From contig NZ_FNCS01000001.1 in assembly GCF_900100665.1 (NCBI RefSeq), positions 417,119-481,118 on the forward strand: 64,000 nucleotides of DNA. Reading direction: 5' to 3'. The stretch is from Pelagibacterium luteolum (GTDB lineage: Bacteria > Pseudomonadota > Alphaproteobacteria > Rhizobiales > Devosiaceae). The notes below the pieces were generated by a model. That model searched no databases, was not told where the DNA came from, and saw only the letters and a program-made list of their open reading frames with translations. Position 1 is the first letter of the stretch. Each line of letters begins with the position of its first letter. Shown one piece after another: positions 1-64,000 of this stretch. Made by a program: the position numbers and the translations under genes.

Positions 1-418
1 TCCCGACCAAAGATTGATCACGCTCGTGCGCCAGTTTCGGCTGCCGCCGCACTTGAATGGCAACGACCCCATGATGCTCGAAGTGTGCGCCGGCCTGCTC
101 GATGGTGACACGCCAGAGGTTTGCGCCAAAAAGGAAGCAGTTGAAGAAACCGGCATCGCGCCGCGCGACATCGTCTTCGCCTTCGATATCTATGCCAGCC
201 CGGGATCGCTCACCGAAAAGGTTTCGTGCTTTATCGGTTTTTACGGAGAGGCCGACAGGATCGGCGCAGGCGGCGGACTGGACCACGAAGACGAGGATAT
301 CGAGATCGTCACGATCCGCTATGACCAGGCTTTGCCCATGATCGCGTCAGGGGCCATAATCGACGCCAAGACCGTGGCCCTCATCCAGCACGCCGCGCTG
401 TCCGGCCATTTTGGCTGA
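1..418 (+). CDS. nudK: GDP-mannose pyrophosphatase NudK-like Nudix hydrolase, 5'-truncated by the window edge
   Basis: A Nudix hydrolase that by family would cleave GDP-mannose or related nucleoside diphosphate sugars. The reading frame is open from the first full codon (base 2), so the N-terminus lies outside the window; compared with E. coli NudK about 55 residues are missing. The visible part follows NudK closely: a strand with VRQFR, then LNGND, and the Nudix box around EVCAGLLDGD..KEAVEETGI. In the box the first Glu of GX5EX7REUXEEXGU is Thr and the Arg is Lys, while the catalytic EExG core is kept. The C-terminal SPG..TE and GGGLDHEDEDIE segments also match NudK. An alternative is another ADP-sugar Nudix enzyme. 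Confidence 0.85.
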   Translation, partial: PDQRLITLVRQFRLPPHLNGNDPMMLEVCAGLLDGDTPEVCAKKEAVEETGIAPRDIVFAFDIYASPGSLTEKVSCFIGFYGEADRIGAGGGLDHEDEDIEIVTIRYDQALPMIASGAIIDAKTVALIQHAALSGHFG

Positions 419-478
419 ACGGTGCAACGCGGCAGTTCGGTCGGCGTTAAAGCGATACACGCAAGAGAGAACGGCCCT

Positions 479-886
479 ATGCAATTTCACACAGGACGTC
501 TGATCGACCACCTCCACCTCCGTGTCGCCGATTTGGAAAAGAGCCGCGCATTTTATCGCGCCGCCCTCGGCGCGCTCGGGCGCGAAATAACCCATGAGGA
601 CGAGAATCACTTCGCTTCCGATGAACTCTTCGTCGACAAAGCCGATGGCTACGTCTCCCGCGTCCATCTCGCCTTTCAGACGACGGGCCCAGAAATGATC
701 AAGGCATTTTATGAGGCTGCATTGGCGGCCGGGGGGACCGACAATGGTGCACCCGGCGAACGCAACTACCATCCCGGCTACTACGCCTGTTTCGTCCTCG
801 ACCCCGACGGCAACAATATCGAAGCTGTCTGGCACGGCCCCCATGAGCGCAGCGCGCCCTCGGTGGTAATGACCACGCCCGGCTGA
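479..886 (+). CDS. VOC-family (glyoxalase/bleomycin resistance-like) protein
   Basis: A 135-residue single-domain vicinal oxygen chelate protein. It begins with the typical beta strand and helix (IDHLHLRVADLEKSRAFYRAAL) and ends with the DPDGNNIEAVWHGP motif, in which Glu is the usual metal ligand and His near the N-terminus (DHLHL) the other. The ATG at 479 is chosen because it follows an AGAGAG element and starts directly before the VOC fold; an upstream GTG at 422 would add a non-homologous tail. It lies 60 bp after nudK on the same strand. The substrate cannot be deduced from sequence; lyase, dioxygenase and resistance roles all occur in this family. Confidence 0.85.
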   Translation: MQFHTGRLIDHLHLRVADLEKSRAFYRAALGALGREITHEDENHFASDELFVDKADGYVSRVHLAFQTTGPEMIKAFYEAALAAGGTDNGAPGERNYHPGYYACFVLDPDGNNIEAVWHGPHERSAPSVVMTTPG

Positions 887-890
887 ATGA

Positions 891-1100
891 TCAAACGTAG
901 TCGATCAGCTTCTTGTCCGGATCATAGGGCTGATCGGCGACCTCCTTGGTCACCGCCTGCCCGCAGCGCATCTTGCCTGCGCCCGCATCGAACACATAGT
1001 GCGGCTCCCCATAGAGCAGCCAGCCTTCCGAGAGCGCCTTGGTCACCTTGTGACAAAAGGCGGAATCATCCTCACCGGACAAAAACCTGTAGATCACCAT
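891..1100 (-). CDS. DUF1737 small protein
   Basis: A 69-residue protein matching the DUF1737 pattern: N-terminal VIYRFLSGEDDSAFCHKV, then a GW.LYG.P core and a conserved MRCGQAVTKEV segment. No signal peptide or membrane segment is visible. The family has no established function. It is convergent with the VOC gene (4 bp between stop codons) and divergent from carbonic anhydrase, so it probably forms its own transcription unit. Confidence 0.8.
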   Translation of the reverse strand: MVIYRFLSGEDDSAFCHKVTKALSEGWLLYGEPHYVFDAGAGKMRCGQAVTKEVADQPYDPDKKLIDYV

Positions 1101-1144
1101 CTTCCCACCATACGAAATCGATTACGGCAATTGCGGCCGACACA

Positions 1145-1178
1145 TTGATCTTGCGCCCGCCCTAAGCTAATCGCTTAG
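1145..1178 (+). promoter_or_regulatory. Predicted sigma-70 promoter with overlapping palindrome before carbonic anhydrase
   Basis: TTGATC (1145-1150), a 17-nt spacer, and TAATCG (1168-1173) resemble a housekeeping promoter. The inverted repeat CTAAGC-TAATC-GCTTAG (1162-1178) is centred on the -10 element, which is where a repressor operator would sit. The start codon is 30 bp downstream. The palindrome is exact; its role is inferred. Confidence 0.4.
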
Positions 1179-1207
1179 CGGAGAAGTGGACGCAAGGAAA
1201 AGACGGC

Positions 1208-1852
1208 ATGGCGCAAGTATTCCCCTCCTTCCTGCTCGATGGCTATCGCAATTTCATGTCGGGACGCTACGCGACCGAACGCGATCGCTACCGGTCATTG
1301 GCCGAAGAGGGGCAGCGTCCCCGCACCATGGTGATCGCCTGCTGCGACTCCCGTTCGGCACCCGAGACGATCTTCGATTGCGGGCCGGGCGAATTGTTCG
1401 TGATCCGCAACGTCGCCAATCTCGTGCCGCCCAACGGGCTCGATACGACGTTTCATTCCACCGCAGCAGCGCTGGAATTCGGCGTCATTCACCTCAAGGT
1501 CGAGCATATCGTCGTGATGGGTCACGGCCGCTGTGGCGGCATTGCTGGCGCCCTCGCGACCTCTGCAGGCCACGCGCCCGAAGGTGACTTCATCGGAAAA
1601 TGGCTCACAATGGTCAGCGACATGGCCAACCGCGTCCAGGCGCAGAGCGACCTGTCGCTCTCAGAACAGCAAACCGAGCTTGAGCGCATTTCCATCCGCC
1701 AGTCGGTCAATAATCTGTCAGCATTCCCTTTCGTCAAATCCCGTGTCGATGACGGCCAGCTGAGCCTGCATGGCGCATGGTTCGATATCTCTTCAGGCGA
1801 ATTGTGGACGATGAACGGCGACAGCGGCGACTTCCTGCGCCCCGCCGCGTAG
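1208..1852 (+). CDS. can: Beta-class carbonic anhydrase
   Basis: Zinc enzyme interconverting CO2 and bicarbonate in the cytoplasm. The 214-residue protein carries the beta-class signature: CCDSR at residues 45-49 and GHGRCGG around residues 105-111, giving the expected ligands Cys45, Asp47, His106 and Cys109, with the Asp47-Arg49 dyad. The ATG at 1208 is preceded by AAGGAAA at suitable spacing. It is transcribed alone; its TAG stop abuts the stop codon of the convergent DMT transporter with no intergenic space. Length and motifs are normal for the family, so the assignment is firm; the symbol can versus cynT is by analogy. Confidence 0.93.
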   Translation: MAQVFPSFLLDGYRNFMSGRYATERDRYRSLAEEGQRPRTMVIACCDSRSAPETIFDCGPGELFVIRNVANLVPPNGLDTTFHSTAAALEFGVIHLKVEHIVVMGHGRCGGIAGALATSAGHAPEGDFIGKWLTMVSDMANRVQAQSDLSLSEQQTELERISIRQSVNNLSAFPFVKSRVDDGQLSLHGAWFDISSGELWTMNGDSGDFLRPAA

Positions 1853-2737
1853 TTACGCCCCCGGCTGAATCGGGGCCTGTTTGGGCTTGATCCTGATCAC
1901 CGTCAGGATCAAGCCACAAAAAACCAGAACGCCACCGGCGAGATCGACCGGATAAAGCGTTTCGCCAAGTATCAAGACACCCGACGAAATGCCTGCGATC
2001 GGCACGAGCAGCGTGAACGGGGCCACGGTTGCCGCAGAATGGCGCGACAACAGCCCCGACCACATGGCGAACCCGAACAGCGTCGCCGGATAGGCCAGAA
2101 ACGCAATCAGCCCGACGGCATTCCAGCTGGGCGGATCGATAGAGGTGACGATCGCCGGCCCACCCTCGAAGGCAAACGAGAGGACAAAAAGCGGGATCGA
2201 CGCAAACACATTGCCCCAGACCGTAAACGGCACCATGGGGATCGAACCGGCCTTTTTCGACAAGATATTGGCGATCCCCCAGCTCAACGCGGCGAGCATC
2301 AAAATGCCAAGAGGCAAAAGCTCTGCCCCCGCCCCATGGCCCCAGGCGATCACACCGATCCCCGAAAACGCAACCGCTGCCCCAACCATTTGAAGCTTGC
2401 GCGGCACCTCGCCGAAAACGAAAAACGCCAGCCCGATGGTAAACATCGCCTGCACTTGCAGCGCCAGCGACGCGAGAGACGCCGAGAGGCCCATGAACAG
2501 CGCAAGATTGAGCAGCGCATAAAGCGCGCAGCCCATAAAGAGGCCATAGCCCATGACCAGAAGCCAGGGCGCTTGCGGCCTCTTGATGAAAAAGATCACC
2601 GGCACGGCAGCAAAAAAGAACCGCAACGCTGCCGCCAAAAGCGGCGGCATTTCCGCAACGCTCAGTTTGATGATCGTGAAATTGAAGCCCCAGATCGCGA
2701 CCACGACAAGAGCGATAAGCACGTCGCGCAATGGCAT
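1853..2737 (-). CDS. EamA/DMT-family transporter
   Basis: A 294-residue inner-membrane protein with about ten hydrophobic segments in two EamA repeats, the layout of drug/metabolite exporters such as RhaT/YdcZ/EamA. The first repeat starts at LIALVVVAIWGFNFTIIK, a typical family opening with the WG.NF motif. Substrates in this family are amino acids, nucleosides or metabolites; none can be named here. It ends tail-to-tail with carbonic anhydrase and is 79 bp downstream of the asd-yciI unit, from which it is separated by a terminator, so it probably has its own promoter. Confidence 0.88.
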   Translation of the reverse strand: MPLRDVLIALVVVAIWGFNFTIIKLSVAEMPPLLAAALRFFFAAVPVIFFIKRPQAPWLLVMGYGLFMGCALYALLNLALFMGLSASLASLALQVQAMFTIGLAFFVFGEVPRKLQMVGAAVAFSGIGVIAWGHGAGAELLPLGILMLAALSWGIANILSKKAGSIPMVPFTVWGNVFASIPLFVLSFAFEGGPAIVTSIDPPSWNAVGLIAFLAYPATLFGFAMWSGLLSRHSAATVAPFTLLVPIAGISSGVLILGETLYPVDLAGGVLVFCGLILTVIRIKPKQAPIQPGA

Positions 2738-2750
2738 CGAAAGATCTCGC

Positions 2751-2778
2751 GAAACGAAAAAGGCAGGAGCCCTGCCTT
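2751..2778 (-). terminator. Intrinsic terminator of the asd-yciI unit
   Basis: On the minus strand an 8-bp stem AAGGCAGG/CCTGCCTT with a 3-nt loop is followed by TTTCGTTTC. It lies about 40 bp after the yciI-like stop codon. Confidence 0.75.
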
Positions 2779-2816
2779 AACGCATGACCCCTGCCCTGTC
2801 ATCCAGCGCATAAGAT

Positions 2817-3125
2817 TTATCGCGCCCCGATCTCCATGTCCTCAAAGCCCGGCGCAGTACCCCAGGCATAGACATCGGTCGTGGCCCGCAAACCATGGAT
2901 CTGGAACGGATCCTCGGCGATGATCTTTTCGACCTCCGCCTTGGTGTCCGCCTCGAAGATCCACAGCCCACCCTTGGGCGCACCGCCCGGCTCGGGCCGC
3001 ATTGCGCCGGCCAGAACGATCTGGCCCTTGTATTTGCGCAGATAGGCCTGATGCGCCTCGGTATGAGCGGCGCGGATATCGCCCGCGCCCTCGACCTTAT
3101 CGGTGAAAAGAGCCGCCCAGCGCAT
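2817..3125 (-). CDS. YciI-family protein
   Basis: A 102-residue protein of the YciI/DGPF ferredoxin-like fold: starts MRWAALFTDK, has an RK/H-containing HQAYLRKYKGQIVLAGAMRPEPGG segment and a C-terminal strand with WIFEADTKAEVEKIIAEDPF. The ATG at 3125 overlaps the asd stop codon as TAATG, so the two are translationally coupled; a longer upstream reading is a frame inside asd. Family members are small enzymes or stress proteins of mostly unknown function. Pairing with asd suggests co-expression, not a defined pathway role. Confidence 0.85.
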   Translation of the reverse strand: MRWAALFTDKVEGAGDIRAAHTEAHQAYLRKYKGQIVLAGAMRPEPGGAPKGGLWIFEADTKAEVEKIIAEDPFQIHGLRATTDVYAWGTAPGFEDMEIGAR

Positions 3126-4165
3126 TATGCCGCCTTGGGCTGGATCAGCCCGCGTGCGATCAGCGTTTCGGCGATCTGGATGGTGTTGAGCGCCGCGCCC
3201 TTGCGCAGATTGTCCGAAACGACCCACATGGCGAGCCCGTTTTCCACGGTCACGTCTTCACGGATGCGGCTGACATAGGTCGCGTCCTCTCCCTTGGCTT
3301 CGACCGGAGTGATGTAACCACCGTTTTCGCGCTTATCGAGAACCACGATCCCCGGCGCGTCGCGCAACGCATCGCGCGCCTCATCGGGCGAAATCGGACG
3401 CTCGAATTCCATATTGACCGCTTCGGAGTGCCCCACGAACACCGGCACACGCACGGCCGTGCAGGTCACCTTGATCTTGGGATCGAGCATCTTCTTTGTC
3501 TCGGCCAGAACCTTCCACTCTTCCTTGGTGTAGCCATCCTCCATGAACACGTCGATATGGGGGATGACATTGAAGGCGATCTGCTTGGTGAACTTTTGTG
3601 GCGTGGGCTGGTCGTTGACGAAAATGCCCTTCGTCTGGTTCCAGAGCTCGTCCATCGCTTCCTTGCCGCCACCGGACACCGACTGATAGGTCGAAACGAC
3701 GATACGGGTTAGCTTGGCCAGATCATGCAAGGGCTTGAGCGCCACGACCAGCTGCGCCGTCGAGCAATTTGGATTGGCAATGATGTTCTTGCGATCGTTC
3801 CTGGCCATATAGGCATCGAGCACATGCGCGTTCACTTCCGGAACGACCAGCGGCACGTCTTCATGGTAGCGGAACGCCGAGGAGTTATCGATGACCATCG
3901 CGCCGGTCGCACCGATCTTGGGCGCCCATTGCTTGGAGATCTCGCCGCCCGCGCTCATCAAGACGAAATCGGTGCCGGTGAAATCATAGTCGTCGAGATT
4001 CTTGCACTTCAGAATCTTGTCGCCAAAGCTCACCTCGCGCCCGACCGAGCGCGACGATGCAAGCGGCACCAGTTCGGAAACTGGAAAATTGCGCTCAGCG
4101 AGAATATCGAGCATTTCGCGACCGACATTGCCGGTGGCACCGACAACTGCAACCTTGTAACCCAT
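3125..4165 (-). CDS. asd: Aspartate-semialdehyde dehydrogenase
   Basis: NADPH-dependent reduction of beta-aspartyl phosphate to aspartate semialdehyde, the branch to lysine, methionine, threonine and diaminopimelate. The 346-residue protein starts MGYKVAVVGATGNVG, the nucleotide-binding loop at residues 9-15, and carries the catalytic cysteine Cys134 in NPNCSTAQLV. The start at 4165 is chosen because the fold begins there; an in-frame codon at 4216 would add a non-homologous 17-residue tail. It is first in a two-gene unit with the yciI-like gene. Length and motifs are normal. Confidence 0.96.
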   Translation of the reverse strand: MGYKVAVVGATGNVGREMLDILAERNFPVSELVPLASSRSVGREVSFGDKILKCKNLDDYDFTGTDFVLMSAGGEISKQWAPKIGATGAMVIDNSSAFRYHEDVPLVVPEVNAHVLDAYMARNDRKNIIANPNCSTAQLVVALKPLHDLAKLTRIVVSTYQSVSGGGKEAMDELWNQTKGIFVNDQPTPQKFTKQIAFNVIPHIDVFMEDGYTKEEWKVLAETKKMLDPKIKVTCTAVRVPVFVGHSEAVNMEFERPISPDEARDALRDAPGIVVLDKRENGGYITPVEAKGEDATYVSRIREDVTVENGLAMWVVSDNLRKGAALNTIQIAETLIARGLIQPKAA

Positions 4166-4434
4166 AGTGATATTTGTCCTTTCACCCCACCTCCCGCGCC
4201 GCGGGCTGGTGCCCACTCGGCCTTAAGTGCTCTGCCGCCCTCCCCGCCGGGAGGATTGGCCCGGGGAGTGCGTCAAGCGGTTTTGGTGGTGGTTTTACCT
4301 GCGAACGACTTTGCGCCGGCAGGAGTGCCGGGCAATCTGTGCATCGATGTCATGGTCAACAATCTGGCCACGCAAAATGCTCCGCCGTTCGGGAGCAGTG
4401 TCATACGCGGTTCCGCCACATTTGCCAAGGGTAG

Positions 4435-4461
4435 CAAAAAAGGCCCGCCACGAATGGCGGG
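4435..4461 (-). terminator. Second (distal) intrinsic terminator downstream of the FAS1 gene
   Basis: Minus-strand stem CCCGCCA/TGGCGGG (4444-4461) closed by a stable TTCG tetraloop and followed by CCTTTTTTGC. It lies about 70 bp beyond the first terminator. Confidence 0.75.
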
Positions 4462-4474
4462 GCGTGGAGCGTTG

Positions 4475-4515
4475 CCAGCAAAAGTGGAAACCACCTTTGC
4501 GGTTCGGCAGAGTGA
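4475..4515 (+). repeat. Type C intergenic repeat, copy 1
   Basis: CCAGCAAAAGTGG-AAA-CCACCTTTGCGGTTCGG; near-identical to 54721-54760 in the same orientation. Internal palindrome AAAGTGG/CCACCTTT. Resembles the short dyad elements common between genes in Hyphomicrobiales (from memory). Confidence 0.55.
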
Positions 4516-4521
4516 CCAGAC

Positions 4522-4559
4522 AAAAATCAGACTCCTTCGTCGCGCGGCGAAGGAGTCTG
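4522..4559 (-). terminator. Strong intrinsic terminator of the FAS1 gene
   Basis: A perfect 12-bp stem CAGACTCCTTCG/CGAAGGAGTCTG (4528-4539 and 4548-4559) with an 8-nt loop, followed on the minus strand by ATTTTTG. It begins about 30 bp after the FAS1 stop codon. Confidence 0.9.
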
Positions 4560-4590
4560 GCGCCAAGGGAGAGACGCTTTTGTATTCAGA

Positions 4591-5160
4591 TCAGTTAGGG
4601 ACGAGCACGCTATCGACTACGTGGATCACACCGTTCGACTGGTTGACGTCCGGGATGGTGATACGCGACGCGTTGCGGTTTTCGTCGACGGCGACCAGCG
4701 AACCACCCAGCATCTGGAAGCCGAGCGTATCGCCCGAAACAGTCGTCAGACCGACCGCCCCGCCATTGTCCTCGACCAGCGCCATGAGATCGGCAGCGGA
4801 ATAATTGCCCGGGATCACGTGAGCCGTCAGAACCTTCTGCAGCATTTCGAGATTTTCAGGCTCGAGCAGAGTGTCGACAGTGCCTGCGGGCAAAGCGGCA
4901 AATGCCGAATTGGTCGGCGCAAAGACAGTGAACGGCCCTGCGGTTTGCAGAGTATCGACAAGTCCGGCCGCCTTGACGGCAGCAACAAGCGTCGTGTGGT
5001 CAGCCGAGTTCACCGCATTTTCGATGATGTTCATCTGCGGCGACATCGGGGCACCGCCCACCATCGGATTTTCCATAGTGTCCTGGGCAAGTCCTGCCCC
5101 GGCAACGCCAAAGCTCAGGGCAACGCCAGCCAGTGCGAGAGAAGCAAATTTGGTGATCAT
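4591..5160 (-). CDS. Secreted fasciclin (FAS1) domain protein
   Basis: A 189-residue exported protein: an N-terminal signal peptide (MITKFASLALAGVALSFG, probable cleavage after AGLAQ) followed by one FAS1 domain. The domain shows the usual opening NIIENAVNSADHTTLVAAVK, the FTVFAPTNSAFAAL box, a TAHVIPG motif and the closing NGVIHVVDSVLVP. FAS1 proteins act in adhesion or at the cell surface; the precise role here is unknown. The ATG at 5160 is preferred to that at 5178 because an AAGGGGGG ribosome site lies between them at proper spacing. It is followed by two terminators, suggesting a strongly expressed monocistronic gene. Confidence 0.9.
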   Translation of the reverse strand: MITKFASLALAGVALSFGVAGAGLAQDTMENPMVGGAPMSPQMNIIENAVNSADHTTLVAAVKAAGLVDTLQTAGPFTVFAPTNSAFAALPAGTVDTLLEPENLEMLQKVLTAHVIPGNYSAADLMALVEDNGGAVGLTTVSGDTLGFQMLGGSLVAVDENRNASRITIPDVNQSNGVIHVVDSVLVPN

Positions 5161-5191
5161 TTCAGAACCCCCCTTCATGGGTGAAGATTAC

Positions 5192-5213
5192 GCACGATCC
5201 CATCCGGTCGTGC
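5192..5213. promoter_or_regulatory. Inverted repeat upstream of the FAS1 gene
   Basis: GCACGA-N10-TCGTGC, 31 bp upstream of the FAS1 start codon and downstream of the PagL-like gene. There is no T-run, so it is more likely an operator or leader hairpin than a terminator. Confidence 0.3.
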
Positions 5214-5272
5214 TTACGGGGGTATCTACGGCAAGTCGCTTCAGGAAGTTTCAGATTGAGGCGAAAAGCCGA

Positions 5273-5848
5273 TCAGAACTTGACCCCGACCATCACGCCG
5301 AGGTTGGAAAGGCCCTGATTGGGTGGGCAAAGCTCGAGATTTGAGATGTGTTCGTAACGCAGCGTCACCGTCACATTCTCATTTACATGCGCTCCGATAC
5401 CTGCCGCGTCGTAGAAATTGAGCGAGCACCCGAAATTGCGCGCCGGCGACGTCGCCCCCTGCAGCGCCCCGTCGGTCAGCGCTGCACCGAACCCCAGTTC
5501 GAGATAGAGCGGGGTGTCGAACACCGGGATCTGCCAGTTGAGATTGGCGTGGATCAAATTCTCACGCCCATTGAGATTGAGCGTCGTGCCGATCTCAGGC
5601 CGTGGCGAGCCGATCCAGCGAAACGCCTCGATGTCCGGCGATGCGAACAGCGCGGAAAACTTTACGTTTTCGAGCCGCGAGAAATCCCAGTTGTCCCCCG
5701 TCGGCAAGAACCCGCTATAGGCGCTGTGGTAGAAAACCCCGGCTCGAAACTCTTCGATACCGAAATCCTGTGCCGAAGCTGGCGTAGCCAGAATGGCGAC
5801 CGCCATAGCCGACACTATCACAGGTTTAGTCCAGAACCGGCCCGACAT
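5273..5848 (-). CDS. PagL-like lipid A 3-O-deacylase / acyloxyacyl hydrolase
   Basis: A 191-residue predicted outer-membrane beta-barrel with a signal peptide ending ATPASA-QDF. The C-terminal half matches PagL-type lipid A deacylases: alternating strands, the active-site motif RYEHISNLEL (His and Ser of HxSN) and a final aromatic Phe typical of outer-membrane barrels (GVMVGVKF). The family removes the 3-O-linked acyl chain of lipid A. The ATG at 5848 is chosen over a TTG six bases upstream because AAGGTAG is correctly spaced. The upstream third is less conserved. Substrate specificity is inferred from the family. Confidence 0.75.
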   Translation of the reverse strand: MSGRFWTKPVIVSAMAVAILATPASAQDFGIEEFRAGVFYHSAYSGFLPTGDNWDFSRLENVKFSALFASPDIEAFRWIGSPRPEIGTTLNLNGRENLIHANLNWQIPVFDTPLYLELGFGAALTDGALQGATSPARNFGCSLNFYDAAGIGAHVNENVTVTLRYEHISNLELCPPNQGLSNLGVMVGVKF

Positions 5849-5941
5849 ACGCAAAGCTACCTTAGATCGTTCTCACACTCGAGACCCCATTGCGCGCGTC
5901 GCAGTCGCGGTGCGGGTCCTGACCAACGGAGATTTACCATC

Positions 5942-6430
5942 ATGTCGATTGCTTCGCTACAAGACTTGTTCGTCCATACCCTCAAGGACGTCTATTTCGC
6001 TGAAAACCTCTTGGTCAAAAAGCTTCCGGTGATGGCCAAGGAGGCTGGTGCTGCGCCCCTCAAGAAGGCATTCGAAGCGCATCTCGAAGAAACCAAGACC
6101 CACGTCCGCCGCCTCGATGAGATCTTCAAGATCCTCGGGGAAAAGCCAGAGGCCGAAGAATGCCCCGCTATCGAAGGCATCATCGAGGAAGCCGAAGAAC
6201 TGTTGGGCGAAATCACCAACGCCAAAACCAAGGACGCAGCCTTGATCGCGTCGGCACAGGCCGTCGAGCATTATGAAATCACCCGCTACGGCACGCTCGT
6301 CTCCTGGGCCAAGGAACTCGGCCACGAGCAGGTTCTCGGCCATCTGCGCGAGACCCTCGCGGAAGAAAAGGACGCCGACAACAAGCTGCTGCGTCTTGGC
6401 GAAGACCAGCTCAACGCCAAAGCCGCCTAA
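5942..6430 (+). CDS. DUF892 (YciE/YciF-type) ferritin-like protein
   Basis: A 162-residue, all-helical protein starting MSIASLQDLFVHTLKDVYFAENLLVKKLP, the classic YciE/YciF opening. Conserved acidic and His residues (ETKTHVRRLDEIF, HYEITRYGTL, EEKDADNKLL) fit a four-helix ferritin-like bundle with a di-metal site. Relatives are induced by general stress. The start follows GGAGAT; longer upstream frames overlap the divergent PagL-like gene. It is followed by a hairpin at 6459. Confidence 0.88.
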   Translation: MSIASLQDLFVHTLKDVYFAENLLVKKLPVMAKEAGAAPLKKAFEAHLEETKTHVRRLDEIFKILGEKPEAEECPAIEGIIEEAEELLGEITNAKTKDAALIASAQAVEHYEITRYGTLVSWAKELGHEQVLGHLRETLAEEKDADNKLLRLGEDQLNAKAA

Positions 6431-6458
6431 TTATTTTTAATAATCGGCATTTAACGAT

Positions 6459-6488
6459 GAAGGCGCGCTTGAACATCGGCGCGCCTTC
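6459..6488 (+). terminator. Stem-loop after the DUF892 gene
   Basis: 10-bp stem GAAGGCGCGC/GCGCGCCTTC with a 10-nt loop, followed by TCCCATTTT rather than a clean T-run. Probable terminator; it ends 12 bp before the next start codon. Confidence 0.55.
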
Positions 6489-6500
6489 TCCCATTTTGGG

Positions 6501-7499
6501 ATGATGACACGTCCCCCCTTATCCATTCAGGACCTTGCGCCGATCTCGCAGGGCTATTCCACCACTCAAGCGCTCGCCAAAACCCTCGATCTTGCCCGCC
6601 TGGGCGACGATATGGGCTTTGCGCGTCTCTGGTACGCCGAGCATCACGGCATGGCCTCCATCGCCTCCTCCGCCCCGGAAATCCTCATCGCCAACACCGT
6701 CGCCCATACAAGCCGCATCAATGTCGGCGCCGGCGGGGTGATGCTGCCAAACCACGTGCCACTGCGGGTGGTCGAAACCTACCGCACGCTCAACGGTCTC
6801 TATCCCGGACGCATCGATCTGGGCATCGGACGCGCCGGTGGGTCGGACGGACTAACGCTGCGCGCCTTGCGCTCCACCAATGGCGAAGATTTCCCACACG
6901 AACTTGCCGAGCTATTGGCCTTCGAAAACGATGGCTTCCCTGCCGACCATCCCCTCGCGCGGGTCAAGGTGGTACCCAGCGAAATCGTCCTGCCCCCAAT
7001 CTGGCTGCTGGGATCGTCAGGTGCCTCGGCCCAGATGGCCGGGCAATATGGGATCGGTTACGCCTTCGCCTCCCACTTTTCGCCCACCCCCGCCGGACCG
7101 GCCTTCGACGCCTATCGTCGGAGCTTTAGACCTTCGGGCCACTTCCCCGACCCGCACGCCATTCTCTGCGTCGCGGTTATCTGCGCGCCGACCGACGAGG
7201 AAGCCAAACATCTCTCGAAATCGATGGAATTGACCTGGCTCCGCCTGCGCTCCAACGATCCGCAAAAGATCGCTCCCCCGGAAGACGCGGACGCATATCC
7301 CTGGACGCCGCAAGAGCGCGCTTTCGTTGAAAGCCAGTCCAACCTCTGGATCGTCGGCAGCCCGGAAACCGTGGTTGCACAGATCGACGAAAAGGTGCGC
7401 GAAACAGGCGCCGACGAGGTCATGGTCTCGACCACCATGCACGACTACGACAAACGCCTCGAAAGCTACCGCCTGCTCAAGTCGGCATGGGACCAATAG
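6501..7499 (+). CDS. LLM-class (luciferase-like) flavin-dependent oxidoreductase
   Basis: A 332-residue TIM-barrel enzyme of the luciferase-like monooxygenase group, MsnO8-like subgroup. Family features: the opening LSIQDLAPISQG, ARLWYAEHHGMASIASSAPEI, GAGGVMLPNHVPLRVVE and YPGRIDLGIGRAGGSD. These bind reduced flavin (usually FMN or F420; FMN is likely in this group). The substrate is unknown. Either of two adjacent ATG codons (6501, 6504) could start the protein. It follows the DUF892 gene after the hairpin and is followed by a type A repeat. Confidence 0.88.
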   Translation: MMTRPPLSIQDLAPISQGYSTTQALAKTLDLARLGDDMGFARLWYAEHHGMASIASSAPEILIANTVAHTSRINVGAGGVMLPNHVPLRVVETYRTLNGLYPGRIDLGIGRAGGSDGLTLRALRSTNGEDFPHELAELLAFENDGFPADHPLARVKVVPSEIVLPPIWLLGSSGASAQMAGQYGIGYAFASHFSPTPAGPAFDAYRRSFRPSGHFPDPHAILCVAVICAPTDEEAKHLSKSMELTWLRLRSNDPQKIAPPEDADAYPWTPQERAFVESQSNLWIVGSPETVVAQIDEKVRETGADEVMVSTTMHDYDKRLESYRLLKSAWDQ

Positions 7500-7534
7500 G
7501 TCGAACCATGACCAGGCACAGCGGCGCCACACCT

Positions 7535-7572
7535 GTCATCCCGGGATTTACTCCCGGGATCCAGCGCAGCGG
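7535..7572 (+). repeat. Type A intergenic palindrome, copy 1
   Basis: GTCATCCCGGGA-N5-TCCCGGGAT followed by CCAGCGCAGCG. Nearly identical to 36166-36205. It lies between convergent genes (LLM oxidoreductase and leuB). Confidence 0.75.
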
Positions 7573-7597
7573 CTATCCACGCTCTGCAGGTTAGGGC

Positions 7598-8695
7598 CTA
7601 GCCCAGCTTGGCAATAATCGCGTCGGCCATTTCCGCCGTCGTCACCTTGCGGCACCCGGTCTGCATGATGTCCCCGGTCCTCAACCCGTCCTCGAGCACA
7701 TCCGATATCGCCGTTTCGAGCCTGGTCGCCAACTCGACCATTCCGAACGAATAGCGCAGCGCCATCGCAAACGAGGCGAACATGGCGATCGGATTGGCAA
7801 TCCCCTGCCCGGCGATATCGGGCGCCGAACCATGCACCGGCTCATACATCGCCTTGCGCATCCCGGTCTCGGGATCGGGCGCGCCAAGCGAAGCCGAGGG
7901 CAGCATGCCCAGCGACCCAGTCAGCATCGCCGCGGCATCGGAAAGAATGTCGCCGAACAGATTGTCGGTCACCATCACGTCGAACTGTTTCGGGTTGCGC
8001 ACGAGCTGCATGGCGGCGTTGTCCGCCAAAATCTGCTGCACTTCGATTTCCGGATAGTCCTTGGCGGCCTGCTTTACCACCTCGTCCCACAAGACGCCTG
8101 ACTTCATGACGTTCTTCTTGTCGGCCGAATGGACCTTCTTGCCGCGCGTCATGGCGAGGTCGAGGGCCACCCGCGCGATGCGGTCGATCTCATAGCTCTC
8201 ATAGACCTGCGTATCGACGGCGCGCTTCTGGCCATTGCCCAGATCGGTGATTTCCTTGGGCTCGCCGAAATAGACGCCCCCGGTCAACTCGCGCACGATC
8301 AGGATATCGAGCCCTTCGACAAGTTCGCGCTTGAGCGAAGACGCATCGGCCAGCGCCGAATAGCAGATGGCCGGGCGCAAATTAGCAAACAGCCCCAGGT
8401 CTTTGCGCAACCGCAACAGCCCCGCTTCCGGCCGCACATCATAGGGCACGTCGTCCCATTTCGGGCCGCCAACAGCGCCAAAGATCACAGCATCGGCTGC
8501 AACCGCCTTGGCCATATCCTCTTCGGAAATCGCCACCCCATGCGCGTCATAGGCACAGCCCCCGACCAGCCCGCTCTCATAGGAAAAATCGGTCGCCCCG
8601 CTACCATTGAGATGCGCGATCAGCTTTTCGACCTCCGCCATGATCTCGGTGCCGATCCCGTCGCCGGGCAGAAGAAAGAGGGTATGCTGGGCCAT
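7598..8695 (-). CDS. leuB: 3-isopropylmalate dehydrogenase
   Basis: NAD-dependent oxidative decarboxylation of 3-isopropylmalate in leucine synthesis. The 365-residue protein has the opening [12 protein letters not shown], the substrate segment [13 protein letters not shown], the ERELTGG-like [11 protein letters not shown] loop, the metal-binding [13 protein letters not shown] region and the NAD-binding [18 protein letters not shown] box. It is second in an operon with leuD, 54 bp downstream of it. Full length and intact. Confidence 0.97.
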
Positions 8696-8749
8696 GGTGT
8701 TCTCAAGTCTTGGATAAAACTGGTTCGGATTGCAGCGCAGTCGATGGAC

Positions 8750-9355
8750 TTAGACCCAGGGACGATCCTGGGCCATCTTTGTCTCAAAACCACCAATCGT
8801 CTCGTCCTTCTTGAGCGTCATGGCGATGTCGTCTAGCCCTTCGAGCAGGACCTGCTTGCGGCCCGGATCGATGTCGAAATGGATCGTGCCGCCATCCGGT
8901 CCCGAAATCGTCTGCGCCTCGAGATCGACGGTAAGCGTCGCGTTCGACCCGCGATCGGCATCGTCGAGCAAAAGATCGAGCTGCTCGGGCGTCACCACCA
9001 GCGGCAGGATGCCGTTCTTGAAACAGTTATTGTAGAAAATATCGGCAAAGCTGGTCGAGATCACGCACCGAATGCCGAAATCGAGCAGCGCCCATGGCGC
9101 GTGTTCGCGGCTTGAGCCACAGCCGAAATTGTCGCCGGCGATGATAATCTTGGCACCACGATAGGCCGGCTTGTTCAGCACGAAATCGGACTTTTCCGTC
9201 CCGTCCTCGCTGTAGCGCATTTCCGAAAACAGCGCCGAACCAAGCCCCGTACGCTTGATGGTCTTCAGATACTGCTTGGGGATGATCATGTCGGTGTCGA
9301 TATTGATGATCGGCAGCGGTGCGGCAACGCCCGTCAATGTCGTGAATTTGTCCAT
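8750..9355 (-). CDS. leuD: 3-isopropylmalate dehydratase small subunit
   Basis: Small subunit of isopropylmalate isomerase, partner of LeuC. The 201-residue protein starts [31 protein letters not shown], has the conserved [17 protein letters not shown] loop and the NCFKNGILP segment. The ATG is preceded by AGGAG. It heads the leuD-leuB operon; the catalytic partner leuC is 35 kb away in this window. A palindrome shared with leuC lies 13 bp upstream of the start codon. Confidence 0.96.
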
Positions 9356-9368
9356 GCTCAGCTCCTAA

Positions 9369-9428
9369 CCGTACCCGGCGGTACGTCTCTCTTTCCCCGT
9401 GTCTAATCCAATCTGCGCCGATTGCCAA
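9369..9428 (-). promoter_or_regulatory. leuDB promoter with candidate leu operator
   Basis: On the minus strand TTGGCA (9428-9423), a 17-nt spacer and TAGACA (9405-9400) predict a start near 9393. An inverted repeat, read as ACGTACC-N4-GGTACGG (9386-9369), begins a few bases later and ends 13 bp before the leuD start codon. The same repeat is at the same relative place before leuC (44719-44736). It could be a DNA operator or a leader RNA hairpin just ahead of the ribosome site. Confidence 0.55.
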
Positions 9429-9507
9429 GCCGCCAGCCGTGCCCCATTGCCTCGCCCCGCAGCCCGGCTGTAAGCTGCATGCAATTTTTGACCAAAGGAT
9501 AAAAACA

Positions 9508-10215
9508 ATGACCCCGCACAATCATGCCAAGCCGGGCGACTATGCCGAAGCCGTGCTGCTGCCGGGCGACCCCCTGCGTGCCAAATGGATCGCCGAAACC
9601 TTTTTGACTGACGCCAAGCTCGTCAACTCCGTGCGCAACTGCCTTGGCTACACCGGCTCGTGGAACGGCAAGCCGGTTTCCGTCCAGGCGACCGGCATGG
9701 GCCAGCCCTCGACGGCTATCTATGTGCATGAGTTGCTAACCGTCTATGGCGTCAAAACCATGATCCGCGTCGGCACCTGCGGCGGCCTGAACACCAAGGT
9801 CAAAGTCCGCGACGTGGTCATCGGCGCGTCCGCCTCCACCGACTCCACGATCGTCAAGGGCGCCTTCGGCAATTACAATTATGCCCCCGCGGCCGACTAT
9901 TCCCTGCTTCGCGCCGCTGACGACGCATCGCGCGCCAAGGGCAAGACGGTCCATGTCGGCAACATCGTCTCGTCCGACATCTTCTACCATCCCTCGGGCC
10001 TGGAAGCCTATGGCAAGTTGATCGAGCACGGCGTCCTCGGCGTCGAAATGGAAGCGGCGACGCTTTACACCCTGGCCGCCCGCTTCAAGGCGAAAGCCCT
10101 CACCATCTGCACGATGACCGATTGCCTCATCACCGGCGACGAGATCGACGCCGACGCCCGCCAGACATCGCTCAAAGACATGGTAGAAATCGCACTCGAC
10201 GTCGCGACCTCTTAG
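9508..10215 (+). CDS. deoD: Purine-nucleoside phosphorylase, DeoD type
   Basis: Phosphorolysis of purine nucleosides to base and (deoxy)ribose-1-phosphate in salvage. The 235-residue protein has the hexameric PNP hallmarks: VLLPGDPLRAKWIAE (phosphate loop), VQATGMGQPS, RVGTCGGLN and the EMEAATLYTLA ribose site. The catalytic Asp that sits in SDHIRT in E. coli is present here in MTDCLITGDE; the preceding Ser is Thr and the following His is Cys. The ATG at 9508 follows AAAGGAT. It is divergent from leuD and convergent with purH. Confidence 0.93.
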   Translation: MTPHNHAKPGDYAEAVLLPGDPLRAKWIAETFLTDAKLVNSVRNCLGYTGSWNGKPVSVQATGMGQPSTAIYVHELLTVYGVKTMIRVGTCGGLNTKVKVRDVVIGASASTDSTIVKGAFGNYNYAPAADYSLLRAADDASRAKGKTVHVGNIVSSDIFYHPSGLEAYGKLIEHGVLGVEMEAATLYTLAARFKAKALTICTMTDCLITGDEIDADARQTSLKDMVEIALDVATS

Positions 10216-10242
10216 TCCGCTCTGGACGAGCGAAGCGAGAAC

Positions 10243-10264
10243 CGCGGCCAACTTTTTGGCCGCG
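10243..10264. other. Hairpin downstream of deoD
   Basis: CGCGGCCAA-CTTT-TTGGCCGCG, a 9-bp GC-rich stem 28 bp after the deoD stop codon, without a clear T-run. Possible terminator for deoD. Confidence 0.4.
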
Positions 10265-10278
10265 CCGTCGCAGGCGCA

Positions 10279-10321
10279 GCGAGCAGGGTAGGCGCGGATT
10301 TAGCGCCGTTATCCTGCTCGC
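10279..10321. other. Nested hairpin between convergent deoD and purH
   Basis: Outer arms GCGAGCAGG/CCTGCTCGC (9 bp) enclose an inner stem GGCGC/GCGCC with a 7-nt loop. It is symmetric on both strands, as expected of a bidirectional barrier between convergent genes, but lacks T-runs. Confidence 0.45.
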
Positions 10322-10341
10322 GGTACTCGCCGTGAGGCAGA

Positions 10342-11931
10342 TTAGTGCCGAAAATGCCGCATCCCGGTGAACACCATAGCCAGCCCAGCCTTATCCGCCG
10401 CCGCGATCACCTCCTCATCCCGCACCGAACCACCCGGCTGGATCACCGCCGTCGCCCCAGCCTCGACAAGCGCTTCCAGCCCATCAGCAAACGGGAAAAA
10501 CGCATCCGACGCCACGACCGAACCCTCGGTCAGCGCCCCTTTGAGCTTGGCCGCCTTGGCCGCATCCTTTGATTTCCGGTGCGCAATCCGTGCCGAATCC
10601 ACCCGGCTCATTTGCCCGGCGCCGATCCCCACAGTCGCCCCGTCCTTGACGTAAACGATGGCATTGGATTTGACGTGCTTGGCGACCTTGGCCGCCACCA
10701 GCAGATCGGCCATTTCCTGTTCGGTCGGCGCGCGCTGAGTGACGACTTTGAGCTCGCAATCGTCGGCATTCTGATTGTCGCGCGTCTGGACCAAAAGCCC
10801 GCCGGAGACCGAGCGCACCGTCAGCCCGTCAGCCTTGGCATTGGGCAGGTCATCGGTCAAAAGCAGGCGCAGATTCTTCTTGCCCTCGATGATCTCGATT
10901 GCCCCCTCGCTCGCGCCCGGCGCGATGATCACTTCGGTGAAGAGTTTGACGATCTCTGTCGCCACGGCCTCGTCGAGCGGGCGATTGAGCGCCACGATAC
11001 CGCCGAACGCAGAGACCGGATCGCACATGCGCGCCGCCTCATAGGCCTCGACCAACGTCGTGCCCTGCCCGACACCACACGGATTGGCGTGCTTGATAAT
11101 CGCCACCGCCGCCGTTGCCTTGGGGTCGAACTCGGCAACGAGCTCGAACGCTGCGTCGGTATCGTTGATGTTATTGAACGAAAGCTGCTTGCCCTGCACC
11201 TGTCGCGCCGTGGCAACGCCGGGCCGGTTCGACCCGTCGGCATAAAACGCAGCCCACTGATGCGGATTTTCGCCATATCGCATCGTCTCGCGCAATTTGC
11301 CCGAAAAGCTGCGCCACGCCAGATCGGGCGTTTCGAGCGTTTTCGCAAACCAGTTCGACACCGCGGCATCGTAGGCCGCCGTGCGCGCATAGGCCTTGGC
11401 GGCATATTTCTGCCGGTCCGGATAGGGCACTTCGCCAGTGTCCTTAAGCGCCGCCAGCACATTCTCATAGTCTGCCGGATCGACGATCACCGTCACATCG
11501 CCATGGTTTTTCGCTGCCGCCCGGATCATGGCCGGCCCACCGATATCGATGTTTTCGATTACCTCGTCATAATCGGCGCCCTTGGCGACAGTTTCGGCGA
11601 ACGGATAAAGGTTCACCACCAAGAGATCGATTGGCGAGATATCGTGGATGCGCATCGCCGATTTGTGCGCATCGTTGGAGCGAATGCCCAAAAGCCCGCC
11701 ATGCACCTTGGGATGCAGCGTCTTGACGCGCCCGTCCATGATTTCGGGAAATCCGGTCACTTCCGAAATGTCGATCACCGGCAGGCCCGCATCGGCCAAG
11801 GCCTTGCGCGTGCCACCCGTCGAAACGATTTCGATCCCCATGGCGACCAGCACCGTCGCGAATTCGACAAGACCGGTCTTGTCGGACACCGAAAGCAATG
11901 CCCGCCTGATCTTGGTTGCACCCTGCACCAT
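10342..11931 (-). CDS. purH: Bifunctional AICAR formyltransferase / IMP cyclohydrolase
   Basis: Catalyses the last two steps of IMP synthesis. The 529-residue protein has an N-terminal MGS-like cyclohydrolase domain ([41 protein letters not shown]) and a C-terminal AICARFT domain with LRYGENPHQ-like MRYGENPHQ, the catalytic [10 protein letters not shown] and the terminal [13 protein letters not shown]. Last in the htpX-rsmB-heparinase-purH run, 79 bp after the heparinase-like gene. Full length. Confidence 0.97.
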
Positions 11932-12010
11932 GATGAAAAAGTCCTGCGCTGTTCTGCCAATGGGGAAACTGCGCGCGCCCTAGCACGCTTTGTTGCCAGA
12001 GGGAACCGGG

Positions 12011-13660
12011 CTATTGCTTGGTGAACACCCAGGCGATTTCCGCCTTGTCGAAGGCCGGGCCGTGCAGAACGATCTGCCGCGTGCGGTGCAGGCCGAGATG
12101 GGCCGAATGCCGCACGCTATCCTCGATATCTGCTGCCGCCCCCTCCCACAGGAACGCCCACACCTCGCCATTGCGATAGATCAGCCGCACCAGATCCTCG
12201 CCCTGGCTGCGATCGAGTGCCACACCCGGGGCCAAATGAAAGCGGATCGAAAACGACCCCTGCAACCGCCGGCGCGATGGCACGGCCTCGAACCGGTCCT
12301 GCCCGACCAGCGTCTGCCCGCCGCCCATCAGCGTGACGCGCCGCGTAAGCGCCAGCCCATACCGATCGCCAAACGCCTCGGTGCGCATTTCTATGGTGTT
12401 CTCATCCTCAATGAAGCGCGGATCGTGAGACGGCTGTCGCGCCAAAAGCAGATTGGCCCGCCGGCCGCCCCCGCCCAGATCGGCGCTCGAAACCTCATCG
12501 ATGGTCGGTGCGCTATGGGCCGATGTATGACGGAAAAGGTCCCGGCTTTCGGCCAATTGCCCCGGCGCCGGTCCGCAATTGCCCGCAATCAGCGTCGACC
12601 CATAAGCGTATTCGAACGCCAAAGCACTGGCATGCGCGTCGCCGGATTGATCGATAGGCGGCACCTGCCCCCCATCGGTGACGAGCTTGCCCGGCCCGTC
12701 GACAAGCACGCCATAGCCCGAGGCGACCCCGGACCGCGCCGTGCGCCAATTGCCCTGGGATTCGATCGCCAGCACCAGTTCGACCGGCACCTGCCCACAG
12801 CCATGGAAATAGGCGGGCTCATGGGTGGTCAGCACCAGCCGGTTCAGCGCACGGTTCATCGCCTCGATGCGCCGCGACAACTCTCCCGTCAGCTGCCCAT
12901 GCCGCTGCAAAAGCGCCTGATGCACGGGGATGATCTCGGTGAGAAGCTGAATCTGGGCGTGCGGGTTGCGGCTCTTGACCAACCCATCGGCGTCGATCTG
13001 TTGATCGAGCCGCCGTTCGAGGTCTTCGACAAGCGCGCCGAGATCCCGGTTTTCATCGCTCTCGCTCAACCCGGCCCCGACAAGCGCGATCGCAGCCATC
13101 AGCCGGGCCAACGGATCGGTGCTGAGCGGCATGCGCACCTTGAGCGCGTGCACCTGGATGGCGATCGACCGATGCAGCGTGCGCACCTGATCGGGTGGCG
13201 CATCCGCGGTCAAAAGCGAAAGTGCTTTGAGCCAATTGAGCACGCGTCGGGCGGTAACGAAAACGTCCCAGGCATCGCGATCATATCGCCCATACCGCCC
13301 CAGCCAATCGACGACCAGGGTGCGCGCGAACGCCCGTTGCCCCTGATCAGTCGTGTTCGAAAAGTGCCGTAACCAGCCAAAGCTGTGCAGATCGGAAAAC
13401 CAGGCATCGCTATCGGCCGCAACGCCGAAGGGCGAAAGCCCGCCGGTTTCCACTCGCACGCCCGCCAAAAGATAATTGCCGTCCATCATCTCATGTACGG
13501 TGTGGGTGTCGGCCGGCCGAAAATCGACGAGGCGTCCAGTATAGCGCGCATCGGTCGAGCCCGACCACGTCCAGCTAAACAGCGGATGCGTCACCGTACG
13601 GTCGGCGACGCCGAGCGCCAACCGTCCCAGCCGATAACGCAATACTGACAAAAAACGCAT
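12011..13660 (-). CDS. Heparinase II/III-family protein
   Basis: A 549-residue protein with an N-terminal alpha/alpha-toroid-like half (residues about 60-300) and a C-terminal heparinase II/III-like beta-sandwich domain (about 310-530, including YFHGCGQVPVELVLAIE and the GGGGRRANLLLARQ region). Catalytic members are polysaccharide lyases, but cytoplasmic or envelope proteins of this group next to rsmB and purH are standard in Hyphomicrobiales and have no assigned substrate. No clear signal peptide is visible. It lies between rsmB (80 bp upstream) and purH on the same strand. Confidence 0.8.
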   Translation of the reverse strand: MRFLSVLRYRLGRLALGVADRTVTHPLFSWTWSGSTDARYTGRLVDFRPADTHTVHEMMDGNYLLAGVRVETGGLSPFGVAADSDAWFSDLHSFGWLRHFSNTTDQGQRAFARTLVVDWLGRYGRYDRDAWDVFVTARRVLNWLKALSLLTADAPPDQVRTLHRSIAIQVHALKVRMPLSTDPLARLMAAIALVGAGLSESDENRDLGALVEDLERRLDQQIDADGLVKSRNPHAQIQLLTEIIPVHQALLQRHGQLTGELSRRIEAMNRALNRLVLTTHEPAYFHGCGQVPVELVLAIESQGNWRTARSGVASGYGVLVDGPGKLVTDGGQVPPIDQSGDAHASALAFEYAYGSTLIAGNCGPAPGQLAESRDLFRHTSAHSAPTIDEVSSADLGGGGRRANLLLARQPSHDPRFIEDENTIEMRTEAFGDRYGLALTRRVTLMGGGQTLVGQDRFEAVPSRRRLQGSFSIRFHLAPGVALDRSQGEDLVRLIYRNGEVWAFLWEGAAADIEDSVRHSAHLGLHRTRQIVLHGPAFDKAEIAWVFTKQ

Positions 13661-13740
13661 GCCCGAACCCTACTCGCGGCCCGAACATTACCATCAACCT
13701 TTAGTTAACCACAGCCATAACCACCCGTCATGGCATGAGA

Positions 13741-15048
13741 TTACCCGGCTTTTTTCTCAAATCGTGCGATAAAAAACCCGTCCAACCCGCCCTCGACCGC
13801 GCCCGGCAGCGTCAAAGCCGGAGTCAGCCGCAGCGTGCCATCTGCATTGGTCGCTGCCGCCCAGCCACCGATATCCTCGGCCCCGATCGGCTTGAGCGTC
13901 AGTTCAGGATGGGTCTTCGCAGCCCATTCTACCTGAGCTTCGCCCTCTTTGCGCTCGAGCGAACAGACGCAATAGACCATCCGCCCGCCCGGCTTTAGAA
14001 GGCTCGCCGCGTGCGAAAACATCTTGCGCTGCAGCGCCACGCGCTCGCCAATCCCTTTTTCATCGCGATGCCAGAGCACTTCGGGATGTCGGCGGAACGT
14101 GCCTGTCGCCGAACAGGGTGCATCGAGCAGGATGGCGTCAAATGCTTCGCGCGGCGCATAGCTCAGCGCGTCACCGACCACGAGTTCGGCTTCGAGCCCC
14201 AGGCGGCTAAGATTTTCGCTCACCCGCTCCATGCGCTCGGCAGAAATATCCAGCGCCGTCACCCGCGCCCCGGCAGCCGCCAATTGCGCCGTCTTCCCAC
14301 CAGGCGCCGCGCAGAGATCGAGCACCGCTTCCCCGGCCTGAACGTCGAGCAACCGGGCCGGTATGGCGGCGGCCACATCCTGCACCCACCATTGCCCCTC
14401 GGCAAATCCGGGCAATTGCGCAATCGGCACTTCGCGCTCGCTCACGCGCACGCTGGTGCCGATCAGCGGCGTCGCACCCAACGCGTCGATGAGCGCCCCA
14501 TCTTCCGCTTTCAGCGTCAGATCGAGCGGCGGAGAGCTGACCAACTGCCCGGCAAAAGCGCCAACCGCCTCAGCGCCATAGCTTGCGGTCCACTCGCGCG
14601 CCAGCCAGTCGGGAATAAGCGCAGTATCGGGCATCGCCAGAAACTCGGCGGCGCCTCGCTGCACCGACCGCAGCGCACCATTGACCAGCTTGTCGAACCG
14701 CCCGGCCCGTTTGTCGGCCCGTGCCGCCTCGACGGAAAGATGGATGGCCGAATGAGCCGGTATGTCTTCGATATAGAGAAGCTGCGCGACACCGACCCGA
14801 AGCACAGCCTCCAAAATGCCAGCGCGTTGCGGGACGCCTTTCGAAAGCACGGACCCAAGAACCTCGGAAATCTGTCCATGCCGGCGCAAAGCGATCGTCA
14901 CCAGCCGGTTGGCCAACGCCCTGTCGCGAGAGTCAGCGACACGGTCGGCAGAAATCGGCGCAAACGGCTTGCCGGCCAATACGCGATCGAGATGGAAAAT
15001 GGCCTCAAGCCGGGGCTTGAGGCCTGCAATTGAAGATTGGTTCGTCAA
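13741..15048 (-). CDS. rsmB: RsmB/NOP-family RNA (cytosine-C5) methyltransferase
   Basis: SAM-dependent 16S rRNA m5C methyltransferase. The 435-residue protein has an N-terminal NusB-like helical domain (about 10-140) and a C-terminal Rossmann methyltransferase domain: SAM motif LDLCAAPGGKTAQLAA, the LDAPCSATG motif with the first catalytic-pathway Cys and the YCVCSLERKEGEAQV motif with the second. The start appears to be TTG at 15048, 10 bp after the htpX stop; no ATG gives the complete NusB domain. Part of the htpX operon. Confidence 0.92.
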   Translation of the reverse strand: MTNQSSIAGLKPRLEAIFHLDRVLAGKPFAPISADRVADSRDRALANRLVTIALRRHGQISEVLGSVLSKGVPQRAGILEAVLRVGVAQLLYIEDIPAHSAIHLSVEAARADKRAGRFDKLVNGALRSVQRGAAEFLAMPDTALIPDWLAREWTASYGAEAVGAFAGQLVSSPPLDLTLKAEDGALIDALGATPLIGTSVRVSEREVPIAQLPGFAEGQWWVQDVAAAIPARLLDVQAGEAVLDLCAAPGGKTAQLAAAGARVTALDISAERMERVSENLSRLGLEAELVVGDALSYAPREAFDAILLDAPCSATGTFRRHPEVLWHRDEKGIGERVALQRKMFSHAASLLKPGGRMVYCVCSLERKEGEAQVEWAAKTHPELTLKPIGAEDIGGWAAATNADGTLRLTPALTLPGAVEGGLDGFFIARFEKKAG

Positions 15049-15057
15049 ATCGAGTGT

Positions 15058-16044
15058 CTATCCCCAGGGTCCAGGCGTCTCGTCATTTCCTGAACCCGAG
15101 CGGGGGCGCGTACCGGGCGTCCGCCAGCTTTGACCGGGCCGGGAAACGGCTTCGATGGGGTTTACCCGGCTGCGCGGCGTTTGACCACTACCTCCGCCCG
15201 AAACCGGCGTCATCTTCATAAGCGCCGAAATACGGTTTTCCACATTGGGGTGCGTGGAGAAGAGATTATCCATGCGCGCACCTGACAATGGGTTTGAAAT
15301 ATAAAGATGCGCCATGGCCGGCGCGCGCTCGGCGGGCATATTGACCACCCGCTTGCCGGCCGCCGAGATCTTGCGCAGCGCCGATGCCAGGGCCTCGGGA
15401 TCACCGCAGATTTCAGCCCCGTCCTTGTCGGCCTCATATTCGCGCGTCCGGCTCACCGCCATCTGCACCAGCATGGCAGCGATCGGCGCAAGGATCACCA
15501 TTGCGATCACGCCGATGAACCCGAGCGGATTGTTGTTGTCGCGCGATCCACCGAAAAACAGCCCGAACTGAGCCAGCATCGAAATCGCACCGGCTAACGT
15601 TGCCGTCACCGTCATGGTCAGCGTGTCGCGGTTCTTGATATGCGCCAGTTCGTGCGCGATGACCGCCGCCACTTCGCGGCTGTCGAGATATTTCACAAGT
15701 CCCGACGACACCGCCACGACGCCCTTGTCCGGGCTGCGACCCGTGGCAAACGCATTGGGCTGCTCGGTTTCGATCAGATAGAGCTTTGGCATGGGCAGCC
15801 CGGCATTGTCGGCCAGTTGCTTGGTCATCTGATAGAGATCGGGGGCCGAGCGCGGGTCGATCTCCTTGGCGCCCTGCATCGAGAGCACCATCTTGTCGGA
15901 GTTCCAGTACGCGAACGCGTTGGTACCAAGCGCCACGATAAAGGCGATCGCCATGCCGCCGGTGCCGCCGATCAGATAGCCCACGCCCATGAAAAGCGCA
16001 GTCATGCCGGCCAGCAAAATGGTGGTACGCAATGTGTTCATCAT
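15058..16044 (-). CDS. htpX: Membrane zinc metalloprotease HtpX
   Basis: Inner-membrane M48 protease for quality control of misfolded membrane proteins. 328 residues: two N-terminal membrane segments (about 7-45), the zinc motif [13 protein letters not shown] (HExxH), two further hydrophobic segments, and the third ligand in [14 protein letters not shown]. The proline- and arginine-rich C-terminus is poorly conserved. First gene of the htpX-rsmB-heparinase-purH run; it starts divergently from the SDHAF4-like gene. Confidence 0.95.
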
Positions 16045-16152
16045 GGTCCGAACGCTTTCCTAAGCCAGAGTTCCTATCTATATGATGGGAACGCACAACC
16101 CCGGCCACAAGTGCCCGGGCACGCCTAAACACTTTGTCATGGAGACCCCGCC

Positions 16153-16344
16153 ATGCCCGCGCCGAAACAAACCAAGCGCCCCGACCCCGAAATCGCCCGT
16201 CAGGCGCTTGCCGAAGCCAAGGCAAGGCAGTCAGAAATCGATGCGAAAACCTCCAATGCCCCGCGAGAAGTCGATGGCCGCGGCGGTCTCGATCCCGCTC
16301 GTTACGGCGACTGGGAGGTCAAGGGTATTTCGTCCGATTTTTAG
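16153..16344 (+). CDS. DUF1674 / SDHAF4-like succinate dehydrogenase assembly factor
   Basis: A 63-residue protein ending GRGGLDPARYGDWEVKGISSDF, the DUF1674 signature (RYGDWE..G...DF) shared with mitochondrial Sdh8/SDHAF4, which binds flavinylated SdhA during complex II assembly. The first 40 residues are charged and probably disordered. The ATG at 16153 follows GGAG. It is single, divergent from htpX, and its last four bases overlap the convergent opgC stop. No sdh genes are in the window. Function is by homology only. Confidence 0.85.
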   Translation: MPAPKQTKRPDPEIARQALAEAKARQSEIDAKTSNAPREVDGRGGLDPARYGDWEVKGISSDF

Positions 16345-17522
16345 ACTTTCGCTGGTGCCGCGGCCCTTTTGAGCGCCGTCGCTTGCCGCGTCTTGCGCAA
16401 CGCGTAAGCCAGGGCGAACTGTACGGCCAACCCGCCTGCCAAAAGACCGGCATCGCTCCAGAAATGATCGCCGATCCCCGCCTTCATCGCTTGCAACAGG
16501 ATCGAGAGCACCGACCCCGTGGCAAAAACCGCAAGCCCATTCTGCCCCAAAAGCCTGAACGGCTCCGCCCAGTGGCTGGCGGAAAACCGGTAAACCCAGA
16601 CAAGGCATGAGACGAGATAGGCCAGCGCCAGAAAATGGCTCAGCCGCGTGAGCGCCAGAAACGATTTGTCGAACGAGACGAAATAGAACGGCACGCCGAG
16701 CCGCCCCAGCGACGCCAGCGCCTCCCGCCCCACCGACGCGAACGGTGGATACAGCCGCCAGAGGAGGATGACGGCAAGATAGATGCCACACACCCACATC
16801 AGCCAGCCCATTTTGGGCACGAACCGCTCGCCGCGCTTGAGCGCCAGCCCGGTCAACAGACCCGCAACAAATATGATCTGCCAGGAGAACGGGTTGAAAA
16901 ACCACCCGCCCGGATTGGGATAATTGGGCAAATTGATCCGAAACTGGCCCGCCAGGATCCAGATCATCACCGAAAGCCCCATAGTCACCCACGGCCAGCG
17001 TAAGCCGCAATAGATGAACGCAGGCGTCACAAGCAGCAGCACCAGATAGAGCGGCAATATATTGAAATAGCCCAACTGGTGCCCGAGCGTCGGGATGCCG
17101 ATCAAGACACCCAACGGGTCCTCGAAAGCCTTGGCCAGATTGATGGTCTGCAACAGTTCGTACAAGCCGTACCAGGATGCCGCCGCCGCGAGGATGCCGA
17201 TCGCCATGCTGGTGGTCGAGAGATGAACGAAATAAAGCGTCCGTGCCCGCGCCCAGACCCGCGCGACCGCAGGCCAGTAGGGCGCCGAAAGAAACCCGGC
17301 CCCATACGCCAGCCCCGCCGCCGTGCCCGAGAGAAAGACGAACGCCTCGGCGGCATCCGAAAAGCCCCAATTGCGATTGGTGTAATGTTCGAACGCGTTG
17401 CCCGGTACGTGGTTGATGAAAATCATCACCAGCGCCAATCCGCGCAACACGTCGATGCGCGGATCGCGCCCTGACGGCATTGCCGCGGGCTGCCCGTCGC
17501 GTTTAGCGGTAGTGTCATGCAT
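16341..17522 (-). CDS. opgC: OpgC-family membrane protein (succinyl modification of osmoregulated periplasmic glucans)
   Basis: A 393-residue polytopic protein with about ten membrane segments. The N-terminus DPRIDVLRGLALVMIFINHVPGN is the OpgC_C/acyltransferase-3-like opening, followed by FVFLSGTAAGLAYG. OpgC adds succinyl groups to periplasmic glucans. The ATG at 17522 overlaps the opgH stop by 8 bases (ATGCATGA), so translation is coupled. Last gene of the opgG-opgH-opgC operon; context makes the assignment firm. Confidence 0.9.
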   Translation of the reverse strand: MHDTTAKRDGQPAAMPSGRDPRIDVLRGLALVMIFINHVPGNAFEHYTNRNWGFSDAAEAFVFLSGTAAGLAYGAGFLSAPYWPAVARVWARARTLYFVHLSTTSMAIGILAAAASWYGLYELLQTINLAKAFEDPLGVLIGIPTLGHQLGYFNILPLYLVLLLVTPAFIYCGLRWPWVTMGLSVMIWILAGQFRINLPNYPNPGGWFFNPFSWQIIFVAGLLTGLALKRGERFVPKMGWLMWVCGIYLAVILLWRLYPPFASVGREALASLGRLGVPFYFVSFDKSFLALTRLSHFLALAYLVSCLVWVYRFSASHWAEPFRLLGQNGLAVFATGSVLSILLQAMKAGIGDHFWSDAGLLAGGLAVQFALAYALRKTRQATALKRAAAPAKV

Positions 17523-19302
17523 GGCTCGCCGCGCCCTCCCCGACCGACGGCACGTCTTCAATAACGCTTTGCGTCTCGCCGCGCCAGACAGCAAGAATGC
17601 GCTCGCGCTCGGCAACGATCGGGTCAGGCTTTAGCTCCTGACCGGATAAATAGATCGGCCCGCCCATCGGACGCGCCGTGGCCCAGATGATCGCCGGCGC
17701 GGCCAGCATCGGCACGGCCACCGGCACCAGCCAGATCATCATGGCAGGTGCCCAATAGCCAGCTGCAAGCAATGTCACGGCTCCGATCGCCACCATCCAC
17801 CGCGTCGCGGCCCAGGCATCGGCAAACATCAACTCGCTCGTCCCCCGGCTTGTCGCCGGCCAGCCGCCATCGATCCCAGTCATCACCTGTATGACGCTCC
17901 GGGTCTGGAACAACAACATCACGGGCGCGAGCACGCTCGACGTTGCGATCTCCCAGATCACCGAAAGTCCAGCTCGCAAGGCGCCGCCAAACGCCTTGAC
18001 GCGCCCCGTTATCACCGCCTCGATGAAGATAAGCAGCTTGGGCAGGATCAACAGCCCGAAAATCCCCACCAGCAGTGTGATAGCCTTCGACGTCTGATCG
18101 TCGGGAAACACGGGGAAGAGTTGATAGGGTTGCGGGAAATAATCGGTCGGCGGGGCAAAATAGGGCGCCACCAGCCCCAGGATCAGAAACGCCGCCCAGA
18201 TCGGCGACGACAGATACGCCAATATCCCCTGCACGAAGACCATGCGGCTCCAGATCGATAGGCCGGGCGCAGCGATAAGGCGCGCGTGCTGAAGATTGCC
18301 CTGGCACCACCGCCGGTCGCGCTTGGCAAATTCAATGAGGTTGTCCGGCCCTTCCTCGAACGATCCGCCCAGATCGGTATCGAGCCGCACCAGCCATCCC
18401 GCCCGTGCCAGAAGCGCCGCCTCGACATAATCGTGCGAAAGGACCGGCCCGCCAAACGGTGGCTGGCCCCTAAGGGCCGGCAAGCCGCACGACGCTGCGA
18501 ACGCCTTGGTCCGCACCATGGCGTTATGACCCCAGAACGGCCCCTCGCGCCCCGCGAGAAGCGCAATGCCGCGCGCGAAAACAGGCGAAAAGAACGACGC
18601 CGCAAACTGCATGCCGCGCCCGAAGCCCGAGCGCGCATTGATGATGCGGGGCAAGGTTTGCAGCAGGCCGAGCTTGGGCTCCGCCTCCATGCGACGCGCC
18701 ATCTCGACGATGGTCTCCCCGCTCATCAGACTGTCGGCATCTAAAATGAGGGCGAACTCGTAGGCGCCGCCATGCTTGGTGATGAAGTCTTCGATATTGC
18801 CGGCTTTCTTGCCCGCATTGTCGGCGCGACGGCGATAAAACATCCGGCCCTTAGCGCGCGCCTCGGTCACCAGCCGCGCAAACCACAGCTCTTCCATCGC
18901 CGCGATCTCGCCATCACGCGTATCGGACAGAATGGCAAAATCGAACAGCCCGCTCATCCCTTCGCGAACAAGCGCACGGTCCATGGCAAGCACGCGGGAA
19001 AACGTTTCGGCGGGGTCTTCATTATAGACTGGCACGAGGATCGCCGTGCGCTTGGTCGGTCGCGCGATCGAAAGGATTGGCGGTTGTGGCCGGTGAAACA
19101 GGCCGACAATGCTTTGGCTCGCGCCCCAGGCGAGCCACGATGTCGATAGCGTAATCAGCACAAGGCGAACGACGTCGAGTACCTGAACGCCGTCGCTAGC
19201 GGCAAACTGGATGAACAGCGACGCAGCCGTCCCGGCGAGCCCGATGGTCAGCAGAAGCGCGATGACCCGTGCGATCCGCGCCTTGGACACGGCCGCGTCC
19301 AT
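17515..19302 (-). CDS. opgH: Glucans biosynthesis glucosyltransferase H (catalytic part)
   Basis: Inner-membrane GT2 enzyme making the beta-1,2-glucan backbone of osmoregulated periplasmic glucans. 595 residues: two N-terminal membrane segments, the GT2 domain with VPVYNEDPAETF, YRRRADNAGKKAGNIEDF, LDADSLMSGE (Asp188, Asp190), SHDYVEAALLARAGW and the acceptor motif DRRWCQGNLQH (near residue 330), then several C-terminal membrane segments. The conserved N-terminal APLAMP signature of other OpgH proteins is absent from this frame and appears in the 47-codon ORF just upstream. TAGGACCG precedes the ATG, so AGGA can serve as ribosome site. Confidence 0.93.
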   Translation of the reverse strand: MDAAVSKARIARVIALLLTIGLAGTAASLFIQFAASDGVQVLDVVRLVLITLSTSWLAWGASQSIVGLFHRPQPPILSIARPTKRTAILVPVYNEDPAETFSRVLAMDRALVREGMSGLFDFAILSDTRDGEIAAMEELWFARLVTEARAKGRMFYRRRADNAGKKAGNIEDFITKHGGAYEFALILDADSLMSGETIVEMARRMEAEPKLGLLQTLPRIINARSGFGRGMQFAASFFSPVFARGIALLAGREGPFWGHNAMVRTKAFAASCGLPALRGQPPFGGPVLSHDYVEAALLARAGWLVRLDTDLGGSFEEGPDNLIEFAKRDRRWCQGNLQHARLIAAPGLSIWSRMVFVQGILAYLSSPIWAAFLILGLVAPYFAPPTDYFPQPYQLFPVFPDDQTSKAITLLVGIFGLLILPKLLIFIEAVITGRVKAFGGALRAGLSVIWEIATSSVLAPVMLLFQTRSVIQVMTGIDGGWPATSRGTSELMFADAWAATRWMVAIGAVTLLAAGYWAPAMMIWLVPVAVPMLAAPAIIWATARPMGGPIYLSGQELKPDPIVAERERILAVWRGETQSVIEDVPSVGEGAASHA

Positions 19303-19307
19303 CGGTC

Positions 19308-19451
19308 CTAGAGCTCCCTGCGCACGCTGGAGGTGTCACGCACGAACAGCGCAAAGAACCGCGACAGGACGATACGGAGCGTCACCTTATTCTCGATTTG
19401 CTGCTTGGGCATTGCCAGCGGCGCCTGGGGCAAGGGATCGAAACTGTCCAT
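19308..19451 (-). CDS. 47-residue ORF carrying the OpgH N-terminal signature
   Basis: This small ORF lies between opgG (5 bp after its stop) and opgH (5 bp before its ATG), all on the minus strand. Its protein begins MDSFDPLPQAPLAMPKQQ; LPxxAPLAMPxQ is, from memory, the start of short OpgH proteins such as that of Xanthomonas. It is out of frame with opgH; the two frames overlap openly between 19308 and 19335, so one indel there would fuse them into about 643 residues. Either a frameshifted opgH 5' end, a genuine split subunit with coupled translation, or a sequencing error. It ends RREL before TAG. Confidence 0.7.
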   Translation of the reverse strand: MDSFDPLPQAPLAMPKQQIENKVTLRIVLSRFFALFVRDTSSVRREL

Positions 19452-19456
19452 TTTTC

Positions 19457-21100
19457 TTACGCCTCGATCATCCATTGATACAACCAGGTCTCCGAAAGCC
19501 TGCGTCCATAGCCACGCAAATGTGCCACAAATTCGACGGTAGTGGCCCCTGCGACACGAACGTCCAGCACGAGGCGCCACACGTCGCCATCGATCTTTTT
19601 GAGCACCATCCCGACGATCTCGGCGCCGGTTACGGTGACGACCGGCTCGATATCTTCGGTGCCCACGGGCAGACGCCCCACTTCACCGCCCTTGAAATCA
19701 ACGACGAACTTACGCAGGTCGGGCGCATTTTCGACGCCCGAAACCCCACCATGCCCTGCCCGTGTTTCGAGCACATGAGCCAGATCGCTGCCTGCGTCGG
19801 GGTTGAGATCGCCCCACCGCATGAAATAGCGATACTCGCGCTCTTCGCCCGCCGTCACGGACTCTGCAGGTATCCAGAACGCGACGATGTTGTCGTTGAC
19901 CTCGAGATCGGACGGAATTTCAACGAGCCGCACATGTCCGGCGCCCCAATCCCCATCCGGCTCGATCAGCAGCGACGGCCGACGCTCGTAATGCGCCTCG
20001 GCATCCTGATAGGCCTCGAATTCGCGGTCACGCTGATAGAGCCCAAAGCCGCGCGGATTGGTCTCGGCAAAGTATGAGCTGCCCAGTCGCACGGGATTGG
20101 TCAGCGCGCGCCACAACACGTCGCCACCGTCGCGATGAATGATCAACCCGTTGGAATCATGGACCTGCGGGCGATAATCGTCGAAGCGCGAACGGTTGTT
20201 CTCGGCGTAAAGGAACATCGAGGTCATCGGCGCAACGCCCAACTGCTCGACCGTGGACCGGAAGAACAGCCGCGCCGTGACGTGAATTTCGGTTTCCTCG
20301 CCCGGGGCGATATCGAAACGGAACGCGCCGGTCACACTCTGACTGTCGAGCGCTGCATAAACGATGGCGTTGCGCTGACCCGGCGCCGGGCGTTCGAGAT
20401 AAAACTGCGAAAAGCGCGGAAACTCCTCGCTCGATCCGATCCCTGTATTGATTGCCAGCCCGCGCGCGCTCAGACCGTAGAAATTTCCCCGCCCCATGGA
20501 GCGGAAGTAGCTCGCACCGACAAAGGCGATCAGTTCGTCGAAAATATCGGGACGGTTGAGCGGATTGTTGAGCCTGAAGCCCACCACCCCCGGCAATTGG
20601 GTATCGTCGGTAAAGACATCCTCGAGGGGACCGTAATAATTGAAATCGGCGGGCGAAAACGCCATCGACCGCGCGCGACCATCAACGACTTCGAACATGT
20701 CGACAAGCTCATTATAGAGCCAGCCCGGATGGAAGGCGTGAACGCGAAACTGTGATGTTTCCTCGCTCCAGCGCGCACGATCCGCGTCGAACTGGATATG
20801 GCGATAATCGTCATAATTGAGGTTGGCGATCACCTCCGGCAGCGCGGTATCTGGCGCCTGGTACTCGGTCGCCGCCTTTTCGCGCATCCACTGGGTCAAG
20901 ATGTCGAAGGAAAATTCGGTGCCCTCATCGGCGGGGGCTTCGGTCGCCGCGAGGTCGGGTTCGACCCCTTCGGCGGGCGTTTCGGCATCCTGTGCCCAGA
21001 CCCCGCGCAGGGCCGTCGAACCGAGCAAAAGACCTATGGGCAAAGCACCGATCAATCGACGACGCGTGTGGGAAAATCGACCATTGGCAATAGGCAACAT
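19457..21100 (-). CDS. opgG: Glucan biosynthesis protein OpgG/OpgD
   Basis: Periplasmic protein needed for branching or release of osmoregulated periplasmic glucans. 547 residues from the ATG at 21100 with a twin-arginine signal (SHTRRRLIGALP, then a hydrophobic stretch and VWAQ). The mature protein has the MdoG beta-sandwich features, such as NYDDYRHIQFD, FHPGWLYNELVDMFEV, VGASYFRSMG and FGLYQRDREFEAYQD. A TTG start at 21169 is possible but would push the Tat motif inward. First gene of the opg operon. Tat export resembles E. coli OpgD more than OpgG. Confidence 0.92.
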   Translation of the reverse strand: MLPIANGRFSHTRRRLIGALPIGLLLGSTALRGVWAQDAETPAEGVEPDLAATEAPADEGTEFSFDILTQWMREKAATEYQAPDTALPEVIANLNYDDYRHIQFDADRARWSEETSQFRVHAFHPGWLYNELVDMFEVVDGRARSMAFSPADFNYYGPLEDVFTDDTQLPGVVGFRLNNPLNRPDIFDELIAFVGASYFRSMGRGNFYGLSARGLAINTGIGSSEEFPRFSQFYLERPAPGQRNAIVYAALDSQSVTGAFRFDIAPGEETEIHVTARLFFRSTVEQLGVAPMTSMFLYAENNRSRFDDYRPQVHDSNGLIIHRDGGDVLWRALTNPVRLGSSYFAETNPRGFGLYQRDREFEAYQDAEAHYERRPSLLIEPDGDWGAGHVRLVEIPSDLEVNDNIVAFWIPAESVTAGEEREYRYFMRWGDLNPDAGSDLAHVLETRAGHGGVSGVENAPDLRKFVVDFKGGEVGRLPVGTEDIEPVVTVTGAEIVGMVLKKIDGDVWRLVLDVRVAGATTVEFVAHLRGYGRRLSETWLYQWMIEA

Positions 21101-21344
21101 GAACTCGCTTACTCGGGCAAAAAGGTGTTCGGCCTTGCCGGACACGGATGGAACGTTCTTGGAATACAACGTCGGTATAGATGTCCGCTAGCGCCTAACT
21201 AAGGCGGCGGGGCCCGGTTCCTGCAATGCTCCCATTCCCTGGACGCATGGCGACCCCCCGGCCGGGCGAGGCTGAAATAAAGCTTCGCCGACTCCAGAAC
21301 TCCAGAACCCGCGCGTGGTTCCCAGAAAGCCTGTCGGGCGGCGT

Positions 21345-21758
21345 CTAGCCGAGAAGGCCGAGCACGATCCCTTGCAAGATAACGACCCCCAAAAGATACG
21401 CGCCATCGATCAGAGCCAGCGACCAACTGGCCCCCTGATAGCGATGGTTGAGGATCATCGAGGTCATTATGAAGCCCGCCCAGAGATGGATGCCGACGAT
21501 CACCGCATTGGTAACGCTCATCTCGCCAAGGATCATCGGGGTCAAAAGCGCCAGAAAATACGCCATGACCAATTGCATAGCGGCGCCCCAGATGAACGGC
21601 GTCGCCTGCCCGCCCGAGCCCGACATGATCTGCTCCATGGTCCGCCCAGTCGCCGCGAGCCATTGCTTGGACAAGATGATGTACCAGCCGGCACCAAGCG
21701 CCATCGACGCGATCATCGCCAGCACGACCGCCAACCAGTTGACGTTGAGATAGTCCAT
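21345..21758 (-). CDS. DUF1761 membrane protein
   Basis: A 137-residue protein with four hydrophobic segments, opening MDYLNVNWLAVVLAMIASMALGAGWY, the typical DUF1761 start (NWLAVLVAA..FVLGGLWY). The family is uncharacterised. It stands alone: 93 bp after the EVE-domain gene and 244 bp before opgG on the same strand; the gap to opgG shows no clear signal. No charged catalytic motif is visible. Confidence 0.8.
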   Translation of the reverse strand: MDYLNVNWLAVVLAMIASMALGAGWYIILSKQWLAATGRTMEQIMSGSGGQATPFIWGAAMQLVMAYFLALLTPMILGEMSVTNAVIVGIHLWAGFIMTSMILNHRYQGASWSLALIDGAYLLGVVILQGIVLGLLG

Positions 21759-21850
21759 TTTAGCTCTCCCCCATGCGCGCGCCGATCAAGGGCGCGGGCC
21801 CGATTTTGCGCCTTTTTGCCGCACCCGACAATGCCCGCGTGTCGTCAGCC

Positions 21851-22267
21851 CTAAGGCTTGACCCCGCCCATCTTGCAGATCACCGCCCATTCGGCATCCG
21901 AGACCGGCTGCACCGAGAGGCGCGAATTGTTGACGAGCACCATCGCCTCGAGTTCGGGCACCGTCTTGATCTCATCGAGTGTCACGGGCTTTTCGAACGG
22001 TTTGACCGCTTCGATGTCCACACACTCCCAGCGCGGATCGTCGGTCGTTGAATCATGGTGGATTTCGTTGACGACCTTGACGATCCCCACGACCGCCTTC
22101 TCCTTCACCGAGTGATAAAAGAACCCCAGATCGCCCTTCTTCATCAGCCGCATATTGTTGCGCGCCTGATAATTGCGCACCCCGCCCCACTCCTCGGGGC
22201 CGGCCTTTTTCACCTGATCGTCCCAGCCCCATGTTTCGGGTTCGGATTTGAACAGCCAGTACGCCAT
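21851..22267 (-). CDS. EVE-domain protein
   Basis: A 138-residue PUA-like EVE domain: opening YWLFKSEPETWGWDDQ, the GVRNYQARNNMRLMKKGD box and FYHSVKEKAVVGIVKV. EVE domains bind modified bases in DNA or RNA (homologue of human THYN1). The gene is 5 bp downstream of the YciI-like gene, completing a tsaD-gpsA-yciI-EVE operon common in Alphaproteobacteria. Its target here is unknown. Confidence 0.92.
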   Translation of the reverse strand: MAYWLFKSEPETWGWDDQVKKAGPEEWGGVRNYQARNNMRLMKKGDLGFFYHSVKEKAVVGIVKVVNEIHHDSTTDDPRWECVDIEAVKPFEKPVTLDEIKTVPELEAMVLVNNSRLSVQPVSDAEWAVICKMGGVKP

Positions 22268-22272
22268 GATTG

Positions 22273-22563
22273 TTAAAGCCCCTCTGGCCGCTTGATTACC
22301 CAGTTCCAGGGACGGATTTCGACCGTCTCGAACACCCCGGCCACCGCATAGGGGTCCTGGCTGACGATCGCCGTCGCGGCGTGCCGATCTTTGGCTTCGA
22401 CCACCATCATCGAGCCCACAGCCTTGCCGTCATCGTCGAGAAACGGGCCCGCCAGCACCATGGCGTCGGCATTATCTTCCCAATATTGCAAATGCGCCGG
22501 ACGTGTTTCCAGCCGCTTGTCGAGATTTCCCGCCTTGTCGAAGGCCACCACAGCAAACATCAT
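22273..22563 (-). CDS. YciI-like protein
   Basis: A 96-residue ferredoxin-like protein: MMFAVVAFDKAGNLDKRLETRPAHLQYWED, then VLAGPFLDDDGKAVGSMMVVEA and a C-terminal PYAVAGVFETVEIRPWNWV. This PYxxAGLFxxVxIrpW tail is standard for YciI. The start at 22563 is 8 bp after the gpsA stop. It is distinct from the other YciI-family protein at 2817, with low similarity. Function unknown; position in the tsaD-gpsA operon is conserved. Confidence 0.88.
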   Translation of the reverse strand: MMFAVVAFDKAGNLDKRLETRPAHLQYWEDNADAMVLAGPFLDDDGKAVGSMMVVEAKDRHAATAIVSQDPYAVAGVFETVEIRPWNWVIKRPEGL

Positions 22564-22571
22564 GTCCAGAT

Positions 22572-23561
22572 CTATCCTTCCCGTTTCAATGGTCGTCGCA
22601 TGAGCATGGGCACGATCGCCTCGATCCGTGCCTCGCCCGACAATAAAAGATCGACAGCCCCGATCAGCGGCGCGTCGATGGCATGCCGGTCGGCCACCGC
22701 TTTGGCGACAGGCGCGGTAAACACGCCCTCGGCCAACCCCATGCCGCCAGATCGGATCGCATCGACGCTCTGGCCGCGCCCGAGCGCGATCCCGAAGCGA
22801 TAATTGCGCGATTGTTCTGAGGTGCACGACAGCGCCAGATCACCGATCCCGGCCAAACCGGACAGCGTCGCGTCTATCCCCCCAAGCGCCACGATCACCC
22901 GTCCAAGTTCCGCGTACGCTCGTGCCAAAAACGCTGAGCGCGCCGAAAGTCCCAGCCCCGCGCCCTCGATGGCGCCCGCCCCCAGCGCATAGACGTTCTT
23001 GAGCGCCCCACACATTTCGACGCCAACGATATCCTCGCTGGCATAGGGCCGGAAACTGTCCGACGCCAAAAGCCCCGCCATCTCGTCGGCCCGTTCGATG
23101 CTGTGCCCCGCCAGCGTCACCGCCGTCGGTTTCCCCGCCGCGACATCATGGGCAAAGCTCGGACCCGACAAGACGAACGGCTCGGCCTCGGGCGCCAACT
23201 CCGCAAGGATTTCGCTCTGGCGATCATTGCTGCCCGTTTCCAATCCCTTGGCGCACAGGATCACCGGCTTGCCACTAAGCGCATCGGGCCCGATCGCCTC
23301 AAGCGTCGCTCGCGTCGCCTGTGCCGGCACCACCATCAAGACCGCATCGGCCGCCGCAATAGCGTCGAACCCGGTCTGGGCCCGCAGATCGGGATCGAGC
23401 GCGATATCCCCCAGATAGGCCGAAAGCCGGTGGCTCTCATTGATCTCGCGTGCGGCCTGCGCGTCGCGGCCAGACAGCGTCACGTCATGTCCGGCAAACC
23501 GTGCCGCCTGCGCCAGCGCTGTCCCCCAGGCGCCAGCGCCGATAACGAAAACCCTGGCCAT
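22572..23561 (-). CDS. gpsA: Glycerol-3-phosphate dehydrogenase [NAD(P)+]
   Basis: Reduces dihydroxyacetone phosphate to sn-glycerol 3-phosphate for phospholipid synthesis. 329 residues with the N-terminal Rossmann motif VIGAGAWGTALAQ, the CAKGLETG segment, FVLSGPSFAHDVA, and GALKNVYALGAGAIEG containing the catalytic Lys. The ATG overlaps the tsaD stop as TGATG. Full length. Confidence 0.95.
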   Translation of the reverse strand: MARVFVIGAGAWGTALAQAARFAGHDVTLSGRDAQAAREINESHRLSAYLGDIALDPDLRAQTGFDAIAAADAVLMVVPAQATRATLEAIGPDALSGKPVILCAKGLETGSNDRQSEILAELAPEAEPFVLSGPSFAHDVAAGKPTAVTLAGHSIERADEMAGLLASDSFRPYASEDIVGVEMCGALKNVYALGAGAIEGAGLGLSARSAFLARAYAELGRVIVALGGIDATLSGLAGIGDLALSCTSEQSRNYRFGIALGRGQSVDAIRSGGMGLAEGVFTAPVAKAVADRHAIDAPLIGAVDLLLSGEARIEAIVPMLMRRPLKREG

Positions 23562-24619
23562 CAGGCAACACCCCGCAACTCGTCCAGCGGCCAGCGCGGC
23601 CGCGCCGCGACATCGAAGCCATCGGTCAACCCAAGCGCAAATCGCTCGGCACCCGCCCAGCCGATCATCGCACCATTATCGGTACAAAGCGCCGGCGGCG
23701 GAATGATCAGCGTCGCACCCGCCGTGGCAGCGACATCGGCGAGCACGCCCCCGATCGCCTTGTTTGCAGCAACGCCACCCGCGACGACAAACACCGGCGC
23801 ACGGTCTGGATATTCCTGCGCAAACCGCTCCAGCGCCTGCCGGCTCCTCACACCCACGATTTCGGTCACCGCAGCCTGAAAACTTGCGCAGAGATCGGCG
23901 ATGTCCTTCTCGCTCACCGGAACCACAGCCTCGGCCGCCAGCCTGAGCGCGGTCTTTAGTCCTGAAAACGAAAAATCGAGCCGCTTTTCCCGCAGCAATG
24001 GCCTTGGCAGCGCAAACCGGGAGGCATCGCCCGCCAAAGCCGCCTTCTCCACTTCCGGCCCGCCGGGATAGCCCAACCCCAAAAGCTTTGCAGCCTTATC
24101 GAAGGCTTCGCCGAGCGCGTCATCGATTGTGGAGCCCCACTGCTGGTAATGGCCAACGCCCCGAACCAAAACGAACTGCGAATGCCCACCCGAAACCAAA
24201 AGCATGAGATAGGGAAACTGAACCCCGTCCGTCAGCCGCGCCGTCAGCGCATGCCCTTCGAGATGGTTGACCGCCACGAGCGGCTTGCGCGACGCCGCCG
24301 CCAGCGCCTTGCCTGTCGTCAGCCCTACGAGCACGCCCCCGATCAGCCCCGGCCCCGCCGTTGCGGCGATCGCATCGAGCCCGGCCAGCTCTACGCCCGC
24401 CTCATCGAGCGCCCGCTTGATGATAGTGTCGAGATGGACCACATGCGCCCGCGCCGCCAGCTCGGGCACCACGCCGCCGAACGCCCTGTGTTCGTCGATC
24501 TGGCTCCTCACGATATTGGAAACGATCTCGCCGCGTCCGTCGGCAAACCGCCGCACGACAGCCGCTGCGGTTTCATCGCAGCTCGTCTCGATGCCCAAAA
24601 TCAACGTGTCGCGATCCAT
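23561..24619 (-). CDS. tsaD: tRNA N6-threonylcarbamoyladenosine transferase subunit TsaD
   Basis: Transfers threonylcarbamoyl to A37 of ANN-decoding tRNAs, with TsaB/TsaE partners encoded elsewhere. 352 residues of the ASKHA fold: [16 protein letters not shown] at the N-terminus, the metal-binding [12 protein letters not shown] (HxxxH), [29 protein letters not shown] and [12 protein letters not shown]. Leads the tsaD-gpsA-yciI-EVE operon and is divergent from hemC, with 79 bp between them. Confidence 0.96.
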
Positions 24620-24698
24620 TGCGGCGATCTGTTCTCTTTGCCTTCGGTGTGGTCTGATGGCACAAGCGGGATCGCCAACCGCATCCCGCGCGTTACTT

Positions 24699-25676
24699 AT
24701 GTCCTTCTCTTACACCGGCGAGGCCACATTGCAATCTCCCGAGCAGACCCCGATCCTCACCATCGGCACCCGCGGCTCCCCGCTGGCGTTGAAACAGGCC
24801 GAAGAGGTTCGTGACCGCCTGATTGCACTCAACGGGCTAGAGCCCGGCACCATCGCCATAAAAGTCATCAAGACCTCCGGCGACATCATTTTGGACCGCC
24901 CGCTCTCTGAGGTGGGCGGCAAGGGCCTGTTCACCAAGGAAATCGAAATCGCCCTCGCCAATGGCGATATCGACATTGCCGTCCATTCGGCAAAGGACGT
25001 CGCGACCACGATCCCCGAGGGCATGGCGCTCCCCGCCTATCTGCCCCGCGAGGACGTGCGTGACGCCTTCCTGTCGCTCATCGCCAAAAGCCCAGATCAT
25101 TTGCCCGAAGGCGCCATCATCGGCTCGTCCTCCCTTCGCCGGCGCGCCCAGATGAAGCGCTTCCGCCCCGATTTCCGCACCGTCGAATTTCGCGGCAACG
25201 TCCAGACGCGACTCAAAAAACTCGCCGACGGCGTCGCCCATGCCACGCTCCTCGCCATGGCCGGCCTCAACCGCCTGGGCGAAGAACACCGCGTAACCCA
25301 TATGCTCGATGTTGCCCATTTCCCGCCCGCTCCCGGCCAGGGCGCCATCGTCATCGAGACGCGCGCCGACGACGGCGCCGCCAATGCCATGACCGCGATG
25401 CTGGATGACCCAGATACCCGCATCCGCGTCGAGGCCGAGCGCGCCTTCCTCAAAGTCCTCGACGGCTCCTGCCGCACGCCGATCGCCGCGCTGACCACGC
25501 TTTCGGATGGCAAACTCTCGCTGTTCGGCCAGCTCCTCTCGCCCGATGGCGCGCAGGTCTTCGAAGCCGAAATGATCGCCGACGCCGACGCCGGTATCGA
25601 TCTGGGCACCCGCTTGGGCGAAAAACTGCTCGCCGACGCCGGCCCCGAATTCATCGCAAGCCTCAAAGCAGGCTGA
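24699..25676 (+). CDS. hemC: Hydroxymethylbilane synthase
   Basis: Polymerises four porphobilinogens in haem synthesis. The 325-residue protein shows [16 protein letters not shown], the catalytic-Asp segment [31 protein letters not shown] and [12 protein letters not shown], where Cys anchors the dipyrromethane cofactor. The ATG at 24699 gives about 20 residues before the fold; the TTG at 24729 is an alternative. Longer frames upstream run through tsaD antisense and are ignored. First gene of hemC-hemD-mic60-hemY. Confidence 0.96.
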
Positions 25677-25679
25677 TCG

Positions 25680-26420
25680 ATGCTCAAGCGCACGATTCTC
25701 GTGACCCGCCCCCAACCCGACGCCCAACGCACGGCGGCCGGGTTGGCAGCGCTCGGTCTCGATCCCATTATCGTGCCGATGCTCGAAGCCCGTTTCCTAA
25801 AACCGGCTCTCCCCTCGGCCGACGGTTTTGCCGCGCTCGTCGTAACCTCCGCCAACGCCATCCGGGCGCTTGCCGCCCATCCCGATGGCGAACGCTTCGC
25901 CCATTTGCCCGTCTATGCGGTCGGCGACCAGACCGCCGTTGAAGCCCGTAATGCCGGCTTTGCCGCCGTCACCGCTTCGGAAGGCACCCTCCACCATCTG
26001 GCCGAAACGGTCATCGCCGCGCGCCCGACGGGCCCCATCTTTTACGCAGCGCCGCACCACCAGAGCGGCGATCTCTCGGGCCTCCTTGCCCCACACGGCA
26101 TCGATGTGGAAACGATTATTCTCTACGAGATGCAGGCAGCGACCGCCCTCCCCGTCCCCTTGGCCACACGCCTCCGCCAAGGCGATATCGATGGCGCAGT
26201 CTTCTACTCCCGTCGCACCGCCAAAACCTTTGCCGCTCTCCTCGACAACCCCGATTTCGATCCCGTGAGACGAAAGCTCTCCTGTCTCTGCCTGTCCGAA
26301 AACATCGCCGAACCCCTGATCGAGAACCATTTCGTACGCATCGGCCTGGCCGATTATCCATCCAACGCGGCCATGATGGTCCTGGCGCTGGCTTTTGCCC
26401 GCGATCAAATCAGTTCATGA
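25680..26420 (+). CDS. hemD: Uroporphyrinogen-III synthase
   Basis: Closes and inverts ring D of hydroxymethylbilane. 246 residues, poorly conserved as usual: opening ILVTRPQPDAQRTAAGLAALG, LVVTSANAIRALA, VYAVGDQTAVEARNAGF and VFYSRRTAKTFA. It begins 3 bp after the hemC stop, so translation is probably coupled. Assignment rests on the fold motifs plus position between hemC and the Mic60-like gene. Confidence 0.9.
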   Translation: MLKRTILVTRPQPDAQRTAAGLAALGLDPIIVPMLEARFLKPALPSADGFAALVVTSANAIRALAAHPDGERFAHLPVYAVGDQTAVEARNAGFAAVTASEGTLHHLAETVIAARPTGPIFYAAPHHQSGDLSGLLAPHGIDVETIILYEMQAATALPVPLATRLRQGDIDGAVFYSRRTAKTFAALLDNPDFDPVRRKLSCLCLSENIAEPLIENHFVRIGLADYPSNAAMMVLALAFARDQISS

Positions 26421-26477
26421 TAGAAGACTGAGCCGACGAAACCGAAAACGCCCACTCCCAACCAAGAGGCAGGCTTG

Positions 26478-27998
26478 ATGGCCGATAAAAAGTCCGGACC
26501 GGTGAAACCCCCGATCATCGACGCCAAGGCGCGCAGCGCCGGCGGCAGTGACGACACCACCACACCCAAGACGTCCCCTGACGCTACAGCGTCCGGCACC
26601 GTCAAACCGGACGCGCCAGCACCTTCCACCCCGACCGCAAGCGCGTCTGGAGCGCCTAAACCCGCCGAGGCTGCCGCCAAAGCCAGTCCTACGGCGCCTG
26701 CCACCGCGAGCGAGGCCACGCCCAAACCCGGGGGGGCCGAACCGAGCACAGTGACGTCCGAGGCCGTCAAGCCAACCCCCACCCCCTCGCAACCTGACGC
26801 TCCCAAGGCGGACCCCGCAAAACCCGACGCCCAAAATCCCGGCGCCCCAAAGCCTGAGGCCCCCAAACCCACCAGTCCGTCTGGCGCGGCATCGCTCCCC
26901 CCATCGCGGAGCGCACCGCCTACCGTTCCTTTGGCGCCTCTCGCCGCAACGGCCGGCGCCGGCGCGCTGATCGGGCTCGCACTGGCCTATGGCCTCGCCA
27001 GTTTCGGCATGTGGCCCGCGACCGATAACACCGACCCCTCGGCCCTCGCCGATCTCGAATCCCGAACTGCCGGGATCGAAGAAGCCATCGGCGAGCAACA
27101 GGCCCAGACCGCCGACGCGACATCGCGCATCGACGCGCTCGAATCCAACCTCGCCACGCGGTTCGACGAAATCGCCGGTGCCACACCCGCCACCGAGGGC
27201 CTGGCCGCACAGTCCGATCTCGATGCGCTTTCGGGTCAGATCGCGGAGATCTCGACCCGTCTCGACGCTCTCGCCGCCGGCGCTTCAGGCGATGAATCGA
27301 GCCAGATCGCTGGCCAGATCAACGCGCTTTCCGAAGACCTCGCCACGCTTACCGAGCGCCTTGGCGCTATCGAACCGCAGATCGCCGACATCGCGCCAGC
27401 CGTCGAGGACGCGCAGACCCGGCTCGACGATCTCGACGCCCGTATCGTCGACCAGCCGGCCTTTGATGCGGTCTCAGCAGATCGTGACCGCTTCGCCCGA
27501 CTTCCCGCGGCCCTCGACGCCCTCGAAGACGCGATAAATTCCGGCGCCCCCTTCGCCAGCCAGCTCGCCGAAACCGAAAGCCTCCTGCCCAATCTGTCAG
27601 TGCCCGAGGATGCACGCGCCTTGGCCGCCAGCGGGGTCTCTTCATCGAGCCAATTGCTGGCCGATTTCCGCACGGCGATCCCCGCGATCCTCGCCGCACG
27701 CCCCCAGGACCCCGAGGCCAATTGGGCACAATCCCTGCTCGATCAGGCGGCGTCCGCAATCGCCTTGCGCCCCACAGATGGCGACGGCCCCCAAGCTACG
27801 GTCGGCCGCGTCGAAACCGCGCTCGAAACAGGTGATCTCGCTGCGGCGCAGGAGAACTTTTCAGCCCTGCCGGACCCCATGCGATCGGCTGCCGGTGGCT
27901 TTGGCACGGACCTCGATAACGCCATCGCCGCCACCACGCTTCTCTCAGAAGCGCGCGCCACAGATCCCGCCTCCACCCAGCCGGAGGCCGCCCAATGA
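26478..27998 (+). CDS. Alphaproteobacterial Mic60/mitofilin-like inner-membrane protein
   Basis: 506 residues: a Pro/Ala/Lys-rich disordered cytoplasmic N-terminus (1-155), a single membrane segment (LAATAGAGALIGLALAYGLA), a long periplasmic helical/coiled-coil part (about 180-340, with heptad-like Leu/Ile and LDALAA, LDDLDARI repeats) and a C-terminal helical mitofilin-type region. This layout and its place between hemD and hemY define bacterial Mic60, which shapes membranes and contacts outer-membrane proteins in related bacteria. ATG 26478 is preferred to the adjacent TTG. The N-terminal low-complexity part is the least conserved. Confidence 0.85.
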   Translation: MADKKSGPVKPPIIDAKARSAGGSDDTTTPKTSPDATASGTVKPDAPAPSTPTASASGAPKPAEAAAKASPTAPATASEATPKPGGAEPSTVTSEAVKPTPTPSQPDAPKADPAKPDAQNPGAPKPEAPKPTSPSGAASLPPSRSAPPTVPLAPLAATAGAGALIGLALAYGLASFGMWPATDNTDPSALADLESRTAGIEEAIGEQQAQTADATSRIDALESNLATRFDEIAGATPATEGLAAQSDLDALSGQIAEISTRLDALAAGASGDESSQIAGQINALSEDLATLTERLGAIEPQIADIAPAVEDAQTRLDDLDARIVDQPAFDAVSADRDRFARLPAALDALEDAINSGAPFASQLAETESLLPNLSVPEDARALAASGVSSSSQLLADFRTAIPAILAARPQDPEANWAQSLLDQAASAIALRPTDGDGPQATVGRVETALETGDLAAAQENFSALPDPMRSAAGGFGTDLDNAIAATTLLSEARATDPASTQPEAAQ

Positions 27999-29374
27999 CT
28001 CGCCTCATTACCTATCTCGTTTTATCGCTCGTCCTGGCGCTCGGCGTCACCTGGCTAATTTCCGTCCCCGGCACGGTCGAAATCACCGCCCCCGGCTGGC
28101 GCCTCACGCCTTCGCTCGGCACGGCGATCTTTATCGTCATCGCCGTCATCATCGTCGCAATCGCCCTTTGGGCCATTATCCGACGCGTGATCGGCGCCCC
28201 CTCGGCCCTGGCCCGCGCCAATGCGCGCCGCAAGGAAAAAGCCGGCATCGAAGCGCTCTCAGACGGCATGATCGCGCTTCAGGCCGGCGAGTTTTCCCGC
28301 GCCCGCATGCTGGCCCGCGACGCCAAGTCCAAACTGCCCGACAATCCAGCGGCCCAGCTTCTCGAAGCCCGCGCCGAACTGGCGCTTGGCGATCTGGGCT
28401 CGGCCCGCGAGCACTATCGCGCGCTCATCACCAATGACCGCACGGCGCTTGCTGCCCTCTCGGGCCTTTACGAACAGGCGCGCCAGCAGGATCGCACGAC
28501 AGCGGCCATCACCTTCGCGCGAAAAGCTCTGGCCATTTCCCCCAGCCTCGATTGGGCATCGGAAGCCGTGTTCGACGATCTGGCCGCCAAAGGCGCCTGG
28601 GCAGATGCGCTGGCCATGAGCGCCTCGCTGCCGGCCCGCACCCGCGCGCAGAAAGCTGCGAAAAAGCGCCGCGAAGGCGTCCTCGAAACAGCGCTTGCCC
28701 TCTCGCTGGAAGAAACCCAGCCCGACGCGGCGCTCGATCATGCCAACCGCGCCATGAAATCGATTCCCGATTTCGTGCCCGCCGCGCTCGTCGCCGCCCG
28801 CGTTCTCATCAACAAGGCCGACACCCGCCGCGCCTCGGCGCTGTTGCGCCGCGTCTGGCGCGCCAGCTTCCATCCCGACATCGCAACGCTCTACGCCCAC
28901 GTCAAACCCGGCGCCTCGGCGGTCGATCGCCTCAAACGGATTCGGACCTTGGTGGAAAGCCCCGAGAGCCACCCGATTTCGGCCATGGTCCTGGCCCGCG
29001 CCGCCATCGATGCCTATGAATGGAGCGCCGCCCGCAACGCGCTCGCGCCCTTTGTCGGCAAGACCCCGACCCGCAATATGTGCCTTCTGATGGCCGAAAT
29101 CGAAGAGGGCCAGTCCGGCGATCAGGGCAAGGCGCGCGAATGGCTCTCCCGCGCCGTACGCGCCCCCGCCGATCCCGCCTGGACCGCCGATGGCATCACC
29201 ACCGACGAATGGGCGCCCGCCTCACCGGTCACCAACCGGCTTGACGCCTTCGAGTGGAAAGTCCCGCTTGAGTCGCACGAGCCCCCTCTGGCCATCGCAA
29301 AGTCCGAGCCCGAGCCCACCCCGCCCGCGATCGAAGGATCCGCCACGCCCGCCGAACCGGCCACCGTGCGGTAA
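27995..29374 (+). CDS. hemY: HemY-family TPR membrane protein
   Basis: 459 residues: two N-terminal membrane segments (about 5-22 and 40-63) forming the HemY_N domain, then TPR-like helices (GMIALQAGEFSRARMLARDA, LLEARAELALGDLGSAREHYRAL) and a charged Pro-rich tail. It overlaps the Mic60 stop by four bases (ATGA). This HemY is the TPR scaffold linked to haem synthesis, not the protoporphyrinogen oxidase of the same symbol in Gram-positives. Its exact role is unsettled. Confidence 0.9.
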   Translation: MTRLITYLVLSLVLALGVTWLISVPGTVEITAPGWRLTPSLGTAIFIVIAVIIVAIALWAIIRRVIGAPSALARANARRKEKAGIEALSDGMIALQAGEFSRARMLARDAKSKLPDNPAAQLLEARAELALGDLGSAREHYRALITNDRTALAALSGLYEQARQQDRTTAAITFARKALAISPSLDWASEAVFDDLAAKGAWADALAMSASLPARTRAQKAAKKRREGVLETALALSLEETQPDAALDHANRAMKSIPDFVPAALVAARVLINKADTRRASALLRRVWRASFHPDIATLYAHVKPGASAVDRLKRIRTLVESPESHPISAMVLARAAIDAYEWSAARNALAPFVGKTPTRNMCLLMAEIEEGQSGDQGKAREWLSRAVRAPADPAWTADGITTDEWAPASPVTNRLDAFEWKVPLESHEPPLAIAKSEPEPTPPAIEGSATPAEPATVR

Positions 29375-29381
29375 ACAGAAT

Positions 29382-29418
29382 CGCCACCCCAGCCGCAAAC
29401 GCGTCAGCCGGGGTGGCG
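29382..29418 (+). terminator. Stem-loop after hemY
   Basis: CGCCACCCC (29382-29390) pairs with GGGGTGGCG (29410-29418), 19-nt loop, 8 bp after the hemY stop. No T-run follows, so termination is only probable. Confidence 0.45.
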
Positions 29419-29523
29419 CAAAATCGTAAGGTTCGGGAGCAATTTGACGTTCGGGCGCGGCTAACCTCTTGCGCCTTTTTGCGACCATCAGTAAAAGACG
29501 CGCGGTTCCTGTTCGAACCCAAT

Positions 29524-29599
29524 GCCGCTTTAGCTCAGTTGGTAGAGCACATCATTCGTAATGATGGGGTCACGTGTTCGAGTCACGTAAGCGGCACCA
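29524..29599 (+). tRNA. tRNA-Thr (anticodon CGT)
   Basis: A complete 76-nt cloverleaf: acceptor GCCGCTT/AAGCGGC, D-arm GCTC..GAGC with AGTTGGT loop, anticodon stem CATCA/TGATG around loop TTCGTAA (anticodon CGT, reads ACG), T-arm ACGTG/CACGT with TTCGAGT loop, encoded ACCA 3' end. No intron. It is between hemY and the convergent FeeM-like gene. Confidence 0.97.
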
Positions 29600-29611
29600 C
29601 TTATCCCGATC

Positions 29612-30388
29612 TTACTCTGCAGCCTCCGGTGCGAACCGCTGTTCCGACAGTGCGGCTGCCCGCGCGGTCGGCTGGATAAGTCCCAGGAAGTGCGCGTCGG
29701 GATTGTCACCGAACATCTTTTCGCGTTCCTCGGGCGTCGACATGAAGAACGGGAACCGGTCGGCGACATTGTCGCGGATCGCCGTATAGCTTGCCGCATA
29801 GAGCCGAACCGGAAACTTCAGTCCCCCGCCCAAAAATCGCTCCCCCGCCCATTCTTGGGAGGCGAACACGCGCTTGTAAAACGCCGCGTGCTCCTGCCGG
29901 ATGGAGGACAGGCAATAATCGGGCACGAAATATTCGCATGCCATCGCCGCTAGGCGCAATGTCAGGAACGGCAGGGCCGGAAAGGCAAGCGCGGCGTCCC
30001 GATCGGCGGTAAACCGCGAGGGATCGACGAAATGCATGCCCTTGTCGAGCATGGGGTGCAGAATATCGGCATAAGCCGTCATCGAAGGCGAATGACGGTG
30101 TTCGGCGGTTAGATGATGCAACCGCAGCGAACTTACCAACTGCCCATCGATATAAATCCCGTAGCACATCCCGTTGGGGACGGTGTCGAGATCGTCCGAG
30201 GCGATCTCGTCGGCATTGGCGGGGATGAAATCCTCGCGCCGATACGCGTCGTAGCGCAGCTTGAATACCGGATCGGTCAACTCGGAAAGGTTGACGCGGC
30301 GATATTCGACGCGGTCGAGAATATCCATCAACGCAGTGGCGAAACGGGTGGTTTTGGTTCCCGTAGTGGGCGCGGCTTCGGTACGCAT
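29612..30388 (-). CDS. FeeM-like N-acyl amino acid synthase (GNAT fold)
   Basis: A 258-residue protein of the N-acyl amino acid synthase FeeM / autoinducer-synthase-like GNAT group. The core reads VEYRRVNLSELTDPVFKLRYDAYRREDFIP, then YIDGQLVSSLRLHHL and FVDPSRFTADRDAALAFPALPFLTLRLAAMACE, as in related rhizobial proteins; LRYDAYRRE resembles the substrate loop of acyl-homoserine-lactone synthases. Relatives join an acyl chain from acyl-ACP to an amino acid; the product here is unknown. The ATG at 30388 follows AAGGGGG at 6 nt. The GGDEF-EAL gene lies 245 bp upstream on the same strand. Confidence 0.75.
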   Translation of the reverse strand: MRTEAAPTTGTKTTRFATALMDILDRVEYRRVNLSELTDPVFKLRYDAYRREDFIPANADEIASDDLDTVPNGMCYGIYIDGQLVSSLRLHHLTAEHRHSPSMTAYADILHPMLDKGMHFVDPSRFTADRDAALAFPALPFLTLRLAAMACEYFVPDYCLSSIRQEHAAFYKRVFASQEWAGERFLGGGLKFPVRLYAASYTAIRDNVADRFPFFMSTPEEREKMFGDNPDAHFLGLIQPTARAAALSEQRFAPEAAE

Positions 30389-30633
30389 GACTGACCCCCT
30401 TGTACGCACGGGGCAAAGGTCCATCACCTCTTGCCGATCCAACGCGACACAACATCAAGCTCTCGGGCGGCTCAGGCACCTGACTTTGAGGTCAGAAAGC
30501 GGCCCCTCGAACACGAGCATGCCAAACTTTAACCAAAATTAAATAAAATGCAAAGCGAAACGCCATTCAGCCCAATCGGCCGTCCGCGTCGTGATCGGAC
30601 GTCGACAGGTCAAAACACTATAATGGCTAAAAA

Positions 30634-32955
30634 TCAGTCGCGAACTGAACTGGTTGAATAGGCCAGCCGCAAATCCGGTCCGCGGGCGTCGCGGGTCATT
30701 CGGGCGATCAGCGCCCTGATTTCGGGACCCGGCAACGGCATGCCGAACAGGAACCCTTGCACCTGGTCGACCTCGGTCTCGTTGGCGAGCACGGCCAGCT
30801 GCGCTTCGGTTTCGACGCCCTCTGCCGTCAGCACCAGATCGAGATCCTTGCCCAGCCGCGCCACATTGGCCATCAGCTTGAGCGAGCGCGGATCGGTGGC
30901 GATATCGGCGATGAACGCGCGATCGATCTTGAGCTTGGTGAAGGGCATTTCGTGCAGATAGGAGAGCGAAGAATACCCCGTGCCGAAATCGTCGAGCGCG
31001 ATCCCGATGCCGCGATCGGCCAGTTCCTTGAGCCGGGCCGCGGCGATCACCCGTTCTTCGATCAACGCGGTCTCGGTCACCTCGATTTCCAGCCGGCACG
31101 GCGCAAGTCCGCTAGCGGAAAGCGCCCGGCTGATCGATTTGGGCAGGCCCTCTCCACGCAGGTCGCGTGCCGACACGTTGACCGAGACCGAAAGCGTGTC
31201 CGGCCACAAAGCACATTCCGCAGTCGCTGTCTTGAGAACGAAATCGGTAATGGCTGATACCAGCCCGACCTCTTCGGCCAGCGAGATAAACACATCGGGA
31301 CGGATCGGTCCCAGTTCGGGGTGGGTCCAGCGCGTCAGGGCCTCGCATCCTGCAATTTGACGCGTCTTGAGGTCGACCAGCGGCTGATAGACCACCCGCA
31401 GCTGATTGTTTGCGATCGCGTCGGCCAGATCGGTCTTGAGCCGCTGGCGATAGCGGAACTCCTCGTCCATCACCTCTTCGAACACTTGGTGATAGCCCTT
31501 GCCATGCGCCTTGGCATTATAGAGGGCCAGATCGGCGCGGCTGATCAGATCATCGAGCGCCACCTGTTCGGCAGTGTGCACCACATACCCGATCGAGGCG
31601 CGCAGGTCGATACGCTCGCCCTTGACCGTCAAGGGCTTGGCCACGGCATCGAGAATGGCGGACACTTCCGCTTCGACACTGTCGCTGTCGGTATCGGTAT
31701 CGGCATCGACGCTGCGATAAAGCACGAATTCGTCGCCCCCGAACCGCCCGATGCGCGAGTTCTTGTTCATCACCGACTGGATGCGCGTCGCAGTCTCCGA
31801 GAGCACCTTGTCACCAACGAGATGTCCGAGCGTATCGTTGATATGCTTGAAGTCATCGAGATCGACGATAGCCAGCAGCACCGGCCGCGCCGTCCGCTGC
31901 CGCGCGGCAAGGTCTGCGTCCACTTGCTCGGTGAAATAGGTGCGGTTGGGCAGCCCGGTCAGCCCGTCATAGCGGGCCATGAAGTTGATGCGCTCCTGCG
32001 CCCTTATCCGCGCAGTGACGTTCTCGAGCAGCAGCACCGTGCGGTCCCCGCGCGAGGATACCGTCACCTCGCAATGGAAATCGCCCGAGAGCTTCATGAT
32101 GATCTTCCCGCCAGACTGGTTGGCGATCATCCGGTTGAGCCGTTCTGCCGTCGATCGCGGCAGGGCCCGCTTGGCGATGGCCTCGTCGAGCAGATCCGAA
32201 AATGTCTGCCCCACCCAGGTGCCGTCGGCGATGCCGGCAAAGGTCTGCTGCGCCCTGTCATTGGCCAGCGCGATCACCCCGTTTTCGTCGAGCATGCACA
32301 GCCCGTGCTGCATGGTCTCGAGCGCCGTATCGAGCTGGCTGGCCAGTCGCGAGGCCGCCACCCGGTCATGAACGGCATTGAGCAGATTGTTGCGCACGTC
32401 CTTGCCCAGCGAGCGAAAGCTCACAAGCATCGGCAAAAACAGGCTGGCGAGCAGCATGTGATAGATGTCGCCCTTGAGCAGAAGCCCGAGCACCATAAGC
32501 CCGCCCATGCCCAAAATCTGGACCGTCATCAGCCGGTCGTGCCCGTAATTGCGCGTAACGATGCCCACCATCGCCGCTACGGTCACGGTGATCGCGACAA
32601 GTTCGGCAAAGGAATCGTTGACGAAAACGATCGAGGAAAACACCCAGCTGCCATAGGCCACGGCAGCGAAATAGCCGAAAAACAGCGCGCGCTTTTCCCA
32701 GCGTTGCGCTGCACCGAGATCGGTGGGGTCGATTTTCGCCTTGGCAAAGGCGCGCATGTTGAAATCGCGCGACACAAGCAGCAGGGCCAAGAGCCCAGCA
32801 TGGACGATCAGCAGCGTGGAGTCGGCACGGAACGCGCCCGCCAGAGCCCCCAATACGCTGGCCAACGTGCCAAGAAACATGGCACGCCGGTCCTTGTACA
32901 AGGACGCGACGATCGAAAAATAGTCGAGTGTTGGTAGCGACTGGCTGTTTGGCAT
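30634..32955 (-). CDS. Membrane GGDEF-EAL c-di-GMP protein with PAS domain
   Basis: 773 residues: five to six N-terminal membrane segments (about 25-185), a PAS domain (205-320), GGDEF domain (325-485) and EAL domain (505-755). The cyclase site is intact (VDLDDFKHIND and RFGGDEF at 404-410), and the phosphodiesterase motifs CEALTRW (EAL 538-540), DDFGTGYSSLSYL and a late TAEGVETEAQ are present, so both activities are possible. The ATG is at 32955. The gene is followed by the FeeM-like gene. Confidence 0.93.
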   Translation of the reverse strand: MPNSQSLPTLDYFSIVASLYKDRRAMFLGTLASVLGALAGAFRADSTLLIVHAGLLALLLVSRDFNMRAFAKAKIDPTDLGAAQRWEKRALFFGYFAAVAYGSWVFSSIVFVNDSFAELVAITVTVAAMVGIVTRNYGHDRLMTVQILGMGGLMVLGLLLKGDIYHMLLASLFLPMLVSFRSLGKDVRNNLLNAVHDRVAASRLASQLDTALETMQHGLCMLDENGVIALANDRAQQTFAGIADGTWVGQTFSDLLDEAIAKRALPRSTAERLNRMIANQSGGKIIMKLSGDFHCEVTVSSRGDRTVLLLENVTARIRAQERINFMARYDGLTGLPNRTYFTEQVDADLAARQRTARPVLLAIVDLDDFKHINDTLGHLVGDKVLSETATRIQSVMNKNSRIGRFGGDEFVLYRSVDADTDTDSDSVEAEVSAILDAVAKPLTVKGERIDLRASIGYVVHTAEQVALDDLISRADLALYNAKAHGKGYHQVFEEVMDEEFRYRQRLKTDLADAIANNQLRVVYQPLVDLKTRQIAGCEALTRWTHPELGPIRPDVFISLAEEVGLVSAITDFVLKTATAECALWPDTLSVSVNVSARDLRGEGLPKSISRALSASGLAPCRLEIEVTETALIEERVIAAARLKELADRGIGIALDDFGTGYSSLSYLHEMPFTKLKIDRAFIADIATDPRSLKLMANVARLGKDLDLVLTAEGVETEAQLAVLANETEVDQVQGFLFGMPLPGPEIRALIARMTRDARGPDLRLAYSTSSVRD

Positions 32956-33129
32956 CGCGTTTCGTTGGCCCGGCCCATGAGAGCTAGGCCGATCATGACC
33001 TCATCATTATGCATATGTTGTTGACAATGGCTAGGAAACCCCTTGGTTGCAGGGGCGTTTTGACGGTGTGGTAAACAATGGCTTTATCCCATCGCCACGC
33101 CCAAGCGTGTCTCAGCAAGGATCACGACG

Positions 33130-33414
33130 ATGTCGACAGAAATTTTATCGGCCAGCCAGATCAAATCCGCCATCGCCGAGCTCGACGGCTGGACCGAAAA
33201 CAGCGAAGGCGCGCTGGCCAAATCCTTCAAGTTCAAGGATTTTTCCCAGAGCTTTGCCTTCATGACGCGCGTTGCGCTTCTGGCCGAGAAGGCCAACCAC
33301 CATCCCGACTGGTCCAATAGCTACAACAGGGTGGAGATCGCGCTGGTCAATCACGAAAAGGGCGGCATTACGCAAAAAGATGTCGATCTCGCAAAGGCGA
33401 TCGACGCGCTTTAG
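33130..33414 (+). CDS. phhB: Pterin-4-alpha-carbinolamine dehydratase
   Basis: Recycles 4a-hydroxytetrahydropterin, also known as PCD/DCoH. 94 residues: [56 protein letters not shown], containing the conserved EKANHHPDW catalytic motif, and a closing [30 protein letters not shown] precedes the ATG. A possible promoter, TTGACG-N17-TTTATC, lies at 33060-33088. The stop overlaps the convergent membrane-protein gene by four bases. No phhA is in the window. Confidence 0.95.
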
Positions 33415-33950
33415 CGAGCGCGCTGCCGCAGGAGCCGGATCCCCAGCCAGAAGAAATAGGCCGCAACGAGGATCGAAACCGCCTCGTGATAGGCCGCCAC
33501 ATCCGCAAGGATCAGCCGGCCCAGGCTCAGGATCGCCAAGAGCGTCGCCCCGGCCAATCCCGCCCGGTCGCCTAAGGCCCGAAAATGCAGCCCCAGGCTC
33601 ACCAGCCCCGACGCCGCGAACGCCAGCGCCAAAAGGTAGAACGGGGTATAGACCATCTGCGCATGCGCGATCGTTCCGTCCGCCATGGCCCCGAGGACGC
33701 CTGCGGTCAAGATGATCGTGTAGACCGTCGCAAAGCTGAAGGCGCCGAACGCCGAGAGCGCGATCCCGACCCGTCCCGGCTTGGCCATGGCGGGCAGATC
33801 CTTGAGCGCGAACATGCCGGCCCCGGCCACGTAGAGCCCGATCGTGGCCATCCACCCCGCCCAGGCCGCCGCCTGCCCACTCGACAGCATGACGATTTCG
33901 CCAAAGGCCCAGAGCCCGCTTCCGGCCAAAAGCACATAGATGAGGATCAT
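33411..33950 (-). CDS. Uncharacterised six-helix membrane protein (second of a coupled pair)
   Basis: 179 residues with about six hydrophobic segments and few charges; I do not recognise a family. It opens [25 protein letters not shown], and ends in a basic tail ([10 protein letters not shown]). The ATG at 33950 overlaps the stop of the upstream gene by four bases (ATGA), so the two are translated together. Both proteins share length, segment spacing and a GE[IV] motif in the first helix, suggesting an ancient tandem duplication or a heteromeric complex. Confidence 0.7.
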
Positions 33951-34507
33951 GGGTCTGCGCGGTGTCTCTTGCGGCGCTCGGCCATTGAAAGGCCAAGCTG
34001 GATGAAGGTGAGTGCCATTACCATATCGATGAGCGGTTGGACGAGACTTGGCAGCGCGACAAAACTGCTCACCAGCGACAGCCCGATGGCCGCGCTCATC
34101 ACCAGCCCGATCCAACGCGGATAGACCGACGACGTGACCAGCCACGCCGCAAGGCAAAGCGCGCCCACAAAAGTCGTCGCCGCCGCGCCGATGAACTGCG
34201 GCGTCCTCGCCACTTCACCGATAGGCAGCGTCCCCTGGCTCACCGACCAGATCGCAACACCCACGAAGACGAGCGCACCAACGGCAATGAGGATCACCGC
34301 CGCCCGTCCGAGCCGGCTCGTCCTGACATCTGTCCAAAGCCCTGTGAACCCGATGACGACGAGCAGCAGCCCGAGCGCGGCAAGCAGCCCGCTCGGTCCC
34401 GTGTGCCGGCCAGCCAGAAGTTCGATGATTTCCCCGGCGACGCGCGCCAATCCGCCCAGCACCAGCGCCCAAGCCGCGATCATCGACCCCTCGCCAATTG
34501 TTATCAT
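33947..34507 (-). CDS. Uncharacterised six-helix membrane protein (first of a coupled pair)
   Basis: 186 residues with about six hydrophobic segments, opening MITIGEGSMIAAWALVLGGLARVAGEIIELL and ending in a basic tail ([11 protein letters not shown]). I do not recognise a family. The start at 34507 excludes a non-hydrophobic 31-residue upstream extension that overlaps a repeat. It heads a two-gene unit with the next membrane protein. The acidic pair in the first helix (GEIIELL) aligns with GEIVML in the partner. Confidence 0.7.
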   Translation of the reverse strand: MITIGEGSMIAAWALVLGGLARVAGEIIELLAGRHTGPSGLLAALGLLLVVIGFTGLWTDVRTSRLGRAAVILIAVGALVFVGVAIWSVSQGTLPIGEVARTPQFIGAAATTFVGALCLAAWLVTSSVYPRWIGLVMSAAIGLSLVSSFVALPSLVQPLIDMVMALTFIQLGLSMAERRKRHRADP

Positions 34508-34531
34508 TGCCGCCCCCGACGCGGCGACCCT

Positions 34532-34578
34532 AGAGCAAGTCCGGAAAACTGGGAACCGATTTTCCCGATAAAGTCTTG
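34532..34578. repeat. Type C-like palindromic intergenic element
   Basis: GAGCAAGTCCGGAAAACTGGGAACCGATTTTCC.. with the core GGAAAA-N10-TTTTCC. This is the pattern of the widespread rhizobial AAGTGGGAACCGGTTTTC dyad element (from memory). It sits upstream of the coupled membrane-protein genes. Confidence 0.55.
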
Positions 34579-34777
34579 CGATTGAACACCTAAAGCGCAA
34601 TCGCCGCGCGCAGCCTCACCCCAGTGCTTTACGCCGCGCGATCTGCCTGTGGCAGCAAATCCTCAACCCGCAAATTCCTGCGCCCAAGCCCGCCAAGGGC
34701 GGTTTCTGGCTGTTTTGCGCCCTGATAAGGTCCGCCTCAGATTTCCCCCCCGTTGCCCACCGAAAGGGTCTTGCACA

Positions 34778-35251
34778 GTGTTTGAGTCGATCGCGCGCCT
34801 TTTCGGTCAATCCGAGCGCTCTTCCTCCCAGCCCCTTGATCATCGGCTGGCGGTGGCGGCCCTTCTGGTTCACCTCGCCGCCGTCGACGGCTCGGCTTCG
34901 CCCATCGAATCCAAAGCCATCGCCAACGCGCTTAAGGACCATTACGGGCTCGACGAATCCGAAGTCAAAAAGCTGATCACCGAAGCCCGCCGCCGCGACC
35001 GCGAAGCCGTCGATTTCTATCAATTCACCTCGCGCCTCGCCCAGCTCGAGGAAGACGAAAAGATCGATATCGTGCGCATGATGTGGCAGGTGGTCTTTGC
35101 CGACGACACCAATCATGAGCTCGAAGACAACATGGTCTGGCGCGTTGCCGAACTGATCGGCGTTTCCGCTCGCCAACGCACCATCCTGCGCAACCAGGCC
35201 CGCCGCACCTCCACCCCTCCCGATCCCGAAGGCAGCGACACCGAGCAATAG
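34778..35251 (+). CDS. TerB-family protein
   Basis: 157 residues, TerB (tellurite resistance B / COG4103) type: DHRLAVAALLVHLAAVDGSASPIES, then LDESEVKKLITEARRRDREAVDFYQFT, and VFADDTNHELEDNMVWRVAELIGVS. The two acidic helices with conserved Asp/Glu fit the TerB metal-binding bundle. The start is most likely GTG at 34778 (MFESIARLFG), with GAAAGGG upstream; an earlier start would add low-homology residues. The long minus-strand frame across it is a shadow. Probably a stress or envelope-linked protein, not necessarily tellurite resistance. Confidence 0.85.
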   Translation: MFESIARLFGQSERSSSQPLDHRLAVAALLVHLAAVDGSASPIESKAIANALKDHYGLDESEVKKLITEARRRDREAVDFYQFTSRLAQLEEDEKIDIVRMMWQVVFADDTNHELEDNMVWRVAELIGVSARQRTILRNQARRTSTPPDPEGSDTEQ

Positions 35252-35359
35252 GCTCCGCCCTCTTCCGCCTGGCCCCTACTTCCCAATCCTGCCTTCATCG
35301 CACCAGACTTCTGATAGCGCCCGCGAGGCTGTGATACCCTCAACACCTCCCCACCCAGT

Positions 35360-35390
35360 GTCATCCCGGACTTGATCCGGGACCCAGTAT
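35360..35390 (+). repeat. Type A intergenic palindrome, copy 2
   Basis: GTCATCCCGGA-CTTGA-TCCGGGACCCAGTATGCTC. The GACCCAGTATGCTC tail is shared with copy 8. Confidence 0.75.
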
Positions 35391-35479
35391 GCTCGCCCCC
35401 TCGGCCGCTTCCCGGCGTCCCCCAAGTGCCCGAATACTCTCGCACATTGCAAAACATTCGCATTCCGCAACGCACTGCC

Positions 35480-35492
35480 TCGCAAAATGCGA
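35480..35492 (+). promoter_or_regulatory. Palindrome at enhancer distance from the sigma-54 promoter
   Basis: TCGCA-AAA-TGCGA, centred about 117 bp upstream of the predicted start at 35603, the usual distance for sigma-54 activator binding. Similar half-sites (TTGCAAAACATTCGCA) lie just upstream at 35447. Role inferred. Confidence 0.35.
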
Positions 35493-35576
35493 AAAACAGC
35501 CCCGCCTCCCCCGCCCCAATCCCTACATTTTGTCTCAAATTACTCGCGCCACGCTTCATCTTGGGTAAATGCGTTC

Positions 35577-35592
35577 TGGCACGCTTGATGCA
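35577..35592 (+). promoter_or_regulatory. Sigma-54 (RpoN) -24/-12 promoter
   Basis: TGGCACG-CTTG-ATGCA matches the sigma-54 consensus TGGCACG-N4-TTGCA at all but one position (first T of the -12 element is A), with the invariant GG and GC ten bases apart and C preceding the TGG. Predicted start near 35603. Confidence 0.7.
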
Positions 35593-35602
35593 TATCCAGT
35601 CC

Positions 35603-35690
35603 TGTCCGGGTCTTTGTGTGTTGCGTACCGGATGAACTCTTCAAAAGGCCCGGTGCGCGCGTATTCTGCGACCGGCCTTTTCTTTTTTTC
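35603..35690 (+). ncRNA. Predicted sigma-54-dependent small RNA, about 90 nt
   Basis: Bounded by the -24/-12 promoter (start near 35603) and a strong intrinsic terminator (35643-35690). The transcript would have a 5' hairpin TCCGG..CCGGA with an 18-nt U/G-rich loop (GTCTTTGTGTGTTGCGTA), a single-stranded TGAACTCTTC linker and the terminator stem. No convincing ORF lies within it. It could instead be an attenuated leader of yggT, 114 bp beyond the terminator. I did not recognise a named sRNA family. Confidence 0.5.
35643..35690 (+). terminator. Strong intrinsic terminator of the predicted sRNA
   Basis: AAAAGGCC(C)GGT pairs with ACCGGCCTTTT with one bulge and a 16-nt loop, followed by CTTTTTTTC. 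Confidence 0.88.
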
Positions 35691-35803
35691 TGCCAGGCGC
35701 ACCGATACGGCACTCACTTGCCCCGACTATCGCAAGCGCTTAGATAGGATCACCGATTGCGCCGGACATCCGGCCCGCCGCATACGACACGAGGACATTG
35801 CCG

Positions 35804-36112
35804 ATGCTGTTTGGACTTTTGCAATTTATCGACCTGGTCCTTGGCCTCGTCATCTTCATCATGATCGCCCAGGTGATCGTGAGCTGGCTTTTGGCCTTCA
35901 ACATCCTCAACATGTCCAACCGGTTCGTGGCGACCATCGCCAACGCGCTCTACCAGATCACCGATCCGCTCCTGCGCCCGATCCGCAATCTGCTGCCCAA
36001 TTTCGGCGGCCTAGACATCTCCCCCATCATTCTGTTCCTGATCATCTACTTCATCCGCCTGGTCATCCTCTATCCGCTGATGCAACAGGCCGCGATGGGC
36101 CAGATCGGCTAG
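35804..36112 (+). CDS. yggT: YggT-family membrane protein
   Basis: 102 residues with two hydrophobic regions flanking the conserved NRFVATIANALYQITDPLLRPIRNLLPNFGGLDISPIILFLII segment, the YggT signature (TDPLLRPIRR.LP..GGLDLSP). The family acts in the inner membrane, with links to osmotic stress and, in some bacteria, cell division; the role here is unassigned. ATG 35804 follows GAGGA. Monocistronic as far as visible, preceded by the predicted sRNA and followed by a type A repeat. Confidence 0.92.
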   Translation: MLFGLLQFIDLVLGLVIFIMIAQVIVSWLLAFNILNMSNRFVATIANALYQITDPLLRPIRNLLPNFGGLDISPIILFLIIYFIRLVILYPLMQQAAMGQIG

Positions 36113-36165
36113 CTTAAGCGGTCACGCTGCCTTGGCAGCTGCCACCACTCCATCCCCACCCCTAC

Positions 36166-36205
36166 GTCATCCCGGGATTTATTCCCGGGATACTGCGCTG
36201 CGCTG
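36166..36205 (+). repeat. Type A intergenic palindrome, copy 3
   Basis: GTCATCCCGGGA-N5-TCCCGGGATACTGCGC, almost identical to copy 1 over 35 bases. Confidence 0.75.
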
Positions 36206-36453
36206 GCCCAAACCACGTGCGTCCGATCGGCCGCAGAAACCGCCACGCACAAATTATCGCGCCACCATGCGCCCAAAAGTCAGCCTGTAAATTTAGGTCA
36301 ATACTGATGCCACACGGTCTCTGTTTCCCCTCAACGACATAGCCCCAAATAAGCCAGCAGTACTGACCGAAATAAACCCCGCCCGGTGATTGCCACCACC
36401 GCGATCTTCCGCCTATCCTGCGCCAATCCGTCGCATGCGTCGGAGGGCTTGGC

Positions 36454-36515
36454 GGTTCCGCGGGAGGAAGCGGGACCGGTCACGATAACGAGGAGAAATC
36501 CGGCCCCGCCGGGCC
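36454..36515 (+). promoter_or_regulatory. Candidate structured leader of hppA
   Basis: Two stacked hairpins: GGTTCCGC-GGGAGGAA-GCGGGACC (8 bp; loop contains GGAGGA) and GGCCC-CGCC-GGGCC. They end 57 bp before the hppA ATG. They may regulate expression or simply be GC-rich sequence; no known riboswitch class is recognised. Confidence 0.3.
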
Positions 36516-36572
36516 ATGCAGTCTCTGTCGCCCCGGCTGGTCGCGGATCACTTTTGTGAGGGGAATACGACT

Positions 36573-38705
36573 ATGACTTTGGCCCTATGGCTGATCGTCG
36601 CCTGTGGCGTCCTTTCGGTCGTCTATGGCGTCGTGACCACGCGTACGCTCATGGCCGCCAATGCGGGCTCGGCGCGCATGCAGGAAATCTCGAGCGCCGT
36701 TCGTGAAGGCGCCACCGCCTATCTCAAGCGTCAATACACCACCATCGCCATCGTCGGCGTCGTCATCCTCATCGCAGCCTGGCTGCTGCTCGGCATTTAC
36801 GCCGCCATCGGCTTTCTGATCGGCGCCGTGCTCTCGGGCGCCGCCGGATTCATCGGCATGCACGTCTCGGTCCGCGCCAATGTCCGCGCCGCCCATGCGG
36901 CGCAAACCTCGCTTGCCGGCGGTCTCGATCTCGCCTTCAAATCCGGCGCGGTGACGGGCCTTCTGGTGGCCGGCCTCGGCCTCCTCGGCGTCACGCTGTA
37001 TTTCATCTTCCTGACCGGTTCGGGCTTTGCCCCCACCGACCGCACGGTGATCGACGCCCTCGTCGCGCTCGGCTTCGGTGCGTCGCTGATATCCATCTTC
37101 GCCCGTCTGGGCGGCGGTATCTTCACCAAGGGCGCCGACGTCGGCGGCGATATGGTCGGCAAGGTCGAAGCTGGCATCCCTGAAGACGATCCCCGCAACC
37201 CCGCAACCATCGCCGACAACGTCGGTGACAATGTCGGCGACTGCGCCGGCATGGCCGCAGATCTGTTCGAGACCTATGTCGTGACCATCGTCGCGACCAT
37301 GGTTCTGGCCGCCATCATCCTGCCCACCGAACTGCAGTTGATCGGCATGGTCCTCCCGCTCGCCATTGGCGGCGTCTGCGTTTTGACCTCGATCGCCGGC
37401 ACCTATTTCGTAAAGCTCGGCGCCTCGGGCAACATCATGGGCGCGCTCTATAAAGGCGTCATCGCCACCGGCGTGCTCTCGCTCATCGCCCTTCTCCCCG
37501 TCATGTGGATCATGTTCGGCGACATGGGCCTTTCGATCACCGTCGGCGAAACGATCTTCACCCCCTGGGCGCTCTATTTCTGCGGCGTGGCCGGACTCGT
37601 CATCACCGGGCTGATCATCTGGATCACCGAATACTATACGGGCACGGGCCGCCGCCCGGTCAATTCCATCGCCGAAGCCTCGATCACCGGCCATGGTACC
37701 AACGTGATCCAGGGCCTCGCCGTCTCGCTCGAAGCCACTGCCCTTCCGGCGCTGGTCATTATCGCCGGCATCATCGTCACCTATTCACTCGCCGGCCTGT
37801 TCGGCATTGGCGTCGCCGTCGTCACCATGCTGGCCCTCGCGGGCATGATCGTGGCGCTCGACGCGTTCGGCCCGGTCACCGACAATGCCGGCGGCATCGC
37901 CGAAATGGCGGGCCTCCCTGACGAAGTGCGCAAAAACACCGACGCGCTCGACGCCGTCGGCAACACGACGAAAGCTGTGACCAAGGGCTACGCCATCGGT
38001 TCGGCCGGCCTCGGTGCCCTCGTGCTCTTTGCCGCCTACACCCAGGACCTCGACTACTTCATCCGCACCGCCACCGAGGGCAATTTCTTCTTCGGCGTCG
38101 GCGAGGTGAGCTTCTCGCTCGCCGATCCTTACGTTGTCGTCGGCCTGTTGTTCGGCGGTCTCCTGCCGTTCCTGTTCTCAGGCATGTCGATGACTGCCGT
38201 GGGCCGCGCCGCCCAATCGGTCGTCGTCGAGGTGCGGCGTCAGTTCCGCGAAAACCCCGGCATCATGGAAGGCACCACCAAGCCCGACTATGGCCGCGCC
38301 GTCGACATGCTGACCAAGGCCGCGATCAAGGAGATGATCATCCCCTCCCTGCTCCCGGTCCTCTCGCCAATCGTTGCCTTCGTCGTCGTCCTTTTGATCG
38401 CCGGCAAGGCCGCAGCCTTTGCGGCCCTTGGCGCCATGCTGCTCGGCGTCATCGTCACCGGGCTCTTCGTCGCCATTTCGATGACGGCCGGCGGCGGCGC
38501 CTGGGACAACGCCAAAAAGAGCTTCGAAGACGGGTTCACCGACTCCACCGGCCAGGTCCACTACAAGGGCTCCGAAGCCCACAAGGCCTCGGTCACCGGC
38601 GACACCGTCGGCGATCCCTACAAGGACACCGCCGGTCCGGCGGTCAACCCGATGATCAAGATCACCAACATCATCGCGCTGCTGCTCCTGGCCGTCCTGC
38701 ACTAG
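36573..38705 (+). CDS. hppA: K+-insensitive proton-pumping membrane pyrophosphatase
   Basis: Couples PPi hydrolysis to H+ transport. 710 residues with about sixteen membrane segments. Catalytic loop: [21 protein letters not shown] and [19 protein letters not shown]. The [15 protein letters not shown] motif has Lys where K+-dependent enzymes have Ala, marking the K+-insensitive H+-pumping type. The ATG at 36573 follows GAGGGG; an upstream start at 36516 adds 19 unrelated residues. It has its own terminator. The soluble pyrophosphatase ppa is 5.3 kb downstream. Confidence 0.96.
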
Positions 38706-38725
38706 TCTTGTGCCAACACGATCTC

Positions 38726-38753
38726 AGAGCCGGGCAACCCTGCCCGGCTCTTT
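38726..38753 (+). terminator. Intrinsic terminator of hppA
   Basis: Perfect 11-bp stem AGAGCCGGGCA-ACCC-TGCCCGGCTCT followed by TTGCGTT, 20 bp after the stop codon. Confidence 0.8.
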
Positions 38754-38894
38754 GCGTTGTAACCCATCGAATGGACAACGCTTCTGACCGATACCAAGGT
38801 CTTATGTCCTTGAATTTTAAAGATGATATTGGACTTTCCGACTCCGAGCGCATACGCTCCGCTATACCGGAAATGTTGAGGGACACCCCGGGTC

Positions 38895-41800
38895 ATGACC
38901 GAGACCAGCCACACGCCGACCCATCTCTGGCACGATCGCATTGCGACCTTGGCCGATCAGCAGCCCGGCCTCGCGCGCTTTATCGCCAATGCAATCAAAT
39001 CGACCGATGAGCAGGATCTGGCCCGCTATGCGCCGGAAACCCTCGAAACCCTTTTGGCCCGCACCTATGCCCACATCGGCGAGCGCACGCCCGGCAAGCC
39101 CGACATCCGCGCCTGGACGCCCGATGATACGACGCTCTCCGGCGTAACCATCCTCGACATCTATTCCGCCGACACCCCGTTCATCGTCGACTCCGCGCTG
39201 GCCGCCATACGGACGGCGGGCGGCACCGTCCGCTTCATGGCCCACCCGCTGGTCGCTGTCGATACGAACACGACGCCCTGGACAGTGCTCGAAAAATCAA
39301 CCCCTGAATCGCGCAATGAAAGCGTGCTCCAGGTCCATATCGACACCCCCGCCGACCCCAAAACCCTCGAAAACATCACCCTCGAACTCACCGCCGCCAT
39401 GACGCAGGTGCGCTCGGCCGTGCTCGATTGGCGCGACATGCTCGAACGCCTGCGCACCGCCGTCGTCGCCTATCGCGAACACCCGCCCCAGATGCGCGAA
39501 CCCGCGCTCAACGAGGCGATCCATTTCCTCGCCTGGCTGGCGGACCACAATTTCACATTCCTGGGCATGCGCGATTACCGCATCGCCGGCGAGGGTGACG
39601 AGCGCACACTCGCCCCCGTCGAAGGCTCGGGCCTCGGCATCCTGCGCGACCCCGATTACCTCTATCTCCGCCAGGGCGACACCTACGTCCATACCACCGA
39701 CCAGCACCTGGCCTTCCTCGACACCGACGAGCCCCTGATGGTTACTAAGGCCAACCGTCGGTCCCTCGTCCACCGCCGTCTGCACATGGATTATGTCGGG
39801 GTCAAAACCTTCGACTCCACCGGCACCATCACCGGCGAATTGCGCATTCTGGGGCTGTTTACGTCCGCCTCGATCGCCACCCCGCACACCGAAGTCCCGC
39901 TGATCCGCCGCAAGCTTGCCGAAATCGTGCGCCGCTCCAGCCTCGATCCGCGGTCCCATGCCGGCAAGGCGCTGATGAACGCGCTTGCCAATTACCCGCG
40001 CGAAGAGATGTTCCAGATTTCAGAAGACGAACTCCTCGAATTTGCAACGGTCATCTCGACCCTCCCGGACCGCCCCCGCGTCCGGGTTCTGCCGCGTATC
40101 GACAGGTTCGACAATTTCGTCTCCGTCCTCGTCTATCTCCCGCGCGACCGCTTCGATTCCACCGTCCGCGCCAGGATCGGCGAACACCTTGCCGCCCGCT
40201 ACGATGGCCGCGTCTCAGCCTTCACCCCCGATTTCCCCGAGGGCGAACTGGCCCGCGTCCATTTCATCATCGGGCGCAATGGCGGCGACACCCCTCGCCC
40301 CGACCGCGAAGACCTCGAAGCCGAAATCGGCGAGATCAGCCGCACCTTTGCCGATCGGCTGCTCTCCGCTGCCCCCAACCCGGCCGAAATCACCGACTAC
40401 GCCTCGGCCTTTTCCGCCGACTACCAGATCGCCCATTCCCACGCCGATGCGCTCGAAGACATAGCGATCTTCAAATCGCTCGGCCCAGACGTTCAGCTCG
40501 CCGTGCGCCTCACGGCCGGTCGCGACGGCGCCGACAGCCTGAGCCTTAATGTCTATCACCGCGCCCAGCCCATTCCGCTCTCGGCCCGCGTGCCCATGCT
40601 GGAAAATTTCGGCTTTGCCGTCGTCGATGAACGCACCTATCAGATCCACCCCACCGGTCGCGAGGTACGCTACCTCCACGACATGACCCTCTCGATCCGC
40701 GACGGCGCAAAGATCGATCTCAACGCCGCCAGCCACCGCATCGAAGAAGCCATCGTCGCGGTTTCAACCGGCGCCATTGAAAACGACGGTTACAACCGCC
40801 TGACGCTCGTCGCCGGCCTCGCCCATGACGACGTGGTCATCCTGCGCGCCCTCGGCCATTATCTGCGCCAGATCGGCATCGCCTATTCGCAGGCCTATAT
40901 CTGGACCGCCCTTGCCAATCAGCCCGCCATCGCCCGCGCGCTGGTGGCGCTGTTCCACACCCTCCACGACCCTGCCGTCGAGGGCGACCGCGTCGCCAAG
41001 GCCGACGCCCTGCGCGCCGAAATCGCCACCGGCCTTGATGCCATTACCTCGATCGACGAAGACCGTATCGTCCAGCGTCTCGTCAATCTCGTCGCGACTT
41101 CGGTCCGCACCAATCTCTACCAGCGCATCGACGGCCACAAACGCCCCGCCCTCGCCATCAAATTCGACGCCAAAAAGATCGACGGCCTGCCCGAGCCACG
41201 CCCCTATCGCGAGATTTTCGTTTATTCCCCCCGCGTCGAAGGCGTCCACATGCGCGGCGGCCCCATCGCCCGTGGCGGCCTGCGCTGGTCCGACCGCCCC
41301 GAAGATTTCCGCACCGAGATCTTGGGGCTGGTCAAAGCCCAGCAGGTGAAAAACGCCGTCATCGTCCCCGTCGGCGCCAAGGGCGGCTTCGTCCCACGCA
41401 AAATGCCCGCCAATCCAGACCGCGACACCTTCATGGCCGAAGGCACTGCGTGCTATAAAATCTTCGTCGGCGCCCTTCTCGACATCACCGACAATCTGGT
41501 TGGCGACACCGTTTTGCCCCCCGAAATGGTCTTTAGGCGCGACAATGACGACCCCTATCTCGTCGTCGCCGCCGACAAGGGCACGGCGAGCTTTTCCGAT
41601 ACCGCCAACGCCATCTCCACGTCCCGTGATTATTGGCTGGGCGATGCCTTCGCCTCGGGCGGTTCCGCCGGTTTCGACCACAAGAAGATGGGCATCACCG
41701 CCCGCGGCGGCTGGGAAGCGGTCAAGCGCCACTTCCGCGAAATCGATATCGACATCCAGACGCAACCTTTCACAGTGGCCGGCGTCGGCGACATGAGCGG

Positions 41801-43658
41801 CGACGTCTTCGGCAACGCCATGCTGCTCAGCGAAAAGATCAGGCTCGTCGCGGCCTTCGATCACCGCGACATCTTCATCGACCCCGAACCCGATATCGCG
41901 GCGAGCTACGCCGAACGCCAACGCCTCTTCAATCTTCCCCGCTCGAGCTGGGCTGATTACGACGCGGCTTTGATCTCCCAGGGCGGGGGCGTCTTCTCGC
42001 GCCAGTCGAAATCGATCCCACTCACGCCCCAGATGCAGACCCTTCTGGGCCTCTCGGCCCCGAGCGCCACCCCCAATGAAATCATGACGGCGATCCTTAA
42101 GGCCGAGATCGACCTTCTCTGGTTCGGCGGCATCGGCACCTATATCCGGGCGTCCGACGAAACCGACGCCATGGCCGGCGATCGCGCCAACGACGCCATC
42201 CGCATCCCCGCCACCGATCTGCGCGCTAAAGTCATTGGCGAAGGCGCCAATCTCGGCCTCACCCAGCGCGGCCGCATCGAATTTGCGCTCAATGGCGGCC
42301 GCATCAACACCGACGCCATCGACAATTCCGCCGGCGTCAATTCCTCCGACCTTGAAGTCAATATCAAGATCGCACTCTCGGATATGGTCCGCTCGGGCGC
42401 GCTGGATATGGACACCCGCAACGCCTTCCTCGTCGAAATGACCGATGAAGTCGCCGAACTCTGCTTGCGCAACAATTATCTCCAATCCCTCGCGCTCTCG
42501 CTCGCCCAGCGCCGCGGCATGGCCGATTTCCCCGATCTCGTCGATTTCATCGCCGAGCAGGAAGCATCGGGCGAACTCAATCGCGCCGTCGAATACCTGC
42601 CCGACGACGCGACGCTCCTCGAGCGCGCCCAGTCCGGCGCGGCCCTGACACGCCCCGAACTCGCCGTGCTGCTGGCCTACGCCAAACTCTCGCTTTACGC
42701 CGATCTTTTGGCCTCGCCCGTCCCCGACGATCCCTATCTGGCCCGCGAGCTCTATCGCTATTTTCCCGATACCCTGGCCGCGCGCTATCCCGACACCATC
42801 GAAAACCACCGCCTGCGCCGCGAGGTGATCGCCACGGTCCTTTCCAACGCGATGATCAATCGCGGCGGCCCGGCCTTCGTCTCGCGCCTCGTATCGATCA
42901 CCGCCGCCGAGCCCGGCGCCGTGGCCTTCGCCTATGCCGCCGCCCGCGACAGCTTTGGACTTCAGGATCTGAACGCCGCGATCGATCACCTCGACACAAG
43001 GATCTCGGGCAAAACCCAATTGGCGCTCTACGCGGAAGTCCAGCAGATCCAGGTCAGCCAGGCCCTCTGGTTCCTGCGCAACGAGGATTTTTCCAACGGC
43101 CTCTCCGATATGGTCGCCAATTATCGCGACGGCATCGCCAAAATCCGCACCGCTCTGCCCGATCTGGCGTCGCCCTTCCTCGCCCAATCGGTCGCCACCC
43201 AGGAAAAAGCCTTCGAGGCCGGCGGCACCCCGCCCGATCTGGCCCGCCGCATCGCCGCCCTGTCGGTCCTTTCGCTCGCCCCCGATGCCGTCCTCGTCGC
43301 CCAAAAGACCGGCGCCGACGTCCTCGACGCCGCCCGGGCCATGTTCGCGCTCATCGAAACCTTCAAGCTCGGGCGCCTGACCGAACAGGGCGCCGCGATC
43401 GACGCCGCCGACCGCTTCGACCGCATGGCGCTCGATCGCGCCATCGCCAACCTCCTGCGCTCGCTCCGCGACCTCGCCGCGGACGTTCTCGCAGCGTCCG
43501 ACGGCGCCATCAGGGACCGCCTCACCGCCTGGAAATCCCCCCGCGCCACCGCCATCTCCCGCACCGCCGCAACCGTCACCGAACTCATCGAAGGCGAGTT
43601 GACCATCTCCCGGCTCTCAGTCGCCGCGGGCCTCCTGAGCGATCTGGCCAAGAGCTAG
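38895..43658 (+). CDS. Large NAD-dependent glutamate dehydrogenase (GDH-180 type)
   Basis: Oxidative deamination of glutamate to 2-oxoglutarate and ammonia, a catabolic enzyme of about 180 kDa. 1587 residues: an N-terminal regulatory half (ACT-like) to about 700, then the catalytic domain with GGPIARGGLRWSDRPEDFRTE, the Lys motif PVGAKGGFVPRK, and VGDMSGDVFGNAML, and the NAD domain with LLWFGGIGTYIRAS and GEGANLGLTQRGRIEF. Complete and uninterrupted. The long minus-strand frame over its 3' half is a shadow. Transcribed alone, between hppA and ppa. Confidence 0.96.
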   Translation: MTETSHTPTHLWHDRIATLADQQPGLARFIANAIKSTDEQDLARYAPETLETLLARTYAHIGERTPGKPDIRAWTPDDTTLSGVTILDIYSADTPFIVDSALAAIRTAGGTVRFMAHPLVAVDTNTTPWTVLEKSTPESRNESVLQVHIDTPADPKTLENITLELTAAMTQVRSAVLDWRDMLERLRTAVVAYREHPPQMREPALNEAIHFLAWLADHNFTFLGMRDYRIAGEGDERTLAPVEGSGLGILRDPDYLYLRQGDTYVHTTDQHLAFLDTDEPLMVTKANRRSLVHRRLHMDYVGVKTFDSTGTITGELRILGLFTSASIATPHTEVPLIRRKLAEIVRRSSLDPRSHAGKALMNALANYPREEMFQISEDELLEFATVISTLPDRPRVRVLPRIDRFDNFVSVLVYLPRDRFDSTVRARIGEHLAARYDGRVSAFTPDFPEGELARVHFIIGRNGGDTPRPDREDLEAEIGEISRTFADRLLSAAPNPAEITDYASAFSADYQIAHSHADALEDIAIFKSLGPDVQLAVRLTAGRDGADSLSLNVYHRAQPIPLSARVPMLENFGFAVVDERTYQIHPTGREVRYLHDMTLSIRDGAKIDLNAASHRIEEAIVAVSTGAIENDGYNRLTLVAGLAHDDVVILRALGHYLRQIGIAYSQAYIWTALANQPAIARALVALFHTLHDPAVEGDRVAKADALRAEIATGLDAITSIDEDRIVQRLVNLVATSVRTNLYQRIDGHKRPALAIKFDAKKIDGLPEPRPYREIFVYSPRVEGVHMRGGPIARGGLRWSDRPEDFRTEILGLVKAQQVKNAVIVPVGAKGGFVPRKMPANPDRDTFMAEGTACYKIFVGALLDITDNLVGDTVLPPEMVFRRDNDDPYLVVAADKGTASFSDTANAISTSRDYWLGDAFASGGSAGFDHKKMGITARGGWEAVKRHFREIDIDIQTQPFTVAGVGDMSGDVFGNAMLLSEKIRLVAAFDHRDIFIDPEPDIAASYAERQRLFNLPRSSWADYDAALISQGGGVFSRQSKSIPLTPQMQTLLGLSAPSATPNEIMTAILKAEIDLLWFGGIGTYIRASDETDAMAGDRANDAIRIPATDLRAKVIGEGANLGLTQRGRIEFALNGGRINTDAIDNSAGVNSSDLEVNIKIALSDMVRSGALDMDTRNAFLVEMTDEVAELCLRNNYLQSLALSLAQRRGMADFPDLVDFIAEQEASGELNRAVEYLPDDATLLERAQSGAALTRPELAVLLAYAKLSLYADLLASPVPDDPYLARELYRYFPDTLAARYPDTIENHRLRREVIATVLSNAMINRGGPAFVSRLVSITAAEPGAVAFAYAAARDSFGLQDLNAAIDHLDTRISGKTQLALYAEVQQIQVSQALWFLRNEDFSNGLSDMVANYRDGIAKIRTALPDLASPFLAQSVATQEKAFEAGGTPPDLARRIAALSVLSLAPDAVLVAQKTGADVLDAARAMFALIETFKLGRLTEQGAAIDAADRFDRMALDRAIANLLRSLRDLAADVLAASDGAIRDRLTAWKSPRATAISRTAATVTELIEGELTISRLSVAAGLLSDLAKS

Positions 43659-43724
43659 AAGCACGTCGGCTCCGACTGCCAACCCGGCGCTTGATCACAA
43701 CGCTCACCACACCCCAAAGCCTGC

Positions 43725-43770
43725 TCCCTCTCCCCGTTTCGGGGAGAGGGTTGCGGTGAGCGGGCCTTGA
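43725..43770 (+). repeat. Type B intergenic palindrome, copy 1
   Basis: CCCTCTCCCCG-TTT-CGGGGAGAGGG followed by GCGGTGAGCGGGCCTTGAGC, a tail shared with copy 4. A type A repeat follows. Confidence 0.75.
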
Positions 43771-43808
43771 GCGCCAATGAAATCCCCAGCGCATCCCCAC
43801 CCTCCACC

Positions 43809-43860
43809 GTCATCCTCGGGCTAGACCCGAGGACCCAGCCTCGCGCCGTCGGGCGCGAGA
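43809..43860 (+). repeat. Type A intergenic palindrome, copy 4
   Basis: GTCATCCTCGGGCTAGACCC-GAGGACCCAGCC followed by a second hairpin CTCGCGCC-GTCG-GGCGCGAG. Almost identical to copy 5. Confidence 0.75.
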
Positions 43861-43993
43861 CAACGACTCTTCCCACGCGACCCCCGCGCCGCACTCATCC
43901 CCCAACTTCCCAATTCCCCTTGCAATCGCCTTTTTCCAAAGGCAAAAAGCCCGCAACCCTCCTCCCCCTCAAGAGCTCAGGATTGCACCGCTC

Positions 43994-44524
43994 ATGAATA
44001 TCGACGCCATCGCGGTCGGCAAGAACCCGCCCGAAGACCTCAACGTCATCATCGAAGTCCCGCTTGGCGGCGAGCCGATCAAATACGAGATCGACAAGGA
44101 CTCCGGCGCGCTGTTCGTCGATCGCTTCCTTTATACCCCCATGCGTTACCCCGGAAATTACGGCTTTGTCCCCCACACGCTCTGCGGTGACGGCGATCCC
44201 CTCGACGTGATCGTTTTGAACTCCCGCCCGCTGGTCCCCGGCGCCGTCGTCCGCTCGCGCCCGGTCGGCGTGTTGTTCATGGAAGACGATGGCGGTCAGG
44301 ACGAAAAGATCCTCGCGGTGCCGGTCTCCAAACTCACCCGCATGTACGACGCCATCCAGGACGTCACCGACCTGCCCGATATCCAGGTCGAGCGCGTGAA
44401 GCACTTCTTCACCCACTACAAGGATCTCGAGCCCGGCAAGTGGGCCAAGATCGACCGGATCGGCAATAAGGCCGACGCCATCAAGGTCATCCTCGATTCC
44501 ATGGAGATGGCCAAAAAGGCCTGA
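43994..44524 (+). CDS. ppa: Soluble inorganic pyrophosphatase, family I
   Basis: Hydrolyses PPi to two phosphates in the cytoplasm. 176 residues with [46 protein letters not shown] (the DxDPxD metal motif) and a C-terminal [14 protein letters not shown]. Full length. AGGA 12 bp upstream is a weak ribosome site. Monocistronic; followed by B and A repeats. Confidence 0.96.
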
Positions 44525-44538
44525 TCGACTGCAATTTG

Positions 44539-44560
44539 CCCTCTCCCCAACGGGAGAGGG
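44539..44560 (+). repeat. Type B intergenic palindrome, copy 2
   Basis: CCCTCTCCC-CAAC-GGGAGAGGG, 15 bp after the ppa stop; a type A repeat follows at 44589. Confidence 0.7.
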
Positions 44561-44588
44561 TGTCTCCCAGCCATCCTCCCCCCAAACC

Positions 44589-44640
44589 GTCATCCTCGGG
44601 CTCGACCCGAGGACCCAGCCTCGCGCCGTCCGGCGCGAGA
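44589..44640 (+). repeat. Type A intergenic palindrome, copy 5
   Basis: GTCATCCTCGGGCTCGACCC-GAGGACCCAGCC plus a second hairpin CTCGCGCC-GTCC-GGCGCGAG; nearly identical to copy 4 about 780 bp away. Confidence 0.75.
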
Positions 44641-44678
44641 CGATGACCCGTCTTCGCCTTCACCATCACGCGCACCCC

Positions 44679-44736
44679 TTGACCCACGCCCCCCTCAAGG
44701 CGTAAAAACACGGTCAAACCGTACCCACCGGTACGG
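44679..44736 (+). promoter_or_regulatory. leuC promoter with candidate leu operator
   Basis: TTGACC (44679-44684), an 18-nt spacer and TAAAAA (44703-44708) predict a start near 44715. The perfect inverted repeat CCGTACC-CACC-GGTACGG (44719-44736) follows at once, 29 bp before the leuC ATG. The same repeat precedes leuD at the equivalent position (9369-9386). Confidence 0.6.
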
Positions 44737-44765
44737 CACTCCTCACGAGCCGGAATGATTGACCC

Positions 44766-46175
44766 ATGAGCGCCAAGACCCTCTACGACAAGATCTGGGA
44801 CGACCACGTGGTAACGACCAATGAGGACGGCACCGCCATCCTCTATATCGACCGCCACCTTGTCCACGAGGTCACGAGCCCGCAGGCGTTCGAGGGCCTT
44901 CGCATGTCCGGCCGCAAGGTTCGCGCGCCCGAGCGCACCCTGGCCGTCGTCGATCACAACGTCCCGACCACCGATCGCAGCCTGCCCAATCCCGATCCCG
45001 ACAGCGTCACCCAGATCGCGGCGCTCTCGGAAAACACCCGCGATTTCGGCATCGAATATTACGACGCCTATGACATGCGTCAGGGCATCGTTCACATCGT
45101 CGGCCCCGAGCAGGGCTTTACCCTCCCCGGCATGACGATCGTCTGCGGCGATAGCCACACCTCGACCCATGGCGCCTTCGGCGCTTTGGCCCACGGCATT
45201 GGCACCTCGGAAGTCGAACACGTTCTGGCCACCCAGACGCTGATCCAGTCCAAAGCCAAGAACATGCGCGTCACCGTCAACGGCTCACTGCCGGACGGCG
45301 TCACGGCAAAAGACATCATCCTTGCGATCATCGGAGAAATCGGCACCGCCGGCGGCAATGGCCATGTCATCGAATTTGCCGGCCAGGCCATTCGCGAACT
45401 CTCGATGGAAGGCCGCATGACGGTCTGCAACATGACCATCGAAGGCGGCGCCCGCGCCGGCCTCATCGCGCCCGACGAAAAAACCTTTGCCTACGTCAAG
45501 GATCGCCCGCGCGCGCCAAAGGGCGCTGCCTACGATATGGCGCTCGACTATTGGAAAACGCTCTATACCGACGAAGGCGCGACCTTTGACAAGGAAGTCG
45601 TCCTCGACGCCGCCAATCTCCCCCCGATCGTGTCATGGGGCTCTTCCCCGGAAGACGTGATCTCGGTCACCGGCGTCGTCCCCAATCCCGACGACATCGC
45701 CGATGCCAACCGCCGCGCCTCCAAAAAGCGCGCGCTGGAATATATGGGTCTGGAAGCAGGCACAAAGATCACCGACATCGAACTCGATCGCGTGTTCTTG
45801 GGCTCATGCACCAATGGCCGCATCGAAGATCTCCGCGCCGCCGCGGCCATCGTTGCTGGCCACAAGGTGCACCCGCGCGTCAACGCCATGGTCGTCCCCG
45901 GCTCGGGCCTCGTCAAAGCCCAGGCCGAAGCCGAGGGTCTGCACACCATCTTCATCGACGCCGGCTTTGAATGGCGCGAACCGGGCTGTTCCATGTGCTT
46001 GGCCATGAACCCCGACAAGCTCGCCCCGGGCGAACGCTGCGCCTCGACCTCGAACCGCAATTTCGAGGGCCGTCAGGGCTTTAAGGGCCGCACGCACCTT
46101 GTCTCCCCCATCATGGCCGCCGCCGCTGCCATCAAGGGCCACTTCGTTGACATCCGCGAATGGCCACGCACCTAG
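44766..46175 (+). CDS. leuC: 3-isopropylmalate dehydratase large subunit
   Basis: Fe-S catalytic subunit of isopropylmalate isomerase, partner of LeuD. 469 residues: opening [34 protein letters not shown], the first cluster cysteine in [14 protein letters not shown] and the other two in [13 protein letters not shown]. Complete. It is transcribed alone, far from leuD-leuB, but shares their upstream palindrome. Confidence 0.97.
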
Positions 46176-46190
46176 GCCTCTCGTTTCAAG

Positions 46191-46226
46191 TTACCTCTCC
46201 TTGGCCCTAACCCGAGGAGAGGGTAA
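46191..46226 (+). repeat. Type B-like intergenic palindrome, copy 3
   Basis: TTACCTCTCCTTGG..CCCGAGGAGAGGGTAA, a divergent copy with long arms; a type A repeat follows. Confidence 0.55.
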
Positions 46227-46276
46227 CTGTCGCTCCCTTACCTCCGTCTGAGTTCGACACCGCGCCACCTCACCCC

Positions 46277-46306
46277 GTCATCCTCGGGCTTGACCCGAGG
46301 ACCCAG
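46277..46306 (+). repeat. Type A intergenic palindrome, copy 6
   Basis: GTCATCCTCGGGCTTGACCC-GAGGACCCAGG, ending 21 bp before the start codon of the zincin gene. Confidence 0.75.
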
Positions 46307-46326
46307 GAAAAGCCCCGGAGCTGGAT

Positions 46327-46755
46327 ATGTCAGAATCGGAAGGCGACGCAAAATTCTGGGGACCCCTTTCGTCCCCCTCGCTCGACGACATCGAAGCCCT
46401 CGCCGTCGAGGCACTCGAAGCGCTCCCCGAACCGTTCCGCTCCATGTCCCGCGGCATCGAATGCCGCGTCGCCGAATTTCCCACCGAGGAAATCTGCAAG
46501 GATATGGACATCGAAAGCCCCTTCGATCTCATGGGGCTGTTCGAGGGCGTCGGCCTCACCGATGACGGCGTCATCCCTCATACCGGCCAGTTCCCCAACC
46601 GCGTCTGGCTTTACCGCCGCCCCATGCTCGACTATTGGGCCGAACACACCGACACCCTCGGCGAAATCGTCACCCACGTCCTCATCCACGAGATCGGCCA
46701 CCATTTCGGCCTCTCGGACGACGACATGTACGCCATCGACGACGGCCTCAGGTGA
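46327..46755 (+). CDS. Small zincin-like metallopeptidase
   Basis: 142 residues of the predicted Zn-dependent protease family (minimal metzincin/DUF1025-like). The key motif VLIHEIGHHFGLSDDDMYAID gives HExxHxxGxxD, with two His, a third ligand (Asp) and catalytic Glu. Upstream are SLDDIEALAVEALEALPEPFR and the LMGLFEGVGLTD segment typical of the family. No signal peptide, so cytoplasmic. Physiological substrate unknown. GGAG precedes the ATG. Confidence 0.9.
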   Translation: MSESEGDAKFWGPLSSPSLDDIEALAVEALEALPEPFRSMSRGIECRVAEFPTEEICKDMDIESPFDLMGLFEGVGLTDDGVIPHTGQFPNRVWLYRRPMLDYWAEHTDTLGEIVTHVLIHEIGHHFGLSDDDMYAIDDGLR

Positions 46756-46792
46756 GTATCGGTTAAAGACCGAACCTCGCCACACCCCCCAC

Positions 46793-46832
46793 GTCATCCC
46801 GGACTTGATCCGGGACCCAGTCCTCCGCGCAA
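46793..46832 (+). repeat. Type A intergenic palindrome, copy 7
   Basis: GTCATCCCGGA-CTTGA-TCCGGGACCCAGTCCTCCGCG. Between the convergent zincin and orphan small-protein genes. Confidence 0.75.
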
Positions 46833-46882
46833 CGATAGGCCCTCCGAGTTAGCCAAAAGCGAACCCGCCCATCCCAGGCGCG

Positions 46883-47200
46883 CTACCCCCCAGCCTCATC
46901 CCTACTCATGAACCGATACTCAGCATGGGTATCGCCCTCCAGGTCGTCATCGACCACCAACACCAGCCCCTGCGCCTCGAGCGCTGCATACCATGTGTCC
47001 CAGTCGACAAGTTCGAAATGGCTGCCGGGCCGATCGGGCCCCTCATTGCCATCGGCATTGAGCATGTGCTGATCGAAGGTGAGCCCCAAAAGGTGCTGTT
47101 CCTTGCCACCGACATCGGGCATGTCGGCCATGATCGGCTCGCCCCCACGACCGGCAGTCCATGCCCTGATCTCTTCGAGTTCGGTTAGCGTTTTGGCCAT
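46883..47200 (-). CDS. Orphan acidic small protein
   Basis: 105 residues, strongly acidic, no membrane segment. I do not recognise a family. It opens MAKTLTELEEIRAWTAGRGGEP and contains a Trp/Asp-rich stretch FELVDWDTWYAALEAQG and VDDDLEGDTHAEYRF. The start at 47200 is set by AAAGGAG upstream; an alternative frame start at 47407 would add 69 residues of unlike composition. It is divergent from the degenerate GGDEF gene. Coding-like codon use supports a real gene. Confidence 0.7.
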   Translation of the reverse strand: MAKTLTELEEIRAWTAGRGGEPIMADMPDVGGKEQHLLGLTFDQHMLNADGNEGPDRPGSHFELVDWDTWYAALEAQGLVLVVDDDLEGDTHAEYRFMSRDEAGG

Positions 47201-47425
47201 CGTGCCGCTCCTTTGCTGCGGTTCGTGCTCACCACACTCCACAAACGCTTGCCGGGCGCGCAAGGTTTCCCGCCATGTGGAAGCGCGACCAAAGGGCACT
47301 ATGCAAATCGGACACTGAAATGTTAGTGAGAAAATATGACCTGACACGCGACCAGACAAGGACCCGGACGACTTGGAGCGTAGTGTATCGAACAACGACC
47401 GCTCCATCCGATATCCGGGCCTGTC

Positions 47426-48610
47426 ATGAGCGGTGGCATCTTCATATTTTCGGTGGCCATCTGCCTGTGCCTCGTCAAGGCCTCCGCCTTTTTCACGCTG
47501 TCGCTGTTTGACCGCACCAACCGTCCGGCGCGTCTGTTCGGCTATGCCTTTCTCAGCGCCGGCGTGAGCTTTACCGGCGAGCTGGTCCTTGCGACCGGGG
47601 TCGCTCCCGCCCTCACCCGCATGGTCATCGCGATGGCTATGGTGGTGATGTTCGTCCTGATCGCCTATGGCCTCGCGCTGCGCTATCGTGCGCCCCTGCC
47701 ACGGGGCGGCGGATTTGCCATTACGCTCGCCTCGGCGCTGCTCTTTATCCTGATCCTCGATCTGCCGCGCGGCGACTTCATCCGCCAGATGCTCTATCAG
47801 ATCCCCTACGCCCTCCTCAGCCTGCTTTCCCTCAGTGTGATCGCAAGGGCTGGCAATAAATCAGTGATCGACTGGATATTCGTTGGGATGTTTTTCATCC
47901 TCGCGGTTCAGTTTCTCGCCAAACCCTTCATCGCACTGGCTACCGGGGGCGTCGGCACCACGCCCGAACAGTTCGCCTCAACGCTCTATGCGGAAATCTC
48001 GGTCGCCATGGGCGCCGTCGTCCTGATCATCCTCGCCACCTCCGCTTTGGGCATGATGATCTACGACAGCGCCGCAACCCTCATTCGCCGCTCGGAGCGC
48101 GACAGCGAAACCGGCTTTCTCAATCGCGGCGGCTTTACCGCCCACGCCCAGCGTCTTCTGGGCACGCCGGCGACCCATGACGCAAATCCCGAACCCGGCG
48201 CTACCGATTGTGCGCTCACGCTGATCGCGCTCGATCATCCCTTGCGCCCCGGCTATCCCCCCGCCAGCACGGCAGTAGCCGATCTTGCGCGCACCATCGC
48301 CGAAATCGCCCCGCGCGACGCGCTGGTAGGCCGCATGGCCGAGCATGATTTCGCGATCCTGGCGCAAGGCGAAAACCTCTTCGCCGCCCGCCGCACCGCC
48401 GAAACCATCCGCAAGCAGTTCGGCCAGACAACGACCACCCCGCCCATCGGGCTCAGCGTCGGCATCACCGAGCGTGAGCCAGGCGATGTCTATGCGGAAC
48501 TGCTGGCCCGCAGCCTCTGGGCGCTCGACGAGGCCCAGCGCAATGGCGGCAATTGCGTCCGCCTCTCCGCGCGCTCAGGCTTTGGCCTCTCATCCAGTGG
48601 CAGCATCTAG
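47426..48610 (+). CDS. Membrane protein with degenerate GGDEF domain
   Basis: 394 residues: about seven membrane segments (1-220), then a GGDEF-like domain (225-385) opening DSETGFLNRGGFTAH. The signature is lost: GRMAEHDFAIL replaces RxGGDEF, and the usual metal-binding Asp motif is IALDHPL. A cyclase is therefore unlikely; a c-di-GMP or nucleotide-binding receptor or scaffold is more plausible. It ends overlapping the convergent ClpP-like gene by four bases. Confidence 0.85.
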   Translation: MSGGIFIFSVAICLCLVKASAFFTLSLFDRTNRPARLFGYAFLSAGVSFTGELVLATGVAPALTRMVIAMAMVVMFVLIAYGLALRYRAPLPRGGGFAITLASALLFILILDLPRGDFIRQMLYQIPYALLSLLSLSVIARAGNKSVIDWIFVGMFFILAVQFLAKPFIALATGGVGTTPEQFASTLYAEISVAMGAVVLIILATSALGMMIYDSAATLIRRSERDSETGFLNRGGFTAHAQRLLGTPATHDANPEPGATDCALTLIALDHPLRPGYPPASTAVADLARTIAEIAPRDALVGRMAEHDFAILAQGENLFAARRTAETIRKQFGQTTTTPPIGLSVGITEREPGDVYAELLARSLWALDEAQRNGGNCVRLSARSGFGLSSSGSI

Positions 48611-49464
48611 GGGGTATCAGTCTCAGCGTCCGCGACGGGCCCCGCTTCCGCTTCCGGCTCATCGCCGGCACTGGCCAGCGCGAACTCCACGACCTCGTCG
48701 GGCGTCAGATAATAGAGCCGGTTCGGCGGGGTCTCCATGGCATTGATCCACACAGCCGGATCGACCCCCATATCGTTGAGATACCGCGAAATCCGCGCCG
48801 TTATCGCCTGCGCATCGCTCATCGCCTGCGCCGAACCCACATCGTCCATCGCGGCGCTGGCGTAAATCTGGTGCACGCCGACCGCTGCCGTTTCAGACAC
48901 CAGCCGCGTGACGCCCCCCGCCAGAACCAGCGGACATGACGAGGCGCACAGCGCTCCATCGCCCACAGCCGTTCCATACCCACCGTCGCGAATGGCCCGC
49001 CCTATCGCCAGCGCATCCTCGACCGAACCGCCGGGCGAATTGAGGGCCACGGTCTCGATATAATCGCCGCGCCGTTCGAGCTCGGCGGTAAACTGCGCCG
49101 CAGCGCCGGGAACGATCGTCCCCTCGAGCATCAGCACCCCTCCCGCCACAAGCTCGATCGACAACGGCTCGCTCAACTGCTCGGGCGGCGTCGTCACCCG
49201 ATCGAGCGGACGATAGGCTGGATTGTCGGGATCGATCTCCGGCCGCTCGACAGCTGGCAACATCGGATCACCCGGTTCCACCGCAAGCTCGTCGGGCCGG
49301 TTTTCATTGAGCGCCATATAGTCGGTGACCAGAACCCATGCAGCCCCGCCCAGCATGGCGTAAAATGCCACCCGCAGGATCGCCCCATCGTCCCAGCTCG
49401 CCACCCAGTCGGAAAATTTCGCGCCAAACCCTTTTCGCGCGACCGGCGTCCCCATGCTGGTCAT
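48607..49464 (-). CDS. Membrane-anchored ClpP-like serine protease homologue
   Basis: 285 residues: one N-terminal membrane segment (about 30-48), a Pro-rich linker (60-100), and a ClpP/crotonase-like domain (100-260) with VALNSPGGSVEDALAIGRAI, CASSCPLVLAGG carrying the likely nucleophile (Ser175) and GVHQIY with the His (198). This is the COG3904 type of predicted periplasmic protein. Acidic C-terminal tail. The ATG overlaps the stop of the upstream membrane gene (ATGA). Substrate unknown. Confidence 0.8.
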   Translation of the reverse strand: MTSMGTPVARKGFGAKFSDWVASWDDGAILRVAFYAMLGGAAWVLVTDYMALNENRPDELAVEPGDPMLPAVERPEIDPDNPAYRPLDRVTTPPEQLSEPLSIELVAGGVLMLEGTIVPGAAAQFTAELERRGDYIETVALNSPGGSVEDALAIGRAIRDGGYGTAVGDGALCASSCPLVLAGGVTRLVSETAAVGVHQIYASAAMDDVGSAQAMSDAQAITARISRYLNDMGVDPAVWINAMETPPNRLYYLTPDEVVEFALASAGDEPEAEAGPVADAETDTP

Positions 49465-50837
49465 GAGCGGTTCGGCCCTTCGCTACGCTTGCGCTGAAAG
49501 GCCGGCAGCGGCGTCACCGTATCGTCGTCACGCGCCACGACCGGGGTCACCGGCTGCGGTTCGGCTTCGCGCGCCACCTCGCGCTCGGGCGCCACATCCG
49601 GCTCCACTTCAGGCGCGTCCCGCACCACAGGCTGCTCAACCCGCGCCTGGCTCGCCATCATCTGGTTGTGCAGCGAAACCGCACGGATCATGTCCGCAGC
49701 CGTCAGCGTCTCCGCATCGTCGAGCGCCTCGGCGTCGCGCCGCATCGCCGAATGCGCCACCGCCAAAAGCAGCACCAGCACCACCGGCAAAAGATCGATC
49801 GAAATCGCCCCAGCCCAGGACGGCACGAAGTCCGACGCATAGCGCAAGACGGCTTCCGCCGAAGACAACGGCACGAAGCGCCGCGGTTCGACCTGCGGCT
49901 GGGCGATGATTGTCTGTGCCGCTTCGGACAGCACGCGCGATTGCGCATCCACCGCTTCGCGGATATTGGCCATCGCCGCATCCTGGCGCGCCACCAGCCC
50001 GGCGCTCTGCCCATCGGACACCGGCGCAATGAACCCCAGCGACAGATCGTCGGCCGCGCGCGCCACCGATGGTGCCACCGACGTTTCCTGCAACGCTGCG
50101 ATCACCCCCGTAAGGGCAACGATCTCGGCCGCAAAAGTATCGGCACGAGGCTGCACCTCACCGGGCGCCGAGACAAGTTCGCGCATCGCCGTCAAATGCC
50201 CCGACCCGGTCTCGAACAGCTCGGCAACTCGCCCCTGCGATCCGGTGATCGTATTGCCCAGCGCATTCATCTGCGCACTCATCTGGCTCAAAAGCTGCAC
50301 CACCGAGCCCGACCCGGCCGAACCGGTCAAGGCGCCGCCATCCTGCTCCTGCTGCGCCAGCGTGGCAAACCGCTCGCCGGCCCGTTGCACGTCGGGCAGC
50401 AGCGATTGCGCCGACAGCGCATTGGCATGCGCTGCGTCCAGATCGCCGGTATATTGCTCCAGCGTCACCGCCATATGCTGTTCCAGCGCCGCCGATCCGG
50501 CCAGCGCCGCGGCATTCAGCCAGGAACTCATCGCGACGATCATCAGCGATCCCAGCCCCATGATGGCGATCATCAAAAGCCTTTGGCTCATCTCCCGCAT
50601 CAAGGGGAGGAACCGCATCATGTAGCTCCAGAAGACGTAAATCCCCACCGACACGGCCACCGAATAGATGATCGCGGCAAAGAAGACGAAGTTCGCGTCG
50701 CCATCGAGCAGCCCGCGCACACCGAGATAGGTATAGACCCCGCTGGCCAGCGCCAGGACGGCGAGGGCGAAGCGCGATGTCGTCTCCAACCCCTTGATCG
50801 TCTGGTTGATCCGGGCGGCACTGTTCTGGCTGGACAT
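49461..50837 (-). CDS. Uncharacterised membrane protein with large extracytoplasmic helical domain
   Basis: 458 residues that I do not recognise: three membrane segments near the N-terminus (about 23-40, 50-70, 88-108), an Ala/Gln-rich helical domain of about 230 residues (110-340), a fourth membrane segment (341-364) and an acidic cytoplasmic tail rich in Glu/Pro/Val. The architecture resembles receptor or scaffold proteins. ATG 50837 follows AAGGG. It overlaps the ClpP-like gene by four bases, so the two form a coupled pair. Confidence 0.75.
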   Translation of the reverse strand: MSSQNSAARINQTIKGLETTSRFALAVLALASGVYTYLGVRGLLDGDANFVFFAAIIYSVAVSVGIYVFWSYMMRFLPLMREMSQRLLMIAIMGLGSLMIVAMSSWLNAAALAGSAALEQHMAVTLEQYTGDLDAAHANALSAQSLLPDVQRAGERFATLAQQEQDGGALTGSAGSGSVVQLLSQMSAQMNALGNTITGSQGRVAELFETGSGHLTAMRELVSAPGEVQPRADTFAAEIVALTGVIAALQETSVAPSVARAADDLSLGFIAPVSDGQSAGLVARQDAAMANIREAVDAQSRVLSEAAQTIIAQPQVEPRRFVPLSSAEAVLRYASDFVPSWAGAISIDLLPVVLVLLLAVAHSAMRRDAEALDDAETLTAADMIRAVSLHNQMMASQARVEQPVVRDAPEVEPDVAPEREVAREAEPQPVTPVVARDDDTVTPLPAFQRKRSEGPNRS

Positions 50838-51023
50838 GGACGAGCCCTTAAAAAAGCTTCCCAAAAAGCGGAAGCGTCACTGACACATAACTTAAGGGGA
50901 GCTTAACAGGCCGATACCGGCAAAATCGAGACACAATCGATGCTCGCGCTTTTGTGATGGCAGGCGCCCAATCCCGGCCTCTCCCGCAAGCGTTAATCAG
51001 GGATCGCACACAGGAGGACAAAA

Positions 51024-51794
51024 ATGGATTTGACCCGCCGCCAGACGCTCGGCCTGGGCCTGACGACCCTTGCCGCCCTCGGCATCACGACCATCATCCC
51101 GCGCACCGCCTTCGCCCAATCGGGTGGGCAGACCTACCCCACCGACAATGGTGAGATCGTCGTTCATCCGATCTCCCATGCTTCGCTGGTCCTCGAAACC
51201 CCCTCGGGCGTCATCTATGTCGATCCCGTCGAAGGCGCCGAGCTCTATGCCGACCTGCCCCCGCCCGATCTGATCCTCATCACCCACGAACACGGCGACC
51301 ATTTCGATCTACCGACCCTTGAAGCTATCATTGTCGAGGGTACCGAGATCATCGCAAATCCCGCAGTCTTTGCCATGCTGCCCGAAGCCCTCGCCGCCAA
51401 CGCCCGCGAAATGGCAAATGGCGACACCGACAGTTTTGGCGACATCGCGATCGAAGCGATCCCGGCCTACAATACCACCGAGGACCGTCTTCAATACCAT
51501 CCGCAAGGCCGTGACAATGGCTACGTCCTCGATATCGACGGCTCTCGTGTCTATATCGCCGGCGACACCGAAGACATTCCCGAAATGCGCGCGCTGGAAA
51601 ATATAGCCATCGCCTTCGTGCCCATGAATTTGCCCTTCACCATGACCGTCGAACAAGCCGCCTCCGGCGTCGCCGCCTTCGCCCCGACAGTGGTCTATCC
51701 CTACCACTACGGCGAAAGCGACATCGACCTCTTCGAAGAGCTCCTCACAGCCGAAACCGACGCCACCGAAGTCGTCCGCGGCGAGTGGTATTGA
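51024..51794 (+). CDS. Tat-exported MBL-fold metal-dependent hydrolase
   Basis: 256 residues with a twin-arginine signal peptide (LTRRQTLGLGLTTLAALG.., cleavage near TAFAQ). The mature part is an UlaG/YtnP-like metallo-beta-lactamase fold: HASLVLETPSGVIYVDPVEG, the metal motif ITHEHGDHFDLPTLEA, YVLDIDGSRVYIAGDTEDI and YPYHYGE. Probably periplasmic. Substrate unknown. AGGAGGA is ideally spaced before the ATG. Divergent from the membrane-ClpP pair; has its own terminator. Confidence 0.9.
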   Translation: MDLTRRQTLGLGLTTLAALGITTIIPRTAFAQSGGQTYPTDNGEIVVHPISHASLVLETPSGVIYVDPVEGAELYADLPPPDLILITHEHGDHFDLPTLEAIIVEGTEIIANPAVFAMLPEALAANAREMANGDTDSFGDIAIEAIPAYNTTEDRLQYHPQGRDNGYVLDIDGSRVYIAGDTEDIPEMRALENIAIAFVPMNLPFTMTVEQAASGVAAFAPTVVYPYHYGESDIDLFEELLTAETDATEVVRGEWY

Positions 51795-51801
51795 GGCGCA
51801 T

Positions 51802-51840
51802 AAAAAACAAAAACCCCGCCTCGGAAGGCGGGGTTTTTTT
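51802..51840. terminator. Bidirectional intrinsic terminator
   Basis: 11-bp stem AAACCCCGCCT-CGGA-AGGCGGGGTTT with T-runs on both strands, between the convergent MBL hydrolase gene and brnA. Confidence 0.95.
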
Positions 51841-51861
51841 GAACTTGGTGGTACAAATCCA

Positions 51862-52143
51862 TCAGCGCCGCGATGTTGAAAGGCTTTCCATATAACTGCG
51901 AAGCACCGCATTCATCCGGGTCTGATAGCCTTCACCCTGCGCCTTGTACCAGTCGAGCACATCCCGATCGACGCGAAGACTGATCGATTTCTTGGCCAGC
52001 GGCTCTTTGAGTACCGCCGTTTTCCAGAAATCTCCGTCCAGAGTATCGCCTTCGGGCGCATTCGGGTCGTGATATAACTCACCGCGCCCATGCATCTCCC
52101 GCAGGCCGGCGAGCGAGCTCTTCTTGATATCGTTTTCTGTCAT
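51862..52143 (-). CDS. brnA: BrnA-type antitoxin
   Basis: 93 residues: a variable, charged N-terminus and a C-terminal ribbon-helix-helix-type segment KKSISLRVDRDVLDWYKAQG followed by GYQTRMNAVLRSYMES, the BrnA signature. It neutralises BrnT and represses the operon. The ATG at 52143 follows AAAGGTGG; it overlaps the 3' end of brnT by 65 bases in another frame, so the antitoxin is translated second. Followed by a bidirectional terminator. Confidence 0.92.
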   Translation of the reverse strand: MTENDIKKSSLAGLREMHGRGELYHDPNAPEGDTLDGDFWKTAVLKEPLAKKSISLRVDRDVLDWYKAQGEGYQTRMNAVLRSYMESLSTSRR

Positions 52144-52381
52144 CGCGGCCACCTTTCCAGGCTGTGATCAAGCGGATCGTGTCATCCCGAATCGTGAAAA
52201 CCACCACGAAGCACTCAAGTCCGACAGCGCCCAGCGCAATCGAGCGCTCTTCACCATAGTCTTTTCGAACGTCCCGCGAGATAAAGACCGGTCCCTCGAA
52301 AATCAGCGCGGCGTAAAGCATGTCGATCCGGCGGCTCGCTATGACCTCACGCCGTTTCGCCTCGCTCCACGTAAATTCCAA
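52079..52381 (-). CDS. brnT: BrnT-type toxin (RelE-like RNase)
   Basis: 100 residues matching BrnT: EFTWSEAKRREVIASRRIDM, then VFISRDVRKDYGEERSIALG and TIRLITAWKGGRDDRKRYQEEL. BrnT is a ribosome-independent RNase that slows growth. The start is TTG at 52381: longer frames begin at or before the predicted transcription start, and GGGGGCGGA lies at ribosome-site distance from this TTG. It is 85 bp downstream of clpS on the same strand but with its own promoter. Confidence 0.88.
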   Translation of the reverse strand: MEFTWSEAKRREVIASRRIDMLYAALIFEGPVFISRDVRKDYGEERSIALGAVGLECFVVVFTIRDDTIRLITAWKGGRDDRKRYQEELARRPAGDAWAR

Positions 52382-52428
52382 GCTGTCCGCCCCCAGCAGC
52401 AACGACGCGGAACGTGCGACGCGAACCA

Positions 52429-52457
52429 AATATACGAAATGTATATACAGCCGTCAA
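52429..52457 (-). promoter_or_regulatory. brnTA promoter and overlapping operator
   Basis: Minus strand TTGACG (52457-52452), exactly 17 nt, TATATT (52434-52429); start predicted near 52422. The perfect inverted repeat ATATAC-GAAAT-GTATAT (52430-52446) covers the -10 and part of the spacer, the expected place for autorepression by the BrnTA complex. Confidence 0.7.
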
Positions 52458-52466
52458 GGTAAGGGT

Positions 52467-52772
52467 CTATTCTTCCGGTTCGGTCGTCACCATGAGCGGA
52501 AACCCGAACTGCTGGCTGAGTTCAATCGCCTCGTCCGCCTTGGTTTCGGCGATCTCCTTGGTAAAGACCGCGATCACCGCCGAGCCCTTCTGGTGCGCGG
52601 TCATCATGATCGCCATGGCCTGCGGCTCGCCGATCCGAAAAACCGATTCCAGCATTTTGACGACGAATTCGCGCGGCGTGTAATCGTCATTGAGCAAGAT
52701 GACCTTGTGCAGCTTGGGCCGCGCGATCTTGAGCTCGGTCTCCGTGCGGTTTTTTGTCGATGTATCGCTCAT
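52467..52772 (-). CDS. clpS: ATP-dependent Clp protease adaptor ClpS
   Basis: N-end-rule adaptor delivering substrates to ClpAP. 101 residues with a charged flexible N-terminus, then KLHKVILLNDDYTPREFVVKML (Asp and Asn of the amino-end pocket) and MMTAHQKGSAVIAVFTKEIAETK, the usual ClpS core. Start at ATG 52772. clpA is not within the window on this side. brnTA's promoter begins 10 bp after its stop. Confidence 0.95.
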   Translation of the reverse strand: MSDTSTKNRTETELKIARPKLHKVILLNDDYTPREFVVKMLESVFRIGEPQAMAIMMTAHQKGSAVIAVFTKEIAETKADEAIELSQQFGFPLMVTTEPEE

Positions 52773-52783
52773 TACAGCCTCAC

Positions 52784-52823
52784 AAAACAAAAGCGGAGCG
52801 GCCCCTAATTATAAGGCCGCTCC
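52784..52823 (-). terminator. Intrinsic terminator of typA
   Basis: 9-bp stem GGAGCGGCC/GGCCGCTCC with an 11-nt loop, followed on the minus strand by GCTTTTGTTTTG, 31 bp after the typA stop. Confidence 0.8.
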
Positions 52824-52854
52824 CCTCGCATCTCAAATCAACTTAGCCGCTATA

Positions 52855-54681
52855 TCAGCCCGCAGCGGCTTCCGCCTGGGCCGCACGCATGGCGCGCTTG
52901 CGGTCATGGGGATCAAGGAAGATTTTGCGCAGACGCACCGAATTGGGCGTCACTTCCACATATTCATCGTCCGAAATATAGCTCAGCGCCTGTTCGAGGC
53001 TGAGTTTCTTGGGCGGGGTCAACCGGATCGCCTCGTCCTTCGACGTCGTGCGAATGTTGGTCAGCTGCTTGCCCTTGAGCACGTTCACTTCGAGATCGTT
53101 CTCGCGATTGTGCTCGCCGATGATCATGCCTTCATAAACGTCGACACCCGGATCGATCAGCATCGGCCCGCGATCTTCGAGATTGAACAGCGCATAGGCA
53201 ACAGCCTGCCCCGTCGCATTCGAGATCAGAACGCCGGTGCGGCGCATCGGCAGCGGACCCTTGAACGCTGCGTATTCATGGAATACGCGGTTAAAGATCG
53301 CCGTGCCGCGCGTATCGGAGAGCAATTCGCCCTGATACCCGATCAGCCCGCGGGTCGGAACATAGAGCCGCACGCGCGTCCGGCCCGCACCCGAGGGGCG
53401 CATTTCGACGAGATCGCCGCGGCGTTCGGTCAGCTTCTGGACGACGACCGAGGAGAACTCGTCATCGACGTCGATGATCACTTCTTCGATCGGCTCGAGC
53501 TTTTGCCCGTTTTCTTCGCGGAACAGCACCTTGGGACGCCCCAGGCACAATTCAAAGCCTTCGCGACGCATGGTTTCGATCAGAACGCCAAGCTGGAGTT
53601 CGCCGCGGCCCGCAACGTCAAAGCTGTCATTGTCGTCGCCCGGCGTAACGCGGATCGCCACATTGCCTTCGGCTTCGCGCAACAGGCGTTCCCGAATGAC
53701 GCGGCTCTGCACCTTGTCGCCTTCGCGACCGGCCAGCGGTCCGTCATTGATACGGAACGTCACCGACAGGGTGGGGGGATCGATCGGCTTGGCTTCGATG
53801 GGCTCGTTGACCTGCGGCACGGCAATCGTGTTGGCAACGGTTGCCGTTTCCAGCCCCGCCAAGGCGACGATATCGCCGGCCTTGCCCTCTTCGATCGGCT
53901 CGCGCTCAAGGCCACGGAAACCGAGCACCTTGGAGATGCGGCCCTTTTCGACGGTCTTGCCGTCGCGGCTCAAGGCATGCACGGCATCGCCTGGCTTGAC
54001 CGTGCCCGAATACACGCGACCGGTCAGGATACGGCCAAGGAACGGGTTCCGTTCGATGGTGGTGACCAGCATCTTGAACGGGCCTTCTTCGACCTTGGGC
54101 TCTTCGAAATGTTCGATAACCTTGTCGAGCAGCGGACCCATGGAATCCTTGGGTCCTTCGGGCTCGTCCGCCATCCAGCCCTGCTTGGCCGAACCGTAAA
54201 GCACGGGGAAATCGAGCTGTTCCGGCGTCGCATCGAGCGACACGAACAGATCGAAAATCTCGTCGAGCACTTCGTCGTGGCGCTCTTCGGGCTTGTCGAT
54301 CTTGTTGATGGCAACGATCGGGCGCAGGCCGATCTTGAGCGCCTTGGAGAGCACGAACTTGGTCTGCGGCATCGGGCCTTCGGCAGCGTCCACAAGGATA
54401 ACCGCGCCATCGACCATCGACAGGATACGCTCGACTTCACCGCCGAAATCGGCGTGGCCCGGGGTATCGACGATATTGATGCGATGATCTTTCCAGCCGA
54501 CCGAGGTCACCTTGGCGAGAATGGTGATGCCACGCTCTTTTTCCAGATCGTTGGAATCCATGGCGCGCTCTTCGACGCGCTGGTTGTCGCGGAACGTACC
54601 CGACTGTTTCAAGAGGACGTCGATCAGGGTCGTTTTGCCATGGTCGACGTGGGCAATGATCGCAATATTGCGCAAGCTCAT
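52855..54681 (-). CDS. typA: Translational GTPase TypA/BipA
   Basis: Ribosome-binding GTPase of the EF-G family, involved in 50S assembly and stress adaptation. 608 residues: G1 [12 protein letters not shown]2 RGITI, G3 [13 protein letters not shown]4 [12 protein letters not shown], followed by domains II-V and the family-specific C-terminal domain ([14 protein letters not shown]-like [24 protein letters not shown]). Complete; terminated by a hairpin at 52784. The large plus-strand frame across it is a shadow. Confidence 0.97.
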
Positions 54682-54720
54682 AAGGGGACAGCCATTTCGG
54701 AGTTTTTTACCGGGGTGTTT

Positions 54721-54760
54721 CCAGCAAGAGTGATCCCACTTTTGCGGTTTGGAAACGCGA
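54721..54760 (+). repeat. Type C intergenic repeat, copy 2
   Basis: CCAGCAAGAGTGATCCCACT-TTTGCGGTTTGG, same orientation as copy 1 at 4475. Outer arms GTTTCC/GGAAAC add a longer dyad. It lies just upstream of typA. Confidence 0.55.
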
Positions 54761-54888
54761 CACTATAAATTGGTTGCGGTGCCCATACCCCAGCACGCCC
54801 CGATAAACAAGAAAAAACGCCGCACACCAGCCATGCAAGGGCGCACACCACCGGCCAAGCCGGCCCTGCACGCGGCCCAACCACCGCC

Positions 54889-54930
54889 GTCATCCCGGGC
54901 TCGACCCGGGACCCAGTATGCTCCGCGTCC
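54889..54930 (+). repeat. Type A intergenic palindrome, copy 8
   Basis: GTCATCCCGGGCTCGACCC-GGGACCCAGTATGCTCCGCG; the tail matches copy 2. Located between typA and the VOC gene. Confidence 0.75.
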
Positions 54931-54958
54931 CGGTTAGAACCCTGGCGTCACGCCACCC

Positions 54959-55342
54959 CTACGTCAACGTCCGCGGCTTTTCCCCCGACTGCCACAACCC
55001 GAGGCCAAACCCATCCGGGTCCAGAAAGTCCGCGCTCCAGCCCCCCGGCGCTTCCGCCACCGGGGTCACGATCGTCACGCCCTTTTCGGCCAGCGCCGCA
55101 ACGATATCGTCGATCCCGCCATCGAGGAGGTCAAAGATTAGCGCCGGCGTATTGCCGCGCTTCCCCTCCATTTCGAAAAACACCATCTCCAGCCCCTGAT
55201 CAAGCGAGCCCGAAAGCCAGAACGGCTCGGCGCCCTCCTGCCGCACAAGTTCGATCCCCAGGACATCGGTATAAAAGGCTTCGGTGCGCGTAATGTCGGA
55301 CACATAGAAAACGATCGAAGCGCGGTGCGGTTTGGGCAACAT
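54959..55342 (-). CDS. VOC-family protein
   Basis: 127 residues of the vicinal oxygen chelate fold: ASIVFYVSDITRTEAFYTDVLGIELVRQEG, a central FWLSGSLDQGLEMVFFEMEG and a closing DFLDPDGFGLGLWQSGE. The usual metal-ligand Glu of DPDGNxxEL is Gly-Leu here, so metal binding may be altered. It is 44 bp downstream of the ECF sigma gene, on the same strand. Substrate unknown. Confidence 0.85.
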   Translation of the reverse strand: MLPKPHRASIVFYVSDITRTEAFYTDVLGIELVRQEGAEPFWLSGSLDQGLEMVFFEMEGKRGNTPALIFDLLDGGIDDIVAALAEKGVTIVTPVAEAPGGWSADFLDPDGFGLGLWQSGEKPRTLT

Positions 55343-55386
55343 TGGCCTAACTCCTAAAGACTAGAAACACCCCTTAGTTGCCGCGC

Positions 55387-55983
55387 CTATGGCATGTGTG
55401 AGCGCGTCAGGATCAATAAATGTCCGTCCGGATCGTGCGTGGCAAACATCCCCCCATGCCGGCGCAGCGCCGGCACCAGCGCCTCGCGGATCGCGCCATA
55501 GGCAAGATCGAGATTGAGCCCGATCGTCTCACCGGGCATCTCGATACCCTTTCGCCGCAGCGCCAGCTTCAGCGCCCGTATCCTCTGGCGCAGCGCCGCA
55601 TCCGTGAGATCGAGCAGATAGGCGATTTCGCTCCGCCCATGCCCCGACAACGCCAGCGCCGCAACGACGCGCAAGCTTTTGGGCAGGTCGGCAAGGATCG
55701 TCTGCAGATCATCGCCCGACGCCCCGGCCTCGCCCCCATCCCGCGCGTCCTGCCACCGGCTTTCGCGCTGCCGCCGCCGCACCGCAGAGCGCGCATCGAA
55801 CGCCGCCCGCTTCCGGATCGCCCCCTCCATCCAGCGCCGATTGGCAGCAACCCGCCCATCCTCGCGCCCCGCAACCACAGCCGCGATCAACACCTCCTGG
55901 ACGATGTCCTCAGCCTCATCGCCCCGCCGCGCGTAACGCTTGGCGACACCCACAAGATGACGATAGGCAGCCTGCTGGTGCAT
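55387..55983 (-). CDS. ECF-type sigma factor with C-terminal extension
   Basis: 198 residues: sigma region 2 (AYRHLVGVAKRYARRGDEAEDIVQEVLIAAV) and region 4 (LPKSLRVVAALALSGHGRSEIAYLLDLTDAALRQRIRALK, helix-turn-helix) cover residues 5-145. The remaining 50 residues form an unusual extension ending FATHDPDGHLLILTRSHMP. No anti-sigma factor is adjacent. It lies 42 bp after the PAS-GGDEF-EAL gene and 44 bp before the VOC gene, so all three may be one operon. Target genes unknown. Confidence 0.85.
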   Translation of the reverse strand: MHQQAAYRHLVGVAKRYARRGDEAEDIVQEVLIAAVVAGREDGRVAANRRWMEGAIRKRAAFDARSAVRRRQRESRWQDARDGGEAGASGDDLQTILADLPKSLRVVAALALSGHGRSEIAYLLDLTDAALRQRIRALKLALRRKGIEMPGETIGLNLDLAYGAIREALVPALRRHGGMFATHDPDGHLLILTRSHMP

Positions 55984-56025
55984 AAAAATTTTCCGTCAGT
56001 GATCGCGATTGTAAGCAGACTGCGC

Positions 56026-58155
56026 TTAGCCGGCTCGCTTGTCGAGCGTTGCCGGCGGCACGGTCTCCGCTTCCACCATCGCCGCGATGTCGCTGGCCGT
56101 TACCGGTGGCGAATAATAATAGCCCTGCACGAGCGTCGCCCCCTCGGCCTTGACCACCGCGAGCTGCTCTTCGGTCTCGACGCCCTCAGCGACCGTCACC
56201 ATCCCAAGGCTCGTCCCCAGCCCGATCATGGCGCGCAAGATGGCGCGGCTATCGTCCTTGGTCGCGATGTCGCTCATGAACGAGCGGTCGATCTTGATTT
56301 TGTCGAACGGAAAGGCCCGCAGATAGGACAGCGAGGAATACCCCGTGCCGAAATCGTCCATGGCGATCTTGACCCCCAGCCCGCGAATGGCGTGCAGCAG
56401 ATCGATATTGGCCTGGCTATCCTCGAGCAGAAGGGATTCTGTGATTTCCAGCTCGAGCCGCTCCGCCGCAAGATCGGCCCGCGCCAATGCACCCTGCACG
56501 GTTTCCAGTAGTCCGGCCTGACGGAACTGCACCGGCGAGAGATTGACCGCAACCCCGACGTGCTTGGGCCATTTGCCCGCCGCCAACGCCGCCTGATGCA
56601 ACACCCAGCCGCCCAGCTGATGGATCAGCCCGCTCTCTTCGGCAATGGGGATGAATTCGACCGGCGGGATCATCCCCAGCTTGGGATGGGTCCAGCGCAG
56701 CAAGGCTTCCGCCGCCGCGATCTTGCCGGTCTTCAGCGACACCAGTGGCTGAAACAGCACAGACAATTCACAATTGGCGATCGCATCGCGCAGGCCCGTT
56801 TCCAGTGTCCGCCGCCGCTGAAGCGTGGCGTCCATGCCCGATTCAAAAAAGTGGCACGTCCCCCGCCCTTCCGATTTGGCCTTCAAAAGCGCCAGATCGG
56901 CATTGTTGAGCAGCGCATCCGTCGTCCGCCCGTCGCCGGGCGCCACGGCAATTCCGATACTGGCCGAAAGCTTGATGGTCTTGCGCCCGAAAACGATAGG
57001 CTCGGCGATCGCCTTGACGATGGCGCGCCCCAGATCGGCCGCCGCCTGCGGACTGGACAGCGGTGTCAAAAGCACAGCGAATTCATCGCTTGCCATGCGC
57101 GCCACCATGGCGCGCGCGCCCACGATTTCGATCAGCCGCGCCGCGATCTTTTTGAGCACCCTGTCGCCCATCGCGTGGCCGTCGCTGTCATTGATCGCTT
57201 TGAAATGATCGAGATTGACCGTGAGCAGGGCCAGCGCCTTGCCGCTCTCAAGCCCCTTCACCGCAACGTCGAGGTCCTCGCGAAACAGCGTCCGGTTGGG
57301 CAGATCGGTCAAGGCATCATGGGTCGCCATGTGTCGCATGCGCGCTTCGGCGGCCAGTTGCTCGGTGATGTCCTCATGGGTCGTCACCAGCCCGCCACCC
57401 TTGAGCGGCTGATGCCGGAACGCGATATAGGTCCCGTCGGCCATCTTGACCACTTCGCGCTGCGAGGTACCGCCCTTCATGATCCTCTTGCGCTCGGCGA
57501 TATAGGACTGCCGGTCTAACGGCGCATGCCGCCCCGTGACGTCGCGATGTTCGAGGATCTTTTCAAACGGCGTCCCCGGCTCTGCGAGCGCCTCGGGGAG
57601 GGCATACATGCGCACGAATTCGGTATTGCACGTCACCAGCCGAAACTCCCGATCGAACATCGAAAGCCCCTGGCTGATGTTGTTGATCGCCGCGTCGAGC
57701 AGCGCATATTGCCGTTCAAGCTCACGTTTGCGCTCGCTCATCATGTCCGAACGCGCGATTTCCTCGGTGACGTCGTCATGGGTCACCACCCACCCGAGCC
57801 CCGGCGCATAGATATGGGCCGTCTCGAGCGTCCGATGCCCGGCCGTCATTTCAAGATTGATCGCCCGCAACCCCGAGCGGTTGCCCAGCAATTCGGCGGT
57901 GTAGGCGTCGTAAAAACTCTTGGGATCGGTATCGGGATGATTGCCCAAAGCGCTCGACAGCGCCACGACCTCATAAAGGCTCATCCCCCGCCGGATCGCC
58001 TTTTTGGGAAAGCCATAGATATCGAGATAATGCTGGTTCCACATCACCAGCTCGAACTCGGCGCTCCACACGCAAAAGCCGAACGGAATCGTCTGCAGCG
58101 CCGCGTCGAGCAGCAGCGCATCGAGAGGACGTTCACTGGACGGCGTCTGCACCAT
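56026..58155 (-). CDS. PAS-PAS-GGDEF-EAL protein, probable c-di-GMP phosphodiesterase
   Basis: 709 residues, soluble: two PAS domains (about 20-130 and 152-265), GGDEF domain (270-435) and EAL domain (450-700). The cyclase site is broken twice: MASDEF replaces RGGDEF (355-359 is ASDEF) and the first metal-binding Asp is Asn in VNLDHFKAIND. The EAL domain keeps EALLRW (483-485), DDFGTGYSSLSYL and TVAEGVETEEQL. Expect phosphodiesterase activity only, with GGDEF as regulator. ATG 58155 is chosen over a TTG at 58176. Confidence 0.93.
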   Translation of the reverse strand: MVQTPSSERPLDALLLDAALQTIPFGFCVWSAEFELVMWNQHYLDIYGFPKKAIRRGMSLYEVVALSSALGNHPDTDPKSFYDAYTAELLGNRSGLRAINLEMTAGHRTLETAHIYAPGLGWVVTHDDVTEEIARSDMMSERKRELERQYALLDAAINNISQGLSMFDREFRLVTCNTEFVRMYALPEALAEPGTPFEKILEHRDVTGRHAPLDRQSYIAERKRIMKGGTSQREVVKMADGTYIAFRHQPLKGGGLVTTHEDITEQLAAEARMRHMATHDALTDLPNRTLFREDLDVAVKGLESGKALALLTVNLDHFKAINDSDGHAMGDRVLKKIAARLIEIVGARAMVARMASDEFAVLLTPLSSPQAAADLGRAIVKAIAEPIVFGRKTIKLSASIGIAVAPGDGRTTDALLNNADLALLKAKSEGRGTCHFFESGMDATLQRRRTLETGLRDAIANCELSVLFQPLVSLKTGKIAAAEALLRWTHPKLGMIPPVEFIPIAEESGLIHQLGGWVLHQAALAAGKWPKHVGVAVNLSPVQFRQAGLLETVQGALARADLAAERLELEITESLLLEDSQANIDLLHAIRGLGVKIAMDDFGTGYSSLSYLRAFPFDKIKIDRSFMSDIATKDDSRAILRAMIGLGTSLGMVTVAEGVETEEQLAVVKAEGATLVQGYYYSPPVTASDIAAMVEAETVPPATLDKRAG

Positions 58156-58277
58156 GGCCGGTTCACTCCAGATCAAAACTTTGTGAGAGCCTACGATCCC
58201 CCGCTTAAGGAGACTTTAAGACCGCCCCGCCGCACTCAAAATTGATTGCCCCTCACCACCACCCGCAAAAAGAAAAA

Positions 58278-58299
58278 CCCTCGCCCCTAGGGGAGAGGG
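58278..58299 (+). repeat. Type B intergenic palindrome, copy 4
   Basis: CCCTCGCCCC-TA-GGGGAGAGGG, then GCGGTGAGGGGGCCGTGAGC, the tail shared with copy 1; a type A repeat follows at 58366. Confidence 0.75.
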
Positions 58300-58365
58300 T
58301 GGCAATCAGAGCGGTGAGGGGGCCGTGAGCGCCAGTAATCTTCACGCGCGCACCGCCCCGCCCCC

Positions 58366-58410
58366 GTCATCCCGGGATCTAGCCACGCGCTGTCCGGCGC
58401 GTGCAAGGAC
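58366..58410 (+). repeat. Type A intergenic repeat, copy 9 (truncated first arm)
   Basis: GTCATCCCGGGATCT, then a hairpin CACGCGC-TGTCCG-GCGCGTG as in copies 4 and 5. The first palindrome lacks its second arm. Just downstream of argG. Confidence 0.6.
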
Positions 58411-58422
58411 CGTTACTTCCCC

Positions 58423-59646
58423 CTAAAACCCGAACTTCGCTTTCCGCGCCCCAAACGTGCGCAACCGCAACCCGTTGAGCTTGATGAACCCCTCGGCGTC
58501 ATGGTGGTCATACGTCCCGGTGCCCTCTTCAAAGGTCACGAGATCTTCCGAATACAGCGAATAGGGCGAGGTCCGCGCCACGACCTGCGCCGAGCCTTTG
58601 TAGAGTTTAACGGTCACTTCGCCCGTCACATATTCCTGGCTCTTGTCGATCAGCGCCTGAAGCATTTCGCGCTCTGGGGCAAACCAGAAGCCATTATAGA
58701 TCAGTTCCGCATAGCGCGGCATGATCTCGTCCTTGAGGTGCGCCGCCCCCCGATCGAGGGTGATGGATTCGATCCCCCGATGCGCCGCCAGAAGAATGGT
58801 GCCGCCCGGCGTCTCGTAAATGCCGCGCGACTTCATGCCCACAAAGCGGTTCTCGACGAGATCGAGCCGCCCCACACCATGCTTGCCGCCCAGTTCATTG
58901 AGCTTGGTCAGAAACGCTGCCGGCGAAAGCTTTTCGCCATTGACCGAAACGCCGTCACCCTTTTCGAACCCGATGGTGATCGTCTCGGGCTCATTGGGCG
59001 CATCGACCGGATCGACGGTCCGCTGATAGACATAATCGGGCGCTTCGACACCGGGGTCTTCGAGCACCTTGCCCTCGGACGAGGTGTGCAACAGATTGGC
59101 ATCGACCGAGAACGGCGCTTCGCCGCGCTTGTCTTTCGGCACCGGGATCTGGTTCTTTTCAGCGTATTCGATGAGCTTTGTCCGGCTCTGCAAATCCCAT
59201 TCACGCCACGGCGCGATGACCTTGATCGCCGGGTTGAGCGCATAGGCGCACAATTCGAACCGCACCTGGTCATTGCCCTTGCCTGTCGCCCCATGCGCGA
59301 TCGCATCGGCGCCGGTTTCCTCGGCGATCTCGACAAGCCTTTTGGCGATCAGCGGACGCGCGATCGAAGTGCCCAAGAGATAGACGCCTTCATAGACCGC
59401 ATTGGCGCGAAACATCGGGAAGACAAAATCGGAAACGAACTCTTCGCGCACGTCCTCGATGCGGATGTCCTTGACACCCATCATCTCGGCCTTGGCCCGC
59501 GCCGGCTCCAGCTCTTCGCCCTGCCCGAGATCGGCGGTAAACGTTACCACCTCGCAATCATAGGCCTCGCGCAGCCATTTCAGAATGATCGAGGTATCCA
59601 GACCCCCCGAATAGGCGAGGACGACTTTCTTGATGTCTTTGCTCAT
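58423..59646 (-). CDS. argG: Argininosuccinate synthase
   Basis: Condenses citrulline and aspartate with ATP in arginine synthesis. 407 residues: ATP loop [35 protein letters not shown], and the FNKCPSV-equivalent segment with [20 protein letters not shown] near the C-terminus. Complete. Monocistronic, divergent from the lysE gene. The plus-strand frame over it is a shadow. Confidence 0.97.
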
Positions 59647-59849
59647 GGCGAGAACTCTAACCTGCTGGCGGATCGCGGGGATAACTTTCGCGCGGACGTT
59701 AATCAGATCGAGTTCAAGCTGTCCAGAATGGGCGCGCGACGAAATCTCTCGGCAAAAATCGGGTTGCGCGTTTTTGGGCGCACATACATGTTGCCAACTT
59801 CCGAATAGCGCTGTCGATCACAGCCACAATCGCCGATCTGGAGCCATAT

Positions 59850-60497
59850 ATGCATGGTTACGCGCCCGACCTTCCGGTCATTTTAAGCTTCGCGCTGGCC
59901 GCCATCGTTTTAGCAATTACGCCCGGTCCGGACATGGCATTGTTCATTTCCCGCACCGTCAATTTCGGCTCAAGGCACGGATTTGCAACGGTTTTTGGTG
60001 CCGTCACCGGCATCGCCGTTCACACCATGCTCGCCGCCTTCGGCATCTCGATCTTGATCGTCACCGCCCCCACCGCCTTTTGGGCCCTCAAGATTGCTGG
60101 CGCTATCTATCTGTTATGGCTCGCTTTTTCTGCCATCCGTTCAGGCACGGGCCTGACCGTCGCCAAGGCGAAAGGCAAAACGCCCAGCCTTAAGAATTCC
60201 TATTTCACCGGCCTCGGCATCAATCTCACCAACCCCAAGGTCGCGCTGTTTTTCGTGACCTTCCTGCCCCAGTTCGTCTCCGCCTCCGACCCCAACGCCG
60301 CTGCAAAACTGATCTTTTTAGGCGTTGAATTCGTCGTCCTCTCGCTCCCCATCGTCATAGCAATTGTACTTGGCGCCCAATGGCTTACCGGAACGGTGAT
60401 GAAATCGGAGCGCATTCAGAAGGCACTGAACTGGTCCTTCGCCGCAGTCTTTGCGGCGTTTGCGGTGACGATCCTGACCGCTGAGGCACGCAGGTGA
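59850..60497 (+). CDS. LysE-family amino-acid exporter
   Basis: 215 residues with about six membrane segments. The start AIVLAITPGPDMALFISRTVNFGSRHG carries the LysE/RhtB signature (TPGPdm), with NLTNPKVALFFVTFLPQF in the middle. Such proteins export amino acids or homoserine lactones; the substrate cannot be told. GGAG precedes the ATG. It is 69 bp upstream of rlmJ, same strand. Confidence 0.92.
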   Translation: MHGYAPDLPVILSFALAAIVLAITPGPDMALFISRTVNFGSRHGFATVFGAVTGIAVHTMLAAFGISILIVTAPTAFWALKIAGAIYLLWLAFSAIRSGTGLTVAKAKGKTPSLKNSYFTGLGINLTNPKVALFFVTFLPQFVSASDPNAAAKLIFLGVEFVVLSLPIVIAIVLGAQWLTGTVMKSERIQKALNWSFAAVFAAFAVTILTAEARR

Positions 60498-60566
60498 GCG
60501 CTTCCAGAAAAGTTGGCTTTCGATTTGTCGGCTCGGAAGTGCGAAAACACAAGAAAAAGCAGTAAC

Positions 60567-61418
60567 ATGAACTACCGCCACGCCTTCCACGCCGGCAATT
60601 TCGCCGATGTGGTCAAACACATTATCCTCGCCCGCATCATCTCGTATATGATGCGCAAGGATGCCGCCTTTCGCGTCATCGACACCCATGCCGGTGTCGG
60701 CCTTTACGATCTTTTGGGCGACGCGGCGGGTCGAACGGGCGAATGGGAAGACGGAGTTGGCCGCCTTATGGCCGCCAGCTTGCCCCCCAAGGTTGCCGAG
60801 TTGGTAGAGCCCTATCTCCTTGCAATCAAAGCACAAAACCTAGATGACGCCCTGCGCTTCTATCCCGGCTCACCCCTTGTGACGCGCCATATGCTCCGCT
60901 CCCAGGATCGCCTCATGGCGCTAGAGTTGCATCCACAAGACTTTGAACTGCTTAAGGAAAATTTCGCCGGCGACATCCAGGCCCGCATCACCCATCTCGA
61001 CGGTTGGGCCGCCATGGGCACCCATCTCCCGCCAAAGGAAAACCGCGGCCTCGTCCTCGTCGATCCGCCTTTCGAGGAAAAGGGCGAGTTTGCTCGTATG
61101 GTCCAAAGCCTTGAAAAAGCTTACAAACGCTGGCCCGGCGGCACCTACGCCTATTGGTATCCCATTAAGGACCCAAGGGACGCGGACACCTATGCCAGAG
61201 CGCTCAACGCCACCGGCATTCCCAAAATCCTGCGGCTGGAACTGACCATCCGTCCCCCCTCGACGCCACCGCGCCTGCATGGCACCGGCATGATCGTCGT
61301 CAACCCGCCCTATGTGCTTGAGGATGAAATGAAAATCGTCCTGCCAACATTGGCTAAGCTACTGTCGGACGAGAACCGCGGACGCTTTCGGATCGACTGG
61401 ATTCGCGGGGAGGCGTGA
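60567..61418 (+). CDS. rlmJ: 23S rRNA (adenine-N6) methyltransferase RlmJ
   Basis: Methylates A2030 of 23S rRNA (E. coli numbering). 283 residues, opening MNYRHAFHAGNFADVVKHIIL, the RlmJ signature, then IDTHAGVGLYDL (SAM site), FYPGSPLV and VLVDPPFEEKGEF, the catalytic DPPF/Y motif, and YWYPIK. ATG 60567 excludes an upstream start that lacks homology. Complete. Confidence 0.95.
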   Translation: MNYRHAFHAGNFADVVKHIILARIISYMMRKDAAFRVIDTHAGVGLYDLLGDAAGRTGEWEDGVGRLMAASLPPKVAELVEPYLLAIKAQNLDDALRFYPGSPLVTRHMLRSQDRLMALELHPQDFELLKENFAGDIQARITHLDGWAAMGTHLPPKENRGLVLVDPPFEEKGEFARMVQSLEKAYKRWPGGTYAYWYPIKDPRDADTYARALNATGIPKILRLELTIRPPSTPPRLHGTGMIVVNPPYVLEDEMKIVLPTLAKLLSDENRGRFRIDWIRGEA

Positions 61419-61489
61419 CCGGAACGAACTTGCAGCACAAGAACTTATCCCCATATTGCAGACCAATGCTAACATGGGACCGTACCACG

Positions 61490-61684
61490 ATGACTTTTGG
61501 CGATTTTATCAGGATCCTCTTTTCGATCCTCATCCCGCCCCTCGGCGTTTTCCTCCGCGTCGGCTTCGGGCTTCACTTCTGGCTCAATATCCTCCTGACC
61601 ATTCTCGGCTACGTGCCGGGACTGATCCATGCGATCTGGATCATCGCCAGCCATCGCACCCGCGACACGGTCGGATACCGCTAA
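61490..61684 (+). CDS. YqaE/Pmp3-family membrane protein
   Basis: 64 residues with two membrane helices: IRILFSILIPPLGVFLRVGFGLHFWLNILLTILGYVPGLIHAIWII, the UPF0057/Pmp3 signature (PPLGVFL, LTILGYiPGiiHA). Stress-related small membrane protein linked to membrane potential and salt tolerance. The start at 61490 is chosen because upstream residues are not part of the family. Its last four bases overlap the convergent GNAT gene. Confidence 0.93.
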   Translation: MTFGDFIRILFSILIPPLGVFLRVGFGLHFWLNILLTILGYVPGLIHAIWIIASHRTRDTVGYR

Positions 61685-62124
61685 ACTTTTGATTTAAAAT
61701 GTCTTTTCGATAGATCGAACTCGAAATAGGCCATGTCCTGCCCCTTCCCGCCACTGCGCATATACAGCGCCTTGGCGGGGAGATTATCGCCTTCGGTGCC
61801 GACCCAGGCATAGGTGACCCCCCGCTCCCGCGCAGCGTCAAACAGCACCTCCATCAACCGCTTTGCGATGCCCTGCCGTTGATAGCTTTCGGCCACACCG
61901 ACTTCATTGACGAACAATTCCAACGGCTTGTCGGGATGGAAATAAAAAAGACCTGACGCCATGCCGACGACCTTATCCCCGTCGACCGCCAATGCGATAT
62001 TATAGTCCGGATGGGCCAGATACGCCCTGGCGAGCTCGGGCTGAATGGGATTGTCGAAGACACTGGTGTCGGCGGAGCACAAAAGGTCGAAGTCGGAGGA
62101 ATCGAGCAGCTTGACGGTGACCAT
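61681..62124 (-). CDS. GNAT-family N-acetyltransferase
   Basis: 147 residues of the GNAT fold: NIALAVDGDKVVGMASGLFYFHP, FVNEVGVAESYQRQGIAKRLMEVLFDAARERG (acetyl-CoA loop Q-R-Q-G-I-A) and the closing Asn/Tyr segment LPAKALYMRSGGKGQDMAYFEFDL. Similar to AAC(3)-I-like proteins, though no resistance role can be inferred. ATG at 62124 is 8 bp after the rlmN stop; the two probably form an operon. Confidence 0.88.
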   Translation of the reverse strand: MVTVKLLDSSDFDLLCSADTSVFDNPIQPELARAYLAHPDYNIALAVDGDKVVGMASGLFYFHPDKPLELFVNEVGVAESYQRQGIAKRLMEVLFDAARERGVTYAWVGTEGDNLPAKALYMRSGGKGQDMAYFEFDLSKRHFKSKV

Positions 62125-62132
62125 GGCCCCTC

Positions 62133-63332
62133 TCAGAGCATGAACGCTTCGCGGTCCTTCTTTTTCAGCCGTTCGGTTTCCGATTTCAATTGCCCGCACG
62201 CGGCAAAGATATCGCGCCCGCGCGGCGTTCTGACCGGGGACGCATAACCGGCCCGATTGACGATATCGGCAAACGCCTCGATCCGATCCCAGTCCGAACA
62301 GACATAGTTCGACCCCGGCCATGGATTGAACGGGATCAGATTGATCTTGGCCGGAATATGCTTGAGCAGCCGCACCAATTCGCGCGCATCGGCGTCGGAA
62401 TCGTTGATGTCCTTGAGCATAACATATTCAAATGTAATGCGTTTTGCGTTCGACACGCCCGGATAGGTCCGGCACGCCTCAAGCAATTGCTCCAGCGGCC
62501 ATTTCTTGTTGATCGGCACCAGGACGTCGCGCAGATCGTCGCGAACGGCATGCAGCGAAATCGCCAGCATCACCCCAATTTCCGACCCCGTCGGCTCGAT
62601 CTGCGGCACGACACCCGACGTCGAAAGCGTGATGCGGCGCTTCGACAGCGACAACCCCTCGCCGTCCGAGGCGATCAGCAAAGCCTGCTTGACGGCCTCG
62701 TAATTATAGAGCGGTTCGCCCATCCCCATCATGACGATATTGGTGATCGCCCGGCTATCGCCATGCGGCACCAGACCATCGGTAGGCCGCACCCCGCCCG
62801 GGAAATCCCCAAGACGCTCGCGTGCCATCATCACCTGGCCCAGGATTTCCCCAGCCGTCAGATTACGCACCAGCTTTTGCGTTCCCGTATGGCAGAACGA
62901 ACACGTGAGCGTACACCCGACCTGCGAGGACACGCACAGCGTTCCACGATCCGATTCAGGGATATAGACGGTTTCGACCTCGACAGGCGGCATGTTGGGA
63001 TGGGCGGGATCGCGAAACCGGAACAGCCATTTGCGCGTCCCGTCGATCGACACCTGTTCGGAAACGATCTCCGGCCGCCCGATCGTGAACGCCTGCGCCA
63101 GATCGGCGCGCAGCCCCTTGGCGATATTGCTCATATCGCCAAAATCGGTAGCTCCGTTCACATACATCCAGTTCCAAAGCTGGCTGGCGCGCATACGGCT
63201 GTCGCGCTCTGAAAGCCCGATGGCACCAAGCTGCGCTGCAATGTCTTTTTTGGACAGCCCCAACAGATCAACCGGTCCGGTTCGTTCCGGACGCGGCACA
63301 GAGCCATGATCGATATTGAGCGCCAAACTCAT
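62133..63332 (-). CDS. rlmN: 23S rRNA and tRNA adenine-C2 methyltransferase RlmN
   Basis: Radical-SAM methylation of A2503 in 23S rRNA and A37 in tRNAs. 399 residues: RNA-binding N-terminus ([20 protein letters not shown]), the cluster motif [12 protein letters not shown] (CxxxCxxC), [22 protein letters not shown] and the C-terminal methyl-carrying Cys in [12 protein letters not shown] 63332 is chosen over the TTG at 63347. Complete. Confidence 0.96.
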
Positions 63333-63453
63333 GGGCGTACGTTCCAAATAATGTGTGAGGCGAATATGGATCGGGGCGCCGCCAATTCAAGCGCGCCAAG
63401 GATCCGGGCTCGCCTTTAGCACACCGGGCCGGTCAGCGCAAAGCGAAGGCTTG

Positions 63454-63966
63454 CTAACAGGCCCCATCGATAGCATTGGTCGCAGCGGTCGCGCCGGAAA
63501 GTGAAAAGGTCTGCCGCACGGTTGAACCATCCGCCTGTGTTCCTTCCACAACCATTGTCGATCCCCCACGAATGGCCTGGATCGCGCTGGTGGTCTCTCC
63601 GGTGTCTGCAAGCCATGCCGCGTCGTCCTGGGTATAGAGTTCGAAACTCTGGCTGCCTACGATGAGCGATGCAGTGGCTTCGCTGTCCAAGCCATACCCC
63701 GTCACGATATTGATCTCTGACCGCACGCCCTGGTCTGGTCTGTGGGTAATGTAGAAATACCCTTCGCTCGTCCCCGCCTCCGGTTCGGTCGCCGTGGGTC
63801 GGGACAACACGAAACAGATCTGACCGGCACTTTCGGTCGTCGCATAGGCTGTCCAGGCGTTGTGCTCGCTCAGAACGCGCACCGATTGCGCCATGGCCGG
63901 CAGCGTGGTCGCAGCAAGCACCGTTGCGGCCAAAACGATGGAGAGACGGCGATGAAGTCCAGTCAT
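63454..63966 (-). CDS. Secreted invasion-associated locus B (IalB)-family protein
   Basis: 170 residues with a signal peptide (LSIVLAATVLAATTLPAMAQ). The mature part has WTAYATTESAGQICFVLSRPTATEP, YFYITHRPDQGVRSEINIVTGYGL, VGSQSFELYTQDDAAWLAD and a closing SLSGATAATNAIDGAC, as in IalB-like proteins of Hyphomicrobiales. Family members are periplasmic; the invasion link comes from Bartonella and need not apply. Its promoter is beyond the window edge. Confidence 0.85.
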   Translation of the reverse strand: MTGLHRRLSIVLAATVLAATTLPAMAQSVRVLSEHNAWTAYATTESAGQICFVLSRPTATEPEAGTSEGYFYITHRPDQGVRSEINIVTGYGLDSEATASLIVGSQSFELYTQDDAAWLADTGETTSAIQAIRGGSTMVVEGTQADGSTVRQTFSLSGATAATNAIDGAC

Positions 63967-64000
63967 GACGGCGAGGTCCTTCAGGTCTTTTTTGAGAGAA

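Follow-up and report, generated by a model that had tools for sequence, protein, structure and literature searches.

The 64-kb window, by which we mean the whole stretch of DNA that was analyzed, carries leuC (44766..46175, plus strand) and leuD (8750..9355, minus strand), which encode the large and small subunits of isopropylmalate isomerase, as well as leuB (7598..8695, minus strand), located 54 bp 3' of leuD on the same strand and probably co-transcribed with it. All three are open reading frames (ORFs) with NCBIfam matches over cut-off, and the named leuC loci closest to that of the window were those of Pelagibacterium sediminicola and P. lentulum. The window thus probably belongs to Pelagibacterium (Devosiaceae, Hyphomicrobiales), and the genus and order names used below for the genomes with G numbers were derived from this placement. 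A motif search placed a predicted leuC operator, the perfect 18-bp inverted repeat CCGTACC-N4-GGTACGG (letters CCGTACC-CACC-GGTACGG), at 44719..44736 on the plus strand, and a predicted leuDB operator of 18 bp with one mismatch (CCGTACC-CGGC-GGTACGT) at 9369..9386 on the minus strand, from which the leuD ATG (9355, minus) is 13 bp downstream. At up to two mismatches, the window had two motif matches versus 0.12 expected. A sequence-only reading of this DNA had reported the repeat at 44719-44736, where we found an exact match, and had positioned it just after the start of leuC, which proved wrong: it lies 29 bp upstream of the leuC ATG. Of the identical arms and spacer length described there for the two genes, the equal spacer length held, with different spacer letters, while the arms did not, as only six of seven arm pairs match at leuD.

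Promoters were predicted with sigma-70-like weight matrices, and the start points used here are likewise predicted. At leuC, a predicted -35 box TTGACC (44679..44684, plus) and -10 box TAAAAA (44703..44708, plus) set the operator center at approximately +13; at leuD, the predicted boxes TTGGCA (-35; 9423..9428, minus) and TAGACA (-10; 9400..9405, minus) set it at approximately +16. In the genus Pelagibacterium, the operator center fell at +9 to +13 in all nine scored leuC sites, each of which had TTGACC followed by an 18-bp spacer, and at +15/+16 in all eight scored leuD sites. Both genes were preceded by single 18-bp palindromes. Our Pelagibacterium set comprised 13 genomes, incomplete ones included, and G011 gave no leuC or leuD match, leaving 12 for these two genes; within 250 bp and at up to two mismatches, sites were found before leuC in 9/12 and before leuD in 8/12. 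The leuC promoter had no site in G004 and G006 and only a three-mismatch one in G005, and the leuD promoter had none in G002, G003, G005, and G006. Absence of the repeat before leuC and leuD of close relatives had been named as an observation that would speak against a shared regulator; most close relatives retained the sites. As a separate observation, the leuC of G020 (L171; genome 60% complete) had one in-frame TGA.

Across the whole genome (4.3 Mb), we found two exact motif matches, versus a mean of 0.00 in 40 fourth-order Markov simulations of 4.3 Mb, and four places at up to one mismatch, versus a simulated mean of 0.275 and a largest simulated value of 2. These four places were leuC, leuD, C37:265081, with ilvD 125 bp downstream, and C42:60735, which precedes a TetR-family gene that is itself followed by ilvC. 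The earlier reading had also named occurrence at many unrelated loci as a finding against its interpretation; within one mismatch, the repeat occurred at no unrelated locus in the genome. At up to two mismatches, there were 14 distinct places versus 7.15 expected, so that most of these are due to chance. One of them, C14:17515, was a fifth place of interest, 31 bp before lysC, a gene assigned to aspartate kinase from its similarity to the gene of a relative, which had been recognized by eye. The remaining nine fell within ORFs that score above a Pfam cut-off (cytochrome c, YkuD, ThiC, LysM, ABC transporter, M50 peptidase, ribosomal protein S3, FAA hydrolase, and Trans_reg_C/TPR), none of them in the branched-chain pathway. 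Mechanical ORF overlap was useless on its own as a site filter, because the leuC, leuD, and lysC sites are themselves overlapped by long ORFs on the other strand, and the Pfam check of the surrounding ORFs was used instead. A reversed-pattern control was as frequent as the motif at up to one mismatch (4 vs. 4) and more frequent at up to two (84 vs. 15). Given that this control was not rarer, the genome-wide counts are weak evidence, and what carries the case is the identity of the genes behind the sites, together with site conservation.

The only regulator gene at a site with up to one mismatch in this genome was the TetR-family gene. It lies directly upstream of ilvC (G000:C42:60039-60668, minus strand) and was classified as AefR-like, with an N-terminal TetR_N helix-turn-helix (PF00440; 26.1 bits, cut-off 24) and a C-terminal TetR_C_7 domain (PF14246; 61.4 bits, cut-off 22). 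Its own site is a 23-bp overlapping double of the motif that spans the predicted promoter of the tetR-ilvC operon, and the operator center fell at -11 to -21 from predicted starts in all 16 loci scored out of 24. A protein search (E up to 1e-35) found this TetR protein in 65/199 genomes of the order. ilvC adjoined tetR in 24/24 first-round orthologue loci (L182-L205) and in 30/30 order-level loci fetched from the 65 matches, some genomes being in both sets; the operator before tetR had at most two mismatches in 25 of these 30 loci and three in the other five, L321 being a three-mismatch case. The helix CSKE(T/S)LY was common to 20 orthologues with one substitution. The only genome of the family without a TetR match in the protein search, G015, had no site within one mismatch. 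Second TetR-type copies with weaker matches (L206 and L207) had no ilvC match alongside; upstream of this second gene in G017 and G047, we noted paired sites with a related half-site, ACGTAAT-N-GTGTACGG and CCGTAAT-N-GTGTACGG. Regarding gene arrangement, leuA, tetR-ilvC, and ilvB are on one strand within 14 kb (G000:C42:54707-68242), and leuC, leuDB, and ilvD are scattered.

In Pelagibacterium, the sites at tetR and ilvD were present in 13/13 genomes, at up to two mismatches for tetR and at up to one mismatch for ilvD. The ilvD site had the double, tetR-type form in 11/13 genomes and the single, leu-type form in two, including the window genome. Its center fell at -50/-51, or at -55/-56 in the other frame of the double site, in 14 of 15 cases; in G006 the script chose another promoter, and the TTTACA box there has the same spacing. 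By pattern search, a 6-nt gap separated the operator from a TTTAC box in all 13 Pelagibacterium ilvD promoters. Two genomes of genus g16 (G027 and G033), which is probably Devosia judging by the G033 leuC being nearest to that of Devosia soli (83%) among 80 named leuC loci, had sites at ilvD, leuD, and tetR-ilvC, and leuC, examined in G033, had one as well. Nine of the 80 named leuC loci had a site at up to two mismatches, namely P. sediminicola and 8/8 Devosia; P. lentulum had three mismatches and the other 70 had four or more, while control windows inside leuC gave 0/80 at up to two mismatches and 1/80 at three. In Devosia, the leuC operator was at -50/-51 in 9/9 cases (eight named loci and G033), the same position as that of ilvD in both genera. 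At leuD of g16, the script found no promoter in G027 and a different one in G033, with the operator at -36; by eye, the two genomes share a TTGACC that follows the operator after 7 nt. G033 had two further one-mismatch sites, one within an ORF and one 443 bp from the start of a downstream gene resembling glutamate dehydrogenase, neither of which was counted as a target. Sites before lysC were found in four genomes, those where the pattern match itself had brought lysC in, and the lysC promoters had poor scores.

From the motif, the genes it precedes, its conservation, the linkage of tetR to ilvC, and the predicted promoter geometry, all of which can be read from sequence, we infer that the repeat is very likely the operator of the AefR-like TetR regulator encoded beside ilvC, which would control scattered branched-chain genes; the repression and ligand proposed below are likewise inferred. 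The common regulator that the sequence-only reading had suggested for leuC and leuD is supported by comparison, as the motif precedes leuC, leuD, ilvD, and tetR-ilvC and recurs in relatives. Some observations fit this interpretation less well. The leuC and leuD sites are single, whereas tetR and 11/13 ilvD sites are double; the ilvD and Devosia leuC operators are near -50, an unusual place for a repressor; and the ilvB site has three mismatches in the window genome and varies in position between genomes. Furthermore, several Pelagibacterium genomes keep TetR and yet lack the leuC or leuD site.

Alternatively, another DNA-binding protein could regulate leuC, leuD, and ilvD, with the TetR operator resembling its sites through chance half-site similarity. 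Outside Devosiaceae, the exact pattern CCGTAMC-N4-GKTACGG was present in 20/58 TetR-bearing versus 0/58 TetR-lacking genomes, the latter coming largely from other families than the former, and a coordinate comparison placed 17 of the 20 exact sites at tetR itself. Because the exact motif is there mostly confined to tetR, with many distant genomes having the TetR operator and no exact site elsewhere, the leu and ilv sites could belong to a different protein with a similar half-site, a possibility to which the contrast between the single leu palindromes and the overlapping double at tetR also lends itself. However, ilvD orthologues within one genus bridge the two forms, and no regulator gene other than tetR stands at a close site in this genome, so we regard this explanation as unlikely. 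The three exact sites away from tetR were taken as chance: those in G094 and G166 were within long ORFs, and that in G092 was 34 bp before a transporter-like ORF recognized by eye and also inside other ORFs.

The earlier reading had offered a leader hairpin as the other option, in which an RNA structure would control translation or transcription of leuC and leuD. Both sites can fold to stems of 6–7 bp and are positioned downstream of the predicted start point and ahead of the ATG, and the leuC stretch folded somewhat better than shuffled sequences (z = -1.87). However, the leuD stretch folded no better than shuffles (z = 0.23), and 133 arm cells in 19 distinct leuC and leuD sites comprised 113 unchanged, 3 one-sided, 17 broken, and 0 compensatory. 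At ilvD, tetR, and Devosia leuC, moreover, a transcript would not carry the whole site, which there precedes or spans the predicted -10. In an Rfam scan of the window, only a tRNA reached its gathering score, with no match at the repeats. The lack of compensatory changes, together with sites outside the predicted transcript, favors a DNA operator, and we consider the hairpin very improbable.

In genus g10, an apparently large regulon (15 matches each in G021 and G030) was set aside: in G021, a small genome, 11 of 12 distinct places share a longer dispersed repeat, tetR being the remaining one, and similar extended palindromes made up the sites inspected in G030 and G035. Although these palindromes of a related genus and the high counts of the reversed-pattern control are what a chance palindrome or a dispersed repeat would predict, such an origin is scarcely credible in our genome, where places at up to one mismatch are far above the Markov expectation and, among five chosen Pelagibacterium genomes with sites (ten pairs), arm bases at orthologous promoters had an identity of 0.94 at leuC and 0.89 at leuD, while ungapped 40-bp flanks remained at chance level (0.27–0.38). 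The repeat palindromes of G021 (L208, L214, L217, L220, and L245-L251) could possibly act as decoys for the TetR protein.

Returning to the TetR regulator as the most probable binder, we propose that it would bind CCGTACC-N4-GGTACGG as a dimer and would autoregulate via the double site over its own tetR-ilvC promoter. In Pelagibacterium, its position at leuC and leuDB would be immediately 3' of the predicted start points and at ilvD immediately 5' of the -35 box, and lysC and ilvB may perhaps be further targets. Repression seems the natural reading for tetR and for Pelagibacterium leuC and leuD, and TetR would most likely be a repressor keeping isoleucine, valine, and leucine enzymes low, leaving the DNA upon binding a pathway metabolite; as ligand, an acetohydroxy acid, the substrate of IlvC, appears more likely than a co-repressing amino acid. 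Given that the position near -50 is fixed, it suggests contact with RNA polymerase, so that either sign of control may apply at those sites. A bolder and doubtful extension is that a single TetR acts as repressor or activator depending on position, and that when the leuC operator moved between -50/-51 in Devosia and approximately +10 in Pelagibacterium, the sign or mode of regulation changed too, with the regulator and its own promoter remaining as they were, so that a guard of ilvC turned into a pathway-wide regulator that was rewired between sister genera. With or without such a change of sign, the regulator may have been an ancestral guard of ilvC, later recruited to leuC, leuDB, and ilvD and perhaps to lysC and ilvB.

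Like local regulators of the AefR-like TetR type, the protein combines TetR_N and TetR_C_7 and has a palindromic operator across its own predicted promoter and an adjacent target; it differs in that it is predicted to act on genes of amino acid biosynthesis, a number of which are unlinked, whereas efflux and quorum control are the known settings of other AefR-like proteins. A full-length match to the TetR protein with a nearly identical recognition helix was PDB 3c2b (E = 2.9e-52), presumably from Agrobacterium tumefaciens, which is labeled only "Transcriptional regulator, TetR family" with its function unnamed, and for which we know of no target. In Escherichia coli, the gene for the LysR-type regulator IlvY is beside ilvC; here, the regulator gene is also beside ilvC, directly upstream of it, but encodes a TetR rather than a LysR-type protein and apparently reaches unlinked leu genes. 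In Actinobacteria, LtbR is an IclR-type regulator of leucine biosynthesis. Both it and NdgR, an IclR-type pathway regulator of Actinobacteria whose targets are described as including leuC and leuD (PMC4340878), resemble the system proposed here in being pathway regulators that include leuC and leuD, and differ in belonging to the IclR family and another phylum.

By title or beginning of the abstract, we found no paper on a TetR regulator of ilvC in the open-access literature, and the passages on ilvC and TetR in PMC2912261 had no bearing on the regulon. We did not find a TetR branched-chain regulon described in the open-access literature. While the class of regulator is familiar, interest would lie in the regulon, in how it expanded, and in the operator that moved. 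For branched-chain amino acid synthesis in this bacterial order, our results supply a motif, a list of targets, and a likely regulator, and they suggest what a TetR protein with a close relative of solved but functionally unnamed structure is likely to do. They also offer what seems to be a natural series of regulon growth: other families have exact sites almost exclusively at tetR, Devosiaceae have gained those at ilvD, leuC, and leuD, and the operator position has shifted between sister genera.

No site at up to three mismatches was present in the 500 bp upstream of leuA in 13/13 Pelagibacterium genomes. In the same interval upstream of ilvB, the best site had 0 mismatches in G004, 2 in G005, 3 in seven more genomes including that of the window, and 4 in G010 and G002, with G003 and G006 lacking any at up to four mismatches; of the ten ilvB sites scored, five were centered at -16 and five at -68 to -77. 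Upstream of both genes, all 13 Pelagibacterium genomes had short frames, Leu-rich for leuA and Ile/Leu/Val-rich for ilvB. From these leader frames we read that attenuation seems to govern the enzymes that commit to the pathway, and the TetR protein the others. Leader-peptide attenuators of ilvB and leuA belong to the same pathway and act through translation of the leader peptide, whereas leuC, leuD, and ilvD have palindromes in the DNA that show no compensatory change. The leuA leader frame (L325-L337), likely a leucine attenuator, is located approximately 200–300 nt upstream of the gene and ends in LLLISP or LLLISPW in 13/13 genomes. Approximately 40–158 nt upstream of ilvB (L347:3241-3359, minus strand), the leader with a short ILVV-type frame is overlapped by a match to Rfam RF02502 (Atu_C8), which is described as an sRNA of Rhizobiales; because of this overlap, members of this family may act as ilvB attenuators and not as free sRNAs.
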